Origin: Muribaculaceae bacterium
GTDB taxonomy: Bacteria; Bacteroidota; Bacteroidia; Bacteroidales; Muribaculaceae
Assembly: GCA_017405965.1 (NCBI GenBank)
Contig: JAFQZK010000015.1
Location: 280,354 to 344,353, forward strand
Length of the DNA: 64,000 nucleotides
Direction of reading: 5' to 3'
Every line of letters begins with the position of its first letter. Position 1 is the first letter of the stretch. The notes beneath the pieces were generated by a model. It saw only the letters and a program-made list of their open reading frames with translations, ran no database searches and was not told where the DNA came from. The position numbers were made by a program, and so were the translations under genes. Of the stretch, positions 1-64,000 are shown one piece after another.

Positions 1-128
1 CCGAAACCGAACACCAGAATGGCCAAACCGATGCCCGAAATGGCACCCAGGGCCAGACTGCCGTATCGCGAGCCGAGCCACAAGGCGCCCAGCACGATAC
101 AGAGTTGTAAAATCATTAGAGCTGACAT
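1..128 (-). CDS. Anaerobic C4-dicarboxylate transporter, DcuA/DcuB type (N-terminal fragment)
   Basis: Only the first 42 codons are inside the window; the gene continues to the left. It starts at the ATG on the minus strand at 128 and reads MSALMILQLCIVLGALWLGS, followed by a glycine-rich hydrophobic stretch with GAISGIGLAILVFGFG. This pattern of a first membrane helix, an ARYG/SRYG-like turn and a second helix ending in LVFGF is how DcuA/DcuB antiporters begin. Family members exchange fumarate, aspartate or malate for succinate across the inner membrane, which suits a fumarate-respiring anaerobe. The leader between this gene and the porin gene is made of short repeats. The assignment rests on a short stretch, so DcuA and DcuB cannot be told apart. 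Confidence 0.7.
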   Translation of the reverse strand, partial: MSALMILQLCIVLGALWLGSRYGSLALGAISGIGLAILVFGF

Positions 129-250
129 ATCTTTTTACTTAATAGTGAATAGTTTACGATTATCAGATAAGAGATAAAAGATAAGAGACGGGTTCCACCT
201 TTTTATGATTCACACCTCACTTCTAACTCCTAATTTCTAACTCCTAACTA
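129..250 (-). repeat. Degenerate 7-nt period repeats in the leader of the dcu-type gene
   Basis: Read on the minus strand, this gap contains successive heptamers AGTTAGG, AGTTAGA, AATTAGG, AGTTAGA, AGTGAGG, then TATCTTT, TATCTCT, TATCTGA, then ACTATTC, ACTATTA, just before the ATG at 128. The words change along the gap but the spacing stays 7. It belongs to the same class as the arrays at 42463, 55392 and 56393. Confidence 0.6.
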
Positions 251-251
251 A

Positions 252-1373
252 TTAGTAGCGGATGGATACCTGCACAAACACGGTGCTGTAGTCGGGGTCG
301 GCAAGGGCGCGGTCGTGTGTAAAGCAGTACTCGGTCTGTACCTCGAGGTACTTGCAGAAGCGGTAATTCAGACCCACCTCATAGTTGGTTTTGGCGGCCA
401 CGCTCGAGGCGGTGGGACGATAGAGGTCATAGCGCGCCTTGGCCATCAGTTTGTCCTTGACAACGGGAACGATGGCGAGGGCGTAGATACCGTCGCTCTT
501 GTCGTTGGCCACCTCGTTGCCGTTCTTGTCGGTGTAGGTTTTGATGGTAAGGTCACTGGCGTTAGCCGAATTCTGGTAAGTCGTGGCAAAGCCGCGGCCT
601 GTCGAGTGGATGTACTCGGTGCGCAGCTGCAGGTCGCCCTTCTTGTACTCGGCACTGAAGGCGTAGCGGTGCTGGCGCAGGCTCACCGTCTGGCCTCCGC
701 CCTTGCGGGCATAGGAGCCTTCCCAACCGAAGGCACCCAGGCGCATGCCGCTGATGGGCATCACCCATGCGCCGCCGATGATATCCTTGCGCTCATCCAC
801 ATCCTTGACATTGATGCCCTGGCCGTTGAACACACCCACCTGATAGTGCAGCAGGTTGCGGCCGCTGCTGTTCTTCAGGAAGTCACCCTGGAACTGCAGA
901 CCGATGTCGCGGCCGTTGCTGGCATGCATACCATCGCGGTCGCTGAAGCCAGCCAACTTGCTCACGGGCTGCGAGTAACCCATGAAGCCCTGATCAATCG
1001 GGTTCATCGGGTTCTCGTAGGTGAACGGGCGCTTGAACTGGCCCAACTTCACGCGGAAGAAGTCAAACTTCTGCCATTCCATGAAGTAGTCCACCAGTCT
1101 GGGACTGCTGCCCAGCGTCGTGGTGTTGCCGTTGATCTGGCCCTGGATTTTGTAATAGAAATCGTTGAGGATCCGGCCCTCGATCGATGCTCTGACGAGC
1201 CTCAGGTCAAACGAATTGCTGTTGCCTGCATCCTGGAACGTCGCTTGATAGGACGCCATGGCGAAGCCGCTGAACTTGGGCTTGGTGAAAATAGCGTTAT
1301 TGCCGTCGCCTTGAGCAAAAACCGGGAGCAGCAGTATAGATGCCATCAGCATCAAGAGTAGTCGTTTTGTCAT
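252..1373 (-). CDS. OprP/OprO-like phosphate-selective porin family protein
   Basis: 373 residues with a signal peptide (about residues 1-20, MTKRLLLMLMASILLLPVFA) and a beta-barrel body that ends in an aromatic residue (VSIRY), as outer-membrane proteins do. The N-terminal pattern KPKFSGFAMASYQATF, the block RLVRASIEGRILNDFYYKIQGQ (given here only as its key start RLVRASIEG) and LGQFKRPFTYENP match the Porin_O_P family. These trimeric porins pass anions such as phosphate or polyphosphate in Proteobacteria; in Bacteroidales the substrate is usually unknown. A TATATTTG -7-like box lies at 1406-1413 on the minus strand, but its -33 partner is poorly spaced. The gene stands alone, followed by the dcu-type gene on the same strand. 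Confidence 0.85.
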   Translation of the reverse strand: MTKRLLLMLMASILLLPVFAQGDGNNAIFTKPKFSGFAMASYQATFQDAGNSNSFDLRLVRASIEGRILNDFYYKIQGQINGNTTTLGSSPRLVDYFMEWQKFDFFRVKLGQFKRPFTYENPMNPIDQGFMGYSQPVSKLAGFSDRDGMHASNGRDIGLQFQGDFLKNSSGRNLLHYQVGVFNGQGINVKDVDERKDIIGGAWVMPISGMRLGAFGWEGSYARKGGGQTVSLRQHRYAFSAEYKKGDLQLRTEYIHSTGRGFATTYQNSANASDLTIKTYTDKNGNEVANDKSDGIYALAIVPVVKDKLMAKARYDLYRPTASSVAAKTNYEVGLNYRFCKYLEVQTEYCFTHDRALADPDYSTVFVQVSIRY

Positions 1374-1496
1374 ATTGCTGTTGTTTTGGAGGTTAATATT
1401 TTTCGCAAATATAAGAATAAAACATGAACAATAAGCTTTTTTAGGCGAAGAAACTGTTATTTTTTTGGTTAATCGGGTAATTTAGTGCGGTTTTAA

Positions 1497-1528
1497 TTTG
1501 CTGTTTGATTGAAATATGTGTATTTTTG
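1497..1528 (+). promoter_or_regulatory. Bacteroidota-type promoter for the secreted 525-residue protein
   Basis: TTTG at 1497-1500, a 20-nt spacer and TATTTTTG at 1521-1528 match the TTTG/TAnnTTTG promoter of Bacteroidota. The gene starts 44 nt downstream at 1573. Confidence 0.7.
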
Positions 1529-1572
1529 CAAAAAATCTCTTATATTATTAACACCTAAATCCCATCGTTATT

Positions 1573-3150
1573 ATGAGGAATTTTTTTCTACTTCTGTTGT
1601 CTGCCGTCTTGTCGATGGCGGTGAGTGCACATGCTGTGCAAAACGTCAAGTTGCCCAGGCCTGATCAGGGCAAGGCACGCCACTCCATGACCGTGCCCCG
1701 TGCCGATTTCACTCCCTCGTTGAGAACCGCTGCTCCTCAACTGATGGATGCTGTCGTTACACCTCCTGCCGACATGGAGGCTCGCGGTTACCGCATGAAT
1801 GCCTACATCTTCGACGGCTCGAGCTGGGAAGTTGTGGACCGCGTGTTGCAAATCGGCTTTGATGGCGATGACGTGTATCTGCAAGGTTTCAGTGTCTATC
1901 TGCCTGAAGCTTGGATCAAGGGTGCGCTCAATGAGGATCATACCCAGATCACCTTCCCCATGCAGTACTACGGTGACTACTATGGCTACGACCTCTACTT
2001 CTATCCTGTCAGCCCGTTAAGCGATGGCTATGAGCTCATCGATGCCGTGTTTGATTATGATGAGCGTGCCGACGTCCTCATCCTGAATCAGGACCAGGTC
2101 TGCTACATTCTCGAGAATGCCCATCCCGATGAGTTGGGCTGGTACTACCAGTATGACAGTGAAATGTCCATCACCTCCGACTTGGGAACCGTGGTTGTGC
2201 CCGAGGGCCTGGAAACTCAGCCCTATATGCTGACAGGCTATTATATGGGTTACTATGAGGATATCGACATGTGGTTCGAAGGCGATCCCTTGATGGGCAG
2301 TGCCAGGGTAGGCTTTGACGGTGATGACATCTATGTGCAGGGTCTGTGCTCCTACCTGTCCAAAGTTTGGGTGAAGGGCCATCGTGAGGGCGACAGCTAT
2401 GTGTTTGACAACGGCCAGTACTTCGGCCCGTTTACTCTCGCTGGCGATATCTATCCGCTCTACTTCATGGGATGCGCACCCGAGACCAATGATGCCGAGC
2501 CGTTCACGTTGACACTGGATCCCGAGACCGGTGCTCTTGTAGCACAGCAGTGGTATGCCATTTGTGACAATGACATGGAGGTGAACTGGTATGACCTGCT
2601 GGGCAGTGTCGTGCTCACGCCCATGGTTGACGAGCCTGCTGTTCCCGCCGAGCCCTCGGTGCTGTATTATGAGTACTATCCCGATGAGGATCTGGGCTTC
2701 CTGATTCTGGACATCCCCGTTGTTGATGTTGAAGGCAAGCCGTTGCTGACCGACCGTTTGGGTTATCAGCTCTTCTGCGACTACGGTGAGGGCCCCGAGC
2801 CTTACATCTTCTGGGCCGACATTTACGGCTTTGAACAGGACGAGACCATTATCCCCTACAGTTTCAACGATGACATGAACATTCTGATGGGTGGTCAGTT
2901 GGTAGTGGTTTACTTCATAGGCGAGGACATTCAGCGCATCGGTGTGCAGAGCGTCTATTTCGGCGGAAATGAGATGAACGAGAGCGAGATCGGCTGGTAT
3001 GACCTCAACATGACGGGCATTGCCACTGTCACTGCCGATGACAACCGCGCTGTCGAGTACTACGACCTGATGGGTCGCCGTGTCGATGCCGCCAAGTTGA
3101 CTCCTGGCATCTATGTGACCAGCGATGGCCGCAAGATCCTTGTCAAGTGA
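1573..3150 (+). CDS. Secreted two-repeat protein with a C-terminal sorting-type tail
   Basis: 525 residues of unknown function. The signal peptide is MRNFFLLLLSAVLSMAVSAHA. Two related segments follow: one near residues 75-150 with IGFDGDDVYLQGFSVYLPEA then W-KG, and one near 235-300 with VGFDGDDIYVQGLCSYLSKV then W-KG. They look like an internal duplication of a domain rich in Tyr, Asp and Gly. The last 30 residues (YYDLMGRRVD, PGIYVTSDGRKILVK) resemble the tail found on many Bacteroidales exported proteins, similar to a type IX secretion CTD. No catalytic motif was recognised. The gene is a single transcription unit between its own promoter and the hairpin at 3171. Location outside the cell or on its surface is inferred. 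Confidence 0.75.
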   Translation: MRNFFLLLLSAVLSMAVSAHAVQNVKLPRPDQGKARHSMTVPRADFTPSLRTAAPQLMDAVVTPPADMEARGYRMNAYIFDGSSWEVVDRVLQIGFDGDDVYLQGFSVYLPEAWIKGALNEDHTQITFPMQYYGDYYGYDLYFYPVSPLSDGYELIDAVFDYDERADVLILNQDQVCYILENAHPDELGWYYQYDSEMSITSDLGTVVVPEGLETQPYMLTGYYMGYYEDIDMWFEGDPLMGSARVGFDGDDIYVQGLCSYLSKVWVKGHREGDSYVFDNGQYFGPFTLAGDIYPLYFMGCAPETNDAEPFTLTLDPETGALVAQQWYAICDNDMEVNWYDLLGSVVLTPMVDEPAVPAEPSVLYYEYYPDEDLGFLILDIPVVDVEGKPLLTDRLGYQLFCDYGEGPEPYIFWADIYGFEQDETIIPYSFNDDMNILMGGQLVVVYFIGEDIQRIGVQSVYFGGNEMNESEIGWYDLNMTGIATVTADDNRAVEYYDLMGRRVDAAKLTPGIYVTSDGRKILVK

Positions 3151-3170
3151 CCTGACTAGACAAACAGCAA

Positions 3171-3210
3171 CAGCCCCCGTTCAGTTCTTGCAACGGGGGC
3201 TGACTTTTTT
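3171..3210 (+). terminator. Rho-independent terminator after the secreted protein gene
   Basis: An 11-bp stem, CAGCCCCCGTT at 3171-3181 with AACGGGGGCTG at 3192-3202, is followed by a T run at 3205-3210. Confidence 0.9.
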
Positions 3211-3273
3211 ATAGCCAAATGATATATCATTTGTTGGCAGGGCAGGTGATTCGCAAAAAGGAGTAACCGATGA

Positions 3274-3305
3274 TTTGCACCTGTCGGTGAGAATATCTAT
3301 TTTTG
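3274..3305 (+). promoter_or_regulatory. Bacteroidota-type promoter for the LRR protein gene
   Basis: TTTG at 3274-3277, a 20-nt spacer and TATTTTTG at 3298-3305. The start codon is 35 nt further on. Confidence 0.7.
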
Positions 3306-3339
3306 CAGTCGATAAACCAATAGAAAATAGAAACAGAAT

Positions 3340-5181
3340 ATGAAATCCAGACAATTCCTGAAATGGGCATTGGCCTTGCTGCTTGTTGCGGTGACTGTGA
3401 TGCCTGCCGGTGCACAGTACGGCCGTCGTGGCGACAAGCGCTACAACGATCGTTACAGCCGTGCCAACACTCATGGCGACGTGGTGGAACTGCGTCTCAA
3501 CAACGCTGGTACGCTCGAGGAGAAGATGCCCGCTAATATGATGGACCGTGTGCGTCTCTTGCGCATCGATGGCCCCATGGACTCCAAGGACTTTGAGTTC
3601 ATCAAGAAACTGTGTAAACGCTCGCGCTGTGTCGATGACCGCGACCGCAAGATAGACAATTATCTGGACTTGGAGCTGGAGCGCGCACGCATCATGAGTG
3701 CCAGCTCCAGGGGGTTGTTCGGCAGCAGCGGCGAGCGCGACGTGCTGGGCGATGCCCTGTCCCACTGCAGCAACCTGCGCTCCATCGTGTTGCCTGAACG
3801 CACCAAGCGCATCGGCAACGGTGCCCTTCGCGGTTGCAGTGACCTGGAAGAGGTCATCATGCCGCCGGGCGTGAGGTCGTTGGGTGATAATGCCTTCGAC
3901 GGCTGCTACAAGCTGGAATACATTATCCTCCCTGACGGGCTTGAAACCATTGGTGAGGAGTGTTTCGACGGCTGTTCCAGGCTGACCAGCATCAATCTGC
4001 CGTACTCGCTCGCCGAGATTGGCAAGAGAGCGTTCAAGGGCACCGGTTTGAAGCGCGTCTCATTGCCTTCAGATCTGCAGGTGCTTGGGGCTGAAGCCTT
4101 TGATGAAACGTCGATAACTGAACTCCACTTGCCCGCTTCGACCCAGATTGTTGACAATAACCTGGGACGGATGAAGAAACTGGAGGAAATCACCGTGGAG
4201 AGAGGCAGCCGCTACTATACCTACGAGGACGGTGTGCTCTATGACAACACTGGCAGCGTGCTGCTGTGTTGTCCTGCCGCCCGTACAGGCGGATTCATGG
4301 TCCCTGACGGGGTGGAGGAGATCGGCTGGAGCGCTTTCGCCTACTCGCAATTGTCAGACATCGGTCTGCCCGACGGTGTGACGCATATTGCAGCCTCGGC
4401 CTTCTACGAGAGTAGTCAACTCAGGAACGTGCTCATTCCCGCTAGCGTCAAGTCGATCGGCGAAACGGCCTTCTACGGCTGTAGCCGTCTGCAGCGTGTG
4501 GACTTGGCCAACGTCACAACTTTGGGCAAAAAGGCATTTCAGGATTGCAAGGCGCTGGAGTCGGTGATTGCCGATAATTTAGGCATCGTGCCGCAATCAG
4601 CTTTTGAAAGCTGCTCGGCATTGACCTCGGTCGAGTTGTCGTCCGATATCAACACCATCGGCGAGCATGCCTTCAAGAATTGCAAGGCGTTGACCCATAT
4701 CGCTTTGCCGGCTATGTTGACGACCATCAATAAGGAGGCCTTCGAGAACTGCCCCTTGGCATCGCTGGAGCTGCCCGGAAGGTTGGTCACCATCGGCGAG
4801 CGGGCCTTCAAGAACTGCAAGGGCCTGACGAGCGTGCAGGTGCCCGACGTGTGTGTGACAATAGACAAAGAGGCTTTCCGCGACTGCACGTCGCTCGTCG
4901 AGATAGACTTGGGTGAGGGTTTGCTTCGCCTGGGCGACAACGCCTTGCGCGAGACTGCCATCACCACGCTCATCCTCCCCGAGACCTTGACCGAGGTGGG
5001 CAAGAAAGTCACCGAGAAGTGCAAGCACCTGACTCGCATCGAGTGCCATGCCATTGTGCCGCCCAAGCTCGATGGCGTGAGCAACAACAAGGTCGAAGTC
5101 TATGTCCCCGCCACCTCGGTCAACGCCTACCATAGCGCCAAGAACTGGAAAAACTTCAAAACAATCCTTCCCCTCGAATAA
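3340..5181 (+). CDS. BspA-like leucine-rich repeat (LRR_5) surface protein
   Basis: 613 residues. The signal peptide is MKSRQFLKWALALLLVAVTVMPAGAQ. From about residue 130 to 600 there are many about 23-residue repeats of the form xIGxxAFxxCxxLxxVxLPxxLxxI (for example IGEHAFKNCKALTHIALP and IGERAFKNCKGLTSVQVP), which is the Treponema/BspA class of LRR. The family builds curved solenoids used for binding host or bacterial surface partners. Residues 30-120 are charged and not repeat-like. No lipobox and no clear C-terminal sorting domain are seen; the end (YHSAKNWKNFKTILPLE) is a typical last half repeat. The stop codon TAA at 5179-5181 overlaps an ATG of the mutY frame, but the mutY start is probably further on. 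Confidence 0.88.
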   Translation: MKSRQFLKWALALLLVAVTVMPAGAQYGRRGDKRYNDRYSRANTHGDVVELRLNNAGTLEEKMPANMMDRVRLLRIDGPMDSKDFEFIKKLCKRSRCVDDRDRKIDNYLDLELERARIMSASSRGLFGSSGERDVLGDALSHCSNLRSIVLPERTKRIGNGALRGCSDLEEVIMPPGVRSLGDNAFDGCYKLEYIILPDGLETIGEECFDGCSRLTSINLPYSLAEIGKRAFKGTGLKRVSLPSDLQVLGAEAFDETSITELHLPASTQIVDNNLGRMKKLEEITVERGSRYYTYEDGVLYDNTGSVLLCCPAARTGGFMVPDGVEEIGWSAFAYSQLSDIGLPDGVTHIAASAFYESSQLRNVLIPASVKSIGETAFYGCSRLQRVDLANVTTLGKKAFQDCKALESVIADNLGIVPQSAFESCSALTSVELSSDINTIGEHAFKNCKALTHIALPAMLTTINKEAFENCPLASLELPGRLVTIGERAFKNCKGLTSVQVPDVCVTIDKEAFRDCTSLVEIDLGEGLLRLGDNALRETAITTLILPETLTEVGKKVTEKCKHLTRIECHAIVPPKLDGVSNNKVEVYVPATSVNAYHSAKNWKNFKTILPLE

Positions 5182-5228
5182 TGGGACACCGAGGACGGCA
5201 CTTTTATCCCGTTTTTACGAAAAGAATG

Positions 5229-6245
5229 ATGGTACAGTCATCGTTTACAGCATCGTTGTTGAGGTGGTTTGCGCAGTATGGTCGCGAATTGCCTTGGCGC
5301 GGCATCGGTGACCCTTACGGCATCTGGGTGAGCGAGGTCATCCTGCAGCAGACTCGCATCGATCAGGGGACCGACTATTGGCACCGCTTCATGAAGCGAT
5401 TCCCGACGGTCGAGGCTCTGGCCGCTGCCAGCGAGGACGAGGTGCTGCGGCTGTGGCAGGGGCTGGGCTATTACAGCCGAGCTCGCAACTTGCACGCTGC
5501 CGCCCGCCAGATAGTTGAGCAAGGCGGTTTCCCGAGCACCATCGAGGGCCTGAGGGCTTTGAAAGGGGTAGGGGATTACACCGCTGCTGCTGTGGGTTCA
5601 ATGGCGTTCAATCTGCCTGCAGCAGCCGTTGACGGCAACGTCTATCGTGTTCTGGCCCGTCACTACGGCATCGATGTGCCCATCAACACCACGCGCGGCA
5701 AGCACACTTTCGAGGCTCTGGCCCGGGAACTGTTACCCGTTGGCGAAGCAGGGACGTTCAATCAGGCGATGATGGACTTCGGTGCCACCTGGTGCACACC
5801 GCGTTCACCCCGTTGCCTGGACTGCCCTGTAGCCGAGACGTGTGAAGCCCTGCGCACGGGCCGTGTTGACAGCCTGCCCGTCAAGGAAAAGAAACTCAAA
5901 GTGAGGGAACGCCGTTTTTCCTATATTTACATCCGTCACCAGGGGATGATGGCCCTGCGCCGTCGTCCCGAGGGTGATATCTGGCAAGGCCTGTGGGAAC
6001 CCCTGTTCATCGAGGACGCTCCGTTGCCCGACCTGGGCTGCCCGCTCACGTTGCTGGCCAGCGGAGTGAAGCATGTGCTCACCCATCGTGTACTGCTGGC
6101 CGACTTTTATCTGGCTGAGCCCGATGAGCGCCCAGTACTTGCCGATGAATACCAGTGGATAGATGAACACAACCTCGATGACTATGCCTTGCCGCGCCTC
6201 GTGACCAGGCTGCTGGAACTGTTGCCCGCCTCATCGCCGGATTGA
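5229..6245 (+). CDS. mutY: A/G-specific adenine DNA glycosylase MutY
   Basis: Removes adenine mispaired with 8-oxoguanine in base excision repair. From the chosen start (MVQSSFTASLLRWF, 338 residues) the catalytic Glu is E36 in WVSEVILQQT, the helix-hairpin-helix is LKGVGDYTAAAVG and the catalytic Asp is D135 in VDGNVYRV. The iron-sulphur cluster ligands are C189, C196, C199 and C205 (C-x6-C-x2-C-x5-C). The C-terminal third is the NUDIX-like domain that reads 8-oxoG. The frame is open back to an ATG at 5181, overlapping the LRR stop, but homologues begin close to the ASLLRWF helix, so 5226 or 5229 is preferred. It may be co-transcribed with the LRR gene. Confidence 0.93.
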   Translation: MVQSSFTASLLRWFAQYGRELPWRGIGDPYGIWVSEVILQQTRIDQGTDYWHRFMKRFPTVEALAAASEDEVLRLWQGLGYYSRARNLHAAARQIVEQGGFPSTIEGLRALKGVGDYTAAAVGSMAFNLPAAAVDGNVYRVLARHYGIDVPINTTRGKHTFEALARELLPVGEAGTFNQAMMDFGATWCTPRSPRCLDCPVAETCEALRTGRVDSLPVKEKKLKVRERRFSYIYIRHQGMMALRRRPEGDIWQGLWEPLFIEDAPLPDLGCPLTLLASGVKHVLTHRVLLADFYLAEPDERPVLADEYQWIDEHNLDDYALPRLVTRLLELLPASSPD

Positions 6246-6268
6246 CACACTAATGCATCGCCATAAAA

Positions 6269-6306
6269 CAAACGAGGACGTGCAACACATGGCACGTCCT
6301 CGTTTG
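6269..6306. terminator. Convergent terminator between mutY and the lipoprotein cluster
   Basis: A perfect 15-bp stem (6269-6283 with 6292-6306, core ACGAGGACGTGC) has an 8-nt loop. The minus-strand side runs into TTTTATGG, so it ends the leftward lipoprotein transcript well. On the plus strand the T run is poor. Confidence 0.85.
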
Positions 6307-6327
6307 CTGTGTTATGTAACGATGATG

Positions 6328-6756
6328 TCATTCCTCGGGAACGATGGGATTGATATCGAAATTGTAGGTCCGGATTCGCTCGCTCTTTTTGACGATCTCG
6401 CCAGATAAATTGGCGCGCACCAGGTGCAAGAGGCAAGTCAGGTGTTCGGCTTTTCCGTTGTACATTTCGTTATAGCGCTGGTACAGTTCATCACAGGCCA
6501 AGATGACGGCATCGTCATCACCATTAGCGGTCTTCTTGGGGTAAGCCGTTTGGATGACTTCTTTCATCATGGCGATGGGACTGTAGTAACGGTCGGTATG
6601 ATCTTCGGCCCCGTTGACCAGGAACCCTTCCTCGACCTCGATGTAGTAGCCGATGGCCGTATCGGGCTCGTCGTCTTTACTGCATGAGGTGAGTGTTGCG
6701 ATGATGGCGAGCATCATTAGCAGGCCCCCCCACAGGAGATGGTGTTGTTGTCGCAT
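6328..6756 (-). CDS. Lipoprotein of a local paralogous family (copy A)
   Basis: 142 residues. A hydrophobic leader ends in the lipobox LTSC, followed by KDDEPD. The mature part shares an order of motifs with the proteins at 7363 and 8035: IGYYIEVE, a variable segment, then a helix MMKEVIQTAYPKK, a GDDDAVILACDELYQ block and a C-terminal SGEIVKKSERIRTYNF strand. No family name is recognised. The Asp right after the lipid Cys region may favour surface display, which is only an inference. No good promoter was seen directly upstream. Confidence 0.7.
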   Translation of the reverse strand: MRQQHHLLWGGLLMMLAIIATLTSCSKDDEPDTAIGYYIEVEEGFLVNGAEDHTDRYYSPIAMMKEVIQTAYPKKTANGDDDAVILACDELYQRYNEMYNGKAEHLTCLLHLVRANLSGEIVKKSERIRTYNFDINPIVPEE

Positions 6757-6822
6757 AGTACTGGCGAATTGATTGTGTCGTGAAAAATCTCAATAAGAAT
6801 TCTTGTCGCATGATGGCAGACC

Positions 6823-6873
6823 TTGTGTCAAGACACAAACACATGGCCCGATCTGGCATCGTGGCCATGTGTT
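6823..6873. repeat. Two adjacent inverted repeats
   Basis: TTGTGTC-AA-GACACAA at 6823-6838, and AACACATGGCC at 6838-6848 pairing with GGCCATGTGTT at 6863-6873. They lie between two leftward genes. The larger one may slow or end transcription of the dockerin-loop gene, but no T run follows it. Confidence 0.5.
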
Positions 6874-6920
6874 GTATGGGTCTATGACGCTTGAGGCATC
6901 AAAAGCCGGGAGGAGTGCTC

Positions 6921-7271
6921 TTATTCTTCTTTGTTTTTCTCCTCGTTGATGGCCTTGGTCACATCTTTGATGCTGGGCGATGACTCCTTGGTCTTGAGGG
7001 TCGTCTGAATCAGTTCGTTAACCGATGACTTTTTCCCCCTCATGGGACGAGCCTGGTTGCCATTCTGCTCGTTGTTGACGAGTGTTGTAACATCGGTGAT
7101 GTTGACAGCGCCGTCGTGGTTCGCATCAAGGTTGGTTGCCATGATGGTCGTGCTGGGACCGCCAGCATTCAGGATGAAGTTGATGCACCTGTCGATAAGG
7201 GCATTGTTGTCGGCCTTTGCCATCGGGCAAAGTGCCACAACACAGATAATTAGCGTAAAGATTTTCTTCAT
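6921..7271 (-). CDS. Small exported protein with a dockerin-type calcium loop
   Basis: 116 residues from the ATG at 7271, which gives a clean signal peptide MKKIFTLIICVVALCPMAKA. An upstream in-frame ATG at 7304 would sit inside the promoter's -7 box and is rejected. Near residues 48-60 is DANHDGAVNITD, a 12-residue EF-hand/dockerin loop with Asp or Asn at positions 1, 3, 5 and Asp at 12. Only one such loop is present; true dockerins carry two. The C-terminal half is charged (SIKDVTKAINEEKNKEE) and may be helical, perhaps a cryptic second half with SPSIKDVTKAI. It sits inside the cluster of paralogous lipoproteins on the same strand. Confidence 0.7.
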   Translation of the reverse strand: MKKIFTLIICVVALCPMAKADNNALIDRCINFILNAGGPSTTIMATNLDANHDGAVNITDVTTLVNNEQNGNQARPMRGKKSSVNELIQTTLKTKESSPSIKDVTKAINEEKNKEE

Positions 7272-7301
7272 AGTCGTTTGTATTTTAATTGTTATTTTTG
7301 A

Positions 7302-7333
7302 CAAAGGTAGTGCAATAAATTGGATTCTGCAAG
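7302..7333 (-). promoter_or_regulatory. Bacteroidota-type promoter for the dockerin-loop gene
   Basis: On the minus strand CTTG (7330-7333), a 20-nt spacer and TACCTTTG (7302-7309). The chosen start codon is 31 nt downstream. Confidence 0.7.
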
Positions 7334-7362
7334 AATGTTACCGAAAATAATCATCCAGGAGC

Positions 7363-7839
7363 TTATTCCTCTAAACCGGGGGGCCTTGCGCCGAAATGAT
7401 AGGTCTTCAACGCAGTGCTCTTGACGACAATTTCGCCGTCCATCGAGGCACGATAGAGTTTGACGACACACACCGTGTTTTTCTCGTCGGCGCCATACAT
7501 TGATTTGTATTCGTTGTAGATATTGTCGAGAGCGGTAATGACCCCGACGTCGTTACCCTGATAATTGTTGACCGGGTAGGTGTATTGAAGGGCAGTCCTC
7601 ATGCGAATGATGGTGGTCGACAGCACGTCTTCCACAGGTGAGGCCGATGTTCCCTGGCTCTCGTCGTCACTCTCATGGAGACTGAGCCTCACTTGTGAAT
7701 CAATGGTCATGTAGTAGCCGATTAGCCAATCGGGTTCATCATGACCACATGAGGTGAGGATCCCCAAGGGCAGGATGAGTGCCACTGCGAGGAAAAGTCC
7801 TCGCAATGATATAAACAGATGTCGGTTGATATTGGCCAT
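7363..7839 (-). CDS. Lipoprotein of a local paralogous family (copy B)
   Basis: 158 residues with a long hydrophobic leader ending in the lipobox ILTSC, followed by GHDEPDW. It shares with copies A and C the segment IGYYMTID, a TTIIRMRTALQYTYP helix, GNDVGVITALDNIYN and a C-terminal DGEIVVKSTALKTYHF strand. Function is unknown. Copies A, B and C lie on the same strand in series and look like tandem duplicates that have diverged. Confidence 0.7.
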   Translation of the reverse strand: MANINRHLFISLRGLFLAVALILPLGILTSCGHDEPDWLIGYYMTIDSQVRLSLHESDDESQGTSASPVEDVLSTTIIRMRTALQYTYPVNNYQGNDVGVITALDNIYNEYKSMYGADEKNTVCVVKLYRASMDGEIVVKSTALKTYHFGARPPGLEE

Positions 7840-7876
7840 AGGAGTGTGAGATTACGAGTGAATGATTATGATGTCG

Positions 7877-7907
7877 CAAAGATAAAAAGTTAAAACGACA
7901 TTCACAA
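7877..7907 (-). promoter_or_regulatory. Bacteroidota-type promoter for lipoprotein copy B
   Basis: On the minus strand TTG (7905-7907, within CTTG-like context), a 20-nt spacer and TATCTTTG (7877-7884). Confidence 0.65.
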
Positions 7908-8034
7908 GCATAAGGGGTTAAAAATGCTTTCATCGCTACACCATTCCAACACAAAGGCCATTCCCTGGGCCGGCACCTGAATGTTTCCAACCCAGCAATC
8001 AGCAGGATGAAGCTTGAAGCCGATGTCACTAGAT

Positions 8035-8472
8035 TCAGATGGCGATGAATTTGTAAAACTTGAGTTGCTGGCTCTTCACCACACGCTCGCCATGGTTTTG
8101 GGTGCGTATCAGCCTCAGGGTGCACAACGTCGCACCATGAGCGCCGCAATAGATGCTCTCGCGGTAGCATGAGTCGCAGATGGCAATCACACGAGCATCG
8201 TTGCCTTGCAGGCGTGGCTTTGGGAATTCTTTCCTGAGCGCCCTGCGCATCTTGATGATTGTCACATAGACGTTATGCCTCGATGGCGGGAGGTTGGAGC
8301 CGTTCAACTCATCCTCTGATAAACCGAGAAGTTCACTGGATTCGATGGCAAGATAGTAACTGAAAGTGGTCGGAACTGGCTCATCGTCGGACGACGAGCA
8401 CGAACTCAGCGAGGCAAGGGTTGCAACGAGCAACAGCAAGCCCATGATCAAAAATAATGATTTGCGTTCCAT
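8035..8472 (-). CDS. Lipoprotein of a local paralogous family (copy C)
   Basis: 145 residues with lipobox LSSC followed by SSSDDEPV. Shared motifs are FSYYLAIES, a VTIIKMRRALRKEFP helix, GNDARVIAICDSCY and a final GERVVKSQQLKFYKF strand. Compared with copies A and B, it has extra cysteines in the central part (CDSCYRESIYCG and LCTLRL), which could form disulphides in the periplasm or outside the cell. It is the promoter-proximal member of the leftward cluster. Function is not recognised. Confidence 0.7.
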   Translation of the reverse strand: MERKSLFLIMGLLLLVATLASLSSCSSSDDEPVPTTFSYYLAIESSELLGLSEDELNGSNLPPSRHNVYVTIIKMRRALRKEFPKPRLQGNDARVIAICDSCYRESIYCGAHGATLCTLRLIRTQNHGERVVKSQQLKFYKFIAI

Positions 8473-8779
8473 AATGATGAATGTTTAGAAATTAAATAAT
8501 TAAAAATATGATGCCTTTTCCGGGCTGATAATTAGGTATTCTTCTTGAATGTGTTGCAAAATAAGTCAAAATTCGGTGTTTTTAAAAGAAAAAGTGTAAA
8601 AATAATGAGCAATTGCTACAAATACTATTATTTTCGGTAGCATGTCGTACTATGATGAATAACGTTCTTGCTGTCATTCATTTTCAAGGCCTTGACTGAC
8701 TTGAGGCAGTGAGAAACTGTGGACTGGCGCAAAAACAGGGGTAAACGATTCTTTTCACCGCAAAAAATGTGTCTCCTAA
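8473..8779. other. AT-rich divergent intergenic region between lipoprotein copy C and nadE
   Basis: No open frame with coding character is seen. The region holds the 5' sides of both divergent genes. A TATTTTG-like box for the leftward gene is near 8557, but no complete promoter could be assigned there. Confidence 0.5.
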
Positions 8780-8780
8780 A

Positions 8781-8813
8781 TTGGCCGAAATTCAATGAAT
8801 ATGCTTAACTTTG
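8781..8813 (+). promoter_or_regulatory. Probable promoter for nadE
   Basis: TAACTTTG at 8806-8813 fits the -7 box. The -33 element is TTG at 8781-8783 with a long spacer of 22 nt. The start codon is 32 nt downstream. Confidence 0.55.
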
Positions 8814-8844
8814 CAAGTTAAACTCATGAAAAGAAGTGAAGGAT

Positions 8845-10833
8845 ATGGCAAAAGATAGCAATAAAACGGTGAATGACTACGGTTTTGTGCGTGTGGCAGC
8901 TGTTGTGCCACGAGTGAATGTGGCCGATGTCGACAACAATTTGGCGAACATCATCGAGGGTGTGGACAAGGCCGTGAAAGCAGGTGCCCACATCGTGGCG
9001 ATGCCTGAGCTGTGTGTCACAGGTTATACTTGTGCCGACCTCTTTGGCAACGAACTGTTGCTGGACGCTGCCGAGCAGGCTGTTGTCGCCTTGTGTGACC
9101 ACTACAGGAACACGCCGGTCATGCTTGTCGTGGGGGCACCGTTGCGTTCCAACGGCCACCTCTTCAACTGCGCCGTGGTGATCAACGGCGGAGACCTGTG
9201 GGTGATTCCCAAGACCTATATCCCGAACTACAAGGAGTTTTACGAGAAACGCTGGTTCACCACGAGCAACATCACCGCCATTGCCGGCAAGAGTTCCATC
9301 GTGGTGGGCGGCGAGGAGGTACCCTTCGGCACCCACATGCTGTTTGAGGCCGGGCGTGCCCGTGTCGCCGTCGAAATCTGTGAGGATTTGTGGGTTCCGG
9401 CTCCACCCAGTAGCATCGCTGCCATCAATGGTGCCAATGTGATCGTGAACTTGTCGGCGAGCAACGAACTCATCGGTAAGCACACCTACCTGATGGATTT
9501 GATCAAGCACCAGAGCGCCCATTGCATCGCTGCCTACGTCTATGCCTCGTGCGGCTATGGCGAGTCGACGACCGACCTCGTCTTCGGCGGCAACGCCGTC
9601 ATCGCCGAGAACGGCAAGATGCTGGCCGAAGGCGAGCGCTTCACCACCCAGCCGCAGATGTCCATCGCCGACATCGACATCGCTGCCCTCGAGAACGAGC
9701 GTCGTGTGAACGGCAGTTTTGCCGACAGCATGGTGCAGTTCGGCACCCCGTTCGACCATATCGCCATGACTGTGGCCGGGCCGCTGGAATACGAGAAGCA
9801 GGAATTGCTGCGTCCCGTGCGCCGCTTGCCCTTCGTTCCCGCCGAGGACGACCGCCTGAACGCCCGTTGCGAGGAAATCATCGCCATTCAGACCGAAGGC
9901 TTGATGCGGCGTCTCGATTTCACCGGCATCAAGACGATCGTCGTGGGCGTGTCGGGAGGACTGGACTCGACGTTGGCCCTGCTGGTCGCCGTTCGGGCCT
10001 TTGACCGCATGGGTCGTGACCTCAAGGACATCCATGCCATCACGATGCCGGGTTTCGGCACCACCGACCGCACCTACACCAATGCCTGTGCCATGGTGCG
10101 CTCGCTGGGCGTGACGCTCCACGAAATCAGCATCGCCGCCGCAGTGACTCAGCACTTCAAGGACATCGGTCACGATCCCAGCAACCATGACGTGACCTAC
10201 GAGAACAGCCAGGCGCGTGAGCGCACCCAGATTCTGATGGACTTCTCCAACAAGGTGAACGGCCTCGTGCTGGGCACGGGTGACTTGTCGGAGTTGGCCC
10301 TGGGTTGGGCGACCTACAACGGCGACCACATGTCGATGTATAACGTGAACGTGAGCATCCCCAAGACGCTGGTTCGCCATCTGGTCCGCTGGTTCGCCTC
10401 GTCACTGAACGACCGTACCAAGAAAGGCAAAGCCATACACGATACCCTGCTCGACGTGCTGGATACCCCCATCAGTCCCGAATTGACGCCCGCCGCCAAG
10501 GACGGCACCATCCTGCAGGTTACCGAGGACATCGTGGGCCCGTATGAGTTGCACGATTTCTTCCTGTTCAATATGCTGCGTTACGGTTTCGCGCCGGCCA
10601 AACTCTATCTGCTGGCCCGCAAGGCCTTCAAGGGCGAGTATGATAATGCAACAATAAAGAAATGGCTGCGCACGTTCGTTAAGCGCTTCTTCGCTCAGCA
10701 ATTCAAGCGTTCGTGTCTCCCCGATGGTCCCAAGGTGGGCAGCGTGTCGCTGTCGCCTCGCGGTGACTGGAGGATGCCCAGTGATGCCTCTTCCCGTCTG
10801 TGGATCTCACAATGCGAAAGCTTGCCCGAGTGA
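8845..10833 (+). CDS. nadE: Glutamine-dependent NAD+ synthetase
   Basis: 662 residues from the ATG at 8845; a GTG three codons upstream is less likely. It makes NAD+ from deamido-NAD+, ATP and glutamine. The N-terminal nitrilase-type glutaminase domain (about 15-300) has the triad E55 (MPELCVTGY), K123 (IPKTYIPN) and C179 (VEICEDLW). The C-terminal synthetase domain carries the ATP pyrophosphatase loop SGGLDS at 370-375. The length and two-domain order are those of the bacterial long form, which can use glutamine through an internal ammonia tunnel. It has its own promoter and is followed 70 nt later by tamB on the same strand. Confidence 0.97.
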   Translation: MAKDSNKTVNDYGFVRVAAVVPRVNVADVDNNLANIIEGVDKAVKAGAHIVAMPELCVTGYTCADLFGNELLLDAAEQAVVALCDHYRNTPVMLVVGAPLRSNGHLFNCAVVINGGDLWVIPKTYIPNYKEFYEKRWFTTSNITAIAGKSSIVVGGEEVPFGTHMLFEAGRARVAVEICEDLWVPAPPSSIAAINGANVIVNLSASNELIGKHTYLMDLIKHQSAHCIAAYVYASCGYGESTTDLVFGGNAVIAENGKMLAEGERFTTQPQMSIADIDIAALENERRVNGSFADSMVQFGTPFDHIAMTVAGPLEYEKQELLRPVRRLPFVPAEDDRLNARCEEIIAIQTEGLMRRLDFTGIKTIVVGVSGGLDSTLALLVAVRAFDRMGRDLKDIHAITMPGFGTTDRTYTNACAMVRSLGVTLHEISIAAAVTQHFKDIGHDPSNHDVTYENSQARERTQILMDFSNKVNGLVLGTGDLSELALGWATYNGDHMSMYNVNVSIPKTLVRHLVRWFASSLNDRTKKGKAIHDTLLDVLDTPISPELTPAAKDGTILQVTEDIVGPYELHDFFLFNMLRYGFAPAKLYLLARKAFKGEYDNATIKKWLRTFVKRFFAQQFKRSCLPDGPKVGSVSLSPRGDWRMPSDASSRLWISQCESLPE

Positions 10834-10903
10834 AATAACAATTTTTATCATCTTGCTGCCGGTTGTGGCACTGGATTTGCAGTTGAGCCGATAAACAAGT
10901 GAA

Positions 10904-13900
10904 ATGAACGTCTCGAGAGGGATATATAACGTGTTGCGCAGTGTGGTGGTGACCGCACTGGTGACGGTTGTTGCCTTGTTTGCACTGGCTTATCTGCTGT
11001 TGCTGCTGCCTCCGGTGCAAGAGCGCTTGTGCGCTGCAGGCGAGAAAGCCCTGGGTGAATACCTGAATACACAGGTGGATATCGGCTCGATGTCGATTTC
11101 GCCCTTTAACCAGTTGGAACTCAAGGAGGTCCTCATCAATGACCAGCAGGGTGATTCGCTGCTGACCATCGGCAAGATAGGTGCCGGCATCAGTCTCAAG
11201 GACCTGATTGCCGACCGCCGCATCGTGGTCACTTATGGCGAAATCATCGGTCTGTCGGGCCATGTGACGCGTCCCGACAAGGACAGCCCCACCAACATGC
11301 AGTTCATCATCGACGCCTTCAAGCCCAAGGATGACAAGCCTCCCAAGCCGTTCGACGTGCAGGTCAAGACGGTGGTGGTGCGCCAGTCGGCCCTCACCTA
11401 TGACGTGCTGGATCAACCGCGCAAGCCAGGTCGCTTGGACCCCAATCACTTGGCTGTGAACAATCTGCGTGCCGACTTAACGCTGCCGCAACTCAAGAAA
11501 AACGACTTTGACATCCGCGTGAAGCGCCTCTCGTTTGATGAGGGCAGCGGCTTGTCGCTCAAACGCTTGTCCACCAATGTGCACATCACCGACAATGCCC
11601 TTGATGTGGAAGACATCAAGTTGCAGATGCCTAACAGCGACATCCGCCTCGATGATATCCATCTGGAGTATTCATCGCTCAAGAATCTGGGCAGTGAGTT
11701 GCCGAATATGCCGCTGTGCGTGAGCACGCAGGGCAGCACCGTCACTCCGTCGGATTTCGCTGCTTTGGCTCCTCAACTCAAGTCCCTGAACATGCCCTTG
11801 CGCATCGCCACGACCGTGCTTCGTGACGGGAACCGCATCGATGTGCCTGTCTTGAATGTCCATGACAATGAAGGCACGCTGTCGCTCAACGCCCATGGCG
11901 GCTTGGTGCTGCCATCGTCGGGTGGATATCACGCTCTGGACCTTGACCGTGTCAATCTGGACGTGACCTCGGGCAAGTTGGCGCAATTCATGAACCTTAT
12001 TCCGGGTTTGTCGCCCCAGGCACGTGACCTGATTACCCGCTGCGGTAACGTGAAGGTGGACGGTGAACTGCACAACACGCCCAGCAACCTGCGTTTCAAC
12101 GGCAGGGTGGGGACGTCGCTGGGCAATGCCGACCTGAACGGCACCCTGGCCCATCAGCCGGGAGCGAACCGCTTCACAGGCCACGTCAAAACCGACGGAC
12201 TCGGGTTGGGAACGTTGCTCGACAAGCACAACCTGGTGGATCAGGTGGCCATCGATGCCCAGGTCGATGCCTTGATTCGCGGCAATGACGTGTCAGGACA
12301 TCTGCAAGGTCACATCCCCTTTGTCGATATCAAGGGTGCCCGCTATCACGACATCACTGCCGATGTTGACAAGCAGGGCAATACTTTCACGGGCAAGTTG
12401 GCGATGAATGATCCGAATGGCTCCGTCGACATCAACGGCACGGCAGTGCTCGACGGCATCAACTCCAACTACGACGTGAATCTCTCGACCAGCGGCTTGA
12501 ATCTGGCCAACTTGGGCATTACCCGCAAGTACCCCAACCACCGCATGTCGGCCACAGCGACGGCTTCGTTCTGGGGCAACTCGCTGGACAATATCTCGGG
12601 CCATATCGAGGTCGATGATTTCGCGTTGACCGATGCCCAGGGCAAGGGTTTGAGGTTCAATACCCTTCAACTGAATGCCGACAACAGTGACGATGAAAAG
12701 GTCATCAGCATCGAGAGCGACCATATCAACGGCTATGTGTCAGGTCAGTACGACTTCAAGACGATAGTGCCCACCGTCAAGCACATGCTTGCCAGCGCGT
12801 TCCCGCAATACTTCGGTGACTATGCCGATTACAGCCATGACGGTGTCCCCAACGAAGTGAATCTCGATTTGGTCATCAATCCTGACGATGCTTTGCACGA
12901 GATGCTCAATCTGCCGTTCAAGTTGGCCTATCGCACCGTTATCGAGGGCAACTTGAGTGAGGTGGACACGACATTCAATCTGGTGGTCAATGCACCGCTG
13001 ATTGTGCAAGGCAGCAACAAGGTCATTGAGCAGACCCGCCTGCTTGTGGAACTTGACAGTGTCACCAACAGGGTGACGCTCAACGCCCAGTCGCGTTATC
13101 CGGCCAAGAAAGGCATGATCGACCTCAATCTGGATGCCAGCGGTCAAGACAACCGCATCGACGCCAACCTGGCCTGGCGTATGCCCCTTGACAGGGACTT
13201 CCACGGCAACTTGAACCTGTCGGGCCTGATCGACCGTGGCGAGAGCGGAGGCCTCAGGGCCGACATCGACCTTCACCCCTCGCAGCTGGTCTTCAACGAC
13301 ACGATTTGGCAGGTGGACAAGGGCCATGTGGGTATCGATAAAGGCGTGATCACTGTCGAGAACCTGTCGGGCGGTCGCGATGATCAGTACATCCACGTCA
13401 ATGGCAAGGTGTCGCATGACCCCGACGACGAGTTGTGCCTGGAACTGAACGATATGAACCTGGATTATGTCTTCGAGACTCTGGCCATCGACCATGTGGA
13501 CTTCGGCGGGCGTGCCACGACCAAGGTCTATGCGAGCGACCTGCTCTCGGGCAATCCCAAGGTTTACACCCCCAGTTTTGCCATCAAGAACATCAGTTAT
13601 AACGATGCCCTCATGGGCGACCTGGACATCAAGGTCGAGTATGACAATGCATCAAAGGGTATCCTCGTGAGCGGTGACATCTCTCAGCCCAACGGCCGCG
13701 TCAGCCAGCTCGACGGCGGCATCTATGTGGCCGATGACTCGCTCTACATCGAGTTTGACACCGATCATGCCAACGTGTCGTTCCTCAAGCCCTATATGGA
13801 GGCCTTCACGAGCGATGTCGAGGGCGAGATGTCGGGCAAGGCGATATTGTTCGGTAATTTCCACACCATCAACCTCGAGGGCGATATCGTGGCCGACTCG

Positions 13901-15526
13901 ATCCGCTTCTTCCTGGACTATGTGAACTGCTACTACACGGCCTCTGACGTGCCCATCCACATCATCCCCGACTACATCGAGTTCAGCGACATCCCCATTC
14001 ACGATCGCGAGGGCCACGAGGCCAAGTTGGGCGGCTGGCTCAAGCACGACGCCTTCCACCGTCCCGAGTTCAACTTCGCGATCACCGATGCCCGCAACTT
14101 CTTGAGCTACGATACCAATCCGTCGATCAATCCCGATTGGTACGGCACGATTTACGGCAACGGCTCCTGCTTTGTGGATGGCGGCCCCGGCATTGTCAAC
14201 ATCAGGGTGAACATGACCTCGGCTCCTCGCAGCAGGTTCACCTTTGTCATGAGCGACACCGAGCAGGCCGACAACTACAATTTCATCACCTTCCGCGACC
14301 GTGAGGCCAAGGACGAGCCTGTGGTCAATCAGGAAGTGGACTCGGTGGATCTGGTGCTGAGCCAGCTCAAGCAGCAGGTGCAGCAGGAAGTGAATTCCGA
14401 GCCCAGCGCCTATAACATCGACTTGCAGGGTGACATCACGCCCGATGTGGCCCTCACCGTCGTGATGGACCCCGTGGGCGGAGACCGCATTAAGGCCACC
14501 GGCAGCGGACACATGCGCATGACCTACAACAACAACGGCGAGTTGGAGACCTATGGCAAGTACACCCTGAACAAGGGTACTTATAATTTCACTTTGCAGG
14601 ATGTTATCCTCAAGGATTTCACCATCCGTGACGGCAGCAGCATCAGTTTCCAGGGTGACCCCTATGCCGCCGTTCTGGATCTTGAGGCTGCCTATTCGGT
14701 CAATGCCAACCTCAAGGATCTGGACAAATCCTTCGCCGATGATCTCCTGGGTCACTCCAATGTGCCGGTTCTTGCCCTGTTGCGCGCCAAAGGCATCATC
14801 TCACAGCCCGAAATCTCGTTTGACCTGGAGTTCCCGTCGCTCACCGCCGAGACGGCCCGCAAGGTCAAGAGCATCGTCAGCACCGATGAGATGATGAACC
14901 GTCAGATCATCTACCTGCTGGCCCTCAACCGCTTCTATACGCCCGATTACATGGACGTTACAGCCAACCAGAACGAGATCCTCACCTCGGTGGCCTCGTC
15001 AACCATCGCAGGTCAGCTGAGCAACATCCTGGGTAAGATGACCGATAACCTGTCCATCGCGCCTAACCTGCGCACCGGCAGCAACTTCAGTGAAGTGGAG
15101 GTGGACGTGGCGTTGTCCAGCCAGTTGCTCAACAATCGCCTGTTGCTGAACGGCAACTTCGGCTACCGCGACAATACTATTAACCCCACCAACACCAATT
15201 TCATCGGCGACTTTGACCTGGAATATCTGCTCAACCCCAAGGGCACTTTCAGGCTCAAGGCCTATAACCACTTCAACGACCAGAACTATCTGCGCAACGC
15301 CCTCAATAACCAAATCACCACCCAGGGCGTGGGCATCGTGTGGAAGCACGACTTCGACAAACCGCGACGCAAGCAATCCGCCCCCGAACAACTGGCTCCG
15401 TCTCGTGATACCATCCCCGTGCGTCAACCCTTGACACCCTCGCCTGCCGACAGCGCTGTGCGTCAACCGGTGAACATGGTTACCTTCAGGTCGGCGAAGC
15501 GTGATAATCCTGATACCGCCAAATGA
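10904..15526 (+). CDS. TamB-like translocation and assembly protein (DUF490)
   Basis: 1540 residues. One N-terminal transmembrane helix (about 10-35, VVVTALVTVVALFALAYLLL) anchors it in the inner membrane. The rest is a very long repetitive beta-rich periplasmic body, with repeating IDLxxxx and VxGxhxx strands. The last about 350 residues carry the TamB domain, including LILALNRF-like IIYLLALNRF and the end LLNPKGTFRLKAYNHFND. TamB-type bridges link the two membranes and are proposed to move phospholipids or help insert outer-membrane proteins. No TamA/Omp85 gene is adjacent. Its stop overlaps the next start by 4 nt (ATGA), so the two genes are probably translationally coupled. Confidence 0.92.
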   Translation: MNVSRGIYNVLRSVVVTALVTVVALFALAYLLLLLPPVQERLCAAGEKALGEYLNTQVDIGSMSISPFNQLELKEVLINDQQGDSLLTIGKIGAGISLKDLIADRRIVVTYGEIIGLSGHVTRPDKDSPTNMQFIIDAFKPKDDKPPKPFDVQVKTVVVRQSALTYDVLDQPRKPGRLDPNHLAVNNLRADLTLPQLKKNDFDIRVKRLSFDEGSGLSLKRLSTNVHITDNALDVEDIKLQMPNSDIRLDDIHLEYSSLKNLGSELPNMPLCVSTQGSTVTPSDFAALAPQLKSLNMPLRIATTVLRDGNRIDVPVLNVHDNEGTLSLNAHGGLVLPSSGGYHALDLDRVNLDVTSGKLAQFMNLIPGLSPQARDLITRCGNVKVDGELHNTPSNLRFNGRVGTSLGNADLNGTLAHQPGANRFTGHVKTDGLGLGTLLDKHNLVDQVAIDAQVDALIRGNDVSGHLQGHIPFVDIKGARYHDITADVDKQGNTFTGKLAMNDPNGSVDINGTAVLDGINSNYDVNLSTSGLNLANLGITRKYPNHRMSATATASFWGNSLDNISGHIEVDDFALTDAQGKGLRFNTLQLNADNSDDEKVISIESDHINGYVSGQYDFKTIVPTVKHMLASAFPQYFGDYADYSHDGVPNEVNLDLVINPDDALHEMLNLPFKLAYRTVIEGNLSEVDTTFNLVVNAPLIVQGSNKVIEQTRLLVELDSVTNRVTLNAQSRYPAKKGMIDLNLDASGQDNRIDANLAWRMPLDRDFHGNLNLSGLIDRGESGGLRADIDLHPSQLVFNDTIWQVDKGHVGIDKGVITVENLSGGRDDQYIHVNGKVSHDPDDELCLELNDMNLDYVFETLAIDHVDFGGRATTKVYASDLLSGNPKVYTPSFAIKNISYNDALMGDLDIKVEYDNASKGILVSGDISQPNGRVSQLDGGIYVADDSLYIEFDTDHANVSFLKPYMEAFTSDVEGEMSGKAILFGNFHTINLEGDIVADSIRFFLDYVNCYYTASDVPIHIIPDYIEFSDIPIHDREGHEAKLGGWLKHDAFHRPEFNFAITDARNFLSYDTNPSINPDWYGTIYGNGSCFVDGGPGIVNIRVNMTSAPRSRFTFVMSDTEQADNYNFITFRDREAKDEPVVNQEVDSVDLVLSQLKQQVQQEVNSEPSAYNIDLQGDITPDVALTVVMDPVGGDRIKATGSGHMRMTYNNNGELETYGKYTLNKGTYNFTLQDVILKDFTIRDGSSISFQGDPYAAVLDLEAAYSVNANLKDLDKSFADDLLGHSNVPVLALLRAKGIISQPEISFDLEFPSLTAETARKVKSIVSTDEMMNRQIIYLLALNRFYTPDYMDVTANQNEILTSVASSTIAGQLSNILGKMTDNLSIAPNLRTGSNFSEVEVDVALSSQLLNNRLLLNGNFGYRDNTINPTNTNFIGDFDLEYLLNPKGTFRLKAYNHFNDQNYLRNALNNQITTQGVGIVWKHDFDKPRRKQSAPEQLAPSRDTIPVRQPLTPSPADSAVRQPVNMVTFRSAKRDNPDTAK

Positions 15527-16737
15527 TGAAGCGATGGGCCATATCATTGTTGATGACACTCGTCGCCGCCTTGGCGTGGAGTTCAACAACGGTATGGCAA
15601 CCTGACAGCATCTTCTCCCCCGCTTGGCAAGACAGCATCGATCTCAAGATCAAGAACATCGAGGCCGGACTCGACAGTGTCCAGGCTAACCTGGATTCCT
15701 TGAAGGAGAATGCTGTTGACCTTGAACTCCGCAACAGGTGGGAACACCTTGTCTTTCGCCACGGATGGAGCATCAACGACACCTCGATTGTCTATCCGCC
15801 AACCGTGGATTTCGGCGTCAAGGTATACCGGTGGCTCAATCATGCGCTCAATTACTACGACACTGCTTATGTCGTCAATCCCGGCAGGGGCAAAAAGAAG
15901 TTCAAGGTCATGCTCAAGAACAGCAACTGGCTGGACTTCTACTCGGGGCATCTGGGAAAGTGGGAAGCCCCCATACAACTCAACAGTGATGTCACGTCAT
16001 TGTTCGGTTTCCACATCAGTGGCATGGGGCTCAGTTTCACCTACATGATCAATGCCCGAGACCTGCTTGCGGGGAGGTTCATCCACAACCGCCGGCTGCA
16101 GTTCTCATTCACCACGTCACGCATTTTTATCGAGGGCTACTACCGCAAGAATGACCAGAGTTCAGTGCATCTTCACCGACTCGGGAAGTGGATGGGTTCA
16201 GAGCTGTTCTACGGGCTCACACGAGAGGGATACGGACTCGATGCCTACTATATCTTCAACCACACACACTACTCCCAGGCCGCGGCCTATTGCTTCTCCA
16301 AGTACCAGAAACGCAGCGCCGGTTCGCTGATGACAGGCATCTACCTGAGCCATCAGGATGTAGTCATGGACATGACCTTGACGGATCAAACCCTTTTGGT
16401 ATATCTGCCCAATAAGGTGACCGATTACCGTTTCCGTTACCGCGACTTCGGGGTGATGATCGGTTATGGCTACAGTTGGGTTTTCCACCACGGATGGCTC
16501 TTTAACGTCACCGCCGTCCCCAGCATCGGTTACCGCCACAGTTTCCCCAACTCCATCGACGGGAAGCGGTCGCTGCTGTCCACCAACCTCAACGGGCGCA
16601 TGGCCCTTGTCCGCACGGCAGGCAACTTCTTCTATGCACTCACCTTCAGTCACGAGGGCCACTGGTACCAGAGTGTCAACCACAGCTTCTACAACAGCTA
16701 CAGCAACCTCGAAGTCACCGCCGGCTTCCGTTTCTGA
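15523..16737 (+). CDS. DUF4421 family outer-membrane protein
   Basis: 404 residues with a short signal peptide (MKRWAISLLMTLVAALAWSS) and a beta-barrel-like body that ends in a Phe (VTAGFRF). The central block PPTVDFGVKVYRWLNHALNY, the FYSGHLGKWEAPIQLN region and the later RFRYRDFGVMIGYGYSWVF match the Bacteroidota family DUF4421. Function is unknown. Start codons at 15523 or 15526 are equally possible (MM). The 4-nt overlap with tamB suggests that the two products act together in the envelope, which is an inference from context. Confidence 0.8.
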   Translation: MMKRWAISLLMTLVAALAWSSTTVWQPDSIFSPAWQDSIDLKIKNIEAGLDSVQANLDSLKENAVDLELRNRWEHLVFRHGWSINDTSIVYPPTVDFGVKVYRWLNHALNYYDTAYVVNPGRGKKKFKVMLKNSNWLDFYSGHLGKWEAPIQLNSDVTSLFGFHISGMGLSFTYMINARDLLAGRFIHNRRLQFSFTTSRIFIEGYYRKNDQSSVHLHRLGKWMGSELFYGLTREGYGLDAYYIFNHTHYSQAAAYCFSKYQKRSAGSLMTGIYLSHQDVVMDMTLTDQTLLVYLPNKVTDYRFRYRDFGVMIGYGYSWVFHHGWLFNVTAVPSIGYRHSFPNSIDGKRSLLSTNLNGRMALVRTAGNFFYALTFSHEGHWYQSVNHSFYNSYSNLEVTAGFRF

Positions 16738-16766
16738 GAAAAAATGACTACCTTTGCAGCCGTTTA

Positions 16767-16820
16767 ATTGGGCTGATTGGGCTGATTGGTCAAATTTGAC
16801 TGATTTGTTCGATTGGGCCA
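16767..16820 (+). repeat. Six-copy 9-nt tandem repeat before tsaD
   Basis: Units ATTGGGCTG, ATTGGGCTG, ATTGGTCAA, ATTTGACTG, ATTTGTTCG and ATTGGGCCA follow in exact 9-nt register and end 20 nt before the tsaD ATG. The frame through the array is open and would add a WAD-like tripeptide repeat to TsaD if translated, but homologues do not have such an extension. Confidence 0.8.
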
Positions 16821-16840
16821 ATGGGAAAATGGAGAAAACA

Positions 16841-17857
16841 ATGAGTGTAACGATATTAGGAATAGAGTCGTCGTGCGACGACACGTCGGCAGCGGTCTTG
16901 CGTGACACGGTGCTGCTGAGCAACGTCATTGCCAGCCAGCGCGTGCACGAGGCCTACGGTGGCGTGGTGCCTGAGTTGGCGTCACGCGCCCATCAGCAGA
17001 ACATCGTCCCCGTCGTCAGCGAGGCCATCCGTCAGGCGGGCATCGACCGCAAGGACATCGATGCCATCGCTTTCACGCGTGGACCCGGCCTGCCGGGATC
17101 GCTCCATGTGGGCACTTCGTTTGCCAAGGGGCTTTCCCTTGCCCTGGATATCCCGCTGGTTGACGTGAACCATCTGCATGGCCATGTGCTCTCGCACTTC
17201 GTCAAGGAGACTCCCGATGCCGAGGTGCCCGATTTCCCTTACCTGTGCCTGCTCATCAGCGGCGGCAATTCCCAGATCATCAAGGTGAACTCGCCGCGCG
17301 ACATGGAGGTGCTGGGGCAGACCATCGACGATGCTGCCGGCGAGGCGTTCGACAAGTGTGCCAAGGTGATGGGCTTGCCCTATCCCGGTGGCCCCGTCAT
17401 CGACCGCTTGGCTGCCGAGGGCAATGCCAAGGCGTTCAAGTTCGCCAAGCCGCATATTGACGGCTACAATTACAGCTTCAGCGGCCTGAAGACCTCTTTC
17501 CTCTACACCCTGCGCGATGCGCTCAAGGAGAATCCTGCCTTCGTCGAGGAGAACAAGGCCGACCTGGCCGCCTCGTTGCAGCGCACGATTATTGAGATAC
17601 TGATGGACAAGTTCGGCAAGGCCATCAAGGACACGGGCATCAAGACCATCGCCATCGGCGGCGGTGTGTCGGCCAACAGCGGCATGCGTGCCGCGGTCGA
17701 GGATTATGCCCGCCGTCATCGCCTCAAGGCCTTCATCCCCAAGCGCGTTTTCACGACCGATAATGCCGCGATGATCGCCATTGCGGGCCACTACAAGTAT
17801 CTGGACAAGGATTTTTGCGACATCACGGCGCCGCCTTTCCAGCGCGTTGTCATTTGA
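16841..17857 (+). CDS. tsaD: tRNA N6-adenosine threonylcarbamoyltransferase TsaD
   Basis: 338 residues. TsaD transfers the threonylcarbamoyl group to A37 of ANN-reading tRNAs, working with TsaB and TsaE. The N-terminal ILGIESSCDDTS phosphate loop, the metal-binding HLHGH (about 110-114), the ISGGNSQ loop and the late TDNAAMIAIAG motif with its metal-binding Asp are all present. The start at 16841 (MSVTILG) is chosen because homologues begin there; an in-frame ATG at 16829 and a longer open frame to 16754 exist upstream. A TACCTTTG box at 16749-16756 could serve as the -7 element, without a clear -33. The uvrA-like gene follows after 10 nt, suggesting one operon. Confidence 0.96.
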   Translation: MSVTILGIESSCDDTSAAVLRDTVLLSNVIASQRVHEAYGGVVPELASRAHQQNIVPVVSEAIRQAGIDRKDIDAIAFTRGPGLPGSLHVGTSFAKGLSLALDIPLVDVNHLHGHVLSHFVKETPDAEVPDFPYLCLLISGGNSQIIKVNSPRDMEVLGQTIDDAAGEAFDKCAKVMGLPYPGGPVIDRLAAEGNAKAFKFAKPHIDGYNYSFSGLKTSFLYTLRDALKENPAFVEENKADLAASLQRTIIEILMDKFGKAIKDTGIKTIAIGGGVSANSGMRAAVEDYARRHRLKAFIPKRVFTTDNAAMIAIAGHYKYLDKDFCDITAPPFQRVVI

Positions 17858-17867
17858 TCAGGACGGC

Positions 17868-20132
17868 ATGAACAGCGACAAGATCATCATCAAGGGAGCC
17901 CGCGAGAACAACCTCAAGGACGTTTCTCTGGAGATTCCCAAGCATCAAATCACGGTTTTCACGGGCGTATCGGGCTCCGGCAAGAGTTCGCTCGTGCTCG
18001 ACACCATCGCCGCCAAGTCGCGCCGGGAGCTGAACGACACCTTCCCGTCGTTCGTGCAGCAGTACTTGCCCAAGTATGGCCGTCCCCACGTCGATGCCAT
18101 CGAGAACCTGCCCATCGCCATCGTCATCGACCAGAAGAAGCCCGCCCAAAACTCCCGCTCGACCGTGGCGACCTATACCGACATCGCCGCCCTGCTGCGA
18201 CTGCTGTTCTCGCGCGTGGGCCAGCCCTTTGTGGGCTATGCCGAGTCGTTCAGCTTCAACCACCCCGAGGGCAGCTGTCCGCGTTGCTCGGGTCTGGGCG
18301 AAATCCGCGAGCTCGACATCCATAAGCTGGTCGATTTTGACAAGAGCCTCAACGACGAGGACACCATCCACTATATCGCCTTCGGCAAGGGTGGCTGGCG
18401 CTGGATACGCTACGCCCACAGCGGCCTGTTCGACCTGGACAAGAAAATCAAGGACTACAGCCCCGAGGAACTCGACTTGTTCCTCAACAGCCCTCAAATC
18501 CGCCTCAAGAATCCCCCTGCCAACTGGCCGAAATCGGCCAAATACGAGGGCATCATCCCGCGCATGTACCGCAGCATCATCAACAGCGAGGAGGGCTTGC
18601 TGCACGCCGCCGTCCTCAACCCGATGCTCAACATGGGCACCTGTCCCGACTGCCACGGCACGCGCCTGAGCCCCCGAGTGCTCTCGTGCAAGATCGACGG
18701 CATCAACATCGCCGATGCCTGCGCCATGTCCATCACGCGCCTCAACGAGTGGGTCAAGGCCCTCACGGCACCGCTGGCGGTGGACCTCAAGCAGGCCATC
18801 AGCGCCCGCCTCACGGCGCTTGAGGAAATCGGCTTGGGCTACCTGAGCCTGGAGCGCGCCGTGGGTACGCTCTCGGGCGGCGAGGCCCAGCGTTGCAAAA
18901 TCGCCAAGTACATCAATTCGTCGCTGGCCGACGTGCTCTACATCCTTGACGAGCCCAGCACAGGCCTCCATGACCACGATATCGAGAAGATGAAGCACTC
19001 GGTGCGTCGCCTGCGTGACGCGGGCAACACCGTGCTGCTTGTCGAGCACCACCGCGAGATGATCGGCATCGCCGACCACATCGTGGACCTGGGCCCCGGG
19101 CCTGGCAGCGAGGGCGGCCGCATCATCTTCGAGGGCAACTACCAACAGCTGCTGCACAGCGGCACCAGCACGGGCCAGATGCTGAGTCAGCACGGCGATT
19201 TCAAGGCCGAGCCGCGTCCCGTGGGCGAGACCTTCCCGTTGCGCCATGCCGTGCTGCACAACCTCAAGGACATCTCCATCGACCTGCCGATGGGCGCTTT
19301 TGTCGCCATCGCCGGTGTGGCTGGATCGGGCAAGAGTTCGCTGATGGAGTGCTTCCGCCGCGAGCACGGCGACGTGGTCTATATCAGCCAAAAGAACATC
19401 GGCGTGAGTCTGCGCTCCACGCCCGCGACCTATATGGACGTTGCTCCCGACATCCGCAAGCGCTTTGCCCGGGCCCACAAAATCAAGGAGCAGTATTTCA
19501 CCTTTAACGGCAAGGGTGGCTGCCCCGTATGCGGCGGCAAGGGCGTAGTCATCGCCGAGATGGCCTTCATGGACAACATCGAGACCACCTGCGAGGCCTG
19601 TCACGGCCTGCGCTACAGCCGCGAAGCCCTGCAATATACCGTCGATGGCAAGAACATCGCCGAGGTGATGGACCTGTCGGTGCGTCGCGCCAGCGAGTTC
19701 TTCAAGGGCACCGTCATTGAGGAGAAACTCAAGCCCATGATGGACGTCGGTCTGCATTACCTCCACCTCAACCAGGCCCTGAGCACCCTGTCGGGCGGCG
19801 AGCTGCAGCGCCTCAAGATGGCCTCCTGCCTCAAGCAATACACCATGCCCCTTGATCAGGGCGGACAGCGCGGCGTGTTTGTCATCGACGAACCCACCGA
19901 CGGTCTCCACCTCAAGGACGTGCGCCACCTCATCGACCTGTTCGAGCAGATGGTCGAGATGGGCAACACCGTCTATGTTATCGAGCACAACACCGACGTC
20001 ATCAAGGCCGCCGACTATGTCATCGAACTAGGCCCCGGCGCCGGCGACCTGGGCGGCACCATCGTCTTCCAGGGCACCCCCCGCACCATGCTCGACAGCC
20101 CCCAGTCCGTCACTGCCCCCTACCTAAAATAA
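17868..20132 (+). CDS. Short UvrA-like ABC ATPase (UvrA paralogue)
   Basis: 754 residues, about 190 shorter than housekeeping UvrA. It has two ABC ATPase modules: Walker A GVSGSGKSS (about 32-40) with signature LSGGEAQRCK and DEPSTGLH, and a second Walker A AGVAGSGKSS with LSGGELQRLK and DEPTDGLH. Zinc-knuckle cysteines are present in both halves (CPRCSGLGE; CPDCHGTRL; CPVCGGKG with CEACHGLR). The short length fits class II UvrA/DrrC-type proteins, which lack part of the insertion that contacts UvrB; some give tolerance to DNA-binding drugs. Whether it works with UvrBC is not shown. The chosen ATG at 17868 gives the standard IIIKGARENNLK start. It follows tsaD by 10 nt. Confidence 0.85.
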   Translation: MNSDKIIIKGARENNLKDVSLEIPKHQITVFTGVSGSGKSSLVLDTIAAKSRRELNDTFPSFVQQYLPKYGRPHVDAIENLPIAIVIDQKKPAQNSRSTVATYTDIAALLRLLFSRVGQPFVGYAESFSFNHPEGSCPRCSGLGEIRELDIHKLVDFDKSLNDEDTIHYIAFGKGGWRWIRYAHSGLFDLDKKIKDYSPEELDLFLNSPQIRLKNPPANWPKSAKYEGIIPRMYRSIINSEEGLLHAAVLNPMLNMGTCPDCHGTRLSPRVLSCKIDGINIADACAMSITRLNEWVKALTAPLAVDLKQAISARLTALEEIGLGYLSLERAVGTLSGGEAQRCKIAKYINSSLADVLYILDEPSTGLHDHDIEKMKHSVRRLRDAGNTVLLVEHHREMIGIADHIVDLGPGPGSEGGRIIFEGNYQQLLHSGTSTGQMLSQHGDFKAEPRPVGETFPLRHAVLHNLKDISIDLPMGAFVAIAGVAGSGKSSLMECFRREHGDVVYISQKNIGVSLRSTPATYMDVAPDIRKRFARAHKIKEQYFTFNGKGGCPVCGGKGVVIAEMAFMDNIETTCEACHGLRYSREALQYTVDGKNIAEVMDLSVRRASEFFKGTVIEEKLKPMMDVGLHYLHLNQALSTLSGGELQRLKMASCLKQYTMPLDQGGQRGVFVIDEPTDGLHLKDVRHLIDLFEQMVEMGNTVYVIEHNTDVIKAADYVIELGPGAGDLGGTIVFQGTPRTMLDSPQSVTAPYLK

Positions 20133-20399
20133 AAACTACGAACCTTTAGCTCGGCGAAGCCAATTTCGCGAATTAAACGAATTCCTGGAGCCTCCACCCC
20201 CATCCACGACAACCCATCAAAAAGAGAAAACAATAAATACAATAAACACAAGGGCTGCACTATCTTAAAAAACAACAGATTATTCTGATTGTTCTGATGA
20301 CCGCCGCATCAGTCCTCGGCACCCGCCCCTATATAAAAGAAAACAAGAAATACAATAAATACTATTTGAAAACGCTACCTAAAAGCGTATCCCTAAATT

Positions 20400-21263
20400 C
20401 TACACACTGTACTTAAGATGGTCATATAATTTGAGAGGCAATATTTCTCCATTATTAAACTCAAATTGGAACTTATTGCGATTGAAACGAGGGTTGTTTT
20501 TGTGTATAATGCGATGGTAGTTAGGACTAATAATGATAATATTTGTGGAATCATTATTTTGTGAGTCAGTGAAGTATTCAATATGATGGGCTTCTACAAC
20601 ACTATCTCCATATTCACTTCCAATCTTTTCGCCAGAGATTTCGTCTCTATAATCGTAATACTTTTTGAGCATACGGATAATGCTACGGTCCATCTTGCGG
20701 TATTTGACAAGTAATTGTTTTTCAACGATTGATGCAGTTTTGTCAGCCAAGAAAAACTTGTCATCGTCACTTACCTCATATATCTCTTCGGGGATTTTAC
20801 TTAGCGTTGGAGCCAATTGTACATAGTCCTGATTACTGCAACACTCAAAATATATCATATTCAATGAATCTACTAGATACAATCGGATGTATTCATGTAA
20901 TTCCTCTGGTAATTGAATTCTCCCTCTCCTGCCCAATACCACTCGTTGATTGTATAGGTAATCGTAGGTCTTATAAAACACTGTTCTCAATTTCACAGCA
21001 AGAGGTGATTTTTTACTGTATCTAATCTGAATCACATCATTGTGTCCTGGCCAATTTGCCTGTTCAAAATTCTGATTTCTAAGTGTGGCATCATATTGTT
21101 GGCCATCGATATACACCTTTATATCCATTGAGTGCCCATGAGTAAGGATGTTTTCATTCCAACTTTTCAATAAGGCACATACTGAAACTGGAATAGTCAT
21201 GCCTTCATTCAGCAAAGACCAATCTACCCTTTTACGCATGATGAAATTACGCTCTGAATCCAT
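20400..21263 (-). CDS. HNH endonuclease-like protein, second gene of a two-gene nuclease island
   Basis: 287 residues from the ATG at 21263; a TTG start at 21302 would overlap the upstream gene. The C-terminal HNH-type motif is EAHHIEYF (H226/H227), an Asn in DSTNIIIISPNYHRIIHKNN (about N241) and H250/H254. The cysteine knuckles seen in many HNH proteins are absent (SGEKIG replaces CxxC). The N-terminal part (VYIDGQQYDATLRNQNF, then NDVIQIRYSKK) looks like a compact DNA-binding domain but was not identified. The base composition is visibly AT-rich compared with the neighbours, and codons end often in A or T, which points to recent acquisition. It follows the winged-helix gene by 32 nt. A restriction-like role is inferred. 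Confidence 0.65.
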   Translation of the reverse strand: MDSERNFIMRKRVDWSLLNEGMTIPVSVCALLKSWNENILTHGHSMDIKVYIDGQQYDATLRNQNFEQANWPGHNDVIQIRYSKKSPLAVKLRTVFYKTYDYLYNQRVVLGRRGRIQLPEELHEYIRLYLVDSLNMIYFECCSNQDYVQLAPTLSKIPEEIYEVSDDDKFFLADKTASIVEKQLLVKYRKMDRSIIRMLKKYYDYRDEISGEKIGSEYGDSVVEAHHIEYFTDSQNNDSTNIIIISPNYHRIIHKNNPRFNRNKFQFEFNNGEILPLKLYDHLKYSV

Positions 21264-21295
21264 TTCTGTCTTTTTATTAATGGGTTGATTTCCAA

Positions 21296-22015
21296 TTACC
21301 AAAGGGATGTATTCACTATAGACAATCCTTCGTGCATTTTTACTACTTTATTGTAGTCTAAGAACTTCACGCGATTCTCTATTGAACTGAATATTGAGAC
21401 ATGCAACTTGTCCTCAAATTCTTTTTTCCTAATGATATTAGCCACTATATAAAAGCCTGCTTGAAAATCCTGTAACTCATAGAACTTGGATAATGAGTTT
21501 TTAATGTCTGTGGTGTGTTCAACCTCATAGAAAGCTGATGGCATCATTCGCTCATTAAACCAAATGACATCAACCGTACGAGCACGTTTCAATAGTTTGT
21601 CATATGTGAATTCAGGTATTTCAGTTGTATCAGTTAATTCACTTAATTTCTTATGGTCAAAGATGCGATTCTTGTCTTGGGCAGGAACATAAGTAGTTTT
21701 ATGATTGAATTTTCCTATTTCAACAAGTAATCCTTGATAATACCCATGAGTGAATTTTTCTTCACTTTCAGTATCACCAATCTTCAACTCTAATTGTTTA
21801 AGAACCTCTTCCCGACATTCTTCTAATGCCCAAAGTCCGGGTTGAATCCTGAAAATTTTATTGCTATTTTGAACAATTCTCCTTACAGAAGCCTCTGGCG
21901 TTTTTGTTTTCCATGTTGAAAAATCGACAGTTGCGTTTAACCGCCTAAATGTTGCGTAGCCACCAAGCTCACGCATTGTTTCAATCACTTGTTGTTCCTG
22001 TGTCATAGTGGTCAT
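21296..22015 (-). CDS. Winged-helix plus PD-(D/E)xK-like protein, first gene of the nuclease island
   Basis: 239 residues. Residues 5-65 form a winged-helix domain resembling the HARE-HTH of restriction enzymes (ETMRELGGYATFRRLN, then ASVRRIVQNSNKIFRIQPG, then LWAL). The C-terminal half carries a core of D149 (RTVDVIWF), E164 and E166 (AFYEVEHTTD), which fits a PD-(D/E)xK nuclease in which the Lys is replaced or displaced. It is AT-rich like the HNH gene. The start at 22015 leaves a very short leader after the promoter, so the ATG at 22006 is also possible. No methyltransferase gene lies next to the pair; this would fit a modification-dependent enzyme or a non-cleaving sensor, both inference. 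Confidence 0.6.
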   Translation of the reverse strand: MTTMTQEQQVIETMRELGGYATFRRLNATVDFSTWKTKTPEASVRRIVQNSNKIFRIQPGLWALEECREEVLKQLELKIGDTESEEKFTHGYYQGLLVEIGKFNHKTTYVPAQDKNRIFDHKKLSELTDTTEIPEFTYDKLLKRARTVDVIWFNERMMPSAFYEVEHTTDIKNSLSKFYELQDFQAGFYIVANIIRKKEFEDKLHVSIFSSIENRVKFLDYNKVVKMHEGLSIVNTSLW

Positions 22016-22027
22016 TTCTTTAGATCA

Positions 22028-22058
22028 CAAAGGTATTGATTATTTATTAAACAAGCAA
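22028..22058 (-). promoter_or_regulatory. Bacteroidota-type promoter of the nuclease island
   Basis: On the minus strand TTG (22056-22058), a 20-nt spacer and TACCTTTG (22028-22035). Transcription would start only a few bases before the first start codon. Confidence 0.7.
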
Positions 22059-22338
22059 TATCTGGAGTTGATATTGCGGTCGACGCATTGGTTGAGGTAT
22101 GATGGGGAGCGGGATTTGTATGGGGACTCGGTGAACATCAGTTTTGAGTGGTTCACGAGGGAGGAGTTTTTGTCGTTGTTTGGTCACGGGTGGTGGTGCC
22201 GTGAGCATTGACGTGGGGTGAGATGAGGTGGTGGTGGAGAGGTGGTGGCTTTTCGGTAAACGACCGAGGCGGAACAGACCCACGTGCATGTGGAAAAAAA
22301 AGAAAAAATGGAAAAATGGAAAAGGTGGAAGGAGGGGG
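22059..22338. other. Gap between the nuclease island and the four-helix-bundle gene
   Basis: G-rich on the plus strand. A plus-strand frame from about 22070 to 22211 reads like protein (WLRYDGERDLYGDS, SFEWFTREEFLSLFG) but has no believable start and runs out of the leftward promoter. It may be a remnant of a lost gene. The part near 22290-22330 is a run of AAAAATGG-like words. Confidence 0.3.
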
Positions 22339-23016
22339 TTAGAGTTGGCCGAGGGCGCGGAGTTTGTTTTTCAGGATAGTGTTTTCTTGCTTGAGGGCTT
22401 CGAGCTCGCGGGTAAGTTGCTCGATGGTTTCACGTTGATTGGTGCGGTAACCGAGCCGTGCGGCTGTCATGCGTTCGCGTATTCCTCCCTCGGTAATGAA
22501 CTCCTGCTCTTTTTTCTGCTGATAGGTGTTCATCATCTTGTCCACCATGCGGCAGAGTGTGATGGCTATGTTTGCTGTTTCCTCGGCAGTCCATTTCTCA
22601 AAGAAGGGTTCATAGTCCGCCAGGTTGTTGTGTTCCCTGCAATACTGCAACATCTGGTCATATCTAGGATGCCCTGCCGTCCATTTCGTCAGCCGATGGG
22701 CGGGCAGGAAGTCCTCGTAGTCTTCCAGGAGTTCTTGAATGCTGCCGCGCGCGGTGTTGAGGAGTTTCAGCTCCATCTCCATCGAAGTCACCCCGTCGGC
22801 CGAGCCCTCAACAATATTCTGTTTGCCAGAACGGGCAGCCTGCACCATCTGATCTACCGTGCGGTCGCCAAAGGCAGGGAGGAAGCGCCGGGTGAAGACA
22901 TAGGTCATCTGGTAGAGCACGACCGTCTTCTGGTAGAACCAAAGGTTTTTCCAGTTGGTCTGCCGGCGGAGGACGGTTTCTAGTTGCCGGGCGGGGATGG
23001 CATCGTTGTTGTCCAT
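22339..23016 (-). CDS. Four-helix-bundle protein with suffix domain
   Basis: 225 residues. Residues 25-110 (LYQMTYVFTRRFLP, RTVDQMVQAARSGKQNIVEG, LLNTARGSIQELLEDYEDFL) match the four-helix-bundle family first described from 23S rRNA intervening sequences. A following domain (YEPFFEKWTAEETANIAITL and a long charged coil REAL-like ELEALKQENTILKNKL) fits the four-helix-bundle suffix family. The function of these proteins is not known. It is transcribed leftwards, with the 9-nt repeat array at 23036-23125 lying in its probable leader. The final 35 residues are a likely coiled coil. Confidence 0.75.
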   Translation of the reverse strand: MDNNDAIPARQLETVLRRQTNWKNLWFYQKTVVLYQMTYVFTRRFLPAFGDRTVDQMVQAARSGKQNIVEGSADGVTSMEMELKLLNTARGSIQELLEDYEDFLPAHRLTKWTAGHPRYDQMLQYCREHNNLADYEPFFEKWTAEETANIAITLCRMVDKMMNTYQQKKEQEFITEGGIRERMTAARLGYRTNQRETIEQLTRELEALKQENTILKNKLRALGQL

Positions 23017-23035
23017 TGTCTTTTCTACATTTTAA

Positions 23036-23125
23036 CTAGATGTTCTAGAGGCTCTAGATATTCTAGATAATATAGATGTTCTAGAACTTCTAGAGTTTCT
23101 AGATCTTGTTGAGACTCTAGTAATC
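23036..23125 (-). repeat. Ten-copy 9-nt tandem repeat (CTAGANNTT) in a leader
   Basis: On the plus strand the units are CTAGATGTT, CTAGAGGCT, CTAGATATT, CTAGATAAT, ATAGATGTT, CTAGAACTT, CTAGAGTTT, CTAGATCTT, GTTGAGACT, CTAGTAATC, in exact 9-nt register. Five bases of each unit are nearly constant and form half of a TCTAGA palindrome with the neighbouring bases. The array lies between the promoter at 23137 and the four-helix-bundle start at 23016, so it would be transcribed as leader RNA. Confidence 0.9.
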
Positions 23126-23136
23126 CTTTAAGATTG

Positions 23137-23167
23137 CAAATTTAGGGAAAAATGTGGGTTCTACAAA
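23137..23167 (-). promoter_or_regulatory. Bacteroidota-type promoter for the four-helix-bundle gene
   Basis: On the minus strand TTTG (23164-23167), a 19-nt spacer and TAAATTTG (23137-23144). Divergent from the ruvB -7 box TATCTTTG at 23178-23185. Confidence 0.65.
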
Positions 23168-23194
23168 ATCTTTATAGTATCTTTGCCATTTGGT

Positions 23195-24214
23195 ATGGAA
23201 GAGGAATTTGACATCAGACGGGAGTCGTTGAAAACCGATCAGGATTTTGAGCGGGCGTTGCGTCCGGTGAGGTTTGAGGACTTTGCCGGGCAGGACAAGA
23301 TCATCGAGAACTTGCGCGTGTTTGTGGCTGCGGCCAAGCTGCGCGGCGAGTCGCTGGACCATGTGCTGTTCCACGGCCCTCCGGGCTTGGGCAAGACGAC
23401 GTTGAGTAACATCATCGCCAACGAGCTGGGCGTGGGCTTCAAGGTGACGTCGGGTCCGGTGCTTGACAAGCCGGGTGACCTGGCTGGTCTGCTGACGTCG
23501 CTCGATGAGAACGACGTGCTGTTCATCGACGAGATACACCGCCTGAGTCCCATCGTGGAGGAGTACCTCTACAGCGCGATGGAGGACTACCGCATCGACA
23601 TCATGATCGACAAGGGGCCCGGTGCGCGGTCGGTGCAGCTGACGCTCGCTCCGTTCACCCTCATCGGCGCGACCACGCGCAGCGGTCTGCTGACGTCGCC
23701 GCTGCGGGCTCGCTTCGGCATCAACTGCCACCTGGAGTACTACGACCACAAGGTGCTGGAGGGTATCATCCGCCGCTCGGCTCGCCTGTTGAACGTCCCC
23801 ATCGATGACAAGGCGGCCATCGAGATTGCCCTGCGCAGCCGCGGCACGCCCCGTATCGCCAACTCGCTGCTGCGCCGCGTGCGCGACTTTGCCCAGGTGA
23901 AGGGCAGCGGCCGCATCGACCTGGAGATTGCCCGCTATGCCCTGGAGGCGCTGAACATCGACAAATACGGCCTGGACGAAATCGACAACAAGATTCTGCT
24001 GACCATCATCGACAAGTTCGGCGGCGGCCCGGTGGGCCTGAATACCATCGCCACGGCGATGAACGAGGACGCCGGCACCATCGAGGAGGTCTATGAGCCC
24101 TACCTCATCAAGGAAGGCTTTATCAACCGCACTCCCCGCGGCCGCGAGGCTACCATGCTGGCCTACAACCACCTGAAACGCCAACGTCCCGGCGACGTGG
24201 GAAGCATTTTTTAG
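23195..24214 (+). CDS. ruvB: Holliday junction branch-migration helicase RuvB
   Basis: 339 residues from the ATG at 23195 ([12 protein letters not shown]), the usual start; the frame opens slightly earlier at a TTG inside the -7 box. RuvB is the hexameric AAA+ motor that works with RuvA and RuvC on recombination intermediates. Walker A is [11 protein letters not shown], Walker B/DEIH is [11 protein letters not shown], and sensor 1 is [18 protein letters not shown]. The C-terminal winged helix ends in [13 protein letters not shown]. The -7 box TATCTTTG is at 23178-23185 with a weak -33. The flippase gene follows after a 103-nt repeat gap. Confidence 0.97.
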
Positions 24215-24215
24215 T

Positions 24216-24317
24216 GAACAGTTAACAGTGAACAATTAACAGTTGGCATCCGCCTACCTGAGATTGGCTATTCACTATTAACTATTAACCATTAACTGTT
24301 AACTATTAACTGAAGTA
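24216..24317 (+). repeat. 7-nt period repeats between ruvB and the flippase gene
   Basis: First half: AACAGTT, AACAGTG, AACAATT, AACAGTT. Then GGCATCCGCC. Second half: CTATTCA, CTATTAA, CTATTAA, CCATTAA, CTGTTAA, CTATTAA. The two halves are partly complementary (AACAGTTAA against TTAACTGTT), so the gap could also fold. The array ends just before the flippase ATG at 24318. Confidence 0.8.
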
Positions 24318-25805
24318 ATGGCAAATCTAAAATCACTGGCAAAAGACACCGCTATCTACGGCCTGAGCAGCATCGTGGCCCGTTTTGTCAACTACCTGCT
24401 CGTGCCGATACAGACCATGAAATTTGCCTCGACGGGAGGCGAATACGGCATCATCACCAACGTTTATGCCTACGTGGCAATCTTGATCATGGTGCTGACC
24501 TTCGGCATGGAGACGACGTTCTTCAGGTTCATGAACAAGGAGGGCATGGACCGGAAGAAGGTATATTCCACGGTGCTCAGGATGGTGGGCACGGTGGGCC
24601 TGGTGACGTCGGTGATTGTGGTGCTCTTCTGCAAGCAGATAGCCGCATTGCTGGGCTACGGCGACCATCCGGAATATGTGGCGGTAATGTATATCACGGT
24701 GGCCCTGGATGCCTTCACGGCCATTGCCTTCGCCTACTTGCGCTGCGAGCACAAACCCATCAAATTCGCCACGTTGAAGATTGCCAACATCGGCCTGAAC
24801 ATCGTGCTCAACCTGATTTACTTCTTCGGGTTGCCGATGCTTCACCTCAACCCGTTCGGCATCTACGGCGAGACCTTCCACTACGATGTGGTGTGGGTGT
24901 TCTATATCAACCTCTTCTGCTCGATGTTCAACCTCGTGTTCCTGAACAAGGAGCTCAGGGGCATCAAACATGGATTCGATACAACGATGTGCCGCCAGAT
25001 GTGGTCCTACGCTTGGCCCATCCTTGTCATGGGAATTGCCGGTCAGCTCAACCAGAGCCTGTCACAGATCATGTTCCCCAAGGTGTACCCCGGCACCAAC
25101 GCGATGAGCGAGCTGGGCATCTACGGTGCGTGCATCAAGATTGCCATGATCATGATGATGATTACCCAGGCATTCCGCTTTGCCTACGAGCCGTTCGTCT
25201 TCAGCAAGGTGAAGGACAAGGACAGCAAGGAGGTCTATGCCCAGACGATGAAATACTACATCATCTTCACGCTGCTGGCCTTCCTTGTGGTGATGGCCTA
25301 TCTTGACCTGCTCAAGTACCTGATTGGCGAGAGTTACTGGAGCGGCCTGCGCGTGGTGCCTATCGTGATGGCTGCCGAGATTGTGTTCGGCGTGTTCTTC
25401 AACCTCTCGTTCTGGTACAAGCTCACCGACCGCACCATCTGGGGCGCCTATTTCTCGGGCATCGGGGCCGTGGTGCTTTTCATCATCAACCTGCTGCTCA
25501 TCCCGCACTACAGCTACATGGCATGCGCCTGGGCGGGACTTATCGCCTACACCGTGTCGATGCTGCTGTCTTATTTCATCGGGCAGAAGTATTTCCCCGT
25601 AAACTATCCGCTGCGTGACATCACCGTGTACACCGTCGTGGCCGGCTTCTTGTTCGCCGGCATGATGCTGCCCGTCGAGAACACGTGGCTCAGGTTGGCC
25701 TTCCGCACCGTGCTGCTGCTCTTGTTTGTAGGCTTCATCTACCGCAAGGAGCACCTGAAGCCCATGCTGGCCAAGCTGCCCGTCGTGGGACGGCTGTTCA
25801 AGTGA
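24318..25805 (+). CDS. Polysaccharide/lipid-linked sugar flippase (MATE/MOP superfamily)
   Basis: 495 residues with about 14 predicted membrane helices. The start LAKDTAIYGLSSIVARFVNY and the later TFGMETTFFRFMNKEG match the Wzx-like oligosaccharide flippase family, which moves undecaprenyl-linked sugars to the outer leaflet for O-antigen, capsule or peptidoglycan assembly. The substrate cannot be told from sequence, and no glycosyltransferase genes lie nearby. It follows ruvB on the same strand, separated by a short-repeat gap. A strong bidirectional hairpin ends the unit at 25842. Confidence 0.85.
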   Translation: MANLKSLAKDTAIYGLSSIVARFVNYLLVPIQTMKFASTGGEYGIITNVYAYVAILIMVLTFGMETTFFRFMNKEGMDRKKVYSTVLRMVGTVGLVTSVIVVLFCKQIAALLGYGDHPEYVAVMYITVALDAFTAIAFAYLRCEHKPIKFATLKIANIGLNIVLNLIYFFGLPMLHLNPFGIYGETFHYDVVWVFYINLFCSMFNLVFLNKELRGIKHGFDTTMCRQMWSYAWPILVMGIAGQLNQSLSQIMFPKVYPGTNAMSELGIYGACIKIAMIMMMITQAFRFAYEPFVFSKVKDKDSKEVYAQTMKYYIIFTLLAFLVVMAYLDLLKYLIGESYWSGLRVVPIVMAAEIVFGVFFNLSFWYKLTDRTIWGAYFSGIGAVVLFIINLLLIPHYSYMACAWAGLIAYTVSMLLSYFIGQKYFPVNYPLRDITVYTVVAGFLFAGMMLPVENTWLRLAFRTVLLLLFVGFIYRKEHLKPMLAKLPVVGRLFK

Positions 25806-25841
25806 CGGACAGTACGGATAGAACGGAAATAAAAAACAAAA

Positions 25842-25878
25842 AAAACGGAGGATGCGGGTTGACCGCTGCCTCCGTTTT
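25842..25878. terminator. Bidirectional terminator between the flippase and prolyl oligopeptidase genes
   Basis: AAAACGGAGG at 25842-25851 pairs with CCTCCGTTTT at 25869-25878, with an inner GCGG/CCGC pairing. A and T runs flank the stem on both sides. Confidence 0.88.
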
Positions 25879-25902
25879 CTCTTGGTTATAACGCGTGTGA
25901 GG

Positions 25903-28020
<2,118 letters not shown>

Positions 28021-28088
28021 TGTTTGATTATAAATTTACTGTTTATGGTTATTGGTTGATTGGATAGTCATATCGGTGCGATAATGGA

Positions 28089-29393
28089 TTAAAAGCATTG
28101 CAGGGCAAATGTTATGCTGTCAAAGCGTCGTGCCAGCAGGTCTTCACGCTTGATGTAGAAGTAAATGCAGCCGCCGTTGCCGAACTGCAGGTCGTGAGGC
28201 GTCTTGTCTTCCTCTTGCCAATACTCACTGGAATCGAGTTGCAACAGGAGCACATGATCAGACAGGTCTTTGACAATGGGCTTCTCAATGAGGAAGGCAT
28301 AACCGAGCATATTGCCGATGCCTTCACTTCCAGTCCAGTATTTCTCCTCCAATCGGTCAGATGCCATTTCTAATTCAATATTATCTTTGGTTTTGACTTG
28401 CTTATGTGTCAAGTGGCCAACTTCTTTAAGACACGGGAAACTCGTTCTTTGGGAAAATTGCAAGCGGCATTCCTGTAACTGGTAATGTTTGCCGAGATTC
28501 TCAGGATAATCGAGTGGATGCAGTTGTGATGAAGGCTTGTCGTTATAAATGACTCGGACACTGTTCTTCTTGCCGTCCCGTCTCATCTCGCTGAGTTCGT
28601 AGAAGAAATACAGGTGTCCGCTCGTGGGCAATAAACCCTCGCGGTCGAGGGACGCGAGGTCAGCACAATCTATTTGCAGCAGCAACGACAGGGGGTAGCC
28701 GCTTTTGTCATGTGGCCATTGGAAACCATCGGCAACATCAGGGCGACCGCCTAATTTGGAGCAACCGGCAGGCAATGGGACGTTACCGTTTCCCACCAAT
28801 GAGATCTGAATGGCATTGCGGCTGAAGGACTTGAGCAACTCCATGTAGTGACGCACCTTTTTTTTGTCTAATCTGAACTCATCGTCGTCATCGTCGGTAT
28901 CCTCGGGCAAGGGCACGAGTTTCTCGAATTCCTTGTCGATTTTGTCCATTGCGTAAGCCAGCACGAAGAACAAGACAAGTATTGCTATGAACTCTATCCA
29001 TATTGTCAACGGCGCTTCCACCATCGGCGTGTCCGGGTCGCCTTGCTGATACCAGAAATACAAGAGGACAAAATTGCCGACAAACATGCAGGAAATCAGC
29101 ACTTTCGCGGCTATCAGTTTTTTGATTTTTCTGATGTGCAAATCAATGTGGTGACTCGCCTTTTTTTTGTCAGATTCGAACTCATCGGCGGTCTCCCCGA
29201 CCAAGAATCTGACGGTTTTGTAGAGCCCGTAAAACGACAGCAGCGCGATGACAACGAAAAAGACCCGCCACGCCATATCTAGATTATTCCACCCGAGGGG
29301 CACAATGAAAAGGCTAATACCGGTTCCAAACACGCAGTAGGGCATTAGTGCAAACCCTGCCCATAGTCTGTCAGTATCTCTTGTTATGCCCAA
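28089..29393 (-). CDS. Membrane protein with a DUF1963 (YwqG-like) domain
   Basis: 434 residues. The N-terminal half has four hydrophobic segments in two similar pairs (about 10-50 and 95-165), each followed by a charged stretch with DKKK (ESDKKKASHHIDLH and FRLDKKKVRHYMELL), which looks like an internal duplication. Residues 190-434 match DUF1963/YwqG: GGRPDVADGFQWPH, LSLLLQIDCADL, GHLYFFYELSE, GNMLGYAFLIE and LLQLDSSEYW. The domain's function is unknown. Transcribed leftwards. Such YwqG proteins often occur singly in bacteria. Confidence 0.75.
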   Translation of the reverse strand: MGITRDTDRLWAGFALMPYCVFGTGISLFIVPLGWNNLDMAWRVFFVVIALLSFYGLYKTVRFLVGETADEFESDKKKASHHIDLHIRKIKKLIAAKVLISCMFVGNFVLLYFWYQQGDPDTPMVEAPLTIWIEFIAILVLFFVLAYAMDKIDKEFEKLVPLPEDTDDDDDEFRLDKKKVRHYMELLKSFSRNAIQISLVGNGNVPLPAGCSKLGGRPDVADGFQWPHDKSGYPLSLLLQIDCADLASLDREGLLPTSGHLYFFYELSEMRRDGKKNSVRVIYNDKPSSQLHPLDYPENLGKHYQLQECRLQFSQRTSFPCLKEVGHLTHKQVKTKDNIELEMASDRLEEKYWTGSEGIGNMLGYAFLIEKPIVKDLSDHVLLLQLDSSEYWQEEDKTPHDLQFGNGGCIYFYIKREDLLARRFDSITFALQCF

Positions 29394-29469
29394 ATCAGTT
29401 GATATGAGTTATGAAAATCGAGAATAGGTAATATCGCATGATTGAATTTCTCGGTCCACGATTAGGGGG

Positions 29470-30441
29470 TTACTGCTCGAGGTCGGCGATGACGTTGAGC
29501 AGGGTCTGGCCCACCTCGCCGAGGGTGGCGGCGCTGATGTGGGGCATGGTGTCGTCGATGGTGTGCCACTCGGGGCAGAAACCGGTGTCGCTGTCGCTGC
29601 GCATGTCGATGATGTCAACACAGGGGATGCCGGCGCGGTTGATGAAGACGTGGTCGTCGGTCACGGCACCGCCTTGCACGTTCTTGAAGTGGCTGCCGGC
29701 TGCTAGACTCCAGACGAGGTCCACGACTCCGCTGGCATACTGCATCGAGTAGTACTCGCGGGAGAATGTGGCATCGGGAGCGCCCACCATGTCGAGCAGG
29801 ATGCCGAACAGCGGCTTGTAACCCTGCACATGGGGGTGTGCGGCCCAGTATTGCGTGCCCAGGCCCCATGAGTCCTCGTTGTCGTTCTCGCCCATGTCCT
29901 CGGCATCCACCAGCACGATGTCGATGCCCAGCGTGGTGCCCTCGGCCTTGAGTTGCTGAGCCAGTTGCAGCAGCACGCCCACACCGCTGGCGCCGTCATT
30001 GGCACCCAGCACGGGGCGCTTGTGGTTGGCAGGATCGGGGTCGTTGTCGGCCCAGGGGCGGGTGTCCCAATGGGCGAGCAACAGCAAGCGCTGGCTGGCA
30101 TCGGGATTGATGATGCCGATGATGTTCTTGATGCCCAGCGCACCCTGGGTAGCGGTTTGCACGGTGCCCGTCTGCAAGATGACGGTGTCGCACGAGGTCT
30201 TGAGCGTCGCGATGAGCCAATCGGCACACTTGGCATGGGCCGATGTAGCGGGAACGCGAGGACCGAAATCACATTGCTGCCTTGTCAACTCGTAGGCTGC
30301 ATCGCCATTGAACTGGGCACGGCCGACTGCCGCGGTCGCTGCTGTCGTGTCGCTCGTTGCCTCGGTCGTGGTGGAACTGCCCGTGCTGCCGCATGCGGTC
30401 ATCAGGGCTGCCAGCACCATATATAATAATGTCATTTTCAT
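29470..30441 (-). CDS. Glutaminyl-peptide cyclotransferase (type II QC, M28-like fold), lipoprotein
   Basis: 323 residues. The lipobox is LMTAC at about residue 17. The fold is that of M28 zinc peptidases, but the motif set is that of bacterial type II glutaminyl cyclases: QCDFGPRVPAT, AHWDTRPWADNDP, GANDGASGVGVLLQLA, VDAEDMGEND and WHTIDDTMPHIS, the last with a zinc-site His. It cyclises N-terminal Gln of exported proteins to pyroglutamate. In Bacteroidales, signal peptidase I often leaves Gln at position 1 (as with the LRR protein here, AQ|Y or A|Q), so the enzyme may protect many exported proteins; that link is established in related oral species but inferred here. Confidence 0.85.
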   Translation of the reverse strand: MKMTLLYMVLAALMTACGSTGSSTTTEATSDTTAATAAVGRAQFNGDAAYELTRQQCDFGPRVPATSAHAKCADWLIATLKTSCDTVILQTGTVQTATQGALGIKNIIGIINPDASQRLLLLAHWDTRPWADNDPDPANHKRPVLGANDGASGVGVLLQLAQQLKAEGTTLGIDIVLVDAEDMGENDNEDSWGLGTQYWAAHPHVQGYKPLFGILLDMVGAPDATFSREYYSMQYASGVVDLVWSLAAGSHFKNVQGGAVTDDHVFINRAGIPCVDIIDMRSDSDTGFCPEWHTIDDTMPHISAATLGEVGQTLLNVIADLEQ

Positions 30442-30455
30442 AATTGACTACTAAA

Positions 30456-30512
30456 AAAGGATGCGGTATGTCTTGGTCCGCTGTGATGCGGATACGACAC
30501 ACCGCATCCTTT
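30456..30512 (-). terminator. Terminator after secG
   Basis: AAAGGATGCGGT at 30456-30467 pairs with ACCGCATCCTTT at 30501-30512. On the minus strand the stem is followed by a T run (plus-strand A run at 30453-30458). It separates the secG operon from the glutaminyl cyclase gene. Confidence 0.88.
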
Positions 30513-30537
30513 GAAAAGTTTAAGATGCAGTTGTTGA

Positions 30538-30915
30538 TTACTTGCTCTCTTCCTTAGCGGGAACAGGAACCTCCTGCTGAGCAGCAGCGGGTGCAGCGGC
30601 AGCGGGAGCCTCCTCGGCCTGGGTGCCGAAGTTGGGAGCCTGAGTCTCGCTGGTGGGCAACTTCTTGATTTGGGGAGCGCCTTCAACGATGGTGGGAGCG
30701 CTTACGAAAGCCGACCAAATGCTCAATGCGCAGATGAAGATGGCCAGACCCCAGGTTGCTTTCTCTACAAAGTCGGTGGTCTTGCGAACACCCATGAACT
30801 GGTTGTAGTTGTTCACGTTGGCAGCGAGACCGCCACCTTTGGATTTTTGAATAAGGATGACACCGATCAACAGAATCGATGCAATCGTGATCAGAATTGC
30901 TAAAATAGTGTACAT
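30538..30915 (-). CDS. secG: Preprotein translocase subunit SecG
   Basis: 125 residues. Two membrane helices (about 3-22 and 54-73) surround the conserved LIQKSKGGGLAA and MGVRKTTDFVEKATWGLA. SecG aids SecYE/SecA-driven export. The C-terminal 50 residues are rich in Ala, Pro and Glu, a low-complexity tail commonly seen in Bacteroidales SecG. It is the last gene of a tight leftward operon with the TPR-like protein (6 nt upstream) and lptE. Confidence 0.93.
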   Translation of the reverse strand: MYTILAILITIASILLIGVILIQKSKGGGLAANVNNYNQFMGVRKTTDFVEKATWGLAIFICALSIWSAFVSAPTIVEGAPQIKKLPTSETQAPNFGTQAEEAPAAAAPAAAQQEVPVPAKEESK

Positions 30916-30921
30916 TTTTTC

Positions 30922-31686
30922 TTATTTTTTGTCATTTAGTGTCTCATTTAAGACCAATTTGGTCAAAAACCGAATTTGGTCTGCAAAGTAAATGCTTTTT
31001 TCTGGATAATTCAAACTTATTCGCTTAATAATTTCAAGTGCCTGTGAATATTTGTGTCGCGCGATGTACATCTTGGCCAGACTTTCACTCAGCATGGAAT
31101 CATCGATTTCGGTAGGATTGTCGATGGTCTCATCGGCGATTTCGGCTTTCTCCTGGTCGCCAACGGGTTTGGCGATGGGAGTCTGGGCAGCCTGTTCGCC
31201 GAGTTGCATCTGTTCGGCGATGAACTGGTTGATGAGTTCGTCCTGCGAGTCGCCCTCCTTGAGTTCGACTCCGCCTTCCTCTTTCTCCTGGGCCGCCAGC
31301 ACGTCGGCATAGTCGGGTGTTGGGTTGAAGATGGCGCGACTGATGGCCTCGACTTCGGCGGGGCTGGTCTTGCCGTAGTTGTCCAGGAAACGGTCGATGG
31401 TGGTGATGGTGTCAGGCGTCTCGGGCTGAGCCTCAGGCGGGTAGAAATGCGCCATCTGGTCGGCATTGTCTCCGACAAGCAGCGACAGGGCATTACGGTC
31501 GGGGAACGAGATGGCGAGCTTGGCCAGCACGTCCTCGTTGCCCTTGACGCCGTTGTGCTTGAGGTACAACAACGCGGGCATGACGCAGTAGGGGGCCTTT
31601 TCCTGGGCCTCCTCCAGCCACTGCCTTGTCACCTCGCTGCTGCTGTCGTGAGTCAGGCGGTTGATATCGTCAATCCATGTTGTCAT
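30922..31686 (-). CDS. TPR-like cytoplasmic protein between lptE and secG
   Basis: 254 residues, no signal peptide and no membrane helix. The C-terminal part (SESLAKMYIARHKYSQALEII then ISLNYPEKSIYFADQIRF) is one clear tetratricopeptide-like unit. The N-terminal 90 residues are helical (QWLEEAQEKAPYCVMPALLYL, with AISFPDR). The middle is acidic and probably flexible. The same gene is found between lptE and secG in other Bacteroidales as far as I recall; no function is assigned. Its position suggests a link with protein or LPS export. Confidence 0.7.
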   Translation of the reverse strand: MTTWIDDINRLTHDSSSEVTRQWLEEAQEKAPYCVMPALLYLKHNGVKGNEDVLAKLAISFPDRNALSLLVGDNADQMAHFYPPEAQPETPDTITTIDRFLDNYGKTSPAEVEAISRAIFNPTPDYADVLAAQEKEEGGVELKEGDSQDELINQFIAEQMQLGEQAAQTPIAKPVGDQEKAEIADETIDNPTEIDDSMLSESLAKMYIARHKYSQALEIIKRISLNYPEKSIYFADQIRFLTKLVLNETLNDKK

Positions 31687-31742
31687 TAAATGTTCTCAGA
31701 TGACCGTACCTCAATTATCGTGCCAGAGTTGATAGCCGTCTC

Positions 31743-32258
31743 TTACCAGTCGCCCAATGTGGCATTGAAGATGAGATCAGCAAGGTCCTTGCAGATCTGG
31801 TTGCAGAGCTCGTCTTGCACGTCAACCAGCAGCTCGCTGCTGGAGAAATCGCGGTAAGCGCTGAAGGACAGGTCCTTGCTCAATGCCTGGTTCTTGTTGT
31901 TGACATACTTGACCTTGACCGTGATGGTCAGGCGGGTCTGGCTGGCGTAGGCGTCCTCGCCCACGGCTTGCGGCGAAAGCTGGTAGTTGGTGATTTCGCC
32001 CTCCATGTGCAGGTCGGCATTGCGCCCGTCGACGACGCGCAGGCGTGTCTGCTGGGCAATCATGTCGGTCATGCGGTTCTCGAACACTGATTGCAGCGGT
32101 GGATACACCAGAGCGGCACGGATGGGAAACTCGCCGAACGAGATGGTCTTATAGACGTTATAGTCGATGGACGCACCGTTGAGCGTGTAGCGCGGGATGC
32201 ATGCCTGCCAGCCCATGGCAGCAATGGCAAGGGTCAATATGACGAATAGCCGTTTCAC
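31743..32258 (-). CDS. lptE: LptE-like LPS assembly lipoprotein
   Basis: 171 residues. Matches the Bacteroidota LptE family: YTLNGASIDYNVYKTISFGEFP, AALVYPPLQSVFENRMTDMI, QTRLRVVDGRNADLHMEGEIT and a C-terminal QICKDLADLIFN helix. LptE plugs the LptD barrel in the outer membrane. The lipid-bearing Cys is probably C20 (MGWQAC), but the -3 position is Trp instead of a small aliphatic residue, so the lipobox is imperfect. The start codon overlaps the stop of the upstream regulator by 4 nt, indicating coupling. Confidence 0.85.
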   Translation of the reverse strand: MKRLFVILTLAIAAMGWQACIPRYTLNGASIDYNVYKTISFGEFPIRAALVYPPLQSVFENRMTDMIAQQTRLRVVDGRNADLHMEGEITNYQLSPQAVGEDAYASQTRLTITVKVKYVNNKNQALSKDLSFSAYRDFSSSELLVDVQDELCNQICKDLADLIFNATLGDW

Positions 32259-33511
32259 TGCTTCTCCAGGTTATATTGCTTGATCTTGCGGTACAAGGTG
32301 CGCTCCGAGATGTTGAGTTCTTGGGCGGTGAGTTTGCGTCGTCCGTTGTTGCGGCGCAGTGCGCTCTCGATGGTCTCGCGCTCGGTCTCGTCGAGCGTCT
32401 TCACCGTTTCGCCTTCAACGTCCATGGCGGCTACCTCGTCAACGTGTCCCAGGTCTTGCGGTTGCTCGCGCATGTTGCGGTAAGGCGAAGCCATGTTCAC
32501 ATCGCGGTCGCCACTGATGTCGAGCAGCGGATTGGTCTCGCGCTTGAGCTCGTGCACGGTCGAGGAGACGTGAGAAGTGGGACCGACACCGTCCATGCGC
32601 TTCTTCAGCGCATCGATTTCGGCGCGCATCGACAGGATGAGGGCGAACAGTTGCTCACGCTCGGCATTGTAGTCGAAGTTGGGTTGCGACTTCACTGTCA
32701 AGGCCGTTTCGCGGTTGCTGGGCATGTATTGTCTCAAGGTGGCTGTATCCACCGTGTTGCCCGACTCAAAGAGGGCCACCTGCTCGATGACGCTCTTGAG
32801 CTGTCGCACGTTGCCGGGCCAATGGTAGGCCTTGAGCAGTTGCTGGGCATCGTCGGTGAGCGTGACTTCGCTGGTGCGGTTATCGCTGATGAAGTTGCGC
32901 AGGAAAAGCCTGGACAGCAGCACAATGTCGTCGCCACGGTCGCGCAGGGGCGGCACGTTGATCTGCACCGTCGAGAGGCGGTAGTACAGGTCCTCGCGGA
33001 ACTTGCCGTCCTTGACGGCCTGCAACATGTCCTTGTTGGTGGCAGCCACGACGCGGATGTTGGTCTTGCGCACGGTGCTGTCGCCCACACGCATGTATTC
33101 GCCGTTCTCGAGCACACGCAGCAGGCGCGCTTGGGTGCTCATCGGCATCTCGGCCACCTCGTCGAGGAAGATGACGCCGCCGTCGGCCTCCTCAAAGTAA
33201 CCCTTGTGGTCGGCGATAGCGCCGGTGAACGAACCCTTGACATGGCCAAAGAGTTCACTGTCGATGGTGCCCTCGGGGATGGCGCCGCAGTTCACGGCGA
33301 TGTATTTCTTGTGCTTGCGGGGGCTGCACTCATGGATGATTTTGGGGAAGGACTCCTTACCCGAGCCGCTCTCGCCGATGATGAGCACGCTCAGGTCGAT
33401 GGGGGCCACGAGCATCGCACGGCGGATGGCGGCAAGGAGTGCCTGTGATTGTCCCACGATGCCGAATCGCTGCATCATGGCACGGATGTTATTGTCGGTT
33501 ATCGTTGCCAT
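32255..33511 (-). CDS. Sigma-54-dependent-type AAA+ transcriptional activator
   Basis: 418 residues. It lacks an N-terminal receiver domain; the AAA+ domain starts almost at once. Walker A is IGESGSGKES, the sigma-54 contact loop is GSFTGA (Ala replaced by Ser at position 2), Walker B is GGVIFLDEVAEM, and the R-fingers lie in FREDLYYRL. Residues 375-418 hold a Fis-type helix-turn-helix (LTAQELNISERTLYRKIKQY). The gene shares ends with both neighbours (13-nt overlap with the acyltransferase, 4-nt overlap with lptE), so it is made with envelope proteins. What it regulates and what it senses are not known. Confidence 0.88.
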   Translation of the reverse strand: MATITDNNIRAMMQRFGIVGQSQALLAAIRRAMLVAPIDLSVLIIGESGSGKESFPKIIHECSPRKHKKYIAVNCGAIPEGTIDSELFGHVKGSFTGAIADHKGYFEEADGGVIFLDEVAEMPMSTQARLLRVLENGEYMRVGDSTVRKTNIRVVAATNKDMLQAVKDGKFREDLYYRLSTVQINVPPLRDRGDDIVLLSRLFLRNFISDNRTSEVTLTDDAQQLLKAYHWPGNVRQLKSVIEQVALFESGNTVDTATLRQYMPSNRETALTVKSQPNFDYNAEREQLFALILSMRAEIDALKKRMDGVGPTSHVSSTVHELKRETNPLLDISGDRDVNMASPYRNMREQPQDLGHVDEVAAMDVEGETVKTLDETERETIESALRRNNGRRKLTAQELNISERTLYRKIKQYNLEKQ

Positions 33512-34398
33512 TTCTTCATTTTATAGGTTTCTGATTTCAGGAAGACGCCGAGTTCCTCGGGCGTCTTGTACTGTGCGTATTCCTCAGGCATGATGGGGTC
33601 ATGCACGCTCACGCGGAAGTCGTAACTCTTGCGGCGGAACATCTCGGAGGGCAACCTGAGTGTCCTCAGTTTCCAGCTGATGGCGCCCAGCACGAGCGAG
33701 ATCCAGCTGTTGTGTCCGTGGATATAGATGGGGATGACGGGCACCTTGAGTTTCTGGATCAGGCGCATGATCACGGGTTGCCACTCGCGGTCCTCGACGC
33801 GCAGTTTCCACGTCAGTTTGCTCACGGCACCGGCGGGGAAGAATCCCATCGGGTGTCCGGCCTTGACGTGCTTGAGCGTGTCGCTGATGCCCTGCATCGA
33901 CACGGCCTTCTTGGCGGGGTCGTCGCTGGCAAGCGCATCGACGGTGATGAAGTTGGGCATCATGCCGCCAATCTTGCTCAGCATCATGTTGACCATGAAC
34001 TTGTAGTCGGGGCGATGCTGACCGATGATGTGAATCATCATCACGCCGTCGACGGCTCCAAAGGGGTGGTTGGTCACCGTGATAAAGGGACCCTCGGGCA
34101 GGTTGTCGAGCACCTCACCGTTATCGTAGGTGATGGTGGCATTCAGGTCCTTGAGCACTCCGGTGCAGAAGGGAACGCCCGGTGTGTGGCAGTTGTGGCC
34201 GTGAATCCAGTTGGCGTCGTCCATGTCCAGCAGGTGGAACAACCACTTGACCAGCTTGGGCTTGCCGTCGAAGAACGGCACCATCTTGCGGATGTCGTCG
34301 TAGTCCAGAATGTCGGGCTTGATGGGCTGAATCGGCTCTTGCTGTTGCTCTTGAGGCTGCTCTACTGGCTTGTTTTGCTCTATTTTATTCTCTTCCAT
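33499..34398 (-). CDS. PlsC/hemolysin-type lysophospholipid acyltransferase family protein
   Basis: 299 residues. The acyltransferase motif is VTNHPFGAVDG (His plus Asp), followed by the substrate loop GFFPAGAVSKL and VIPIYIHGHNSW. Residues 1-25 are Gln/Glu/Pro-rich and probably disordered. It is close to the hemolysin/OlsA-type branch that acylates lyso-ornithine, lyso-glycine or related aminolipids in Bacteroidota, but the exact substrate is not shown. It opens a leftward operon with the sigma-54-type activator, lptE, the TPR-like gene and secG. A TACCTTTG box lies at 34429-34436 on the minus strand, with a weak -33. Confidence 0.85.
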   Translation of the reverse strand: MEENKIEQNKPVEQPQEQQQEPIQPIKPDILDYDDIRKMVPFFDGKPKLVKWLFHLLDMDDANWIHGHNCHTPGVPFCTGVLKDLNATITYDNGEVLDNLPEGPFITVTNHPFGAVDGVMMIHIIGQHRPDYKFMVNMMLSKIGGMMPNFITVDALASDDPAKKAVSMQGISDTLKHVKAGHPMGFFPAGAVSKLTWKLRVEDREWQPVIMRLIQKLKVPVIPIYIHGHNSWISLVLGAISWKLRTLRLPSEMFRRKSYDFRVSVHDPIMPEEYAQYKTPEELGVFLKSETYKMKKWQR

Positions 34399-34558
34399 TA
34401 TGATGATAGTTCTTCTCTAATTTTTTTGCAAAGGTACAACGTTTTTTCGGGAACTGACACACCTGGAGTGTTAAAATATGACATTTTGGCAGAAAATGGT
34501 ACTGTGCATACATCTCAACGCTATAGGAATGGGGTCAAATCAGCGACGTAGCAAAAGA

Positions 34559-34589
34559 AAGGCAACCGTCGCTGTAACGCGGTTGCCTT
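34559..34589 (-). terminator. Terminator after the small membrane protein gene
   Basis: AAGGCAACCG at 34559-34568 pairs with CGGTTGCCTT at 34580-34589. The leftward side has TTTCTTTTGC. Confidence 0.8.
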
Positions 34590-34647
34590 CCTGTAGGTTA
34601 TCATGCCGTCGTCAAGACGTGAGCACGGTCATGAGCGTCGGGTGATT

Positions 34648-35217
34648 TCACTCCTTTTTCTCTTCCTCGTTCTCTTTGGACTTGGATTCAGCCTCCTTGT
34701 AAGGGTTGGGCTTGAGAAGCATCGAGTCGAGTTCGATTTTGGTGACCACGTTGCGTGAATTGCCGCGCCACAGGACAGCGCCCTTATATTCGTTGTAGGT
34801 GAGGACGACACGCTGGCCGTCGCCGGCGAGGCGCATCGCGTCACGGGCGAGGCTGTCGGTGGGAATCGAGAAGAGGAAATCGCTCTTCATCACGCCGATG
34901 TCGCCCTGGATGTAACCCTCGCTGATCATCTCGCCCTCAAAGGTCTTGAACAAGGTGCCCTCGTTGTTGACCTTCATGATCCAGCCTTTCTCCTGGCTCA
35001 CGCGATAGGGATGGAAATAGTATTGCCATACCCACCAGCCCAAGAAGATGGCCATAGCGATGATGATGAGTGCCAGGAGCACCTTGACCGAGTAGCCACG
35101 GCGTTCGATGGTGGCCTCCTTGATCTCGCGGTCCTCGCGTTCCTGCTCGGTTTCTCGATGAGTTTGCGGCTGTTCTTCAGGGGCGCTCTCGAAATAATCG
35201 TCAAAATTGTCGTCCAT
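34648..35217 (-). CDS. Single-helix membrane protein of unknown function
   Basis: 189 residues: an acidic cytoplasmic head (1-42), one membrane helix (about 45-66, VLLALIIIAMAIFLGWWVW) and a periplasmic part. The latter has the Bacteroidales-conserved block GWIMKVNNEGTLFKTFEGEM and later NEYKGAVLWRGNSRNVVTKIE. Similar proteins are sometimes labelled 6-phosphogluconate dehydrogenase in databases; nothing here supports that. The tail is a charged Glu/Lys run. It is transcribed leftwards after the flippase-like gene, with 28 nt between. Confidence 0.7.
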   Translation of the reverse strand: MDDNFDDYFESAPEEQPQTHRETEQEREDREIKEATIERRGYSVKVLLALIIIAMAIFLGWWVWQYYFHPYRVSQEKGWIMKVNNEGTLFKTFEGEMISEGYIQGDIGVMKSDFLFSIPTDSLARDAMRLAGDGQRVVLTYNEYKGAVLWRGNSRNVVTKIELDSMLLKPNPYKEAESKSKENEEEKKE

Positions 35218-35245
35218 TGTGATGCGGGTTATTTAATGAGTATGG

Positions 35246-36298
35246 TTAGAGTTTGATTTCGTCGTTAGTGGTCTCGACCACGGTCTTGCCGGTCTCGATG
35301 CGTCGGCGGTCAATGGCCATGCTGATGAAGGCATAGATGCCCAGCACGATGAGCAGTAAGGTCTGGAAGCCCCAGACGAGCATGGCAAATGCCGATGCCC
35401 GCGGGTCGAAGTTGCCGGGATTGAACACGCCCACACCGTAGAGCGACAGGCCGAAGATGGTGGCCACGTGCCATGCACCCAGTCCGCCATTAGTGGGGAT
35501 GCCCATGCCGATGCTGCTGAGCACGAACACGACCAGCACGGCGAGAACCGACAGGTTGCTGGTGAACGAGAAGGCCTGGCAAGCCAGGTAGAGTTGCAGG
35601 AAATAGCATCCCCAGATGAGGAAGGTGAGCAACAGGAACCACCACTTGCCGTCCATGCGCGTGATGGCAGCGAAGCCTTCCCACAGGTTGCGGGCCATGA
35701 GCTGGATCTTCTTGATGATCTTGTTCTCGGTCTTCATGATCAGCAGCCAGCCGAAGGCGGCGATGACAATAATGGTGCCCATCCACACGCGGGCGTCGCT
35801 GACGATGTTCATGAGGTTCTCCTTCATCTGCGGGTAAGCGTCAAAGAACTGTCCGAAGGCATTCTGTGCCAGCAGGAAGGTGATCAGCGTCAACGTCAGC
35901 ACGGTGACGGTGTCGGTGAGGCGGTCGGCGACCATCGAGCCCATCACTTGAGTCACCGAGGCCTTCTGGCGGTTGGCAATGTAGCCGCAGCGCCACACCT
36001 CGCCCAGACGCGGGAATACCAGGTTGACGGCATAGGTGCCGAAAATGCTGTTCACCACAGCGCTGAACGACGGTTTCACGTCGATGGCATTGAGCTGGAG
36101 ACGCCAGCGCAGGGCCCTGAACACATGGCTCAGGATGCTCACGACAGCCACTGCTACAAACCACCAGTAATTGACGTCGGTTTTCAGGGTGTCCATCATG
36201 CTGGCCATGTCAACATTCTTGTACAGGAACCACATCAGTCCCACTCCGATGACCAACGGAATGCCGTATTTGATGAGATAGGAAATCGCCTTTTTCAC
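35246..36298 (-). CDS. Lysylphosphatidylglycerol-synthase-type flippase (UPF0104)
   Basis: 350 residues from a GTG at 36298 (encoding VKKAISYLIKYG), chosen because no ATG lies near the family's usual start and the frame upstream runs through the promoter. About eight membrane helices. Motifs such as RLGEVWRCGYIANRQKAS and the late SSIGMGIPTNGGLGAWHVA identify the LPG_synthase_TM family. Such proteins flip lipids or other amphiphiles; no lysyl-transferase domain is fused, so this is not a full MprF. Divergent from rsmA, with which it shares a 130-nt control region. Confidence 0.82.
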   Translation of the reverse strand: MKKAISYLIKYGIPLVIGVGLMWFLYKNVDMASMMDTLKTDVNYWWFVAVAVVSILSHVFRALRWRLQLNAIDVKPSFSAVVNSIFGTYAVNLVFPRLGEVWRCGYIANRQKASVTQVMGSMVADRLTDTVTVLTLTLITFLLAQNAFGQFFDAYPQMKENLMNIVSDARVWMGTIIVIAAFGWLLIMKTENKIIKKIQLMARNLWEGFAAITRMDGKWWFLLLTFLIWGCYFLQLYLACQAFSFTSNLSVLAVLVVFVLSSIGMGIPTNGGLGAWHVATIFGLSLYGVGVFNPGNFDPRASAFAMLVWGFQTLLLIVLGIYAFISMAIDRRRIETGKTVVETTNDEIKL

Positions 36299-36360
36299 GT
36301 TTTTTCTTATTTTATTGAGTAAAAATGTCGCTTGATGCAGCAAAACGCCAAAAAAATGGC

Positions 36361-36410
36361 TACCTTTGCAATATAATTGCAATTGTTGCGCATCAAAGCG
36401 TGCAAAGGTA
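36361..36410. promoter_or_regulatory. Overlapping divergent -7 boxes with a palindrome
   Basis: TACCTTTG on the plus strand at 36361-36368 (for rsmA) and TACCTTTG on the minus strand at 36403-36410 (for the flippase). Between them is the inverted repeat TTGCAAT-ATA-ATTGCAA at 36366-36382. The two transcripts would overlap at their 5' ends. The -33 elements are weak on both sides. Confidence 0.5.
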
Positions 36411-36427
36411 ACAATAAATGGCCAATT

Positions 36428-37219
36428 ATGCGGAAAGTTAGAGCAAAAAAGTCACTGGGGCAACATTTCTTGACCGATTTGTCGATTGCTGAGCGCATTG
36501 CCCACACGCTGGACGACTTCAAGCATCTGCCGGTGCTGGAGGTGGGACCGGGCATGGGCGTGCTCACCCAGTTCCTGCTCGAGATGGGCCTGGACTTGAC
36601 CGTCGTGGAACTCGACAGCGAGAGCGTGGACTATCTTGAGGTGGCTTACCCCCAGCTGCATGGGCGCATCATCGGAGAGGACTTCCTGAAGATGGACCTT
36701 CACAAGCTCTACGGCGACAAGCCCTTCTGCATCATCGGCAATTACCCCTATAACATCTCGACCCAGATTTTCTTCAAGGTGCTGGATTATCGCGACCAGG
36801 TGGTGTGCTGCAGCGGCATGCTGCAACGCGAGGTGGCACAGCGCATTGCCGAGCCGCCGGGTACCAAGGCCTACGGTATCCTGTCGGTGCTGCTGCAAGC
36901 GTGGTATGACATCGACTACCTGTTCACCGTCGATGAGCATGTGTTCAATCCGCCCCCCAAGGTCAAGAGCGGCGTCATTCGCCTCACGCGCAACGACGTG
37001 ACCGACCTGGGTGTTGACGAGCGCATGTTCAGGCGTGTGGTCAAGGCCGCCTTCGGCCAGCGCCGCAAGATGCTGCGCAGCTCGTTGAAACCGCTGTTCT
37101 CCAGCGACCCGGCGGTTATGGAGCGTGACGTGTTCCGACAACGTCCCGAGCAACTGGGCGTGGAAGATTTCATTGCCTTGACGCGGCTCGCCATGGAGCA
37201 ACCGCGTTCGGTTCCCTGA
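36428..37219 (+). CDS. rsmA: 16S rRNA dimethyladenosine transferase RsmA/KsgA
   Basis: 263 residues from the ATG at 36428 (MRKVRAKKSLGQHFL), the family's typical start. It dimethylates A1518 and A1519 of 16S rRNA late in small-subunit assembly. The SAM site is LEVGPGMGVLTQFLL, with the acidic VVELDSES, and the catalytic motif IV is GNYPYNIS. The C-terminal helical domain ends in RPEQLGVEDFIALTRLA. mgtE follows on the same strand after 77 nt, a pairing seen in other Bacteroidales. Confidence 0.96.
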   Translation: MRKVRAKKSLGQHFLTDLSIAERIAHTLDDFKHLPVLEVGPGMGVLTQFLLEMGLDLTVVELDSESVDYLEVAYPQLHGRIIGEDFLKMDLHKLYGDKPFCIIGNYPYNISTQIFFKVLDYRDQVVCCSGMLQREVAQRIAEPPGTKAYGILSVLLQAWYDIDYLFTVDEHVFNPPPKVKSGVIRLTRNDVTDLGVDERMFRRVVKAAFGQRRKMLRSSLKPLFSSDPAVMERDVFRQRPEQLGVEDFIALTRLAMEQPRSVP

Positions 37220-37296
37220 AGCTTGAGCCTTCACCTCGGCGGGACCGCCGTCACAACCCATTCACATTCTTCAACTACTAAGAAACTTGAATTGCA

Positions 37297-38691
37297 ATGA
37301 AAGATTTAAACGAGGAATCACTGCACCATCTCAAAGAACTCATCGAACGCAAGGATGAGGAGTTGGTCAAGACTCAAATACAGGACCTGCATCCGGCCGA
37401 CATCGCCGAACTGGTAGGTGACCTCAACGACGAGGAAGCCCTGTTCATCATGCTGTTGCTCGACGACGAGATGGCGGCCGACGTCCTTGTCGAACTCGAC
37501 GAGGACCAGCGTCACGACCTGATGGAACTGATGCCCAACGAGGAGATCGCCAAGCAGGTCGAGCAGATGGATGCCGACGATGCCGTCGACGTCATTCAGG
37601 AACTGGACGAGGAGGACCGTGAGGACGTCATCAGCCACATCGACGACGTGGAACAGGCCGGCGACATCGTGGATCTGCTGCAATATGACGAGGACACCGC
37701 TGGTGGCTACATGTCCACCGAGATGGTTGTCGTCAACGAGAACATGTCGATGCCCGACTGCATCAAGGCGATGCGCCAGCAGGCCGAGGACCTTGACGAA
37801 ATCTACAACGTCTATGTCGTTGACGATGATAACCGCCTGAAGGGCATCTTCCCCTTGAAGACCACAATCACCAACCCCTCGGCTTCCAAGATCAAGCACG
37901 TCATGGAGCCTGACCCCATCAGCGTGCGCACCGATACCCATATCGAGGATGTAACCCTTGACTTCGAGAAATATGACCTCGTAGCGATGCCTGTCGTGGA
38001 CAGCATCGGGCGCCTCGTGGGACGCATCACCATCGACGATATCATCGACCGCCTGCGTGAACAGGGCGAGGACAACTACCAGATGGCATCAGGTATCTGG
38101 GGCGACATCGAGACCGACGACAACGTGTTCCGTCAGGTGCGCGCCCGTTTGCCGTGGCTGCTCATCGGCCTGGTGGGCGGTATCATCAATGCGATGATTC
38201 TGGATGGCGGTGAGGGCGATGCTACGCTGCTGCGCCTCTTGCCCGGTTTGGCACTGTTCATTCCCCTGATCGGTGGTACCGGCGGTAATGTGGGTACCCA
38301 GTCGAGCGCTATCGTCGTTCAAGGTCTCGCCAACGGTAGCCTGGACATCAAGCACGTGGGCAAGCACCTGTTCAAGGAGTTCAGCACGGCGCTCATCAAT
38401 GCGCTGGTGATGGGCCTGCTCATTTTCCTCTACACCCGCTTCTTCCCTGTTGACAGCGATCCCACCAAGTCCAACATCGCCGCTGCTGCAGTGACGACGT
38501 CACTCTTCCTTGTGGTCATGTTCGCCTCGTTGTTCGGCACCGTTGTCCCGCTTGTATTGGAGCGATTGAAGATTGATCCTGCGATTGCGACGGGCCCCTT
38601 CGTCACCGTGACCAACGATATTGTGGGCATCACCATCTATATGGCCATCAGCGGTTGGCTCATCAACGTCTTCACCAATTTTATGGGCTAA
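37297..38691 (+). CDS. mgtE: Magnesium transporter MgtE
   Basis: 464 residues. The N domain (about 5-130) has the superhelical repeats with HPADIAELVGDL and LDEEDREDVI, rich in acidic residues that bind Mg2+. Two CBS domains follow (about 130-255; YMSTEMVVVNE, VMEPDPISVRTD). The membrane domain with five helices (about 285-464) has the pore motif PLIGGTGGNVGTQSSA. At high internal Mg2+ the cytosolic domains close the channel. Length is normal for the family. A strong hairpin ends the gene. Confidence 0.96.
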   Translation: MKDLNEESLHHLKELIERKDEELVKTQIQDLHPADIAELVGDLNDEEALFIMLLLDDEMAADVLVELDEDQRHDLMELMPNEEIAKQVEQMDADDAVDVIQELDEEDREDVISHIDDVEQAGDIVDLLQYDEDTAGGYMSTEMVVVNENMSMPDCIKAMRQQAEDLDEIYNVYVVDDDNRLKGIFPLKTTITNPSASKIKHVMEPDPISVRTDTHIEDVTLDFEKYDLVAMPVVDSIGRLVGRITIDDIIDRLREQGEDNYQMASGIWGDIETDDNVFRQVRARLPWLLIGLVGGIINAMILDGGEGDATLLRLLPGLALFIPLIGGTGGNVGTQSSAIVVQGLANGSLDIKHVGKHLFKEFSTALINALVMGLLIFLYTRFFPVDSDPTKSNIAAAAVTTSLFLVVMFASLFGTVVPLVLERLKIDPAIATGPFVTVTNDIVGITIYMAISGWLINVFTNFMG

Positions 38692-38716
38692 ATCTCTTAA
38701 AACATTATAATAAATT

Positions 38717-38751
38717 CAAGTCCCTGAAGTACTTGCGACTTCAGGGACTTG
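38717..38751. terminator. Convergent terminator after mgtE
   Basis: A perfect 14-bp stem: CAAGTCCCTGAAGT at 38717-38730 with ACTTCAGGGACTTG at 38738-38751, 7-nt loop. It serves mgtE and the leftward operon ending at 38792. Confidence 0.85.
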
Positions 38752-38752
38752 A

Positions 38753-38773
38753 AGTTTAGGGTTTAGAGTTTAG
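38753..38773. repeat. Three-unit 7-nt repeat beside the terminator
   Basis: AGTTTAG, GGTTTAG, AGTTTAG in 7-nt register, directly after the hairpin. Same period as the leader arrays elsewhere but here at a 3' end. Confidence 0.6.
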
Positions 38774-38791
38774 AGAGATACTCCTTTGCTT

Positions 38792-39727
38792 TTATTTGTT
38801 GTAAATGATGCTGTCGATGTGCAGTTTGAGCGCTTCGAGGGTGAACAGGCTGTCGGGTTTGAGTTGCTCGCTTCTGAAATCTGAGGGTTGTGGCTCGTCT
38901 GGCAGTTCTTCGAGTTTGCGCTCCTTGATATAGGCCTTGATGTCTTTTTCCTCGAGGCCGATCATGCTCAAGTTTTTCTTGTTGAGATAATGGTTGTGTG
39001 CCGAGATGTAATCCAGCCAATATTTCCTGACATGGAAACTTTCAAGTTTCTGGCGTACACCATTGTCGTTGAGCAATTTTGTCAGGGTATGTTCGCCGGG
39101 CTGCATTTCCGAAAGCACGTTGCTGATGGTTTTCTCATATTCTTTGACCCATTCGTTCCAGTTGCTCTCGTCGGCATTTATCTGGGCGAAGCTTGCTCCC
39201 ACACTCTCGATGAACCCATAGTTGCGGTTACCCATGTTTTTCCAGGTCTCAAAACTGTTGCCGAAGATGTTCTCGGCGGTCTTGTCATGGGACATATAAT
39301 TAACGAGCGAGAGCATCTCGTTGAGGATGCCAGCCACCTCTTTTGGCTCAATTTTGTCGAGTGAATCTTGTGGCAGGCTCAACAACCATGTGCCGATGGA
39401 GTCGCAGCGTGCCATGTCTTGAGCCATCTGGTCAACGGTAGTGGAAAAGTTCTCAATGGTGCTGAGTACCATGATGGCCGACATTTTACGATCCTTGACG
39501 CGTTGGCAGTATTCAACCAAGCCTGTTGTACCGAAGGTCAATATAATTGACAAGGTGGTGGCCAGGAATTGTGATTCCCTGATCCATGCGCGTAATCGCC
39601 TTGGAATCCTGAATTTCCCAGTAGTTTTTGGGGCATCTTGGACTTCTTCGGCAGTCTGCACGGCAGGTTCAATCGGTTTCTTGGGTTGCTCTGCGAGCTT
39701 GTTTGCTTTCTTTTTCGGCTTTTTCAT
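38792..39727 (-). CDS. Membrane-anchored protein of unknown function
   Basis: 311 residues. A Lys-rich start (MKKPKKKANKLAEQPKKP) and a disordered linker are followed by one membrane helix near residues 53-72 (FLATTLSIILTFGTTGLVEY). The remainder is helical and soluble, with IMVLSTIENFSTTVDQMAQDM and FETWKNMGNRNYGFIESVGA. The helix followed by a charged turn and a sensor-like helical domain is a layout seen in Bacteroidota proteins of unknown role (similar to the DUF6090 group, a weak impression). It is the last gene of the leftward PH-SpoU operon, 20 nt after the methyltransferase. Confidence 0.6.
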   Translation of the reverse strand: MKKPKKKANKLAEQPKKPIEPAVQTAEEVQDAPKTTGKFRIPRRLRAWIRESQFLATTLSIILTFGTTGLVEYCQRVKDRKMSAIMVLSTIENFSTTVDQMAQDMARCDSIGTWLLSLPQDSLDKIEPKEVAGILNEMLSLVNYMSHDKTAENIFGNSFETWKNMGNRNYGFIESVGASFAQINADESNWNEWVKEYEKTISNVLSEMQPGEHTLTKLLNDNGVRQKLESFHVRKYWLDYISAHNHYLNKKNLSMIGLEEKDIKAYIKERKLEELPDEPQPSDFRSEQLKPDSLFTLEALKLHIDSIIYNK

Positions 39728-39747
39728 CGTTTTTTGTTTTGACGTTA

Positions 39748-40554
39748 CTAAGGTTTTTTGCGCAGTTCCCAGAAGGCGACTGCGGCGGCTGCGGCGACGT
39801 TAAGCGAATCTACATTGTGTTTCATCGGGATGCGCACGACATAGTCGGCGGCGGTGATGGCTTCGCGGGAGAGGCCGTCGCCCTCGGTGCCCATGATGAG
39901 GGCCAGGCGCGGCTCGTTCTTCAAGGCGGGGTCGTCGAGCGCGATGGAATCGTCGCTCAAGGCCATGGCGGCGGTGCGGAACCCAAGGGCATTCAGGTTG
40001 GGTGTGACTGGTTCTTCAATCAAAGTCCAAGGGACGAGGAAGACCGACCCCATCGACACACGCACGGCACGGCGGTTCAGCGGGTCACAGGAGGTGGGCG
40101 TCAGCAGCACCGCGTCGATGCCCAGGGCTGCCGCAGAGCGGAAAATGGCCCCGATGTTGGTCGTGTCGGTCACACCGTCGATGACCACCACGCGGCTGGC
40201 ATCGCGGCACACGTCGCTGGCGGGGCGGGGCAGGGGGCGTCGCATGGCACACAGCACGCCGCGTGTCAGGGTGTAGCCCGTGAGGGCGGCCAACAGGTCC
40301 CGCTCGCCGGTATAGACGGGGATATCGCCGCAGCGCTCGATGATGGTGGCGGCATCGCCCGTGATGTGGCGACGCTCACACAGCAGCGACAACGGCTCGT
40401 AGCCCGCGTCGAGGGCGACGTGGATGACCTTGGGGCTCTCGGCGATAAAGATGCCCTTGCCGGGTTCCAGCCGATTGCGCAGCTGTGCCTCGGTGAGTGC
40501 TCCATAAACCTCCACGCCGGGATGGTCAAGCGATGTTATCTCGATGATTGCCAT
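39748..40554 (-). CDS. SpoU/TrmH family RNA 2'-O-methyltransferase
   Basis: 268 residues. The N-terminal substrate-binding part (about 1-110) is followed by the SPOUT knot domain with motif 1 TDTTNIGAIFRSAAALG, motif 2 LALIMGTEGDGLS and motif 3 IPMKHNVDSLNVAAAAAVAF. Members methylate ribose in tRNA or rRNA using SAM; the target here is not determined. It lies 18 nt after the PH-domain gene, with the hypothetical membrane protein downstream. Confidence 0.9.
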   Translation of the reverse strand: MAIIEITSLDHPGVEVYGALTEAQLRNRLEPGKGIFIAESPKVIHVALDAGYEPLSLLCERRHITGDAATIIERCGDIPVYTGERDLLAALTGYTLTRGVLCAMRRPLPRPASDVCRDASRVVVIDGVTDTTNIGAIFRSAAALGIDAVLLTPTSCDPLNRRAVRVSMGSVFLVPWTLIEEPVTPNLNALGFRTAAMALSDDSIALDDPALKNEPRLALIMGTEGDGLSREAITAADYVVRIPMKHNVDSLNVAAAAAVAFWELRKKP

Positions 40555-40572
40555 ACTGCTCGGTGAAACACG

Positions 40573-40935
40573 TTAGTTTTCGGCCATGGTGCCAGCCCCC
40601 TGGATGGCGCGCACCTGGCGTTGGAACTCGATGGGGCGTTTCAGGTATTGCAGCACGATGGTGCCGGCCCCGGTGCCCGAAACCTTGACCGTGCCGTAGT
40701 TGCACATGCGGCCCCACAGGTTCTGCTCGACGAGGATGCTCTCGACCTTGCCGATGACGATTTCGTGGGCATGGCGGTGAATCCAGCCGTGGCTGTGGAA
40801 AAAGCGCTTGTCGCTGACAAAGATGGTCGTGGTTAGGTTACGTATCAAGCGTCCTAGTCTCAGGTAGGCCCATTTGCTCAATTTGGGCTGGTAGATGATG
40901 GTCTCGCCTGGAGCTATGATTTTGCTGATTTTCAT
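40573..40935 (-). CDS. Bacterial PH-domain protein (YdbT/bPH2-like)
   Basis: 120 residues. The pattern IIAPGETIIYQPKLSKWAYL, a strand TTTIFVSDKRFF, HEIVIGKVESILVEQNLWGR and YGTVKVSGTG fits a single bacterial pleckstrin-homology-like domain. Unlike most YdbT proteins it has no membrane helices. A TATTTTTG box on the minus strand at 40980-40987 is a good -7 candidate. It heads the operon with the SpoU methyltransferase. Confidence 0.8.
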   Translation of the reverse strand: MKISKIIAPGETIIYQPKLSKWAYLRLGRLIRNLTTTIFVSDKRFFHSHGWIHRHAHEIVIGKVESILVEQNLWGRMCNYGTVKVSGTGAGTIVLQYLKRPIEFQRQVRAIQGAGTMAEN

Positions 40936-41047
40936 ATCACTGGTCTGGTAATATTTCCTAAAAAATGTTTCTTATAGGGCAAAAATAATGCATTTTCGGC
41001 ATTATTTAGTAATTTCGCACCGAAAATTTTCAAACCGTACGATAAAT

Positions 41048-42463
41048 ATGACTAACGACAAGGATAAGACTAAAGAGAAGAAGGAAGAATATGTACGACA
41101 GACCGGCTCGCTCAAGGAACGTCTGGGCCGCGTGAAAACTACGCGCTGGTGGCGTTTCGGCGCCGTGGCGCTGATTTACGTGCTGTGGACCATCTGGATG
41201 GGCAACCCGCTGCTCTTGCTGGGCCTGATCCTGCTGGCCGACATCTACCTGACGCAATACCTGCCCTGGGGCGCCTGGAAGGGCTTGAAGAACAAGACCC
41301 TGCGCACCATCATGAGTTGGGTGGACGCCATCGTCTATGCCCTGGTGCTGGTCTATTTCCTGTTCTTGTTCGTGGGGCAGAACTACCAGATTCCCTCGTC
41401 TTCGCTCGAGAAATCGCTCTTGACGGGCGACTACCTGTGGGTGAACAAGGTGACCTACGGTCCGCGTGTACCCCAGACGCCATTGCACTTCCCGCTGGCG
41501 CAGAACATGTTGCCATTCTTCAACTGCAAGTCCTATATCGAGCATCCTCAGTTGGAATATCATCGCCTGAAGGGTCTGCGCAATGTCGAGCGCATGGACA
41601 TCGTGGTGTTCAACTTCCCTGCCGGCGACACCGTGGCCATGAAGATGCCCAACCCCGACTACTATACCCTGTGCTACGAGAACGGACGTGACGTGGTGAA
41701 CAACAACAAGGAGGTTTTCGGCGATATCATCTATCGTCCTGTTGACCGCCGTGACAATTATGTGAAGCGTTGTCTGGGTCTGCCCGGCGAGACGTTGCAG
41801 ATCAAGGACGGAATCGTCTATGTGGGTGGCAAGGCCATCCCTCAGCCCAAGAATGTGCAGTATTTCTATTATGTGGAGACCGACGGCACGTTCATCGACG
41901 GCGACCTGTATGATGAGCTGGGCATCAGCCTGGAGGACCGCCACAGCCAGGGCACCCAATACCTGCTGCCGCTCACGGCCGAGATGAAGAAGAAACTCGA
42001 GGCCCTGCCCTGGATTAAATCGATACAGCGCATCATGCCCGATCCGCGCGAGAGCCTGACCACCTATCCCGTGGGCACCGACTACGGCTGGACCCACGCC
42101 GACTACGGCCCCATCTGGATTCCCAAGAAGGGCGCCAAGGTGGACTTGACGCTGCAGAACCTGCCCCTGTATGAGCGTTGCATCCGCAACTACGAGGGCA
42201 ACACCCTCGAGGTGAAGAACGGCCAGATCCTCATCAACGGTACGCCCGCGACGAGCTACACCTTCAAGATGGACTACTACTGGATGCAGGGCGACAACCG
42301 CGACAATTCGCTTGACTCCCGCTACTGGGGCTTTGTCCCCGAAGACCACATCGTGGGCACCCCGTCGATTATTCTCATCTCGTTTGACAAGGACCACAAA
42401 CTCTTTGACGGCGGCATCCGCTGGAACCGCATTTTCAAGATGCCCAACCCCGACAAGAAGTGA
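41048..42463 (+). CDS. lepB: Signal peptidase I
   Basis: 471 residues from the ATG at 41048. It cleaves signal peptides on the outer face of the inner membrane. After about 85 mainly hydrophobic or basic residues with three possible helices, the catalytic Ser is S119 in QIPSSSLEKSLLTGD; the general base Lys lies in DNYVKRCLGLPGE. The last conserved box is MQGDNRDNSLDSRYWG. Compared with E. coli LepB there is a long insertion between the Lys motif and this box (about 150 residues), common in Bacteroidales. The frame is open 20 codons upstream, but that part crosses the promoter region. wbqC follows after a repeat-filled gap. Confidence 0.94.
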   Translation: MTNDKDKTKEKKEEYVRQTGSLKERLGRVKTTRWWRFGAVALIYVLWTIWMGNPLLLLGLILLADIYLTQYLPWGAWKGLKNKTLRTIMSWVDAIVYALVLVYFLFLFVGQNYQIPSSSLEKSLLTGDYLWVNKVTYGPRVPQTPLHFPLAQNMLPFFNCKSYIEHPQLEYHRLKGLRNVERMDIVVFNFPAGDTVAMKMPNPDYYTLCYENGRDVVNNNKEVFGDIIYRPVDRRDNYVKRCLGLPGETLQIKDGIVYVGGKAIPQPKNVQYFYYVETDGTFIDGDLYDELGISLEDRHSQGTQYLLPLTAEMKKKLEALPWIKSIQRIMPDPRESLTTYPVGTDYGWTHADYGPIWIPKKGAKVDLTLQNLPLYERCIRNYEGNTLEVKNGQILINGTPATSYTFKMDYYWMQGDNRDNSLDSRYWGFVPEDHIVGTPSIILISFDKDHKLFDGGIRWNRIFKMPNPDKK

Positions 42464-42609
42464 GGAGTTAGGAATTAGGAGTTAGGAATTAGGAGTTAGG
42501 AATTAGGAATTGGCATCCGCTAACAAACTAACAGCAACTAAGGACTAAGGACTAAGGACTAGGGACTAAGGACTAAGGACTAAGGACTAAGGGCTTTGGA
42601 CTAGGGACT
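42463..42609 (+). repeat. Two 7-nt tandem arrays between lepB and the WbqC gene
   Basis: First array 42463-42511: seven units alternating AGGAGTT and AGGAATT; its first base is the last base of the lepB stop codon. Then TTGGCATCCGC-type spacer to 42539. Second array 42540-42609: ten units, mostly AAGGACT (variants AGGGACT, AAGGGCT, TTGGACT), ending one base before the ATG at 42611. Confidence 0.95.
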
Positions 42610-42610
42610 A

Positions 42611-43258
42611 ATGACTACATCTGCGACTACAGTGGTGATGGGCAGCATGTGTGCCGCCAGTGTGCGGTGCTATGCCGCTGCCCTCAAGGCTGGCACGTTG
42701 CTGGTCGACCTTGACGAGCGGCGCCTGCCCTTGCGTCACAGCCACCACCGTTACCGTGTTGACGGGCCTAACGGCCTGCAGACGCTCACCGTCCCCCTCG
42801 TGGGTGCTACCAACAACATGATGACCCCCTTGCGCGATGTGCTCATCTCGGAGCATGGCGACTGGCGTCGCTTGCACTGGGGGGCGCTGTATTCGGCCTA
42901 TGGCCGTTCGCCTTACTTCGACTATGTGGCCGATGACCTGTCGCGCGTGATTCACGGTTCCCAGCGCTATCTGCACGAGTTTAACCGCCAGATGCACGAG
43001 GTCATCGTTGATTTCATGGATCTGCCCCTGGAGACCCGCTATCTGGAGCAGGGTGGGGAAGTGGCAGCGGCCGATGAGGACCTGCGCGGTCGCATCGGCA
43101 TGAAAAAGCCCGACACATTACCCATCGTTAACGTGGCCTATTATCAGATGTGGACAGCCCGGGATGGCTTCCAGGCCGACCTGAGCATCCTGGACTTGAT
43201 GATGAACATGGGCCGAGAGGGAATCCTCACGCTGATGGCGATGACCGAGGGCAAATAA
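42611..43258 (+). CDS. WbqC-like family protein
   Basis: 215 residues. Matches the WbqC-like family: ASVRCYAAALKAGTLLVD, HSHHRYRVDGPNGLQTLTVPL, DVLISEHGDWRRLHWGALYSAYG (first residues shown only) and SPYFDYVADDL. These proteins are found in polysaccharide clusters and near lepB in Bacteroidales; their reaction is not known. Its ATG abuts the end of the 10-unit heptamer array, which leaves the start codon in an A/T/G-rich context without any Shine-Dalgarno sequence. A weak hairpin (GGTC/GACC) follows the stop at about 43262-43285. Confidence 0.85.
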   Translation: MTTSATTVVMGSMCAASVRCYAAALKAGTLLVDLDERRLPLRHSHHRYRVDGPNGLQTLTVPLVGATNNMMTPLRDVLISEHGDWRRLHWGALYSAYGRSPYFDYVADDLSRVIHGSQRYLHEFNRQMHEVIVDFMDLPLETRYLEQGGEVAAADEDLRGRIGMKKPDTLPIVNVAYYQMWTARDGFQADLSILDLMMNMGREGILTLMAMTEGK

Positions 43259-43503
43259 AAAGGTCCAAGCATCACTGCTGAGACCCTCTTAATTACTAAT
43301 ACTTGAAAACTATATTTACCCCATAAAAGCATTCACTTTTTTGTTCTGTCTTCGCTTTTAATGTCTGTTGTGCCTAATCTTTATTAGCACGATGCAAATT
43401 AACTATTTTTTTCTTTAATAAGAAAACTTTTAAGTTTTAAAAAATGTGAAAGACGGTGGTTTTTCTGCCTTTTTTCCTGCAAAAAAGCCATAATCCTACA
43501 TTC

Positions 43504-43637
43504 AGGCTGCCGACGGGTCTGTTTCGGTCGCAATATGCTTGCCAGTCGTGCGGTAGCAGAACCGCCCCCGCCTGGCGGCACCAGCCGTTGCAAGCGAGCA
43601 GCCCCGGCGCATGGCCAATTGGCCTGTCGCAGGGCCT
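43504..43637. ncRNA. Possible structured RNA in a GC-rich island
   Basis: In an otherwise AT-rich 466-nt gap, this GC-rich block folds on paper. The two ends pair over 13 bp with small bulges (43504-43517 with 43623-43637). Inside are GCTTGC (43537-43542) with GCAAGC (43590-43595) and the hairpin GCGGT-AGCAGA-ACCGC (43550-43565). No reading frame here looks protein-like. The strand is uncertain: on the minus strand a T run follows near 43480-43487. Neither side has a clear consensus promoter. No known RNA family was recognised. Confidence 0.4.
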
Positions 43638-43724
43638 ACACAATAAAAAAAAGAGGTGAAATAGTGAAGAATCACAATTTTTTTGTAACTTTGCAGCCGC
43701 TTTTGATGACAACCATCATTTGCC

Positions 43725-43798
43725 GGTCCTATAGCTCAGTTGGTTAGAGCACCTGACTCATAATCAGGGAGTCCTTGGTTCAAGCCCAAGTGGGACCA
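43725..43798 (+). tRNA. tRNA with CAU anticodon (Met or Ile2)
   Basis: A full 74-nt cloverleaf: acceptor GGTCCTA/TGGGACC, D stem GCTC/GAGC, anticodon stem CCTGA/TCAGG with loop CTCATAA, T stem CTTGG/CCAAG, discriminator A. The 3' CCA is not encoded. The start G-C pair and D-loop exclude initiator tRNA. C4-G69 and C5-G68 in the acceptor stem are features used by TilS for tRNA-Ile2, so this could be the lysidine-modified Ile tRNA rather than elongator Met. A TAACTTTG box at 43686-43693 may be its -7 element. Confidence 0.92.
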
Positions 43799-43808
43799 CA
43801 AAAAAACA

Positions 43809-43840
43809 ATCGCCGACACTCCTGCCGGCGATTTTTGTTT
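43809..43840. terminator. Bidirectional terminator between the tRNA and hsdR
   Basis: ATCGCCG at 43809-43815 pairs with CGGCGAT at 43826-43832, followed by TTTTTGTTT on the plus strand. An A run at 43799-43806 gives a T run on the minus strand for hsdR. Confidence 0.85.
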
Positions 43841-43864
43841 TTTTTTTCGGATGTGTATGTGCCG

Positions 43865-46800
43865 CTAGGCAGTTTGCGGGGTGATGACACCGTGGATGGT
43901 GTCGATGTACTTGGCGAGGGGCAGCATATAGGGTGTGAATACCGACAGCCGCTCGTCAAACGGGGCTTCGTTGACAACAATCTCCTTGGTGATGTCACCG
44001 TTCTCGCAGACGTAGGCGATGATGGTATTCAGGAAGTCCTCTTGTTCGACATTCAACTCGTTGCCCGAAATGAACTCCGAGAACCGTCTCACCGCATTCT
44101 TGCGGTCAACACCCACCAGTGAACGGACAAACATGGCGACATTGCCTCCACAGGGCATCCCTGCCGTGAACTTGTCGTAGTCATCCTTACTGCCAAGTTC
44201 TTGCCACAGAATGCGTTCAAGTTCGGTGAAGTCGGCTACTGTCAGTTGCTCCATATCATAGATCTTTTGGAGCACAGGCAGATTTCTGTTCTGCGACAGG
44301 AAGTCCAGCACACTTTGCTTGTAGGACACACGGGGTGTAATGCCTTCCATCGTGCCCTCGTCGCTGATTTCGTCCTCGATGTTGACGGTGAACCATTGCC
44401 CGCCTTGACCGATGAGGAACTTGATGAGGTCTCTCAGGTCGTTGCGGACCTTTTCGAGCCATTTCAGCGAGACGTTCTGCCAAGCCACATCGGTCAATAC
44501 TTCCTTGATGGTGCCCATCTTGGCCTGTACCTGTGGCAGGGTGGCTTTCTCTTGCAGTTTCTCGGCAATCGTTTGAACCGAGTGCACCGCTTTGGTGGCA
44601 TTACCTTCCCCACCAATCAGCGACAGTTCTATCAGCATCACCAACAGGTCAAATTTCTTGGCACTCTCGTCGAGGGTGTTTTTGGGCAGCAAGGGTGCGA
44701 TGACATTGCTCAGCGTGTTGACATCAACCTCCGAGATGTAGGTCCACGAATTCTCGTCCTTGAAGTGGCTTACGTCAGCCCATTTTTCTCTCACTGAGAT
44801 ATGGCTGTCACTGAGCGAGGCGACCTGTTCTTTCAACAATGCCTTGATTTCGTCGTGCAACCCCCGGGCATACTCATCTTCTTGACATTGCTGATGCTGC
44901 AAGTGGAAGGCTATCTTAGCCCGAATACCGAAAATCTTCTCGGTCAACGACGGTGCAACGGCTGCTGTCTGCCCGTCAGGGTTCTTGTCGAAATACTCGA
45001 AGTTCCTGCACCAATCGAAGATGTAGAAGAACTCCTTGTCTTTCCCTGGCCCGAAGATGCCTTGTGACAGACGTGTACCTCGGCCAATCATCTGCATGAA
45101 CTTGATTTTACTCTTGACCACCTTGAAGAACACAAGGTTGAGCACATCGGGAACGTCAATACCTGTGTCAAGCATATCGACCGAAACGGCTATCTGCGGG
45201 TTACCGTCCCTGATTTCGAACTTGTCGATGAGGTCTTTGGAATAGGTGACATAGTTGTCGATGAGGGCACAGAAATCGGATGAGTATTCGGGATAGAGGT
45301 AGTAGAACCGCTCGACGATCATCTCGGCATGACGGTGGTTGTAGGCAAAGATGATGCTTTTGCCGATGCGCTCACCGCTTTGCACCTTCAGGCCGTTCTC
45401 CATCAGGTCTTGCAGCACACGGTCGATGGTGTCGAGGTTGAAGATGTAACTGAATATCTCCTTGGTCTCGATGTCTCGGGGTTGGGGGTCTCCTTCAATC
45501 GCCTTGATAGCCTGCTCATACTCCCACACCTTCTCAAGTTGTTCTTTTTCCTCGGCACTCAGGTTGTTGTACTTGATGCCCTCTTTCAGGATGAGAGAGC
45601 CACGCTTGAAGCCCTTGTAGTTGACAAGGTAGCCCTCGGCCACGGCATCCTCCAGTTCATAGGCATAGTTGGGCACACCCTGTTCCATTTGGAAGGTCTC
45701 ATAGGTGCTCTTGTCCACCTCGTCACGGGGTGTCGCGGTCAAGCCCACAAGCAGCGCGTCGAAGTAGTTGAAGATGGCTGAATACTTGCCGAAGATGCTG
45801 CGGTGCGCCTCGTCGATGATAATCAGGTCAAACCGACCGACCGAGAAGGCTTTCTCGTCGGTGTCGATGTAGTTGATCATCGTCTGATAGGTCGAGAACG
45901 TGATGCGGGCATTGGTGTCGGGGTCTTTATCCTCGCTCAGGATGGAGGTGGTCATGTGGGGCAGCAGTTTCACGAAGTTCTTGTGCGCCTGACTGACCAG
46001 GGGAATCCTGTCGGCAAGGAACAGGACGTTCTTCACCCATCCGTTGCGGGTCAACACGTCGACCAGCGAGATGGCCACCCTCGTCTTGCCCGTTCCTGTG
46101 GCCATGACCAGTAAGCCTCGACGGTGCTTGGTATTGAAGTGCTCGCACACCGATTTAATCGCCATCTTCTGGTAATGGCGGTCGGTGATGCTGTGCTTCA
46201 CGCCGAAATCGGCGATATCGTGCCGCTTGCGTTTTTGGATGAGCAGTTCCAGGTCGCCCTCGGTGTGGAAGGCGTACAACTGGCGGGGAGGGTAGCCCAG
46301 GCCGTCGATGATATGGGTCTCAAAGCCGTTGGAATAATAGATGACGGGTCTCACCCCATATCGCTTTTCCAGGCAATCGGCATACAGCTCGGCTTGGTGC
46401 TTGCCCTTGACGGGCGAGACGCTTGTCTTTTTGGCCTCGATGACTGCAAGGGGCAGACCGTTGCTGCCGAACAGCACATAGTCACAATAGCCCTTGCCCT
46501 CGTTGTTGGGCATCCCTTCCACCTCGACCTCGATGCAGGCCTTGGAGGGTTGAATCGCCCCCTCGGTGTCCAGCACGTCCCATCCTGCCTCTTTCAGCAT
46601 CAGGTCGATGTAGAGCTTGCGCGTCTCGGCCTCGCAGATGTCGGTGGCGACCTCCACCACGGGGGTCTTGTCGGCAACGGCCTCTTTGTCGGCTGCCTCG
46701 ACGATAGTCGACTGTGGTGTCACCGTTACCTTGGGCGGGGTGATGACCGCTGCTTGGGGGCTGCCCGGGATGAGATTCCTGTCAAACGGAACGATCTCCT

Positions 46801-47179
46801 TGACGATGGTCAGTTTGTGCAGGACGGCGGCAACCACATTGTAGATGTTGAGCAGGCAGAAGAACGACTCCCCACGGGTGACTTTCTTGTTGTGCGCCCC
46901 GTTGTTGCCCACCTTGCGGACGTAGTGGGCCGCCATCATCACCCGGTTATCGCCGATAAACTCACGGAACACCTCGCCATCCACAAGTTCTATCAAGGAT
47001 GCCCGCTCGGGCACCTCGATGTTTTTCATCACATAGAGTGCCCTGACGATATACTCCAAAGCCTTCCTGGCGCTGACGGCACTCAAGTCAGGGTTACTCA
47101 CTTGCATCTCCTCGGCCGCCGAGCAGAAGCGATGCAGGTCATTCAACCCCAATTCCCGTAGATAGTCGAAGTTCCTCAT
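43865..47179 (-). CDS. hsdR: Type I restriction enzyme subunit R (HsdR) with an N-terminal DUF4145-like domain
   Basis: 1104 residues. HsdR is the motor and nuclease that translocates and cuts DNA lacking host methylation. Residues 1-130 form a helical DUF4145-like domain (ARKALEYIVRALYV, VGNNGAHNKKVTRGE). The nuclease domain follows with Asp in GYCDYVLFG and EAKK (LAVIEAKKTS). The SF2 helicase core has VMATGTGKTRVAISL, DEAHRS, LTATPRDE and later a QMIGRGTRLSQG motif VI. It is 3 nt downstream of hsdS. A hairpin at 43809 ends the transcript. The length is within the family range. Confidence 0.95.
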   Translation of the reverse strand: MRNFDYLRELGLNDLHRFCSAAEEMQVSNPDLSAVSARKALEYIVRALYVMKNIEVPERASLIELVDGEVFREFIGDNRVMMAAHYVRKVGNNGAHNKKVTRGESFFCLLNIYNVVAAVLHKLTIVKEIVPFDRNLIPGSPQAAVITPPKVTVTPQSTIVEAADKEAVADKTPVVEVATDICEAETRKLYIDLMLKEAGWDVLDTEGAIQPSKACIEVEVEGMPNNEGKGYCDYVLFGSNGLPLAVIEAKKTSVSPVKGKHQAELYADCLEKRYGVRPVIYYSNGFETHIIDGLGYPPRQLYAFHTEGDLELLIQKRKRHDIADFGVKHSITDRHYQKMAIKSVCEHFNTKHRRGLLVMATGTGKTRVAISLVDVLTRNGWVKNVLFLADRIPLVSQAHKNFVKLLPHMTTSILSEDKDPDTNARITFSTYQTMINYIDTDEKAFSVGRFDLIIIDEAHRSIFGKYSAIFNYFDALLVGLTATPRDEVDKSTYETFQMEQGVPNYAYELEDAVAEGYLVNYKGFKRGSLILKEGIKYNNLSAEEKEQLEKVWEYEQAIKAIEGDPQPRDIETKEIFSYIFNLDTIDRVLQDLMENGLKVQSGERIGKSIIFAYNHRHAEMIVERFYYLYPEYSSDFCALIDNYVTYSKDLIDKFEIRDGNPQIAVSVDMLDTGIDVPDVLNLVFFKVVKSKIKFMQMIGRGTRLSQGIFGPGKDKEFFYIFDWCRNFEYFDKNPDGQTAAVAPSLTEKIFGIRAKIAFHLQHQQCQEDEYARGLHDEIKALLKEQVASLSDSHISVREKWADVSHFKDENSWTYISEVDVNTLSNVIAPLLPKNTLDESAKKFDLLVMLIELSLIGGEGNATKAVHSVQTIAEKLQEKATLPQVQAKMGTIKEVLTDVAWQNVSLKWLEKVRNDLRDLIKFLIGQGGQWFTVNIEDEISDEGTMEGITPRVSYKQSVLDFLSQNRNLPVLQKIYDMEQLTVADFTELERILWQELGSKDDYDKFTAGMPCGGNVAMFVRSLVGVDRKNAVRRFSEFISGNELNVEQEDFLNTIIAYVCENGDITKEIVVNEAPFDERLSVFTPYMLPLAKYIDTIHGVITPQTA

Positions 47180-47182
47180 AGT

Positions 47183-48298
47183 TTATCCGAAGTATTTATC
47201 CATTGTGCAGTCAAACATCGTTTGTGACTCCTCTATGGACTGTTGAACAAGTGCCTTTTGCCGCTCAATCGCCTCCACCTTCTCCGCAAACTCCTGCTGC
47301 AACGACAGCGGAGGAATGGGAAAAATGATAGGATTGAGGTCATTCACTGCTATTCCAGGTTGAGCAACACCATGTGCGTATTGTTCTATATTTGAGCATC
47401 TCAATTCATAAAAAAGCCAGATCTTATTCATTTCAATTAATGGTGTGACAACCACTGCGTGTTCGGTCGCATAGAATGGGCCTTTTGCAAAATTAACATT
47501 ACCACACAAGGCACCTTGTCTTCCAATTATAGGATAATCTTCATTGTGTGATACTTTGTCAATAAACCCTCTTATTCCATTGCCTCCATAACAGGGATAA
47601 AGGTTATCTTTTTTTTCTTTTAATTCTGCTGCTTTAATTGCTTTGCCTGCTTTAAGAGAGCAGACCTCTCCTAATCTCTTGGTTTCCCATCCTTTGGGAT
47701 TGTCGATGGGGTCACCAAACATGGTGTAGAAGATGGACTGTGCGAGTTGGTCGTAGGCTTTGAGTTGTTCTTTCTTCTTCTCGATGATGCCCTGTAGCAA
47801 GTCAAGTTCCGCAACAATCCGCTCCTGCTCCGCAATAGGCGGCACAGGAATAAGATAGTTCTTAATGTCATCTTCTCTTACGGCAGGGTAATTAGCCCCT
47901 TGAACTCTACCAAGAAGATGATTAGTGAATTTGTTACCTCTAATGATATAGAATAAATATCTGTTATTGAAACCGTCTTTTGTACGAAGAATACAAAAAC
48001 CACTTGAGGCTACTAAATTTTCGTTTTGAGAGTTGACAATTGCTATATTCCTGAGATTAGGACGTACTAATGAAATAAGAACATCTCCTATTTTAACAAC
48101 TTGTTGTGCTCTTGATGGAGCATCACTAAAAGAATAGGGAGTGGTCGATGAAATGATGTTTTGGCTATTATCAATAGAAGAAATGTCAATGTAGTTGATG
48201 ATTTCATTAGGCAAAAAAAGGTTAGATGCACGAACTATCTGTTTTTTATTCACGCAAACCTCTCCCAGTTTCTTATATGTCCAGTCTTGTTTGTTCAT
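47183..48298 (-). CDS. hsdS: Type I restriction specificity subunit S (HsdS)
   Basis: 371 residues with two target recognition domains (about 1-150 and 205-330). Each is followed by a conserved helix: PPIAEQERIVAELDLLQGIIEKKKEQL and PPLSLQQEFAEKVEAIERQ (first 20 residues shown in part). It sets the bipartite recognition sequence for both methylation and cutting. The recognition domains are more AT-rich than the helices and than hsdR, as expected for domains that are swapped between strains. A TAACTTTG box at 48319-48326 on the minus strand suggests that hsdS-hsdR have their own promoter. The recognised sequence cannot be predicted. Confidence 0.93.
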   Translation of the reverse strand: MNKQDWTYKKLGEVCVNKKQIVRASNLFLPNEIINYIDISSIDNSQNIISSTTPYSFSDAPSRAQQVVKIGDVLISLVRPNLRNIAIVNSQNENLVASSGFCILRTKDGFNNRYLFYIIRGNKFTNHLLGRVQGANYPAVREDDIKNYLIPVPPIAEQERIVAELDLLQGIIEKKKEQLKAYDQLAQSIFYTMFGDPIDNPKGWETKRLGEVCSLKAGKAIKAAELKEKKDNLYPCYGGNGIRGFIDKVSHNEDYPIIGRQGALCGNVNFAKGPFYATEHAVVVTPLIEMNKIWLFYELRCSNIEQYAHGVAQPGIAVNDLNPIIFPIPPLSLQQEFAEKVEAIERQKALVQQSIEESQTMFDCTMDKYFG

Positions 48299-48379
48299 TG
48301 GTTGTTTGTGCTTTGGTGCAAAGTTACGAATTTATGTTTGAATGGGGGAGGTTTTGTGGCGGAATAATCAATAAAAAAG

Positions 48380-48409
48380 GCGGTGCCCGTGTTATCGGGA
48401 GCACCACCC
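48380..48409 (-). terminator. Terminator after the 75-residue protein gene
   Basis: GGTGC-CCG and CGG-GA-GCACC pair around a TGTTAT loop (about 48382-48407). The leftward side reads CCTTTTTTATTG, a T run. Confidence 0.75.
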
Positions 48410-48465
48410 TTGTTGGCTGTCCGTCCGTCCGTTCGTTCGTTCGTACGGACGTACGTGCGGATGAA

Positions 48466-48693
48466 TCAATCTTCGGGCTCGTACACTGGCTCGGGCGTTT
48501 CTTCCCAGTTTTTGATGACGCAACAACCCAGAACGGGTACCTCGAAGGTGAACTTCACTGCGTGGCCGTTGTTGGAATTGCGTACCGCGACGGTCTTTAC
48601 CTCGCTGTCGGCATCGATGTTGATGTCAATACCCCAGGTGATGCAGTCGGCAAGCAGGTCAACTAATTGGTTTAAACTCATTTTCTTTTTCAT
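48466..48693 (-). CDS. Small protein of unknown function in the type I RM locus
   Basis: 75 residues: MKKKMSLNQLVDLLADCITW, then GIDINIDADSEVKTVAVRNS, then a beta-rich end with FTFEVPVLGCCVIKNWEE. No export signal. No family recognised. It lies between hsdS and the RepA-like ATPase gene, in the same direction. Its 3' end borders the tetranucleotide-rich stretch CCGT/TTCG at 48417-48450. Codon use and composition look like the neighbours. A role as a small accessory or antitoxin-like factor is possible, but nothing shows it. Confidence 0.55.
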   Translation of the reverse strand: MKKKMSLNQLVDLLADCITWGIDINIDADSEVKTVAVRNSNNGHAVKFTFEVPVLGCCVIKNWEETPEPVYEPED

Positions 48694-48732
48694 GGTAAAA
48701 AATAAATTAAAAAGTTAATATAACGTACAGGC

Positions 48733-48838
48733 GAACGAACGGATGAACGGATGAAAGGGTAGGAGTGTCAGTGACAGGATTGAAATTGTTGTGTCAAAAC
48801 TATCGATGACACAATTTCATCCGTTCATCCGTTCGTTC
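48733..48838. repeat. 24-bp perfect inverted repeat built of GGATGAACGG words
   Basis: The arm at 48733-48756 (GAACGAACGGATGAACGGAT plus GAAA) is the exact reverse complement of 48815-48838. Inside is a second palindrome, TTGTGTCA at 48788-48795 with TGACACAA at 48807-48814. It lies between the ATPase gene and the 75-residue gene. Related words occur at 48417-48470, 48856-48874 and 52862-52890. Confidence 0.9.
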
Positions 48839-48850
48839 AATTTATATATA

Positions 48851-49933
48851 TTATAGCGGACGAACGGACGAAACGTCGGGTGCTGTCTTGAGCCTTACCT
48901 TCGACCTGTCCACCTCTTCGAGCCACCCCGTTTCCAGGGCTTGCTTGATGAGTTCGTAGCATCGTGTTCGCTGGAAGGGATGCTTCTCGGTGAGTTGCTC
49001 AACGATGTCGCTGCGCCTGATGGGAGTGCCGTCCTGTGGGATGACGTCGGCCAGGATTTCCCTCATCTGCTGCTCGCTCTGTTGCTTCTCGATTTGCATC
49101 TGTCGGTGTCGGTCGGCTGCGCCGTCCTTAGGGATGGCGTTCTCGTCGAGTTTGAAAACCAGTCCGCTGCTCTGGCGATGACGCGACACGGGATGGGTGA
49201 CGAGAAATATCTCGCCGTGCTTCTCGACCTGGAACACGTCGCTGCACTTCTGGTAGAGCATGGTGCCGATGTGTCCCTTCATCATCCTGTCATGGTTGCC
49301 CTTGTTCTGGTGCATGACCACGACGATGCAGCAGTTGTGTTTGTTGGCGAGGGCCGCCAGTTGGTTGACCATGATCTGGCTTTCAATCACGTCGTTGTAG
49401 TTGTAGATGAGGTCGGCGATGCCGTCAACGATGACCAGGTCGGGACGCTCAATCTCGATGGACCGCCGCACGAAATCATAGCGTGAAACATCGTTACCCG
49501 AGTCGTCGGTGTCGATATCGGCATCGCGCAGACAGGAGACCTCGATGTCGCCATGCCTGTCCTCGGGGGTGATGGCCCAAATGGTCTTGAGGATGCGTAC
49601 CGAGTCGTTCCTCGCCTGCTCGGTGTCGATGAACCTCACCTTGCCCTGCTTGAACAGGCTCTCGCAGTTGGGGAAAACGTCGGAGCCCAGGAAGATGGCG
49701 CTCAGGATGTCGCAGAAGAAGGTCTTGCCGTTTTTCCACTTGGCACTCACGGCCACCAGGTTGCCCTTGGGCAGGGTGGGCACATCACCGATGCGGATGA
49801 GGTACTCGGGTTCGGGATAATCGACGTTGCCGTCGATAACATATTTTTCTTTGATGCTGGAGAACTCTTTTTTAGCCTTTGCTTCGGCTAACAGTTGGGC
49901 TTGCCAACTGTCTTCTAGTAATGTGTCATTCAT
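48851..49933 (-). CDS. RepA-like AAA (AAA_25) ATPase
   Basis: 360 residues. A Walker A loop with WKNGKTFF (about residues 60-70) follows SAK; the Walker B strand is DLVIVDGIADL, and a sensor-like strand is CIVVVMHQNKG. This fold is the RecA-like RepA/AAA_25 ATPase common in Bacteroidales mobile elements, where it sits near primases, mobilisation genes or excisionases. The last 80 residues look like a winged helix (IRRSDIVEQLTEKHPFQRTR, YELIKQALETGWLEEVD). Here it lies inside the type I RM locus, with its own promoter. Its job here is unknown; it may be a remnant of an inserted element. Confidence 0.72.
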   Translation of the reverse strand: MNDTLLEDSWQAQLLAEAKAKKEFSSIKEKYVIDGNVDYPEPEYLIRIGDVPTLPKGNLVAVSAKWKNGKTFFCDILSAIFLGSDVFPNCESLFKQGKVRFIDTEQARNDSVRILKTIWAITPEDRHGDIEVSCLRDADIDTDDSGNDVSRYDFVRRSIEIERPDLVIVDGIADLIYNYNDVIESQIMVNQLAALANKHNCCIVVVMHQNKGNHDRMMKGHIGTMLYQKCSDVFQVEKHGEIFLVTHPVSRHRQSSGLVFKLDENAIPKDGAADRHRQMQIEKQQSEQQMREILADVIPQDGTPIRRSDIVEQLTEKHPFQRTRCYELIKQALETGWLEEVDRSKVRLKTAPDVSSVRPL

Positions 49934-49990
49934 GATAATTAGGATTTAAAAATTAAACAAAAAGAATTGTGTATTTCATGTTTCGGACTG

Positions 49991-50023
49991 CAAAGATAGG
50001 GTAAAAATACCACGATTTGCAAG
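49991..50023 (-). promoter_or_regulatory. Bacteroidota-type promoter for the RepA-like ATPase gene
   Basis: On the minus strand CTTG (50020-50023), a 21-nt spacer and TATCTTTG (49991-49998). The start codon is 58 nt downstream. Confidence 0.65.
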
Positions 50024-50057
50024 AAGGATGGCTTGAAATGTTGATAAAATACCAAAT

Positions 50058-50077
50058 AACTACCGTTCTCGGTAGTT
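50058..50077 (-). terminator. Hairpin after the Y1-transposase-like gene
   Basis: AACTACCG-TTCT-CGGTAGTT is a perfect 8-bp stem with a 4-nt loop. On the minus strand it is followed by an AT-rich but not pure T run. It could be a terminator, or a REP-like palindrome linked to the Y1 protein, since it contains GTAG. Confidence 0.55.
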
Positions 50078-50113
50078 GTTTATAGGGTGGATGATGGCGG
50101 TGGATGGCGGTGG

Positions 50114-51259
50114 TTATCTCAAGATGGTGGCGCTGCCGTTGAAGGCGCAGACCTCGGCGGCAAGATGGTTCATGTTGTGGAAACGGCTGTAGTCGGTGTC
50201 GGCAGGCACGCCGTTGACGGCCGCCATCGCATCAAGCCCCCACGGGGCGAGAATGAGCAGAGAGCCGTTAGCGCAGGCCTCAAACCGCATCCGCTCGGGT
50301 TTCCAATAGGGGGTGATGGGTTCTTTCTGTATATGGATGAGGGGATAACCGTTCTTGAGACATTCGTTTTTCATCATCAGTTCGCCTTTAGAGATGCCGG
50401 GGGTGACAATGACGGTTGCCCCGGCGATGATGGCATCCACCCATTGCTGATGCTGGCGGGCATAGTCGGGCGTGGTCTCATAGGGCTCCCTGGTGACGGG
50501 ATGCCTGCGGTGACACTGCACCTGCACCTTGCCGGGCCAGCGCAGCAGGAACAGATTGCCGAAGACGCCATAATCCCGCTGCCCGATCTGGACATGGAGG
50601 CTGCGCTGCATCAACTGTGGCAGGGCGCGTCGTAAAATGGCGCGACGCGGGTTATCGTGGACGTAGGCCACCATGGCTTGGCGGTGGCGCTGGTCGAGGC
50701 ACACCGTGTCGTCGTAATTGTCGTCGAACAGCGGTCGCTTCTCCCTGCCCACCAGCGTGTAGTACTGCTGGCGCTGCCGCTTGGACATGGCGCGGATGAG
50801 GGCGCCCTCGTTGTCGTGGAGGCGGGCTTTCTCGCGCAGCCAAGCGGGGGCTTGAGGGCTGTAGCAATCGTCCGATATCGGGCGATTGATGGAAGGCCCG
50901 AAGCCGTGTTGCTGCTGCCAGTGGCTGGTGCAGGAGGCCTTGAAGGCCTGAATGATGTCGCCTAGGCTCCATGGCATGGGTTCGAGCACTTCCAGCACGC
51001 CGTGGAAATGGTCGGGCATGCAGACGCAGGCATGAAGTGCCACACGATTGCCGTGAGCCGCCTGTTTCTCGGGAATGGTCTCCCACGTCTGCTTCACCAC
51101 CTCGCCCAGCGGAGAAAGCGCCACCTGGGGGCGCTTGACATCATCGCCCAGCCGCCCAAGCAGCGGCAACCTGTCGCTCACCACCAGCGTGATAAGATAG
51201 GTGCCCCTACCGTAGTAGTCGTGCCCTGGATTGCGGGGGCGATAGGATGTCGTGATCAT
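50114..51259 (-). CDS. Y1 (RAYT-like) transposase-domain protein with a DprA/SLOG-like C-terminal domain
   Basis: 381 residues. The N-terminal part matches REP-associated tyrosine transposases: YYGRGTYLITLVVSDRLPLL, the HUH motif MPDHFHG (H84, H86) and the nucleophile Y199 in MVAYVHDNPRRA. There is an insertion of about 60 residues before the tyrosine helix. Residues 260-381 form a separate alpha/beta domain (DAIIAGATVIVTPGISKGE, GYPLIHIQKE, RFEACANGSLLILAPWG) that resembles the nucleotide-binding SLOG/DprA fold. The start is 1 nt after the hsdM stop, so the two are coupled in translation. Such proteins are often host-adapted single-copy enzymes, not free transposons. A domesticated role is inferred. 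Confidence 0.75.
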   Translation of the reverse strand: MITTSYRPRNPGHDYYGRGTYLITLVVSDRLPLLGRLGDDVKRPQVALSPLGEVVKQTWETIPEKQAAHGNRVALHACVCMPDHFHGVLEVLEPMPWSLGDIIQAFKASCTSHWQQQHGFGPSINRPISDDCYSPQAPAWLREKARLHDNEGALIRAMSKRQRQQYYTLVGREKRPLFDDNYDDTVCLDQRHRQAMVAYVHDNPRRAILRRALPQLMQRSLHVQIGQRDYGVFGNLFLLRWPGKVQVQCHRRHPVTREPYETTPDYARQHQQWVDAIIAGATVIVTPGISKGELMMKNECLKNGYPLIHIQKEPITPYWKPERMRFEACANGSLLILAPWGLDAMAAVNGVPADTDYSRFHNMNHLAAEVCAFNGSATILR

Positions 51260-51260
51260 G

Positions 51261-52754
51261 CTACAGGTACTTCTCCTTGAACTCTGTCATGGCGTTGTTG
51301 ATGTCCTGTTGCAAGGTGGCAATCTTGCCGAAGATGACCTCGGGGGCCTCGTACTCGACCTTGACACGCTCCACCTCCTTGTACTTGTTGATGCTCAGGT
51401 CGTAGTCGTTGTCACGGATTTCCTCGACGGGAACGAGGAAGGATTGCTCTTTGCGGGTCCTTGTCGCCTCGGCATCCATGTTCTTGAAACGTGCAATCAC
51501 GTCGGGGATGTCATTCTCGGGGCACTCGGTACGCTTTTGGTCGAGGGTATAGCCATCGGCCTTCATGTCGTAGAACCACACCTTGTCGGTGCCGCCCGCA
51601 TTGGTCTTGGTGAACACAAGGACAGCAGTGGAAACGCCCGAATAGGGTTGGAACACGCCTGAGGGCATCGAAATCACCGCTTGCAGCCGTTGGTTGTCGA
51701 TGAGTTCCCGTCTCAATGCCTTGTGGGCAGTGCTGTTGCCGAACAACACACCATCAGGAACGATGGAGGCGCAACGGCCACCCATTTGCAGCATACGGAT
51801 GAACAGGCTGACAAACAGCAACTCGGTTTTCTTGGTCTTAGTGATGGCAAGCAGGGACTTGCTCACCGCCTCGTTGTCGAGACTTCCCGTGAAAGGCGGG
51901 TTGGCCAGGCACAGGGTGTAACGGTTCTCGTCGGTGTTGTCGGTCGAGAGGCTGTCTCGGTATTGGATATCGGGATTATCGACACCGTGCAGCATCAGGT
52001 TCATTGCACCGATACGCAGCATCGTGAAGTCGGTGTCGAAGCCGTGCAGCATCTCGTTCTTGTAGTGGTGGGCATTCTCTTTCTTCAACAGTTCGGACTT
52101 GTAATGCTCACGCACATATTTGGCACTCTCGACGATAAATCCTGCACTACCCATAGCGGGGTCGCAGATGGTGTCCTTCAAGGTGGGCTGCATGATCTCG
52201 ACCATCATGCGGATGATATGGCGAGGTGTGCGGAACTGACCGTTGTTGCCCGAAGCCGCCATCTTGCTGAGCACATACTCATAGACATCGCCCATCGTGT
52301 CGCGGTTGTTCATGTCGAGGTGGTCGATACCCTCGACAATCTTGGTGAGGGTTCGTGGGCTTTGAATCAGGAAGGTCGCATTCTCCATGAAACGGCTGTA
52401 GGCCGACTCCTTGCCGCTGCTCAGGTTCTTGATGAACACAAACACGTCCTTGCTGACGATGCGGTACATCGTCTCGGGGTCATAGTGCTTGAACGTGCTC
52501 CACCGCAGGTCTTCATAGGGGACGTTGCGGTCGGTCTCGGGGTTGTGCCATGAGCCGTAGCCGATGGTCGGCTCGGACACCGCCACACCCATAGCGTTGG
52601 CATTGGCCTCCTTGGTGCGCTGCGCATCGTCGAGCATCTTCATGAAGAACAGATAGGTCATCTGCTCGAGAATGGTGATTGAATTGGTGATGCCACCTGT
52701 CCAAAAGGTGTCCCAAATACTGTCTATACGGTTCTTGATCTCTCCTGTAATCAT
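51261..52754 (-). CDS. hsdM: Type I restriction methyltransferase subunit M (HsdM)
   Basis: 497 residues. With HsdS it methylates adenine at the recognition site. The N-terminal helical part (IDSIWDTFWTGGITNSITIL then EQMTYLFFMKML) is followed by the SAM site ICDPAMGSAGFIVES and the catalytic NPPF (LANPPFTGSLD). The C-terminal tail is helical (IFGKIATLQQDINNAMTEFK). A TATCTTTG box on the minus strand at 52781-52788 probably starts transcription. Unusually, hsdS is not next: about 3 kb with three other genes lies between. The order is hsdM, Y1 protein, ATPase, small gene, hsdS, hsdR. Confidence 0.95.
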   Translation of the reverse strand: MITGEIKNRIDSIWDTFWTGGITNSITILEQMTYLFFMKMLDDAQRTKEANANAMGVAVSEPTIGYGSWHNPETDRNVPYEDLRWSTFKHYDPETMYRIVSKDVFVFIKNLSSGKESAYSRFMENATFLIQSPRTLTKIVEGIDHLDMNNRDTMGDVYEYVLSKMAASGNNGQFRTPRHIIRMMVEIMQPTLKDTICDPAMGSAGFIVESAKYVREHYKSELLKKENAHHYKNEMLHGFDTDFTMLRIGAMNLMLHGVDNPDIQYRDSLSTDNTDENRYTLCLANPPFTGSLDNEAVSKSLLAITKTKKTELLFVSLFIRMLQMGGRCASIVPDGVLFGNSTAHKALRRELIDNQRLQAVISMPSGVFQPYSGVSTAVLVFTKTNAGGTDKVWFYDMKADGYTLDQKRTECPENDIPDVIARFKNMDAEATRTRKEQSFLVPVEEIRDNDYDLSINKYKEVERVKVEYEAPEVIFGKIATLQQDINNAMTEFKEKYL

Positions 52755-52899
52755 TGGCTTGGTGTTATTTCATTGAACCACAAAGATACAAAATATCACG
52801 ATAACCTCCCCATTTTTTCAAGAAAACATCATCCCGACCAGCCCTGGCTCATCTTGCCCGCACGTACAGGCGGATGAACGGACGAGCGAACAAAGCAAA

Positions 52900-52953
52900 A
52901 AGTACAATAAACACAATCGCCTCGCGCGGGATGGCTTTGTGTCTATTGTACTT
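52900..52953 (-). terminator. Terminator after the coiled-coil protein gene
   Basis: A 17-nt arm at 52900-52916 pairs with 52937-52953 (16 of 17 positions). On the minus strand it runs into TTTTTGC. The arm contains TACAATAAACACAA, found also at 20238-20251. Confidence 0.75.
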
Positions 52954-52987
52954 CTTGTCTTGGGTTGTGTGCCCTGTGGTGGGCCTG

Positions 52988-53680
52988 TTAGTTGGTGTAG
53001 AGCATGTTGAGGATGTCGTTGAGTTGCTTCTCGCTCTTGAGGCCGTCGTTCTTGAACTGCATGACCTTGTCCATGACGCGGTCCAGATAGTTGATGCTCT
53101 CGTTTTTCTCTTTCTTGTTGTAGATCTTCCAGTACTTGGTGCCCTTGAGGCCCTTCTCGAATTTCTTATACACGTCGCTGGTCGAGGACTGGTAAGCCCA
53201 TCGGGTCTTGGCGAGTTCGCTCTTCTGCTTCTCGAGGAATTCCTTGAGGTTCTTGGTGTACTCGCCGTATTTCTCGATGAGTTCTTTCTTCTTCACCACG
53301 TCCTTGGTCTCCATGCCTTCGAAACTCTTGAGGGCATCGTCGATATCGTCCTTGTTGTAGGGGTTGTAGAGCACGTCGACGATTTCCTGGTCATAGACCA
53401 GCTCGTCGCGGGTGGTGAATTTGTCCTTACGCAGCTTGACCTCGTTTTTCAGCTCTTTTTCCAGGGCCTTCTTCTGTGACTCGAGGTCCTTGAGCTGTGA
53501 CTTGAGGTCGTCGATGCGTGCTTCAAGTTCCTTGATGGCGGTTTCTTTCTCCTTGATGGTTTTCTCGTGTTGCTCGATGTCCTTCTCGAGTTGGAGCACG
53601 TCCTGAGCCATGGCATTGGGCGTCATGGCCGAAATCATGAAAACGGTCAATGTGATGACCAGCAGGTTGAATCTTTTCAT
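52988..53680 (-). CDS. Exported coiled-coil protein
   Basis: 230 residues. The signal peptide is MKRFNLLVITLTVFMISAMTPNAMAQ, again with Gln at the mature start. Residues 28-90 are a long heptad coiled coil (EKDIEQHEKTIKEKETAIKE and following). A second helical region covers 100-200, with KKKELIEKYGEYTKNLKEFL. The end EKQLNDILNMLYTN may be a short final helix. No known domain. It is probably periplasmic and structural, similar in layout to Bacteroidales proteins of unknown function. It has its own promoter and terminator. Confidence 0.7.
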   Translation of the reverse strand: MKRFNLLVITLTVFMISAMTPNAMAQDVLQLEKDIEQHEKTIKEKETAIKELEARIDDLKSQLKDLESQKKALEKELKNEVKLRKDKFTTRDELVYDQEIVDVLYNPYNKDDIDDALKSFEGMETKDVVKKKELIEKYGEYTKNLKEFLEKQKSELAKTRWAYQSSTSDVYKKFEKGLKGTKYWKIYNKKEKNESINYLDRVMDKVMQFKNDGLKSEKQLNDILNMLYTN

Positions 53681-53713
53681 AACGGTTGTGACTTGAATGA
53701 GTTAATCTGGTTG

Positions 53714-53743
53714 CAAAGATAATCATTTTTTTGATTATTCAAG
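53714..53743 (-). promoter_or_regulatory. Probable promoter for the coiled-coil protein gene
   Basis: On the minus strand CTTG (53740-53743), an 18-nt spacer and TATCTTTG (53714-53721). The spacer is one or two bases short of the usual range. Confidence 0.55.
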
Positions 53744-53867
53744 CCTTGAGGCGAAGTTTAGGGTGGGGTGTTTTAAAAGCGAAAGTGCACTTTTTCACAA
53801 AAGCACACCATCTTCATAACCAAAATTCAAGTATATATGTTCTTGTTGTTTGTTGTCTAAATCCGAT

Positions 53868-53915
53868 AAAAAAGCGCCGGCACAACGGGTGCCCGACAAC
53901 TGTTGTTTAGTTTTA
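53868..53915 (-). ncRNA. Possible about 50-nt small RNA
   Basis: A good promoter (53922-53954) fires leftwards into a segment without a gene. It contains GGCAC-CCGTT-type hairpin (53879-53883 with 53889-53893) and, 5 nt on, a run of six T on the minus strand (53868-53873). The 389-nt gap between der and the coiled-coil gene holds nothing else except the der terminator. The terminator hairpin is weak, so the 3' end is uncertain. Confidence 0.3.
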
Positions 53916-53921
53916 ACACTG

Positions 53922-53954
53922 CAAAGGTAATAAGAATCTCTTAAACCAACCAAA
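53922..53954 (-). promoter_or_regulatory. Orphan Bacteroidota-type promoter
   Basis: On the minus strand TTTG (53951-53954), a 21-nt spacer and TACCTTTG (53922-53929). The nearest gene in that direction has its own promoter 200 nt further on. Confidence 0.6.
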
Positions 53955-54000
53955 TTTTTTTGTTAGTTTTGAATAATAATGCTTGATAACTTGGCAAAAA

Positions 54001-54039
54001 TTAGCGCTACCAATCTGACTGACAGATGGATAGCGCTAA
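54001..54039 (-). terminator. Terminator after der
   Basis: TTAGCGCTA at 54001-54009 with TAGCGCTAA at 54031-54039, and a nested ATCTG/CAGAT pairing. On the minus strand TTTTTG follows. Confidence 0.85.
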
Positions 54040-54069
54040 ATATGTTTTACAGCATAATTACTGGGCACA

Positions 54070-55383
<1,314 letters not shown>

Positions 55384-55391
55384 ATCTGTTT

Positions 55392-55502
55392 AGTCCTTAG
55401 TTTTTAGTCCTTAGTCCTTAGTTTTTAGTCCTTAGTCCTTAGTCCTTAGTCCTTAGTCCTTAGTCCTTAGTTTTTAGTCCTTAGTCCTTAGTTTTTAGTT
55501 TT
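55392..55502 (-). repeat. Fifteen-unit 7-nt tandem array between era and der
   Basis: On the plus strand AGTCCTT and AGTTTTT alternate in exact 7-nt register from 55392; on the coding strand these read AAGGACT and AAAAACT. The array runs from the era stop codon to 8 nt before the der ATG and takes up the whole gap. Confidence 0.95.
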
Positions 55503-56383
55503 CACTCGATGTAACCGAAGGCGCGCAGCTTGCTCTCCTGGTTGCGCCAGTCCTTCTCGACCTTGACATAGAGTTCGAGGAAGACTTTCTTTTCAAAGAA
55601 TTTCTCGATATCCTTGCGGGCCTCGATGCCCACGTGCTTGAGTTTGCGGCCCTGGTGGCCGATGATGATCCCCTTCTGGGTATCGCGCTCCACATAGATG
55701 ACCGCCATGATGTGAATGGCCGTGTCGCTCTCGTCAAATTTCTCGACGATGACCTGGGTGGCGTAGGGCACCTCCTTGTCGTAGGTCATGAGGATCTTCT
55801 CGCGCACGATCTCGGTGACAAAGAAGCGGCTGCTGCGGTCGGTGAGGGCATCCTTGCCGAAGTAGGGCGGGCTCTCGGGCAGCAACTCGACGATGCGCTT
55901 CATGATGTTGTCCACATTGAAGTTCTCGAGCGCGCTGGTGGGGAAGACCTCGGCGTTGGGCAGGAGTTGCTTCCACTGGTCGATGATGCGCATCAGGTCA
56001 TCGTTGCCCTTGAGCAGATCGATCTTGTTGATGATCAACAGGATGGGGATGTTCTCCTTGGCCACGCGGTCGAGGAAGTCCTGATTCTTGGTGGGCGACT
56101 CGATGACGTCGGTGACATAGAGCAGCACGTCGGCATCGACGAGCGCGCCGGTAGAGTACTCGAGCATGCTCTGCTGCAGCCTGAATTTGGGCTTGAGCAC
56201 GCCGGGCGTGTCGCTGAACACAATCTGGTAATCCTCACCATTGACGATGCCCATGATGCGGTGGCGCGTGGTCTGTGCCTTGCTGGTGATGATGGACAGA
56301 CGCTCGCCCACCAGGCGGTTGCTCAGTGTAGATTTTCCCACGTTGGGGTTGCCCACGATGTTGACGAATCCTGCTCGATGCAT
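55502..56383 (-). CDS. era: GTPase Era
   Basis: 293 residues. The GTPase domain has [14 protein letters not shown] (G1), SDTPGVLKP (G3) and INKIDLL (G4). The KH domain (about 205-293) has GIIIGHQGRKLKHVG. Era binds the 3' end of 16S rRNA and helps 30S assembly. Its neighbours, FabH upstream and Der downstream, give an operon of ribosome assembly and lipid synthesis genes typical of Bacteroidales. The final bases of the stop codon are shared with the edge of the repeat array. Confidence 0.96.
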   Translation of the reverse strand: MHRAGFVNIVGNPNVGKSTLSNRLVGERLSIITSKAQTTRHRIMGIVNGEDYQIVFSDTPGVLKPKFRLQQSMLEYSTGALVDADVLLYVTDVIESPTKNQDFLDRVAKENIPILLIINKIDLLKGNDDLMRIIDQWKQLLPNAEVFPTSALENFNVDNIMKRIVELLPESPPYFGKDALTDRSSRFFVTEIVREKILMTYDKEVPYATQVIVEKFDESDTAIHIMAVIYVERDTQKGIIIGHQGRKLKHVGIEARKDIEKFFEKKVFLELYVKVEKDWRNQESKLRAFGYIE

Positions 56384-56392
56384 TTGGTCTTT

Positions 56393-56511
56393 AGTTTTTA
56401 GTCCTTAGTCCTTAGTCCTTAGTCCTTAGTCCTTAGTCCTTAGTCCTTAGTCCTTAGTTTTTAGTCCTTAGTTTTTAGTCCTTAGTTTTTAGTCCCTAGT
56501 TCTTAGTTGTC
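56393..56511 (-). repeat. Seventeen-unit 7-nt tandem array before era
   Basis: On the plus strand AGTCCTT (with AGTTTTT, AGTCCCT, AGTTCTT, AGTTGTC towards the outer end) in exact 7-nt register. Eight identical AGTCCTT units lie in a row at 56400-56455. The array fills most of the fabH-era gap and stops 9 nt before the era ATG. Confidence 0.95.
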
Positions 56512-56594
56512 AGTGTTATTTATTCAAGAAGCATCGCTACTCGTGAGTATTGCGCTTGTGAGTAGTGATGCTTCAGGTAATGTGTCCGGTCGTA

Positions 56595-57578
56595 TTACAG
56601 CGACCAGATGAGGTACATGGCTCCCCAGGTGAAACCGGCGCCAAAGGCGGTGAGGACAATCTTGTCGCCTTTCTTGAGGCGATGCTTGTTCTCGTCGAGA
56701 CACAGGGGAATGCTGGCGGCACTGGTGTTACCGCGGTGCTCGATATTGACCAGCACCTTGCTCTCGTCGATACCCAGACGCTGACCGACGGCCTCGATGA
56801 TGCGCAGGTTGGCCTGGTGAGGCACGAACCACTGGATGTTCTCGTTGGTGAGATTGTTGCGCTTCATGATATCGCGGCTCGAGGTGAGCATGTCGATGAC
56901 AGCATGACGGTAAACGGCGCGTCCTTCCTGATAGACGCAATGGAAGTTGGCATCCACGGTCTCGTGGCTGGTGCGCAGGGCCGAACCACCGGCCTTGTAA
57001 ACCAGGTGCTCCAGTCCCGAGCCATCCACATGGAAGATGCCGTCCATCACGCCGACGGGCTCCTCGGTGGGCTCGAGCAGCATGCAAGCTGCAGCGTCGC
57101 CAAAGAGCGGGCAGGTGGCACGGTCGTTGTAGTCCACCATGCTTGACATCTTCTCGGCCGACACGACGATCACCTTCTTGTAGATGCCAGCGCGGATAAA
57201 GGCGGTAGCCTCATACAGTCCCACCAGAAAACCAGCACAAGCAGCCTGGATGTCATAGGCATAGGCCTTCTTCTCGATGCCGGTGGCATGGGCGATGATC
57301 GATGCCGTCGAGGGGAAACGATGGTCGGGATTCGACGTCGGGCAGATGAGCAGGTCGATGTCGTTGCGGTCGGTACCGGTCTCCTCGAGCAGTTTGTTCA
57401 CGGCCTGGATGCCCATGTAGGACGAGCCGACCGGCTTCTTGAGGATTCGACGTTCCTTCACACCCACACGCGTGGTAATCCACTCGTCGTTGGTGTCCAC
57501 CATCTGTGACAGCATCTCGTTGTCCAGCACGTCATCGGGGATGTACGAAGCGATGCCTGTGATTTTTGCGTTCAGCAT
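56595..57578 (-). CDS. fabH: Beta-ketoacyl-ACP synthase III
   Basis: 327 residues. FabH joins acetyl-CoA (or a branched acyl-CoA) with malonyl-ACP to start fatty acid synthesis. The active-site Cys is in IQAACAGFLVGLYEA, the His in WFVPHQANLRIIEA and the Asn in GNTSAASIP. The start ITGIASYIPDDVLDN and the GVKERRI loop fit FabH. Branched iso/anteiso fatty acids are common in this order, but primer choice cannot be read here. A gap of 164 nt separates it from rpmF. Confidence 0.97.
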   Translation of the reverse strand: MLNAKITGIASYIPDDVLDNEMLSQMVDTNDEWITTRVGVKERRILKKPVGSSYMGIQAVNKLLEETGTDRNDIDLLICPTSNPDHRFPSTASIIAHATGIEKKAYAYDIQAACAGFLVGLYEATAFIRAGIYKKVIVVSAEKMSSMVDYNDRATCPLFGDAAACMLLEPTEEPVGVMDGIFHVDGSGLEHLVYKAGGSALRTSHETVDANFHCVYQEGRAVYRHAVIDMLTSSRDIMKRNNLTNENIQWFVPHQANLRIIEAVGQRLGIDESKVLVNIEHRGNTSAASIPLCLDENKHRLKKGDKIVLTAFGAGFTWGAMYLIWSL

Positions 57579-57742
57579 AAGCTAGAAAGCTTTACTATAT
57601 ATTTTTTGAGGTGTGTTTAAATTCAATATCCCAAATGAGGATGAACACCTAATGGCGGATCCAGCCCATTCAGGATATATCGTTAGCGTTCATCGTGGTA
57701 CGCCTCACCGCGGCTCTCGCCACAGTCAGGCAGTCCAGCGAT

Positions 57743-57925
57743 TTAGGCTTCCTCCTTGCCCATCACGTTCTTGCCACGGTAGTAACCGCACTCGGGGCAT
57801 ACGGTGTGATAAACATGCCATGCACCACAGTTCGAGCACTGAGCGATGGTCGGAGCCACAGCCACGTCGTGGGTGCGGCGCTTAGCGGTACGAGTCTTAG
57901 ACTGTCTTCTTTTAGGATGTGCCAT
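57743..57925 (-). CDS. rpmF: 50S ribosomal protein L32
   Basis: 60 residues. The start MAHPKRRQSKTRTAKRRTHD and the zinc ribbon with two CxxC pairs (QCSNCGAWH and VCPECGYY) identify bL32 of the zinc-binding form. It follows the yceD-like gene after 23 nt, the conserved arrangement. Confidence 0.97.
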   Translation of the reverse strand: MAHPKRRQSKTRTAKRRTHDVAVAPTIAQCSNCGAWHVYHTVCPECGYYRGKNVMGKEEA

Positions 57926-57948
57926 TTTCTTGTAGTTTTATTGAAAAA

Positions 57949-58491
57949 TTATTGTTCTTTCAGTTTTTTAAGCGCCTCCCATCTGGGGTCGGTGCCGGTT
58001 GTTTCACTCTCTTGGGTGTCATCGTCGTCGGGGACGGCCTCGACGCAATGGCTGTCGAGCAGGTCGAGCATGACGGGGTTGCACTCATCGTCCTCATGAC
58101 AGCGCGTCATCGGCATGGCCAGCAGCACGGTGTCGCGCACCAGGGGCGCGGCATCCAGCTCTCGCCAGTCCGATGGCACAATCAGGAGCTCGTCGTTGCT
58201 GTCGTCAAGCTCGGTGCCCATTTGCTCCACGTTCAGGCGGTAATCCACATCCACCGGCAAATCCAGATCTTCGAGGCAGCGGTCACAAGCGGTTGTCACT
58301 GTGCCCTTGCACGAGATCTCCAGGCGGAAGGTGCTCTCGCTCTTGCGCGTCACCGTCAAGGTGACATCAACATCGGCGCGTCGCACTTCGAATTGCTCAT
58401 CGGTATTGAAAAATGACTCGTCCAGATGACATTCAACCGCGTGAGTGCCAAATGGTAACGTCTTGATTTTCAACTTCAAAGCATCTACCAT
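57949..58491 (-). CDS. YceD-like DUF177 protein
   Basis: 180 residues. The central ISCKGTVTTACDRCLEDLDL (Cys-x2-Cys) and the late DPRWEALKKLKEQ are the DUF177 signature. The protein pairs with L32 across bacteria and is linked to 23S rRNA maturation or L32 control in some species. It starts the operon and has a clear promoter at 58518. No export signal. Confidence 0.88.
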   Translation of the reverse strand: MVDALKLKIKTLPFGTHAVECHLDESFFNTDEQFEVRRADVDVTLTVTRKSESTFRLEISCKGTVTTACDRCLEDLDLPVDVDYRLNVEQMGTELDDSNDELLIVPSDWRELDAAPLVRDTVLLAMPMTRCHEDDECNPVMLDLLDSHCVEAVPDDDDTQESETTGTDPRWEALKKLKEQ

Positions 58492-58517
58492 CTCCTGAAA
58501 TTTTCGTTAAAGCGCCA

Positions 58518-58548
58518 CAAAGGTATATCAAATTCCGCTAATATTCAA
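58518..58548 (-). promoter_or_regulatory. Promoter of the yceD-rpmF-fabH-era-der operon
   Basis: On the minus strand TTG (58546-58548), a 20-nt spacer and TACCTTTG (58518-58525). The first ATG is at 58491. Confidence 0.75.
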
Positions 58549-58601
58549 CGTTTTTCTGATTTTTTTTGATATCAGCGGCTCTTGAAGCGTCCTCGATGTT
58601 C

Positions 58602-59852
58602 TTAAGGATTCTCTTGTTCTTGACCCTTGAAGATGAGGTCATAGATGAGTTGGGTGCCACCCAAGTGTGACTGGATATAGTCACCGGCCCGCTTGCCGCA
58701 CTGCAGACGCAGCGGCTCGTTCTCGAGCAGGGGGTCCATCGCTGCCGAGAAGGAGTCGGCATCGTGGATGCTCATGGCGCCGTCAAGTTCGATAAGGTCG
58801 GCGGCCTCTTGGAACTTGTGGTGCTTGGGGCCGAAGATGACGGGTATGCCATAGACGGCCGCCTCGTTGATGTTGTGGATGCCGGCACCGAAACCGCCGC
58901 CCACATAGGCGGCCTGCCCGTAACGGTACAGCGACGACAAGAGGCCGAAGCTGTCGATGATCAGGCAGTCACAGCCTTGAAGGTTGCGCGGGGTGGCTTC
59001 GCTGTAGAAGCGTGCCGGGCGTGCCAGCTTGGACATGAGCACATGCAAGCGGTGACGGTCAAACTCGTGGGGCGCGATGATGAGTTTCATCTCGCGGTGA
59101 GTGTTGAAGTAGGGGATGACGATGTCCTCGTCGGGAGGCCAGGAACTGCCCATGACCAGGGTGAACTTGGAGTCCTCGACAAACTTCGACACGAGCGGGA
59201 ACTCCTTGGCGGCGGCACGCACGTCGGCCACGCGGTCAAAGCGGGTGTCTCCCGCCACCACGACATTGTCGATGCCGATGCCCTCGAGCAACTCGCGTGA
59301 TTGCTCATTCTGCACGAACAACATGTCGAAGCACTTGAGCATCTTGCGGAACATCCCTCCCCAGGGGCGGAAGAAAATCTGCCCGGGTCTGAAGATGGCC
59401 GAGATGATGTAGGTGGGGACATTGCGACGCTTGAGCGCCTGCAGGTAGTTGCCCCAGAACTCATACTTGATGAAAATGGCCATCGAGGGCTTGACTAGGT
59501 CGAGGAAACGCTTGACGTTGCTCGGCAGGTCAAACGGGAGATAAACCACCGTATCGACCATGCTGAAGTTCTTGCGCACCTCGTAACCCGAGGGGGAGAA
59601 GAATGACAGCAGGATGTGGGCGTCGGGCTGCTCGCGCTTGATTTTCTCGATGAGCGGGCGTCCCTGCTCAAACTCGCCCAATGACGAGGCGTGAATCCAG
59701 ATGTAACCCCCGGCGGGGTCGAGTTTGCGCTGCAAGGTGCGGAAACAACGGCGTTGTCCTCGCAGCAGCAATTTGGCCTTGCGCTTACGCACGGCGGCCA
59801 GCCTCACGGCATTACGGTAGGTGGCGATACCCAGATTATAAATCGGATCCAT
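58602..59852 (-). CDS. waaA: 3-deoxy-D-manno-octulosonic acid transferase (Kdo transferase)
   Basis: 416 residues. It attaches Kdo to lipid A precursors on the inner face of the inner membrane. An N-terminal hydrophobic stretch (IYNLGIATYRNAVRLAA) is followed by the conserved WIHASSLGEFEQGRPLIEKI with the catalytic Glu, FFSPSGYEVRKN and, in the second half, the GT-B donor site with GGGFGAGIHNINEAAVYGIP and FGPKHHKFQEA. It is preceded by three 7-nt repeat units that overlap the stop of the outer-membrane gene upstream. Confidence 0.94.
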   Translation of the reverse strand: MDPIYNLGIATYRNAVRLAAVRKRKAKLLLRGQRRCFRTLQRKLDPAGGYIWIHASSLGEFEQGRPLIEKIKREQPDAHILLSFFSPSGYEVRKNFSMVDTVVYLPFDLPSNVKRFLDLVKPSMAIFIKYEFWGNYLQALKRRNVPTYIISAIFRPGQIFFRPWGGMFRKMLKCFDMLFVQNEQSRELLEGIGIDNVVVAGDTRFDRVADVRAAAKEFPLVSKFVEDSKFTLVMGSSWPPDEDIVIPYFNTHREMKLIIAPHEFDRHRLHVLMSKLARPARFYSEATPRNLQGCDCLIIDSFGLLSSLYRYGQAAYVGGGFGAGIHNINEAAVYGIPVIFGPKHHKFQEAADLIELDGAMSIHDADSFSAAMDPLLENEPLRLQCGKRAGDYIQSHLGGTQLIYDLIFKGQEQENP

Positions 59853-59858
59853 CGTTAA

Positions 59859-59879
59859 AGTCCTTAGTTTTTAGTCGTT
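59859..59879 (-). repeat. Three-unit 7-nt repeat before waaA
   Basis: AGTCCTT, AGTTTTT, AGTCGTT on the plus strand. The array runs into the stop codon of the upstream gene (59878-59880) and ends 6 nt before the waaA ATG at 59852. Confidence 0.85.
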
Positions 59880-60969
59880 AGTAGAGAGGGGACAGGTGCC
59901 CGCTGCGCAGGTAGTCCTTGTCGTGCCGACGTTTCCACAGGTTGCTGTCGAGATAGAAACGGCAGGCGATCTGCTGCCAGAAACCGGTCATCTTCTCGGT
60001 CGCGTGGAACGTGAGGCTGCCGGTCAAATCGACAAAGCGGTTGCTCACGATGTGGAAGATGAGGTCGGTGCGGCTGTAGGTCTTGGTGATATAATAGGGG
60101 TCACCCTGGATGAGCTGGCTGCCGAACTTGTGGTAGAGCGGCATCAGTTCCTGGCCGGTGTAGAAGGTCTCGTTGAGCTGAATCCATCGCCAACGGGCGG
60201 TCGCCGTGGCAACAAAGCCGGCGGGCGACTCCCAGCGATCGACGCCGCGGTCGCGTTCCATGTCGATGATGGCGCCAGCCTCCAGACGGAGCGAGTCGAG
60301 CGGGGTGTGGTGCGACAGGTCGAGCCCCACCATGGGGTTGAGCATCAGGTTGTCGTTGACGTGCTGTTCATCGGCGTGGTGGCGTGTCATCGCCAGGTGG
60401 CTGTATTGCACGTGTCCGCCCAGCCTCAACGGCCCGGTGATGCGCCAGTCGGTGTTGACCATGATGGTAAAGGCCTCGCGCTGACGCTCGGTTTGCATCT
60501 GCCGCCAATCCACAACCATCTCGGCATACCCGTCGGGCTTGATGAACTGGGCCATGATACCCCGTATGTTGGGTTGGCAATAGTTCAGCGAGTCGCTCCA
60601 CAGGTAGCGCGGCATGCGCTGGACCATGAGCGAGCGCGGCATGAGTCCTGCTGTCACGTGCCAACCGTTATCGTTGTTGTAACGGTAATAGAGCGTGGGC
60701 AGCACTTTGTAGCCGTCGAGATTGTCGATCATGGGCTGATACCACACGACACCGGCTTTGAGGACATGCTCGCCGTTGAGCATCGAGATGCCCAACTCGG
60801 GAGCCAGACGTGTGAACAGCGCGGTCTGGTCGGGAGTGGTGCTGTCCTCGCCGCCCTCGCGGTTATTGATCAGCATGCTCGCGTCGATGCTCCATTCCAG
60901 TTCTTGAGCCCTCATCGGCTCCAGTTGCAGCAGCGACAGGAATAATATGGCGAGAAGCCAATTACGCAT
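59878..60969 (-). CDS. Outer-membrane beta-barrel protein of unknown function
   Basis: 363 residues from the ATG at 60969, which gives a signal peptide [22 protein letters not shown]; a longer frame to 61065 lies inside gltX and is rejected. The body has alternating amphipathic strands rich in Tyr, Trp and Arg ([47 protein letters not shown]). The end is not the usual aromatic residue of barrels but LSPLY, which still ends in Tyr. It overlaps the gltX stop by 8 nt. No family name is recognised. Confidence 0.65.
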
Positions 60970-62500
60970 CGAGGGGCATCTTGATTTTTTCGATGCCTGC
61001 ATTGAGACGTGCGAGGGTCTCGTCACGGCCCAGCAGGCGGGTGATCTCAAACATGTGCGGGCCACGGCATTCGCCCACGACAGTCAGGCGGAAAGCATTC
61101 ATCACGTTGCCCTTGTGGTAGCCGTTCTTGTCAATCCAGTCCATGACCAGTTTCTCGCACTCCTCGACATCTTCCATGTCGGCATTGTCGAGCAAGCCGG
61201 CGAGCTGACGCATGAGTTCGGGCGTCTCGGGTTTCCAGCGCTTGCGGATGTCTTTCTCGCTGTAACTCTCGGGACGGACGAAGAAGAAATCAGCCTGGTC
61301 CCACAGGTCGCTCACGAAGTTAGCGCGGTTCTTGACGAGGGCCACCACGCTGGTGATGTACTCGTCGCTGAAGTCGGCCACGTTCACGCCATGCTTCTCG
61401 AGCACGGGCTTGAACAGTTCTGCCAACTCACTGTCTTCCATATTGATGAGGTACTCGTGGTTGAACCACTTGCCCTTCTCGAAGTCGAACTTGGCGCCCT
61501 TGCGGGAGCAGTGGTCGATCGAGAACTCCTTGATGAGTTCGTCCATCGAGAAGATCTCGCGGTCGTCGCCGGGGTTCCAGCCCAGCAGCGCCAGGAAGTT
61601 GACCACAGCCTGAGGCAGGTAACCGGCCTCGCGGTAACCGCTGGAGCGCTCACCGCTCTCGGGGTCGCGCCAGTCGAGGGGGAACACTGGGAATCCCAGG
61701 CGGTCGCCGTCGCGCTTGCTCAGTTTGCCCTTACCGTCGGGCTTGAGCAGCAGCGGCAGGTGGATGAAATCGGGCATCGTGTCCTCCCATCCGAAGGCCT
61801 TGTACAGCAACACGTGCAACGGTGCACTGGGCAGCCACTCCTCGCCACGGATGACGTGCGACACCTCCATCAGGTGGTCATCGACGATGTTGGCCAGGTG
61901 GTAGGTGGGCAGGTCGTCGGCGCTCTTGTACAGCACCTTGTCATCGAGAATCGACGAGTTGATGGTCACGTCGCCGCGCAGCAGGTCATGAACCACCACG
62001 TCCTGGTCGGGGTCGATGCGGAAACGCACCACCCACTTTGCACCGCTGTCCATCAAGGCCTTGACCTCGTCGGCGGGCAGCGACAGCGAGTTGCGCATCA
62101 TGCCGCGCGTGCGTGCATCATACTGGAAATTCTTGATCTCCTGACGCTTGGCCTCGAGTTCCGCGGGAGTGTCAAAGGCGTAGTAGGCACGACCGGCATC
62201 CAGCAACTGCTGGGTGTACTTGCGGTAAAGGTCGCGGCGCTCGCTCTGCTTGTAGGGGCCGTAGTTGCCGCCCTCGCGCACACCCTCGTCGATGCCGATG
62301 CCCAGCCACTGCAGGGCCTCGTTGATGTATTCCTCGGCACCGGGCACAAAGCGTGTGCTGTCGGTGTCCTCGATGCGCAGGATCATGTCGCCGCCGTGCT
62401 GGCGGGCAAACAGATAGTTATACAGTGCCGTGCGCACGCCGCCAATGTGCAGCGGGCCCGTGGGTGAAGGCGCGAAACGCACTCTTACTCGTCTTTCCAT
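60962..62500 (-). CDS. gltX: Glutamate-tRNA ligase
   Basis: 512 residues. The HIGH-type motif is [20 protein letters not shown] and the KMSKS-type motif is [13 protein letters not shown]. The discriminating Glu-tRNA domain follows, with [20 protein letters not shown]. The C-terminal anticodon domain is helical. It charges tRNA-Glu; whether it also charges tRNA-Gln depends on GatCAB, not in this window. It is first in a leftward unit with the outer-membrane gene and waaA. Confidence 0.97.
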
Positions 62501-62524
62501 TCTTTTTCTCTTTTATATATATTA

Positions 62525-63325
62525 TTATAATGTGTTGTCAAACAGTAAATCGGCGATTAGGGACATCGAGGCATGGTCGGTCTGGTCCACATGGGTCGGT
62601 GTCACGGTGACATAGCCGCGTTCCAGCCAGTAATAGTCAGTCAGTCCCTCGCCCTTGTCGGCCATCTCAAAATCGCCTGTCAGCCAGTAGTAATCCCTGC
62701 CAGTGGGGTCCACGCGGTGTTCCCACTCGTTGACCCAGCGTCCCATGTCGCCGATGGTCACCTTCATGCCGTTGAAGGATTTGCCGCCCTCGACCTTGGG
62801 AATATTCACATTCAGGCACACGTCTTTGGGCAGTCCACCCTTGAGCACGCGCTCGGTGATGTGCTTCACTATAGGCTCACACACGCTTGTGTCGGCGTTG
62901 CCGCCATAGTCGCCATAGGAGAACGCCACGCTGGGCACCCCGTGCAGGATTCCCTCAAACACGCAGGCCATCGTGCCGCTGTATAGCGTGTTCAGGCCGT
63001 TGTTGTAACCGTGATTGATGCCGGCTAGCACGATGTCGGGCATGTTGTCGGCCATCAACTGGCTCAACGCAAGCTTCACACAGTCGGCAGGCGTGCCGGT
63101 CGCCAGGTACACCGTCAGTCCCGGCTCCTGTTTCACGAGGATGGTACGCACCGGGTTCACAAAGGTGATCGCGCTCGACATGCCGCTCTGGTGAACGGCA
63201 GGTGCCACGACAAACACGTCACCAATGGTACGTGCCACCTTGATGAGGGTCTGGATGCCGTTGTAGTCGTATCCATCATCGTTGCTGATGAGAATCAGGG
63301 GTCGTTTCTTGTCCATTTTGGCCAT
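62525..63325 (-). CDS. surE: 5'/3'-nucleotidase SurE
   Basis: 266 residues. The metal site is ILISNDDGYDYNGI, followed by VAPAVHQSGMSSAIT, GTPADCVKLAL and VLAGINHGYNNG with the metal-binding Asn. SurE hydrolyses nucleoside monophosphates and is linked to stationary-phase survival. A TAACTTTG box on the minus strand at 63343-63350 may be its -7 element. It is 24 nt before gltX, in the same direction. Confidence 0.95.
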   Translation of the reverse strand: MAKMDKKRPLILISNDDGYDYNGIQTLIKVARTIGDVFVVAPAVHQSGMSSAITFVNPVRTILVKQEPGLTVYLATGTPADCVKLALSQLMADNMPDIVLAGINHGYNNGLNTLYSGTMACVFEGILHGVPSVAFSYGDYGGNADTSVCEPIVKHITERVLKGGLPKDVCLNVNIPKVEGGKSFNGMKVTIGDMGRWVNEWEHRVDPTGRDYYWLTGDFEMADKGEGLTDYYWLERGYVTVTPTHVDQTDHASMSLIADLLFDNTL

Positions 63326-63429
63326 GTGATTGAATTTGGCCGCAAAGTTACTATTTTTTTATGGAGATTTGGCAGAAATGGCGTAACTTTGCCATGCTAA
63401 AAATAAATCTAATCAAAATCAAGAATTTT

Positions 63430-64000
63430 ATGAGACTGATCATTGAACCGGATTATGAACACGTGTCGAAGTGGGCTGCTGAATTTGTGGCAGGACGTAT
63501 CAATGCCGCTAACCCCACTCCCGAGAAACCTTTCAAACTGGGTTGTCCCACCGGCAGTTCGCCCCTGGGCATGTATCGCGAGCTGATCGCGATGAACAAG
63601 GCGGGCAAGGTATCGTTCCAGAACGTCATCACCTTCAATATGGATGAATATGTCGGCCTGCCCGAATCCCATCCCGAGAGTTACCACTCTTTTATGAGGA
63701 AAAATTTCTTCGATTTTGTGGATGTGCCCAAGGAAAACATCAACATCCTCAACGGCAACGCGCCCGACCTGGCGGCCGAATGTGCTTCCTATGAAGAGCG
63801 CATCGTCAAGGCCGGCGGCATCGACCTCTTTATGGGCGGCGTCGGCGAAGACGGTCACCTGGCCTTCAACGAGCCCTTCTCCTCTCTGGTCTCCCGCACC
63901 CGCGTCAAAACCCTGACCTACGACACCATCCTGGTCAACTCCCGTTTCTTTGACGGCGACCTCAACCAGGTGCCCAAGTTGGCGATGACCGTGGGCGTGG
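63430..64000 (+). CDS. nagB: Glucosamine-6-phosphate deaminase (partial, runs off the window)
   Basis: The first 190 codons are present. [20 protein letters not shown], the [17 protein letters not shown] loop, [11 protein letters not shown] with the catalytic Asp, [12 protein letters not shown] and [14 protein letters not shown] are NagB motifs. The enzyme turns glucosamine-6-phosphate into fructose-6-phosphate and ammonia in amino-sugar use. It is divergent from surE. A TAACTTTG box at 63384-63391 on the plus strand is the likely -7 element; its -33 is unclear. Confidence 0.95.

Follow-up and report, generated by a model that had tools for sequence, protein, structure and literature searches.

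The locus lies in a 64-kb stretch of Muribaculaceae DNA (the window) and consists of two minus-strand genes (Table 1): gene A, whose product is a predicted endonuclease with a winged helix, and gene B, which encodes an HNH protein. Both reading frames of an earlier sequence-only reading of the window are real. They fill the segment between a UvrA-like gene and a four-helix-bundle gene that carries a suffix domain; the names UvrA-like and ruvB are putative assignments from the sequences. The four-helix gene is present at the same site in congeners and is outside the A-B unit, from which a low-complexity, purine-rich run (22290-22340) separates it. The gene B frame can be opened from a TTG at 21302 (20400-21302, 300 aa); since both homologues available for comparison begin at M14 of the window protein, the ATG at 21263 is the likely start, leaving a gap of 32 bp to gene A and no overlap.

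The A-B stretch is foreign-looking. GC content is 0.34-0.37 over 20250-21999 and 0.58-0.66 in the left flank (16750-20249), whereas on the right it is at first 0.47-0.55 (22250-23499) and then 0.60-0.64 (23250-24249); the AT-richness described earlier is thereby confirmed, with a contrast that is sharper on the left than on the right. A single match to the Bacteroidetes-type promoter consensus precedes gene A (composition-shuffled versions of the 2.2-kb segment would give 0.125), and the two genes are probably on one transcript. A sigma-70 scan stayed at background (10 found, shuffle mean 7.0), so the strength ascribed earlier to the promoter is not borne out. The pair has no methylase beside it, as had been proposed: queries drawn from three groups of methylases, and from two groups of small proteins associated with A, gave no match in the window (lowest E 0.083). 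The window holds 145 copies of GATC (observed/expected 0.41), and its rarest four-base palindromes relative to an order-2 expectation are CTAG (0.31) and GATC (0.41).

Table 1. Features of the A-B locus and its surroundings, in window positions
Feature	Position	Strand	Remark
UvrA-like gene	17781-20132		left edge of A-B segment
Segment from UvrA-like gene to four-helix gene	20133..22338	.	AT-rich core 20250-21999
Gene B, HNH protein	20400..21263	-	probable start ATG 21263
HNH stretch of B, H239-H267 (300-aa numbering)	20502..20588	-
Gene A, 239 aa, HARE/winged-helix and PD-(D/E)xK-type endonuclease (predicted)	21296..22015	-
Nuclease domain of A (predicted), residues 84-238	21302..21766	-
Catalytic-core residues of A	D149 21569-21571; E164 21524-21526; E166 21518-21520	-
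Winged-helix (HARE-HTH) putative reader domain of A, residues 1-66	21818..22015	-
Putative promoter ATTG-N20-TACCTTTG	22028-22059	-	just ahead of gene A
Four-helix-bundle gene with suffix domain	22339..23016	-	TIGR04258, 4.9e-17
ruvB	23183-24214		right of A-B, beyond four-helix gene

Relatives of genes A and B

Gene A belongs to a widespread, uncharacterised family of predicted nucleases, whose members come mostly from metagenome-assembled genomes with short contigs. The HARE-type winged helix first read from the bare sequence is recovered by PF05066 in 38 of 68 members scanned singly (best E 4.7e-5), the window copy not being among the matches. The proposed D149, E164 and E166 core is invariant in all 68 aligned proteins (the window copy and 67 relatives, 13 of the 80 relatives being left out of alignment A2), and the D..E.E motif is present in 80 of 80 relatives; loss of the nuclease residues, which would have told against the earlier reading, was not seen. 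Resemblance to characterised enzymes is slight. A matches one "type II restriction enzyme" profile of PADLOC weakly (5.5e-6), PF04556 (the R.DpnII family) is absent from its Pfam matches, and the DpnI family does not appear for the 68 members among the 25 of 37 families listed. Foldseek against the PDB and BFVD returned no match at E<=0.001, unrelated winged helices match the reader domain as well as DpnI does, and the A profile gave only three hits among PDB sequences, to a ribosomal protein, at E 0.31 or worse. Neither A nor B was matched in phage records; viral contigs contained one A locus and no B.

Distant proteins of 419-435 aa annotated as type II restriction endonucleases, on plasmids (H3, H11, H12, H14, H15 and H16), match the C-terminal part of A at 24-29% identity. 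Their gene tables, which have gaps, list no DNA methylase within 4 kb in any of the six, although a gene for an unspecific methyltransferase domain is present in one; five lie near metal-resistance or metal-sensing genes.

Purifying selection acts on gene A even at loci whose neighbouring methylases are broken or absent. Among 23 pairs of A genes tried for dN/dS, 10 were informative, two had a dN of 0, one was near saturation and 10 were saturated. The informative pairs give 0.024-0.115, whether methylases are broken, absent or intact: loci with methylase relics give 0.093 (L014/L015) and 0.081 (L010/L012), and loci without a methylase trace give 0.041 (L039/L040) and 0.097 (L067/L070).

Gene B is far rarer. 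A sample of 297 genomes of the family yielded two further full-length relatives, in G256 (75%) and G027 (44%), besides two weak partial matches, and another search added one short match (G335). H240, N254 and H263 are kept in all three full-length proteins, in agreement with the earlier assignment of B as an HNH protein; Pfam HNH_2 reaches 0.045 in one homologue only. Within a phylum sample of 395 genomes, 16 others encode HNH proteins that are similar to its C-terminal HNH half, and a single-sequence structural model is unusable (mean pLDDT 35.5). In G017 (L143:1751-6340) only the N-terminal half of B is matched, near a contig end and adjoining a type IIG-like restriction-methylase gene.

Methylases and DpnII-type cassettes around gene A

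Neighbour clustering and tblastn over 80 A loci distinguished three kinds of methylase near gene A: a DpnA-type N6-adenine methylase (PF01555, often preceded by a DpnD/PcfM domain) with 27 traces, a D12/Dam methylase (PF02086, a family that includes enzymes of other sites) with 18, and a third kind, also PF01555, with eight. No trace of these three families was found at 37 of the 80 loci, some of which lie close to contig ends. An intact GATC-type methylase adjoins A at 17 loci (15 DpnA-type, two Dam), and about 25 of the 80 have a methylase gene that is apparently whole or interrupted by nothing but the end of the contig. Cultured hosts of A include Hoylesella timonensis, with broken methylases, and Prevotella lacticifex, with an intact one. 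The nearest solved structure for the Dam of L023 is DpnM of DpnII (2dpm, 1.3e-56), and for the DpnA-type protein of L005 it is CcrM (2.3e-55), followed by a DpnA (5.1e-33).

The Dam traces differ by position. Fifteen of the 18 lie upstream on the same strand as A, and all are N-terminal fragments: 14 stop before residue 128 and that of L052 at about residue 256 of 318. Four of these fragments span only 25-33 residues, and the one at L056 lies 774 bp away. Downstream are two intact Dam genes (L023 and L026) and a distant two-domain protein (L051). The DpnA-type genes are more varied; 25 lie downstream of A and two upstream, and 15 are complete and 12 broken or partial. Nine of these 12 lack the N-terminus: at L010, L012 and L013 the loss is limited to the start codon and about 10-20 residues, at L014 and L015 somewhat more is missing, at the start of the catalytic part, and at L019, L025, L028 and L075 the N-terminus is mostly or largely gone. 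At L017 an internal stop is followed by the contig end, at L047 only the DpnD part remains, and at L071 the gene is cut where A starts. The DPPY motif is hit by D37Y in L013 and P38R in L015. That the complete genes beside A are dead methylases is unsupported in general, six of the 15 showing no change at any of the 105 positions at which 21 cassette DpnAs agree; the other nine deviate at 1 to 20 positions, among them L016 (D63G), whose A protein is identical to that of L017.

The third kind of methylase, whose N-terminus looks HARE-like by eye, is intact unless cut by a contig end (L009:299-1231, L058:178-1191, L011, L029, L038, L043, L045 and L050). Its activity is doubtful, since motif IV reads DHPW and not DPPY in the two full sequences, L009 and L058. 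A small unannotated protein adjoining A, termed c1 (about 85-150 aa in most), leaves traces at 20 of the 80 loci, including L010, L012-L015, L019, L025 and L028. It follows A in 19 of these 20, and the methylase is broken or missing in 18. Homology between c1 and DpnD received no support (hhalign probability 0.6%, E 0.088), and the copy of L015 has no Pfam or NCBIfam match. At L031 and L032 gene A stands between genes that look, from their sequences, like hsdS and hsdR of type I systems; at L033 only the presumed hsdR side is seen.

Some methylases beside A also appear to be selected. Three pairs of intact ones give dN/dS values of 0.056-0.111, and the remnants of L010, L012 and L013 give 0.047-0.083; because these remnants still look selected, their damage may be recent or the genes may still work. 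In L012 and L013 the A and c1 genes are 98-100% identical at the DNA level and the abutting methylase remnant is 88-91% identical, a drop that marks an exchange of the A-c1 module by recombination; L016 and L017 have a similar breakpoint, inside the methylase. A tree of A (without L020, L029, L038, L047, L048, L060, L064 and L076, for length or truncation) does not split into two classes by methylase state, which is scattered over it with 12 changes (intact of any of the three kinds against the rest).

In 20 genomes where A has no intact methylase next to it, DpnA-type queries found no match better than E 2.3e-18, short stretches of these weak matches reaching 51% identity. The D12/Dam class (PF02086) is absent from 13 of 24 such genomes. 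An intact DpnM-like Dam (>200 bits) occurs in three of 50 A genomes: those of L023 and L026, where it adjoins A, and G777, the metagenome-assembled genome of L010, where Dam and R.DpnII share another contig; the Dam of L052 is truncated. Of the weaker D12 matches in these genomes, the ones within the 20 stretches retrieved score no better than 9e-29 against a cassette Dam or do not match it. A complete DpnA-type gene is nevertheless found at 15 of 80 A loci, though 47 of the 50 genomes lack such a Dam. The genome of the window itself (96% complete) has no close relative of the DpnA-type or Dam enzymes and no PF04556 match. It has two N6/N4 methylases, which from our reading of the frames we take to lie near ffh in one case and to be fused to an HTH in the other, two 5mC methylases and one phage-like D12 protein.

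Complete DpnII-type cassettes are found among congeners. In a genus-wide search for R.DpnII only, PF04556 was present in 21 of 101 genomes, that of the window not being one of them, and all 21 have the order Dam (265-357 aa), R.DpnII, DpnA, with a small DpnD gene ahead in 10. In G264 (L191:5538-8687) a complete DpnD-Dam-R.DpnII-DpnA cassette lies in the interval between the UvrA-like gene and ruvB, on the same strand as A-B, and G800 (L187:5896-9039) has one beside ruvB with a different gene set on the far side. The interval is visible in 11 of 20 congener stretches fetched. Apart from G264, five measure about 120-460 bp, three are just large enough for the four-helix gene, and two contain the four-helix gene with either a SusD-like frame or one that we presume to be transposase-like. 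When the places of R.DpnII and ruvB are both known, the two are in most genomes apart and on different contigs, so the ruvB site is one of several for R.DpnII. At many A loci the remains are those of a DpnII-type Dam-R-DpnA cassette with A in the endonuclease slot. This position could equally well stem from one ancient replacement, with later transfer and decay, or from many replacements.

The role of gene A

From predicted folds, invariant residues, purifying selection, gene neighbourhoods and relics we infer that gene A is probably a stand-alone, modification-dependent endonuclease, type IV or type IIM in style; this part of the sequence-only reading remains the best one. The N-terminal HARE/winged helix would read a modified base in duplex DNA and the C-terminal D-E-E domain, of PD-(D/E)xK type, would cut at or near it, probably as a dimer. 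A host without the mark would be safe and would need no methylase. The gene has probably moved as the endonuclease member of Dam-R-DpnA cassettes of the DpnII type, with methylases that are broken or missing in many hosts, and B would be a separate HNH endonuclease that entered the same insertion site and probably shares the transcript.

The architecture itself is already known. Fusions of HARE-HTH to a nuclease (REase), attributed to Aravind and Iyer 2012, are described beside Dnd and BREX systems (PMC10853773, PMC12839542). The HARE or winged helix has been proposed as a reader of modified bases (PMC10853773, PMC11037411), although HARE-HTH may rather sense cytosine modification (PMC11037411). 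A shares both parts with these fusions, an N-terminal HARE-HTH (recovered in 38 of 68 members) and a PD-(D/E)XK-type domain whose acidic residues are conserved; the fusions described there lie beside Dnd or BREX, whereas A is found alone or in the R slot of DpnII-type cassettes. Winged-helix nucleases that require m6A are also in print: FcyTI, Psp4BI and HhiV4I, among others, resemble A in being mostly stand-alone, with adjacent m6A methylases frame-shifted in the cases cited, and their PD-(D/E)XK members differ in carrying the winged helix at the C-terminus, as DpnI does (PMC11037411). In that set 87% have no methylase within three genes on each side and 13% do, against about 25 of 80 A loci with a methylase at hand, which makes the A family the less clean case. 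DpnI (structure in PMC4117772) and drg likewise combine a PD-(D/E)XK nuclease with a winged helix and occupy or replace a dam/DpnII locus, that of drg having a reported low GC like the A segment; in DpnI, however, the nuclease comes first and the winged helix last, the reverse of A. A shares with DpnII-type cassettes both a place between Dam remains and a DpnA-type gene at many loci and, in one congener, a chromosomal site; unlike the restriction enzyme of these systems it is not PF04556, its upstream Dam is destroyed and methylases are often absent. The earlier suggestion that the system is undescribed therefore falls for the domain combination, but the A family, its cassette setting and the exchange were not found in the accessible parts of the literature searched, which is not proof of absence.

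A plain restriction enzyme cannot stay functional while its methylase dies unless the host is otherwise protected. In favour of modification dependence stand the Dam and DpnA relics, the absence of D12/Dam-class matches from 13 of 24 genomes, and of DpnA-type matches better than E 2.3e-18 from 20, in which A has no intact methylase beside it, the active-site losses in methylases, selection on A where no methylase is left, the HARE/winged-helix class, the DpnII cassette at the same site in G264, the 37 loci without a methylase trace and the A-c1 exchange of L012 and L013. Against it stand the 15 complete DpnA-type genes, the intact Dam of L023 and L026, the eight third-kind loci, the Dam and R.DpnII of G777, the still-selected remnants of L010, L012 and L013 and the same A protein in L016 and L017, points that fit either an ordinary restriction-modification pair or a mark other than Gm6ATC, as well as the tied DpnI match and the Foldseek null.

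The nature of the mark can be named only tentatively: m6A in GATC is one possibility, and another mark (modified cytosine or a phage hypermodification) is a second of similar weight. A mark other than plain Gm6ATC fits all A loci, and a Gm6ATC enzyme fits most. As a sub-case of the modification-dependent reading, A could possibly be a dam-replacing analogue of DpnI for Gm6ATC, with reader first and nuclease last. The fragmentary state of all 15 upstream Dam traces, the intact DpnM-like Dam in only three of 50 A genomes (a fourth, L052, being truncated), the congener cassette at the same chromosomal site, the DpnI-like winged helix and the precedents of drg and the DpnI/DpnII cassettes of pneumococci (PMC516771, PMC4269198, PMC2751782; for the pneumococcal cassettes and Neisseria drg also PMC12707154) all point this way. 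The specificity is disfavoured by the intact GATC-type methylases beside A at 17 of 80 loci (complete DpnA-type at 15, Dam at two), which partly contradict the Gm6ATC dependence of DpnI and drg, as well as by the pair in G777 and the missing DpnI family among those listed. Its fullest form, which we consider rather doubtful, is that A founds an independent DpnI-like, dam-replacing family whose spread through several phyla proceeds by recombination into cassettes of the DpnII type. It would take the endonuclease slot, remove the facing methylase ends and turn a host that marks GATC into a destroyer of marked GATC, and, as in pneumococci, a single site would be occupied by complementary cassettes within Prevotella-like populations.

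It is unlikely that A is instead a type II endonuclease of the ordinary sort, which would cut a GATC-like site when unmethylated and have the neighbouring DpnA-type or Dam enzyme as its cognate, with protection by a methylase elsewhere in other hosts. The intact methylases at 17 loci and the eight with the third kind, the purifying selection on several adjacent methylase pairs, the R-slot position and the PADLOC match agree with such an enzyme. They are countered by the selection on A where methylases are relics or absent, by the reduction of the upstream Dam to a fragment in 15 of 15 cases, and by the genome of the window, which lacks a close DpnA or Dam relative and yet retains GATC (145 in 64 kb, 0.41). 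Strong type II matches of both proteins together with a distant cognate methylase, the result that would have refuted the earlier reading, were not obtained in full: A has just the one weak match, and cognate-looking methylases adjoin many A relatives, but many are broken or absent.

That A and B are the two components of a single defence system, an option raised by the sequence-only reading, is very improbable and was rejected on the neighbourhoods of their relatives: the same strand, the 32-bp gap, the single promoter candidate and the common low GC speak for it, but the two occur together at one of 81 A loci, window included, B adjoins none of the other 80 (ORFs >=60 aa, E<=1e-3; some loci end close to A), and neither other full-length B has an A nearby, G256 carrying B beside the same ruvB with an Xre-type HTH gene ahead and a contig end 234 bp past B, and G027 carrying B alone on an 11.7-kb contig. 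On the preferred reading B is a separate, predicted HNH endonuclease and not a required partner of A.

For the modification-dependent reading of A, what matters is that in many hosts the nuclease active site persists beside broken methylases or none at all, contrary to expectation for an ordinary restriction enzyme, and the 17 loci with intact GATC-type methylases supply the contrast that makes the question directly testable. If A reads a mark, it would add a new enzyme to the toolbox and hinder gene flow among bacteria of the gut and rumen; if that mark is Gm6ATC, the two-cassette exchange of pneumococci would have evolved again with other parts.
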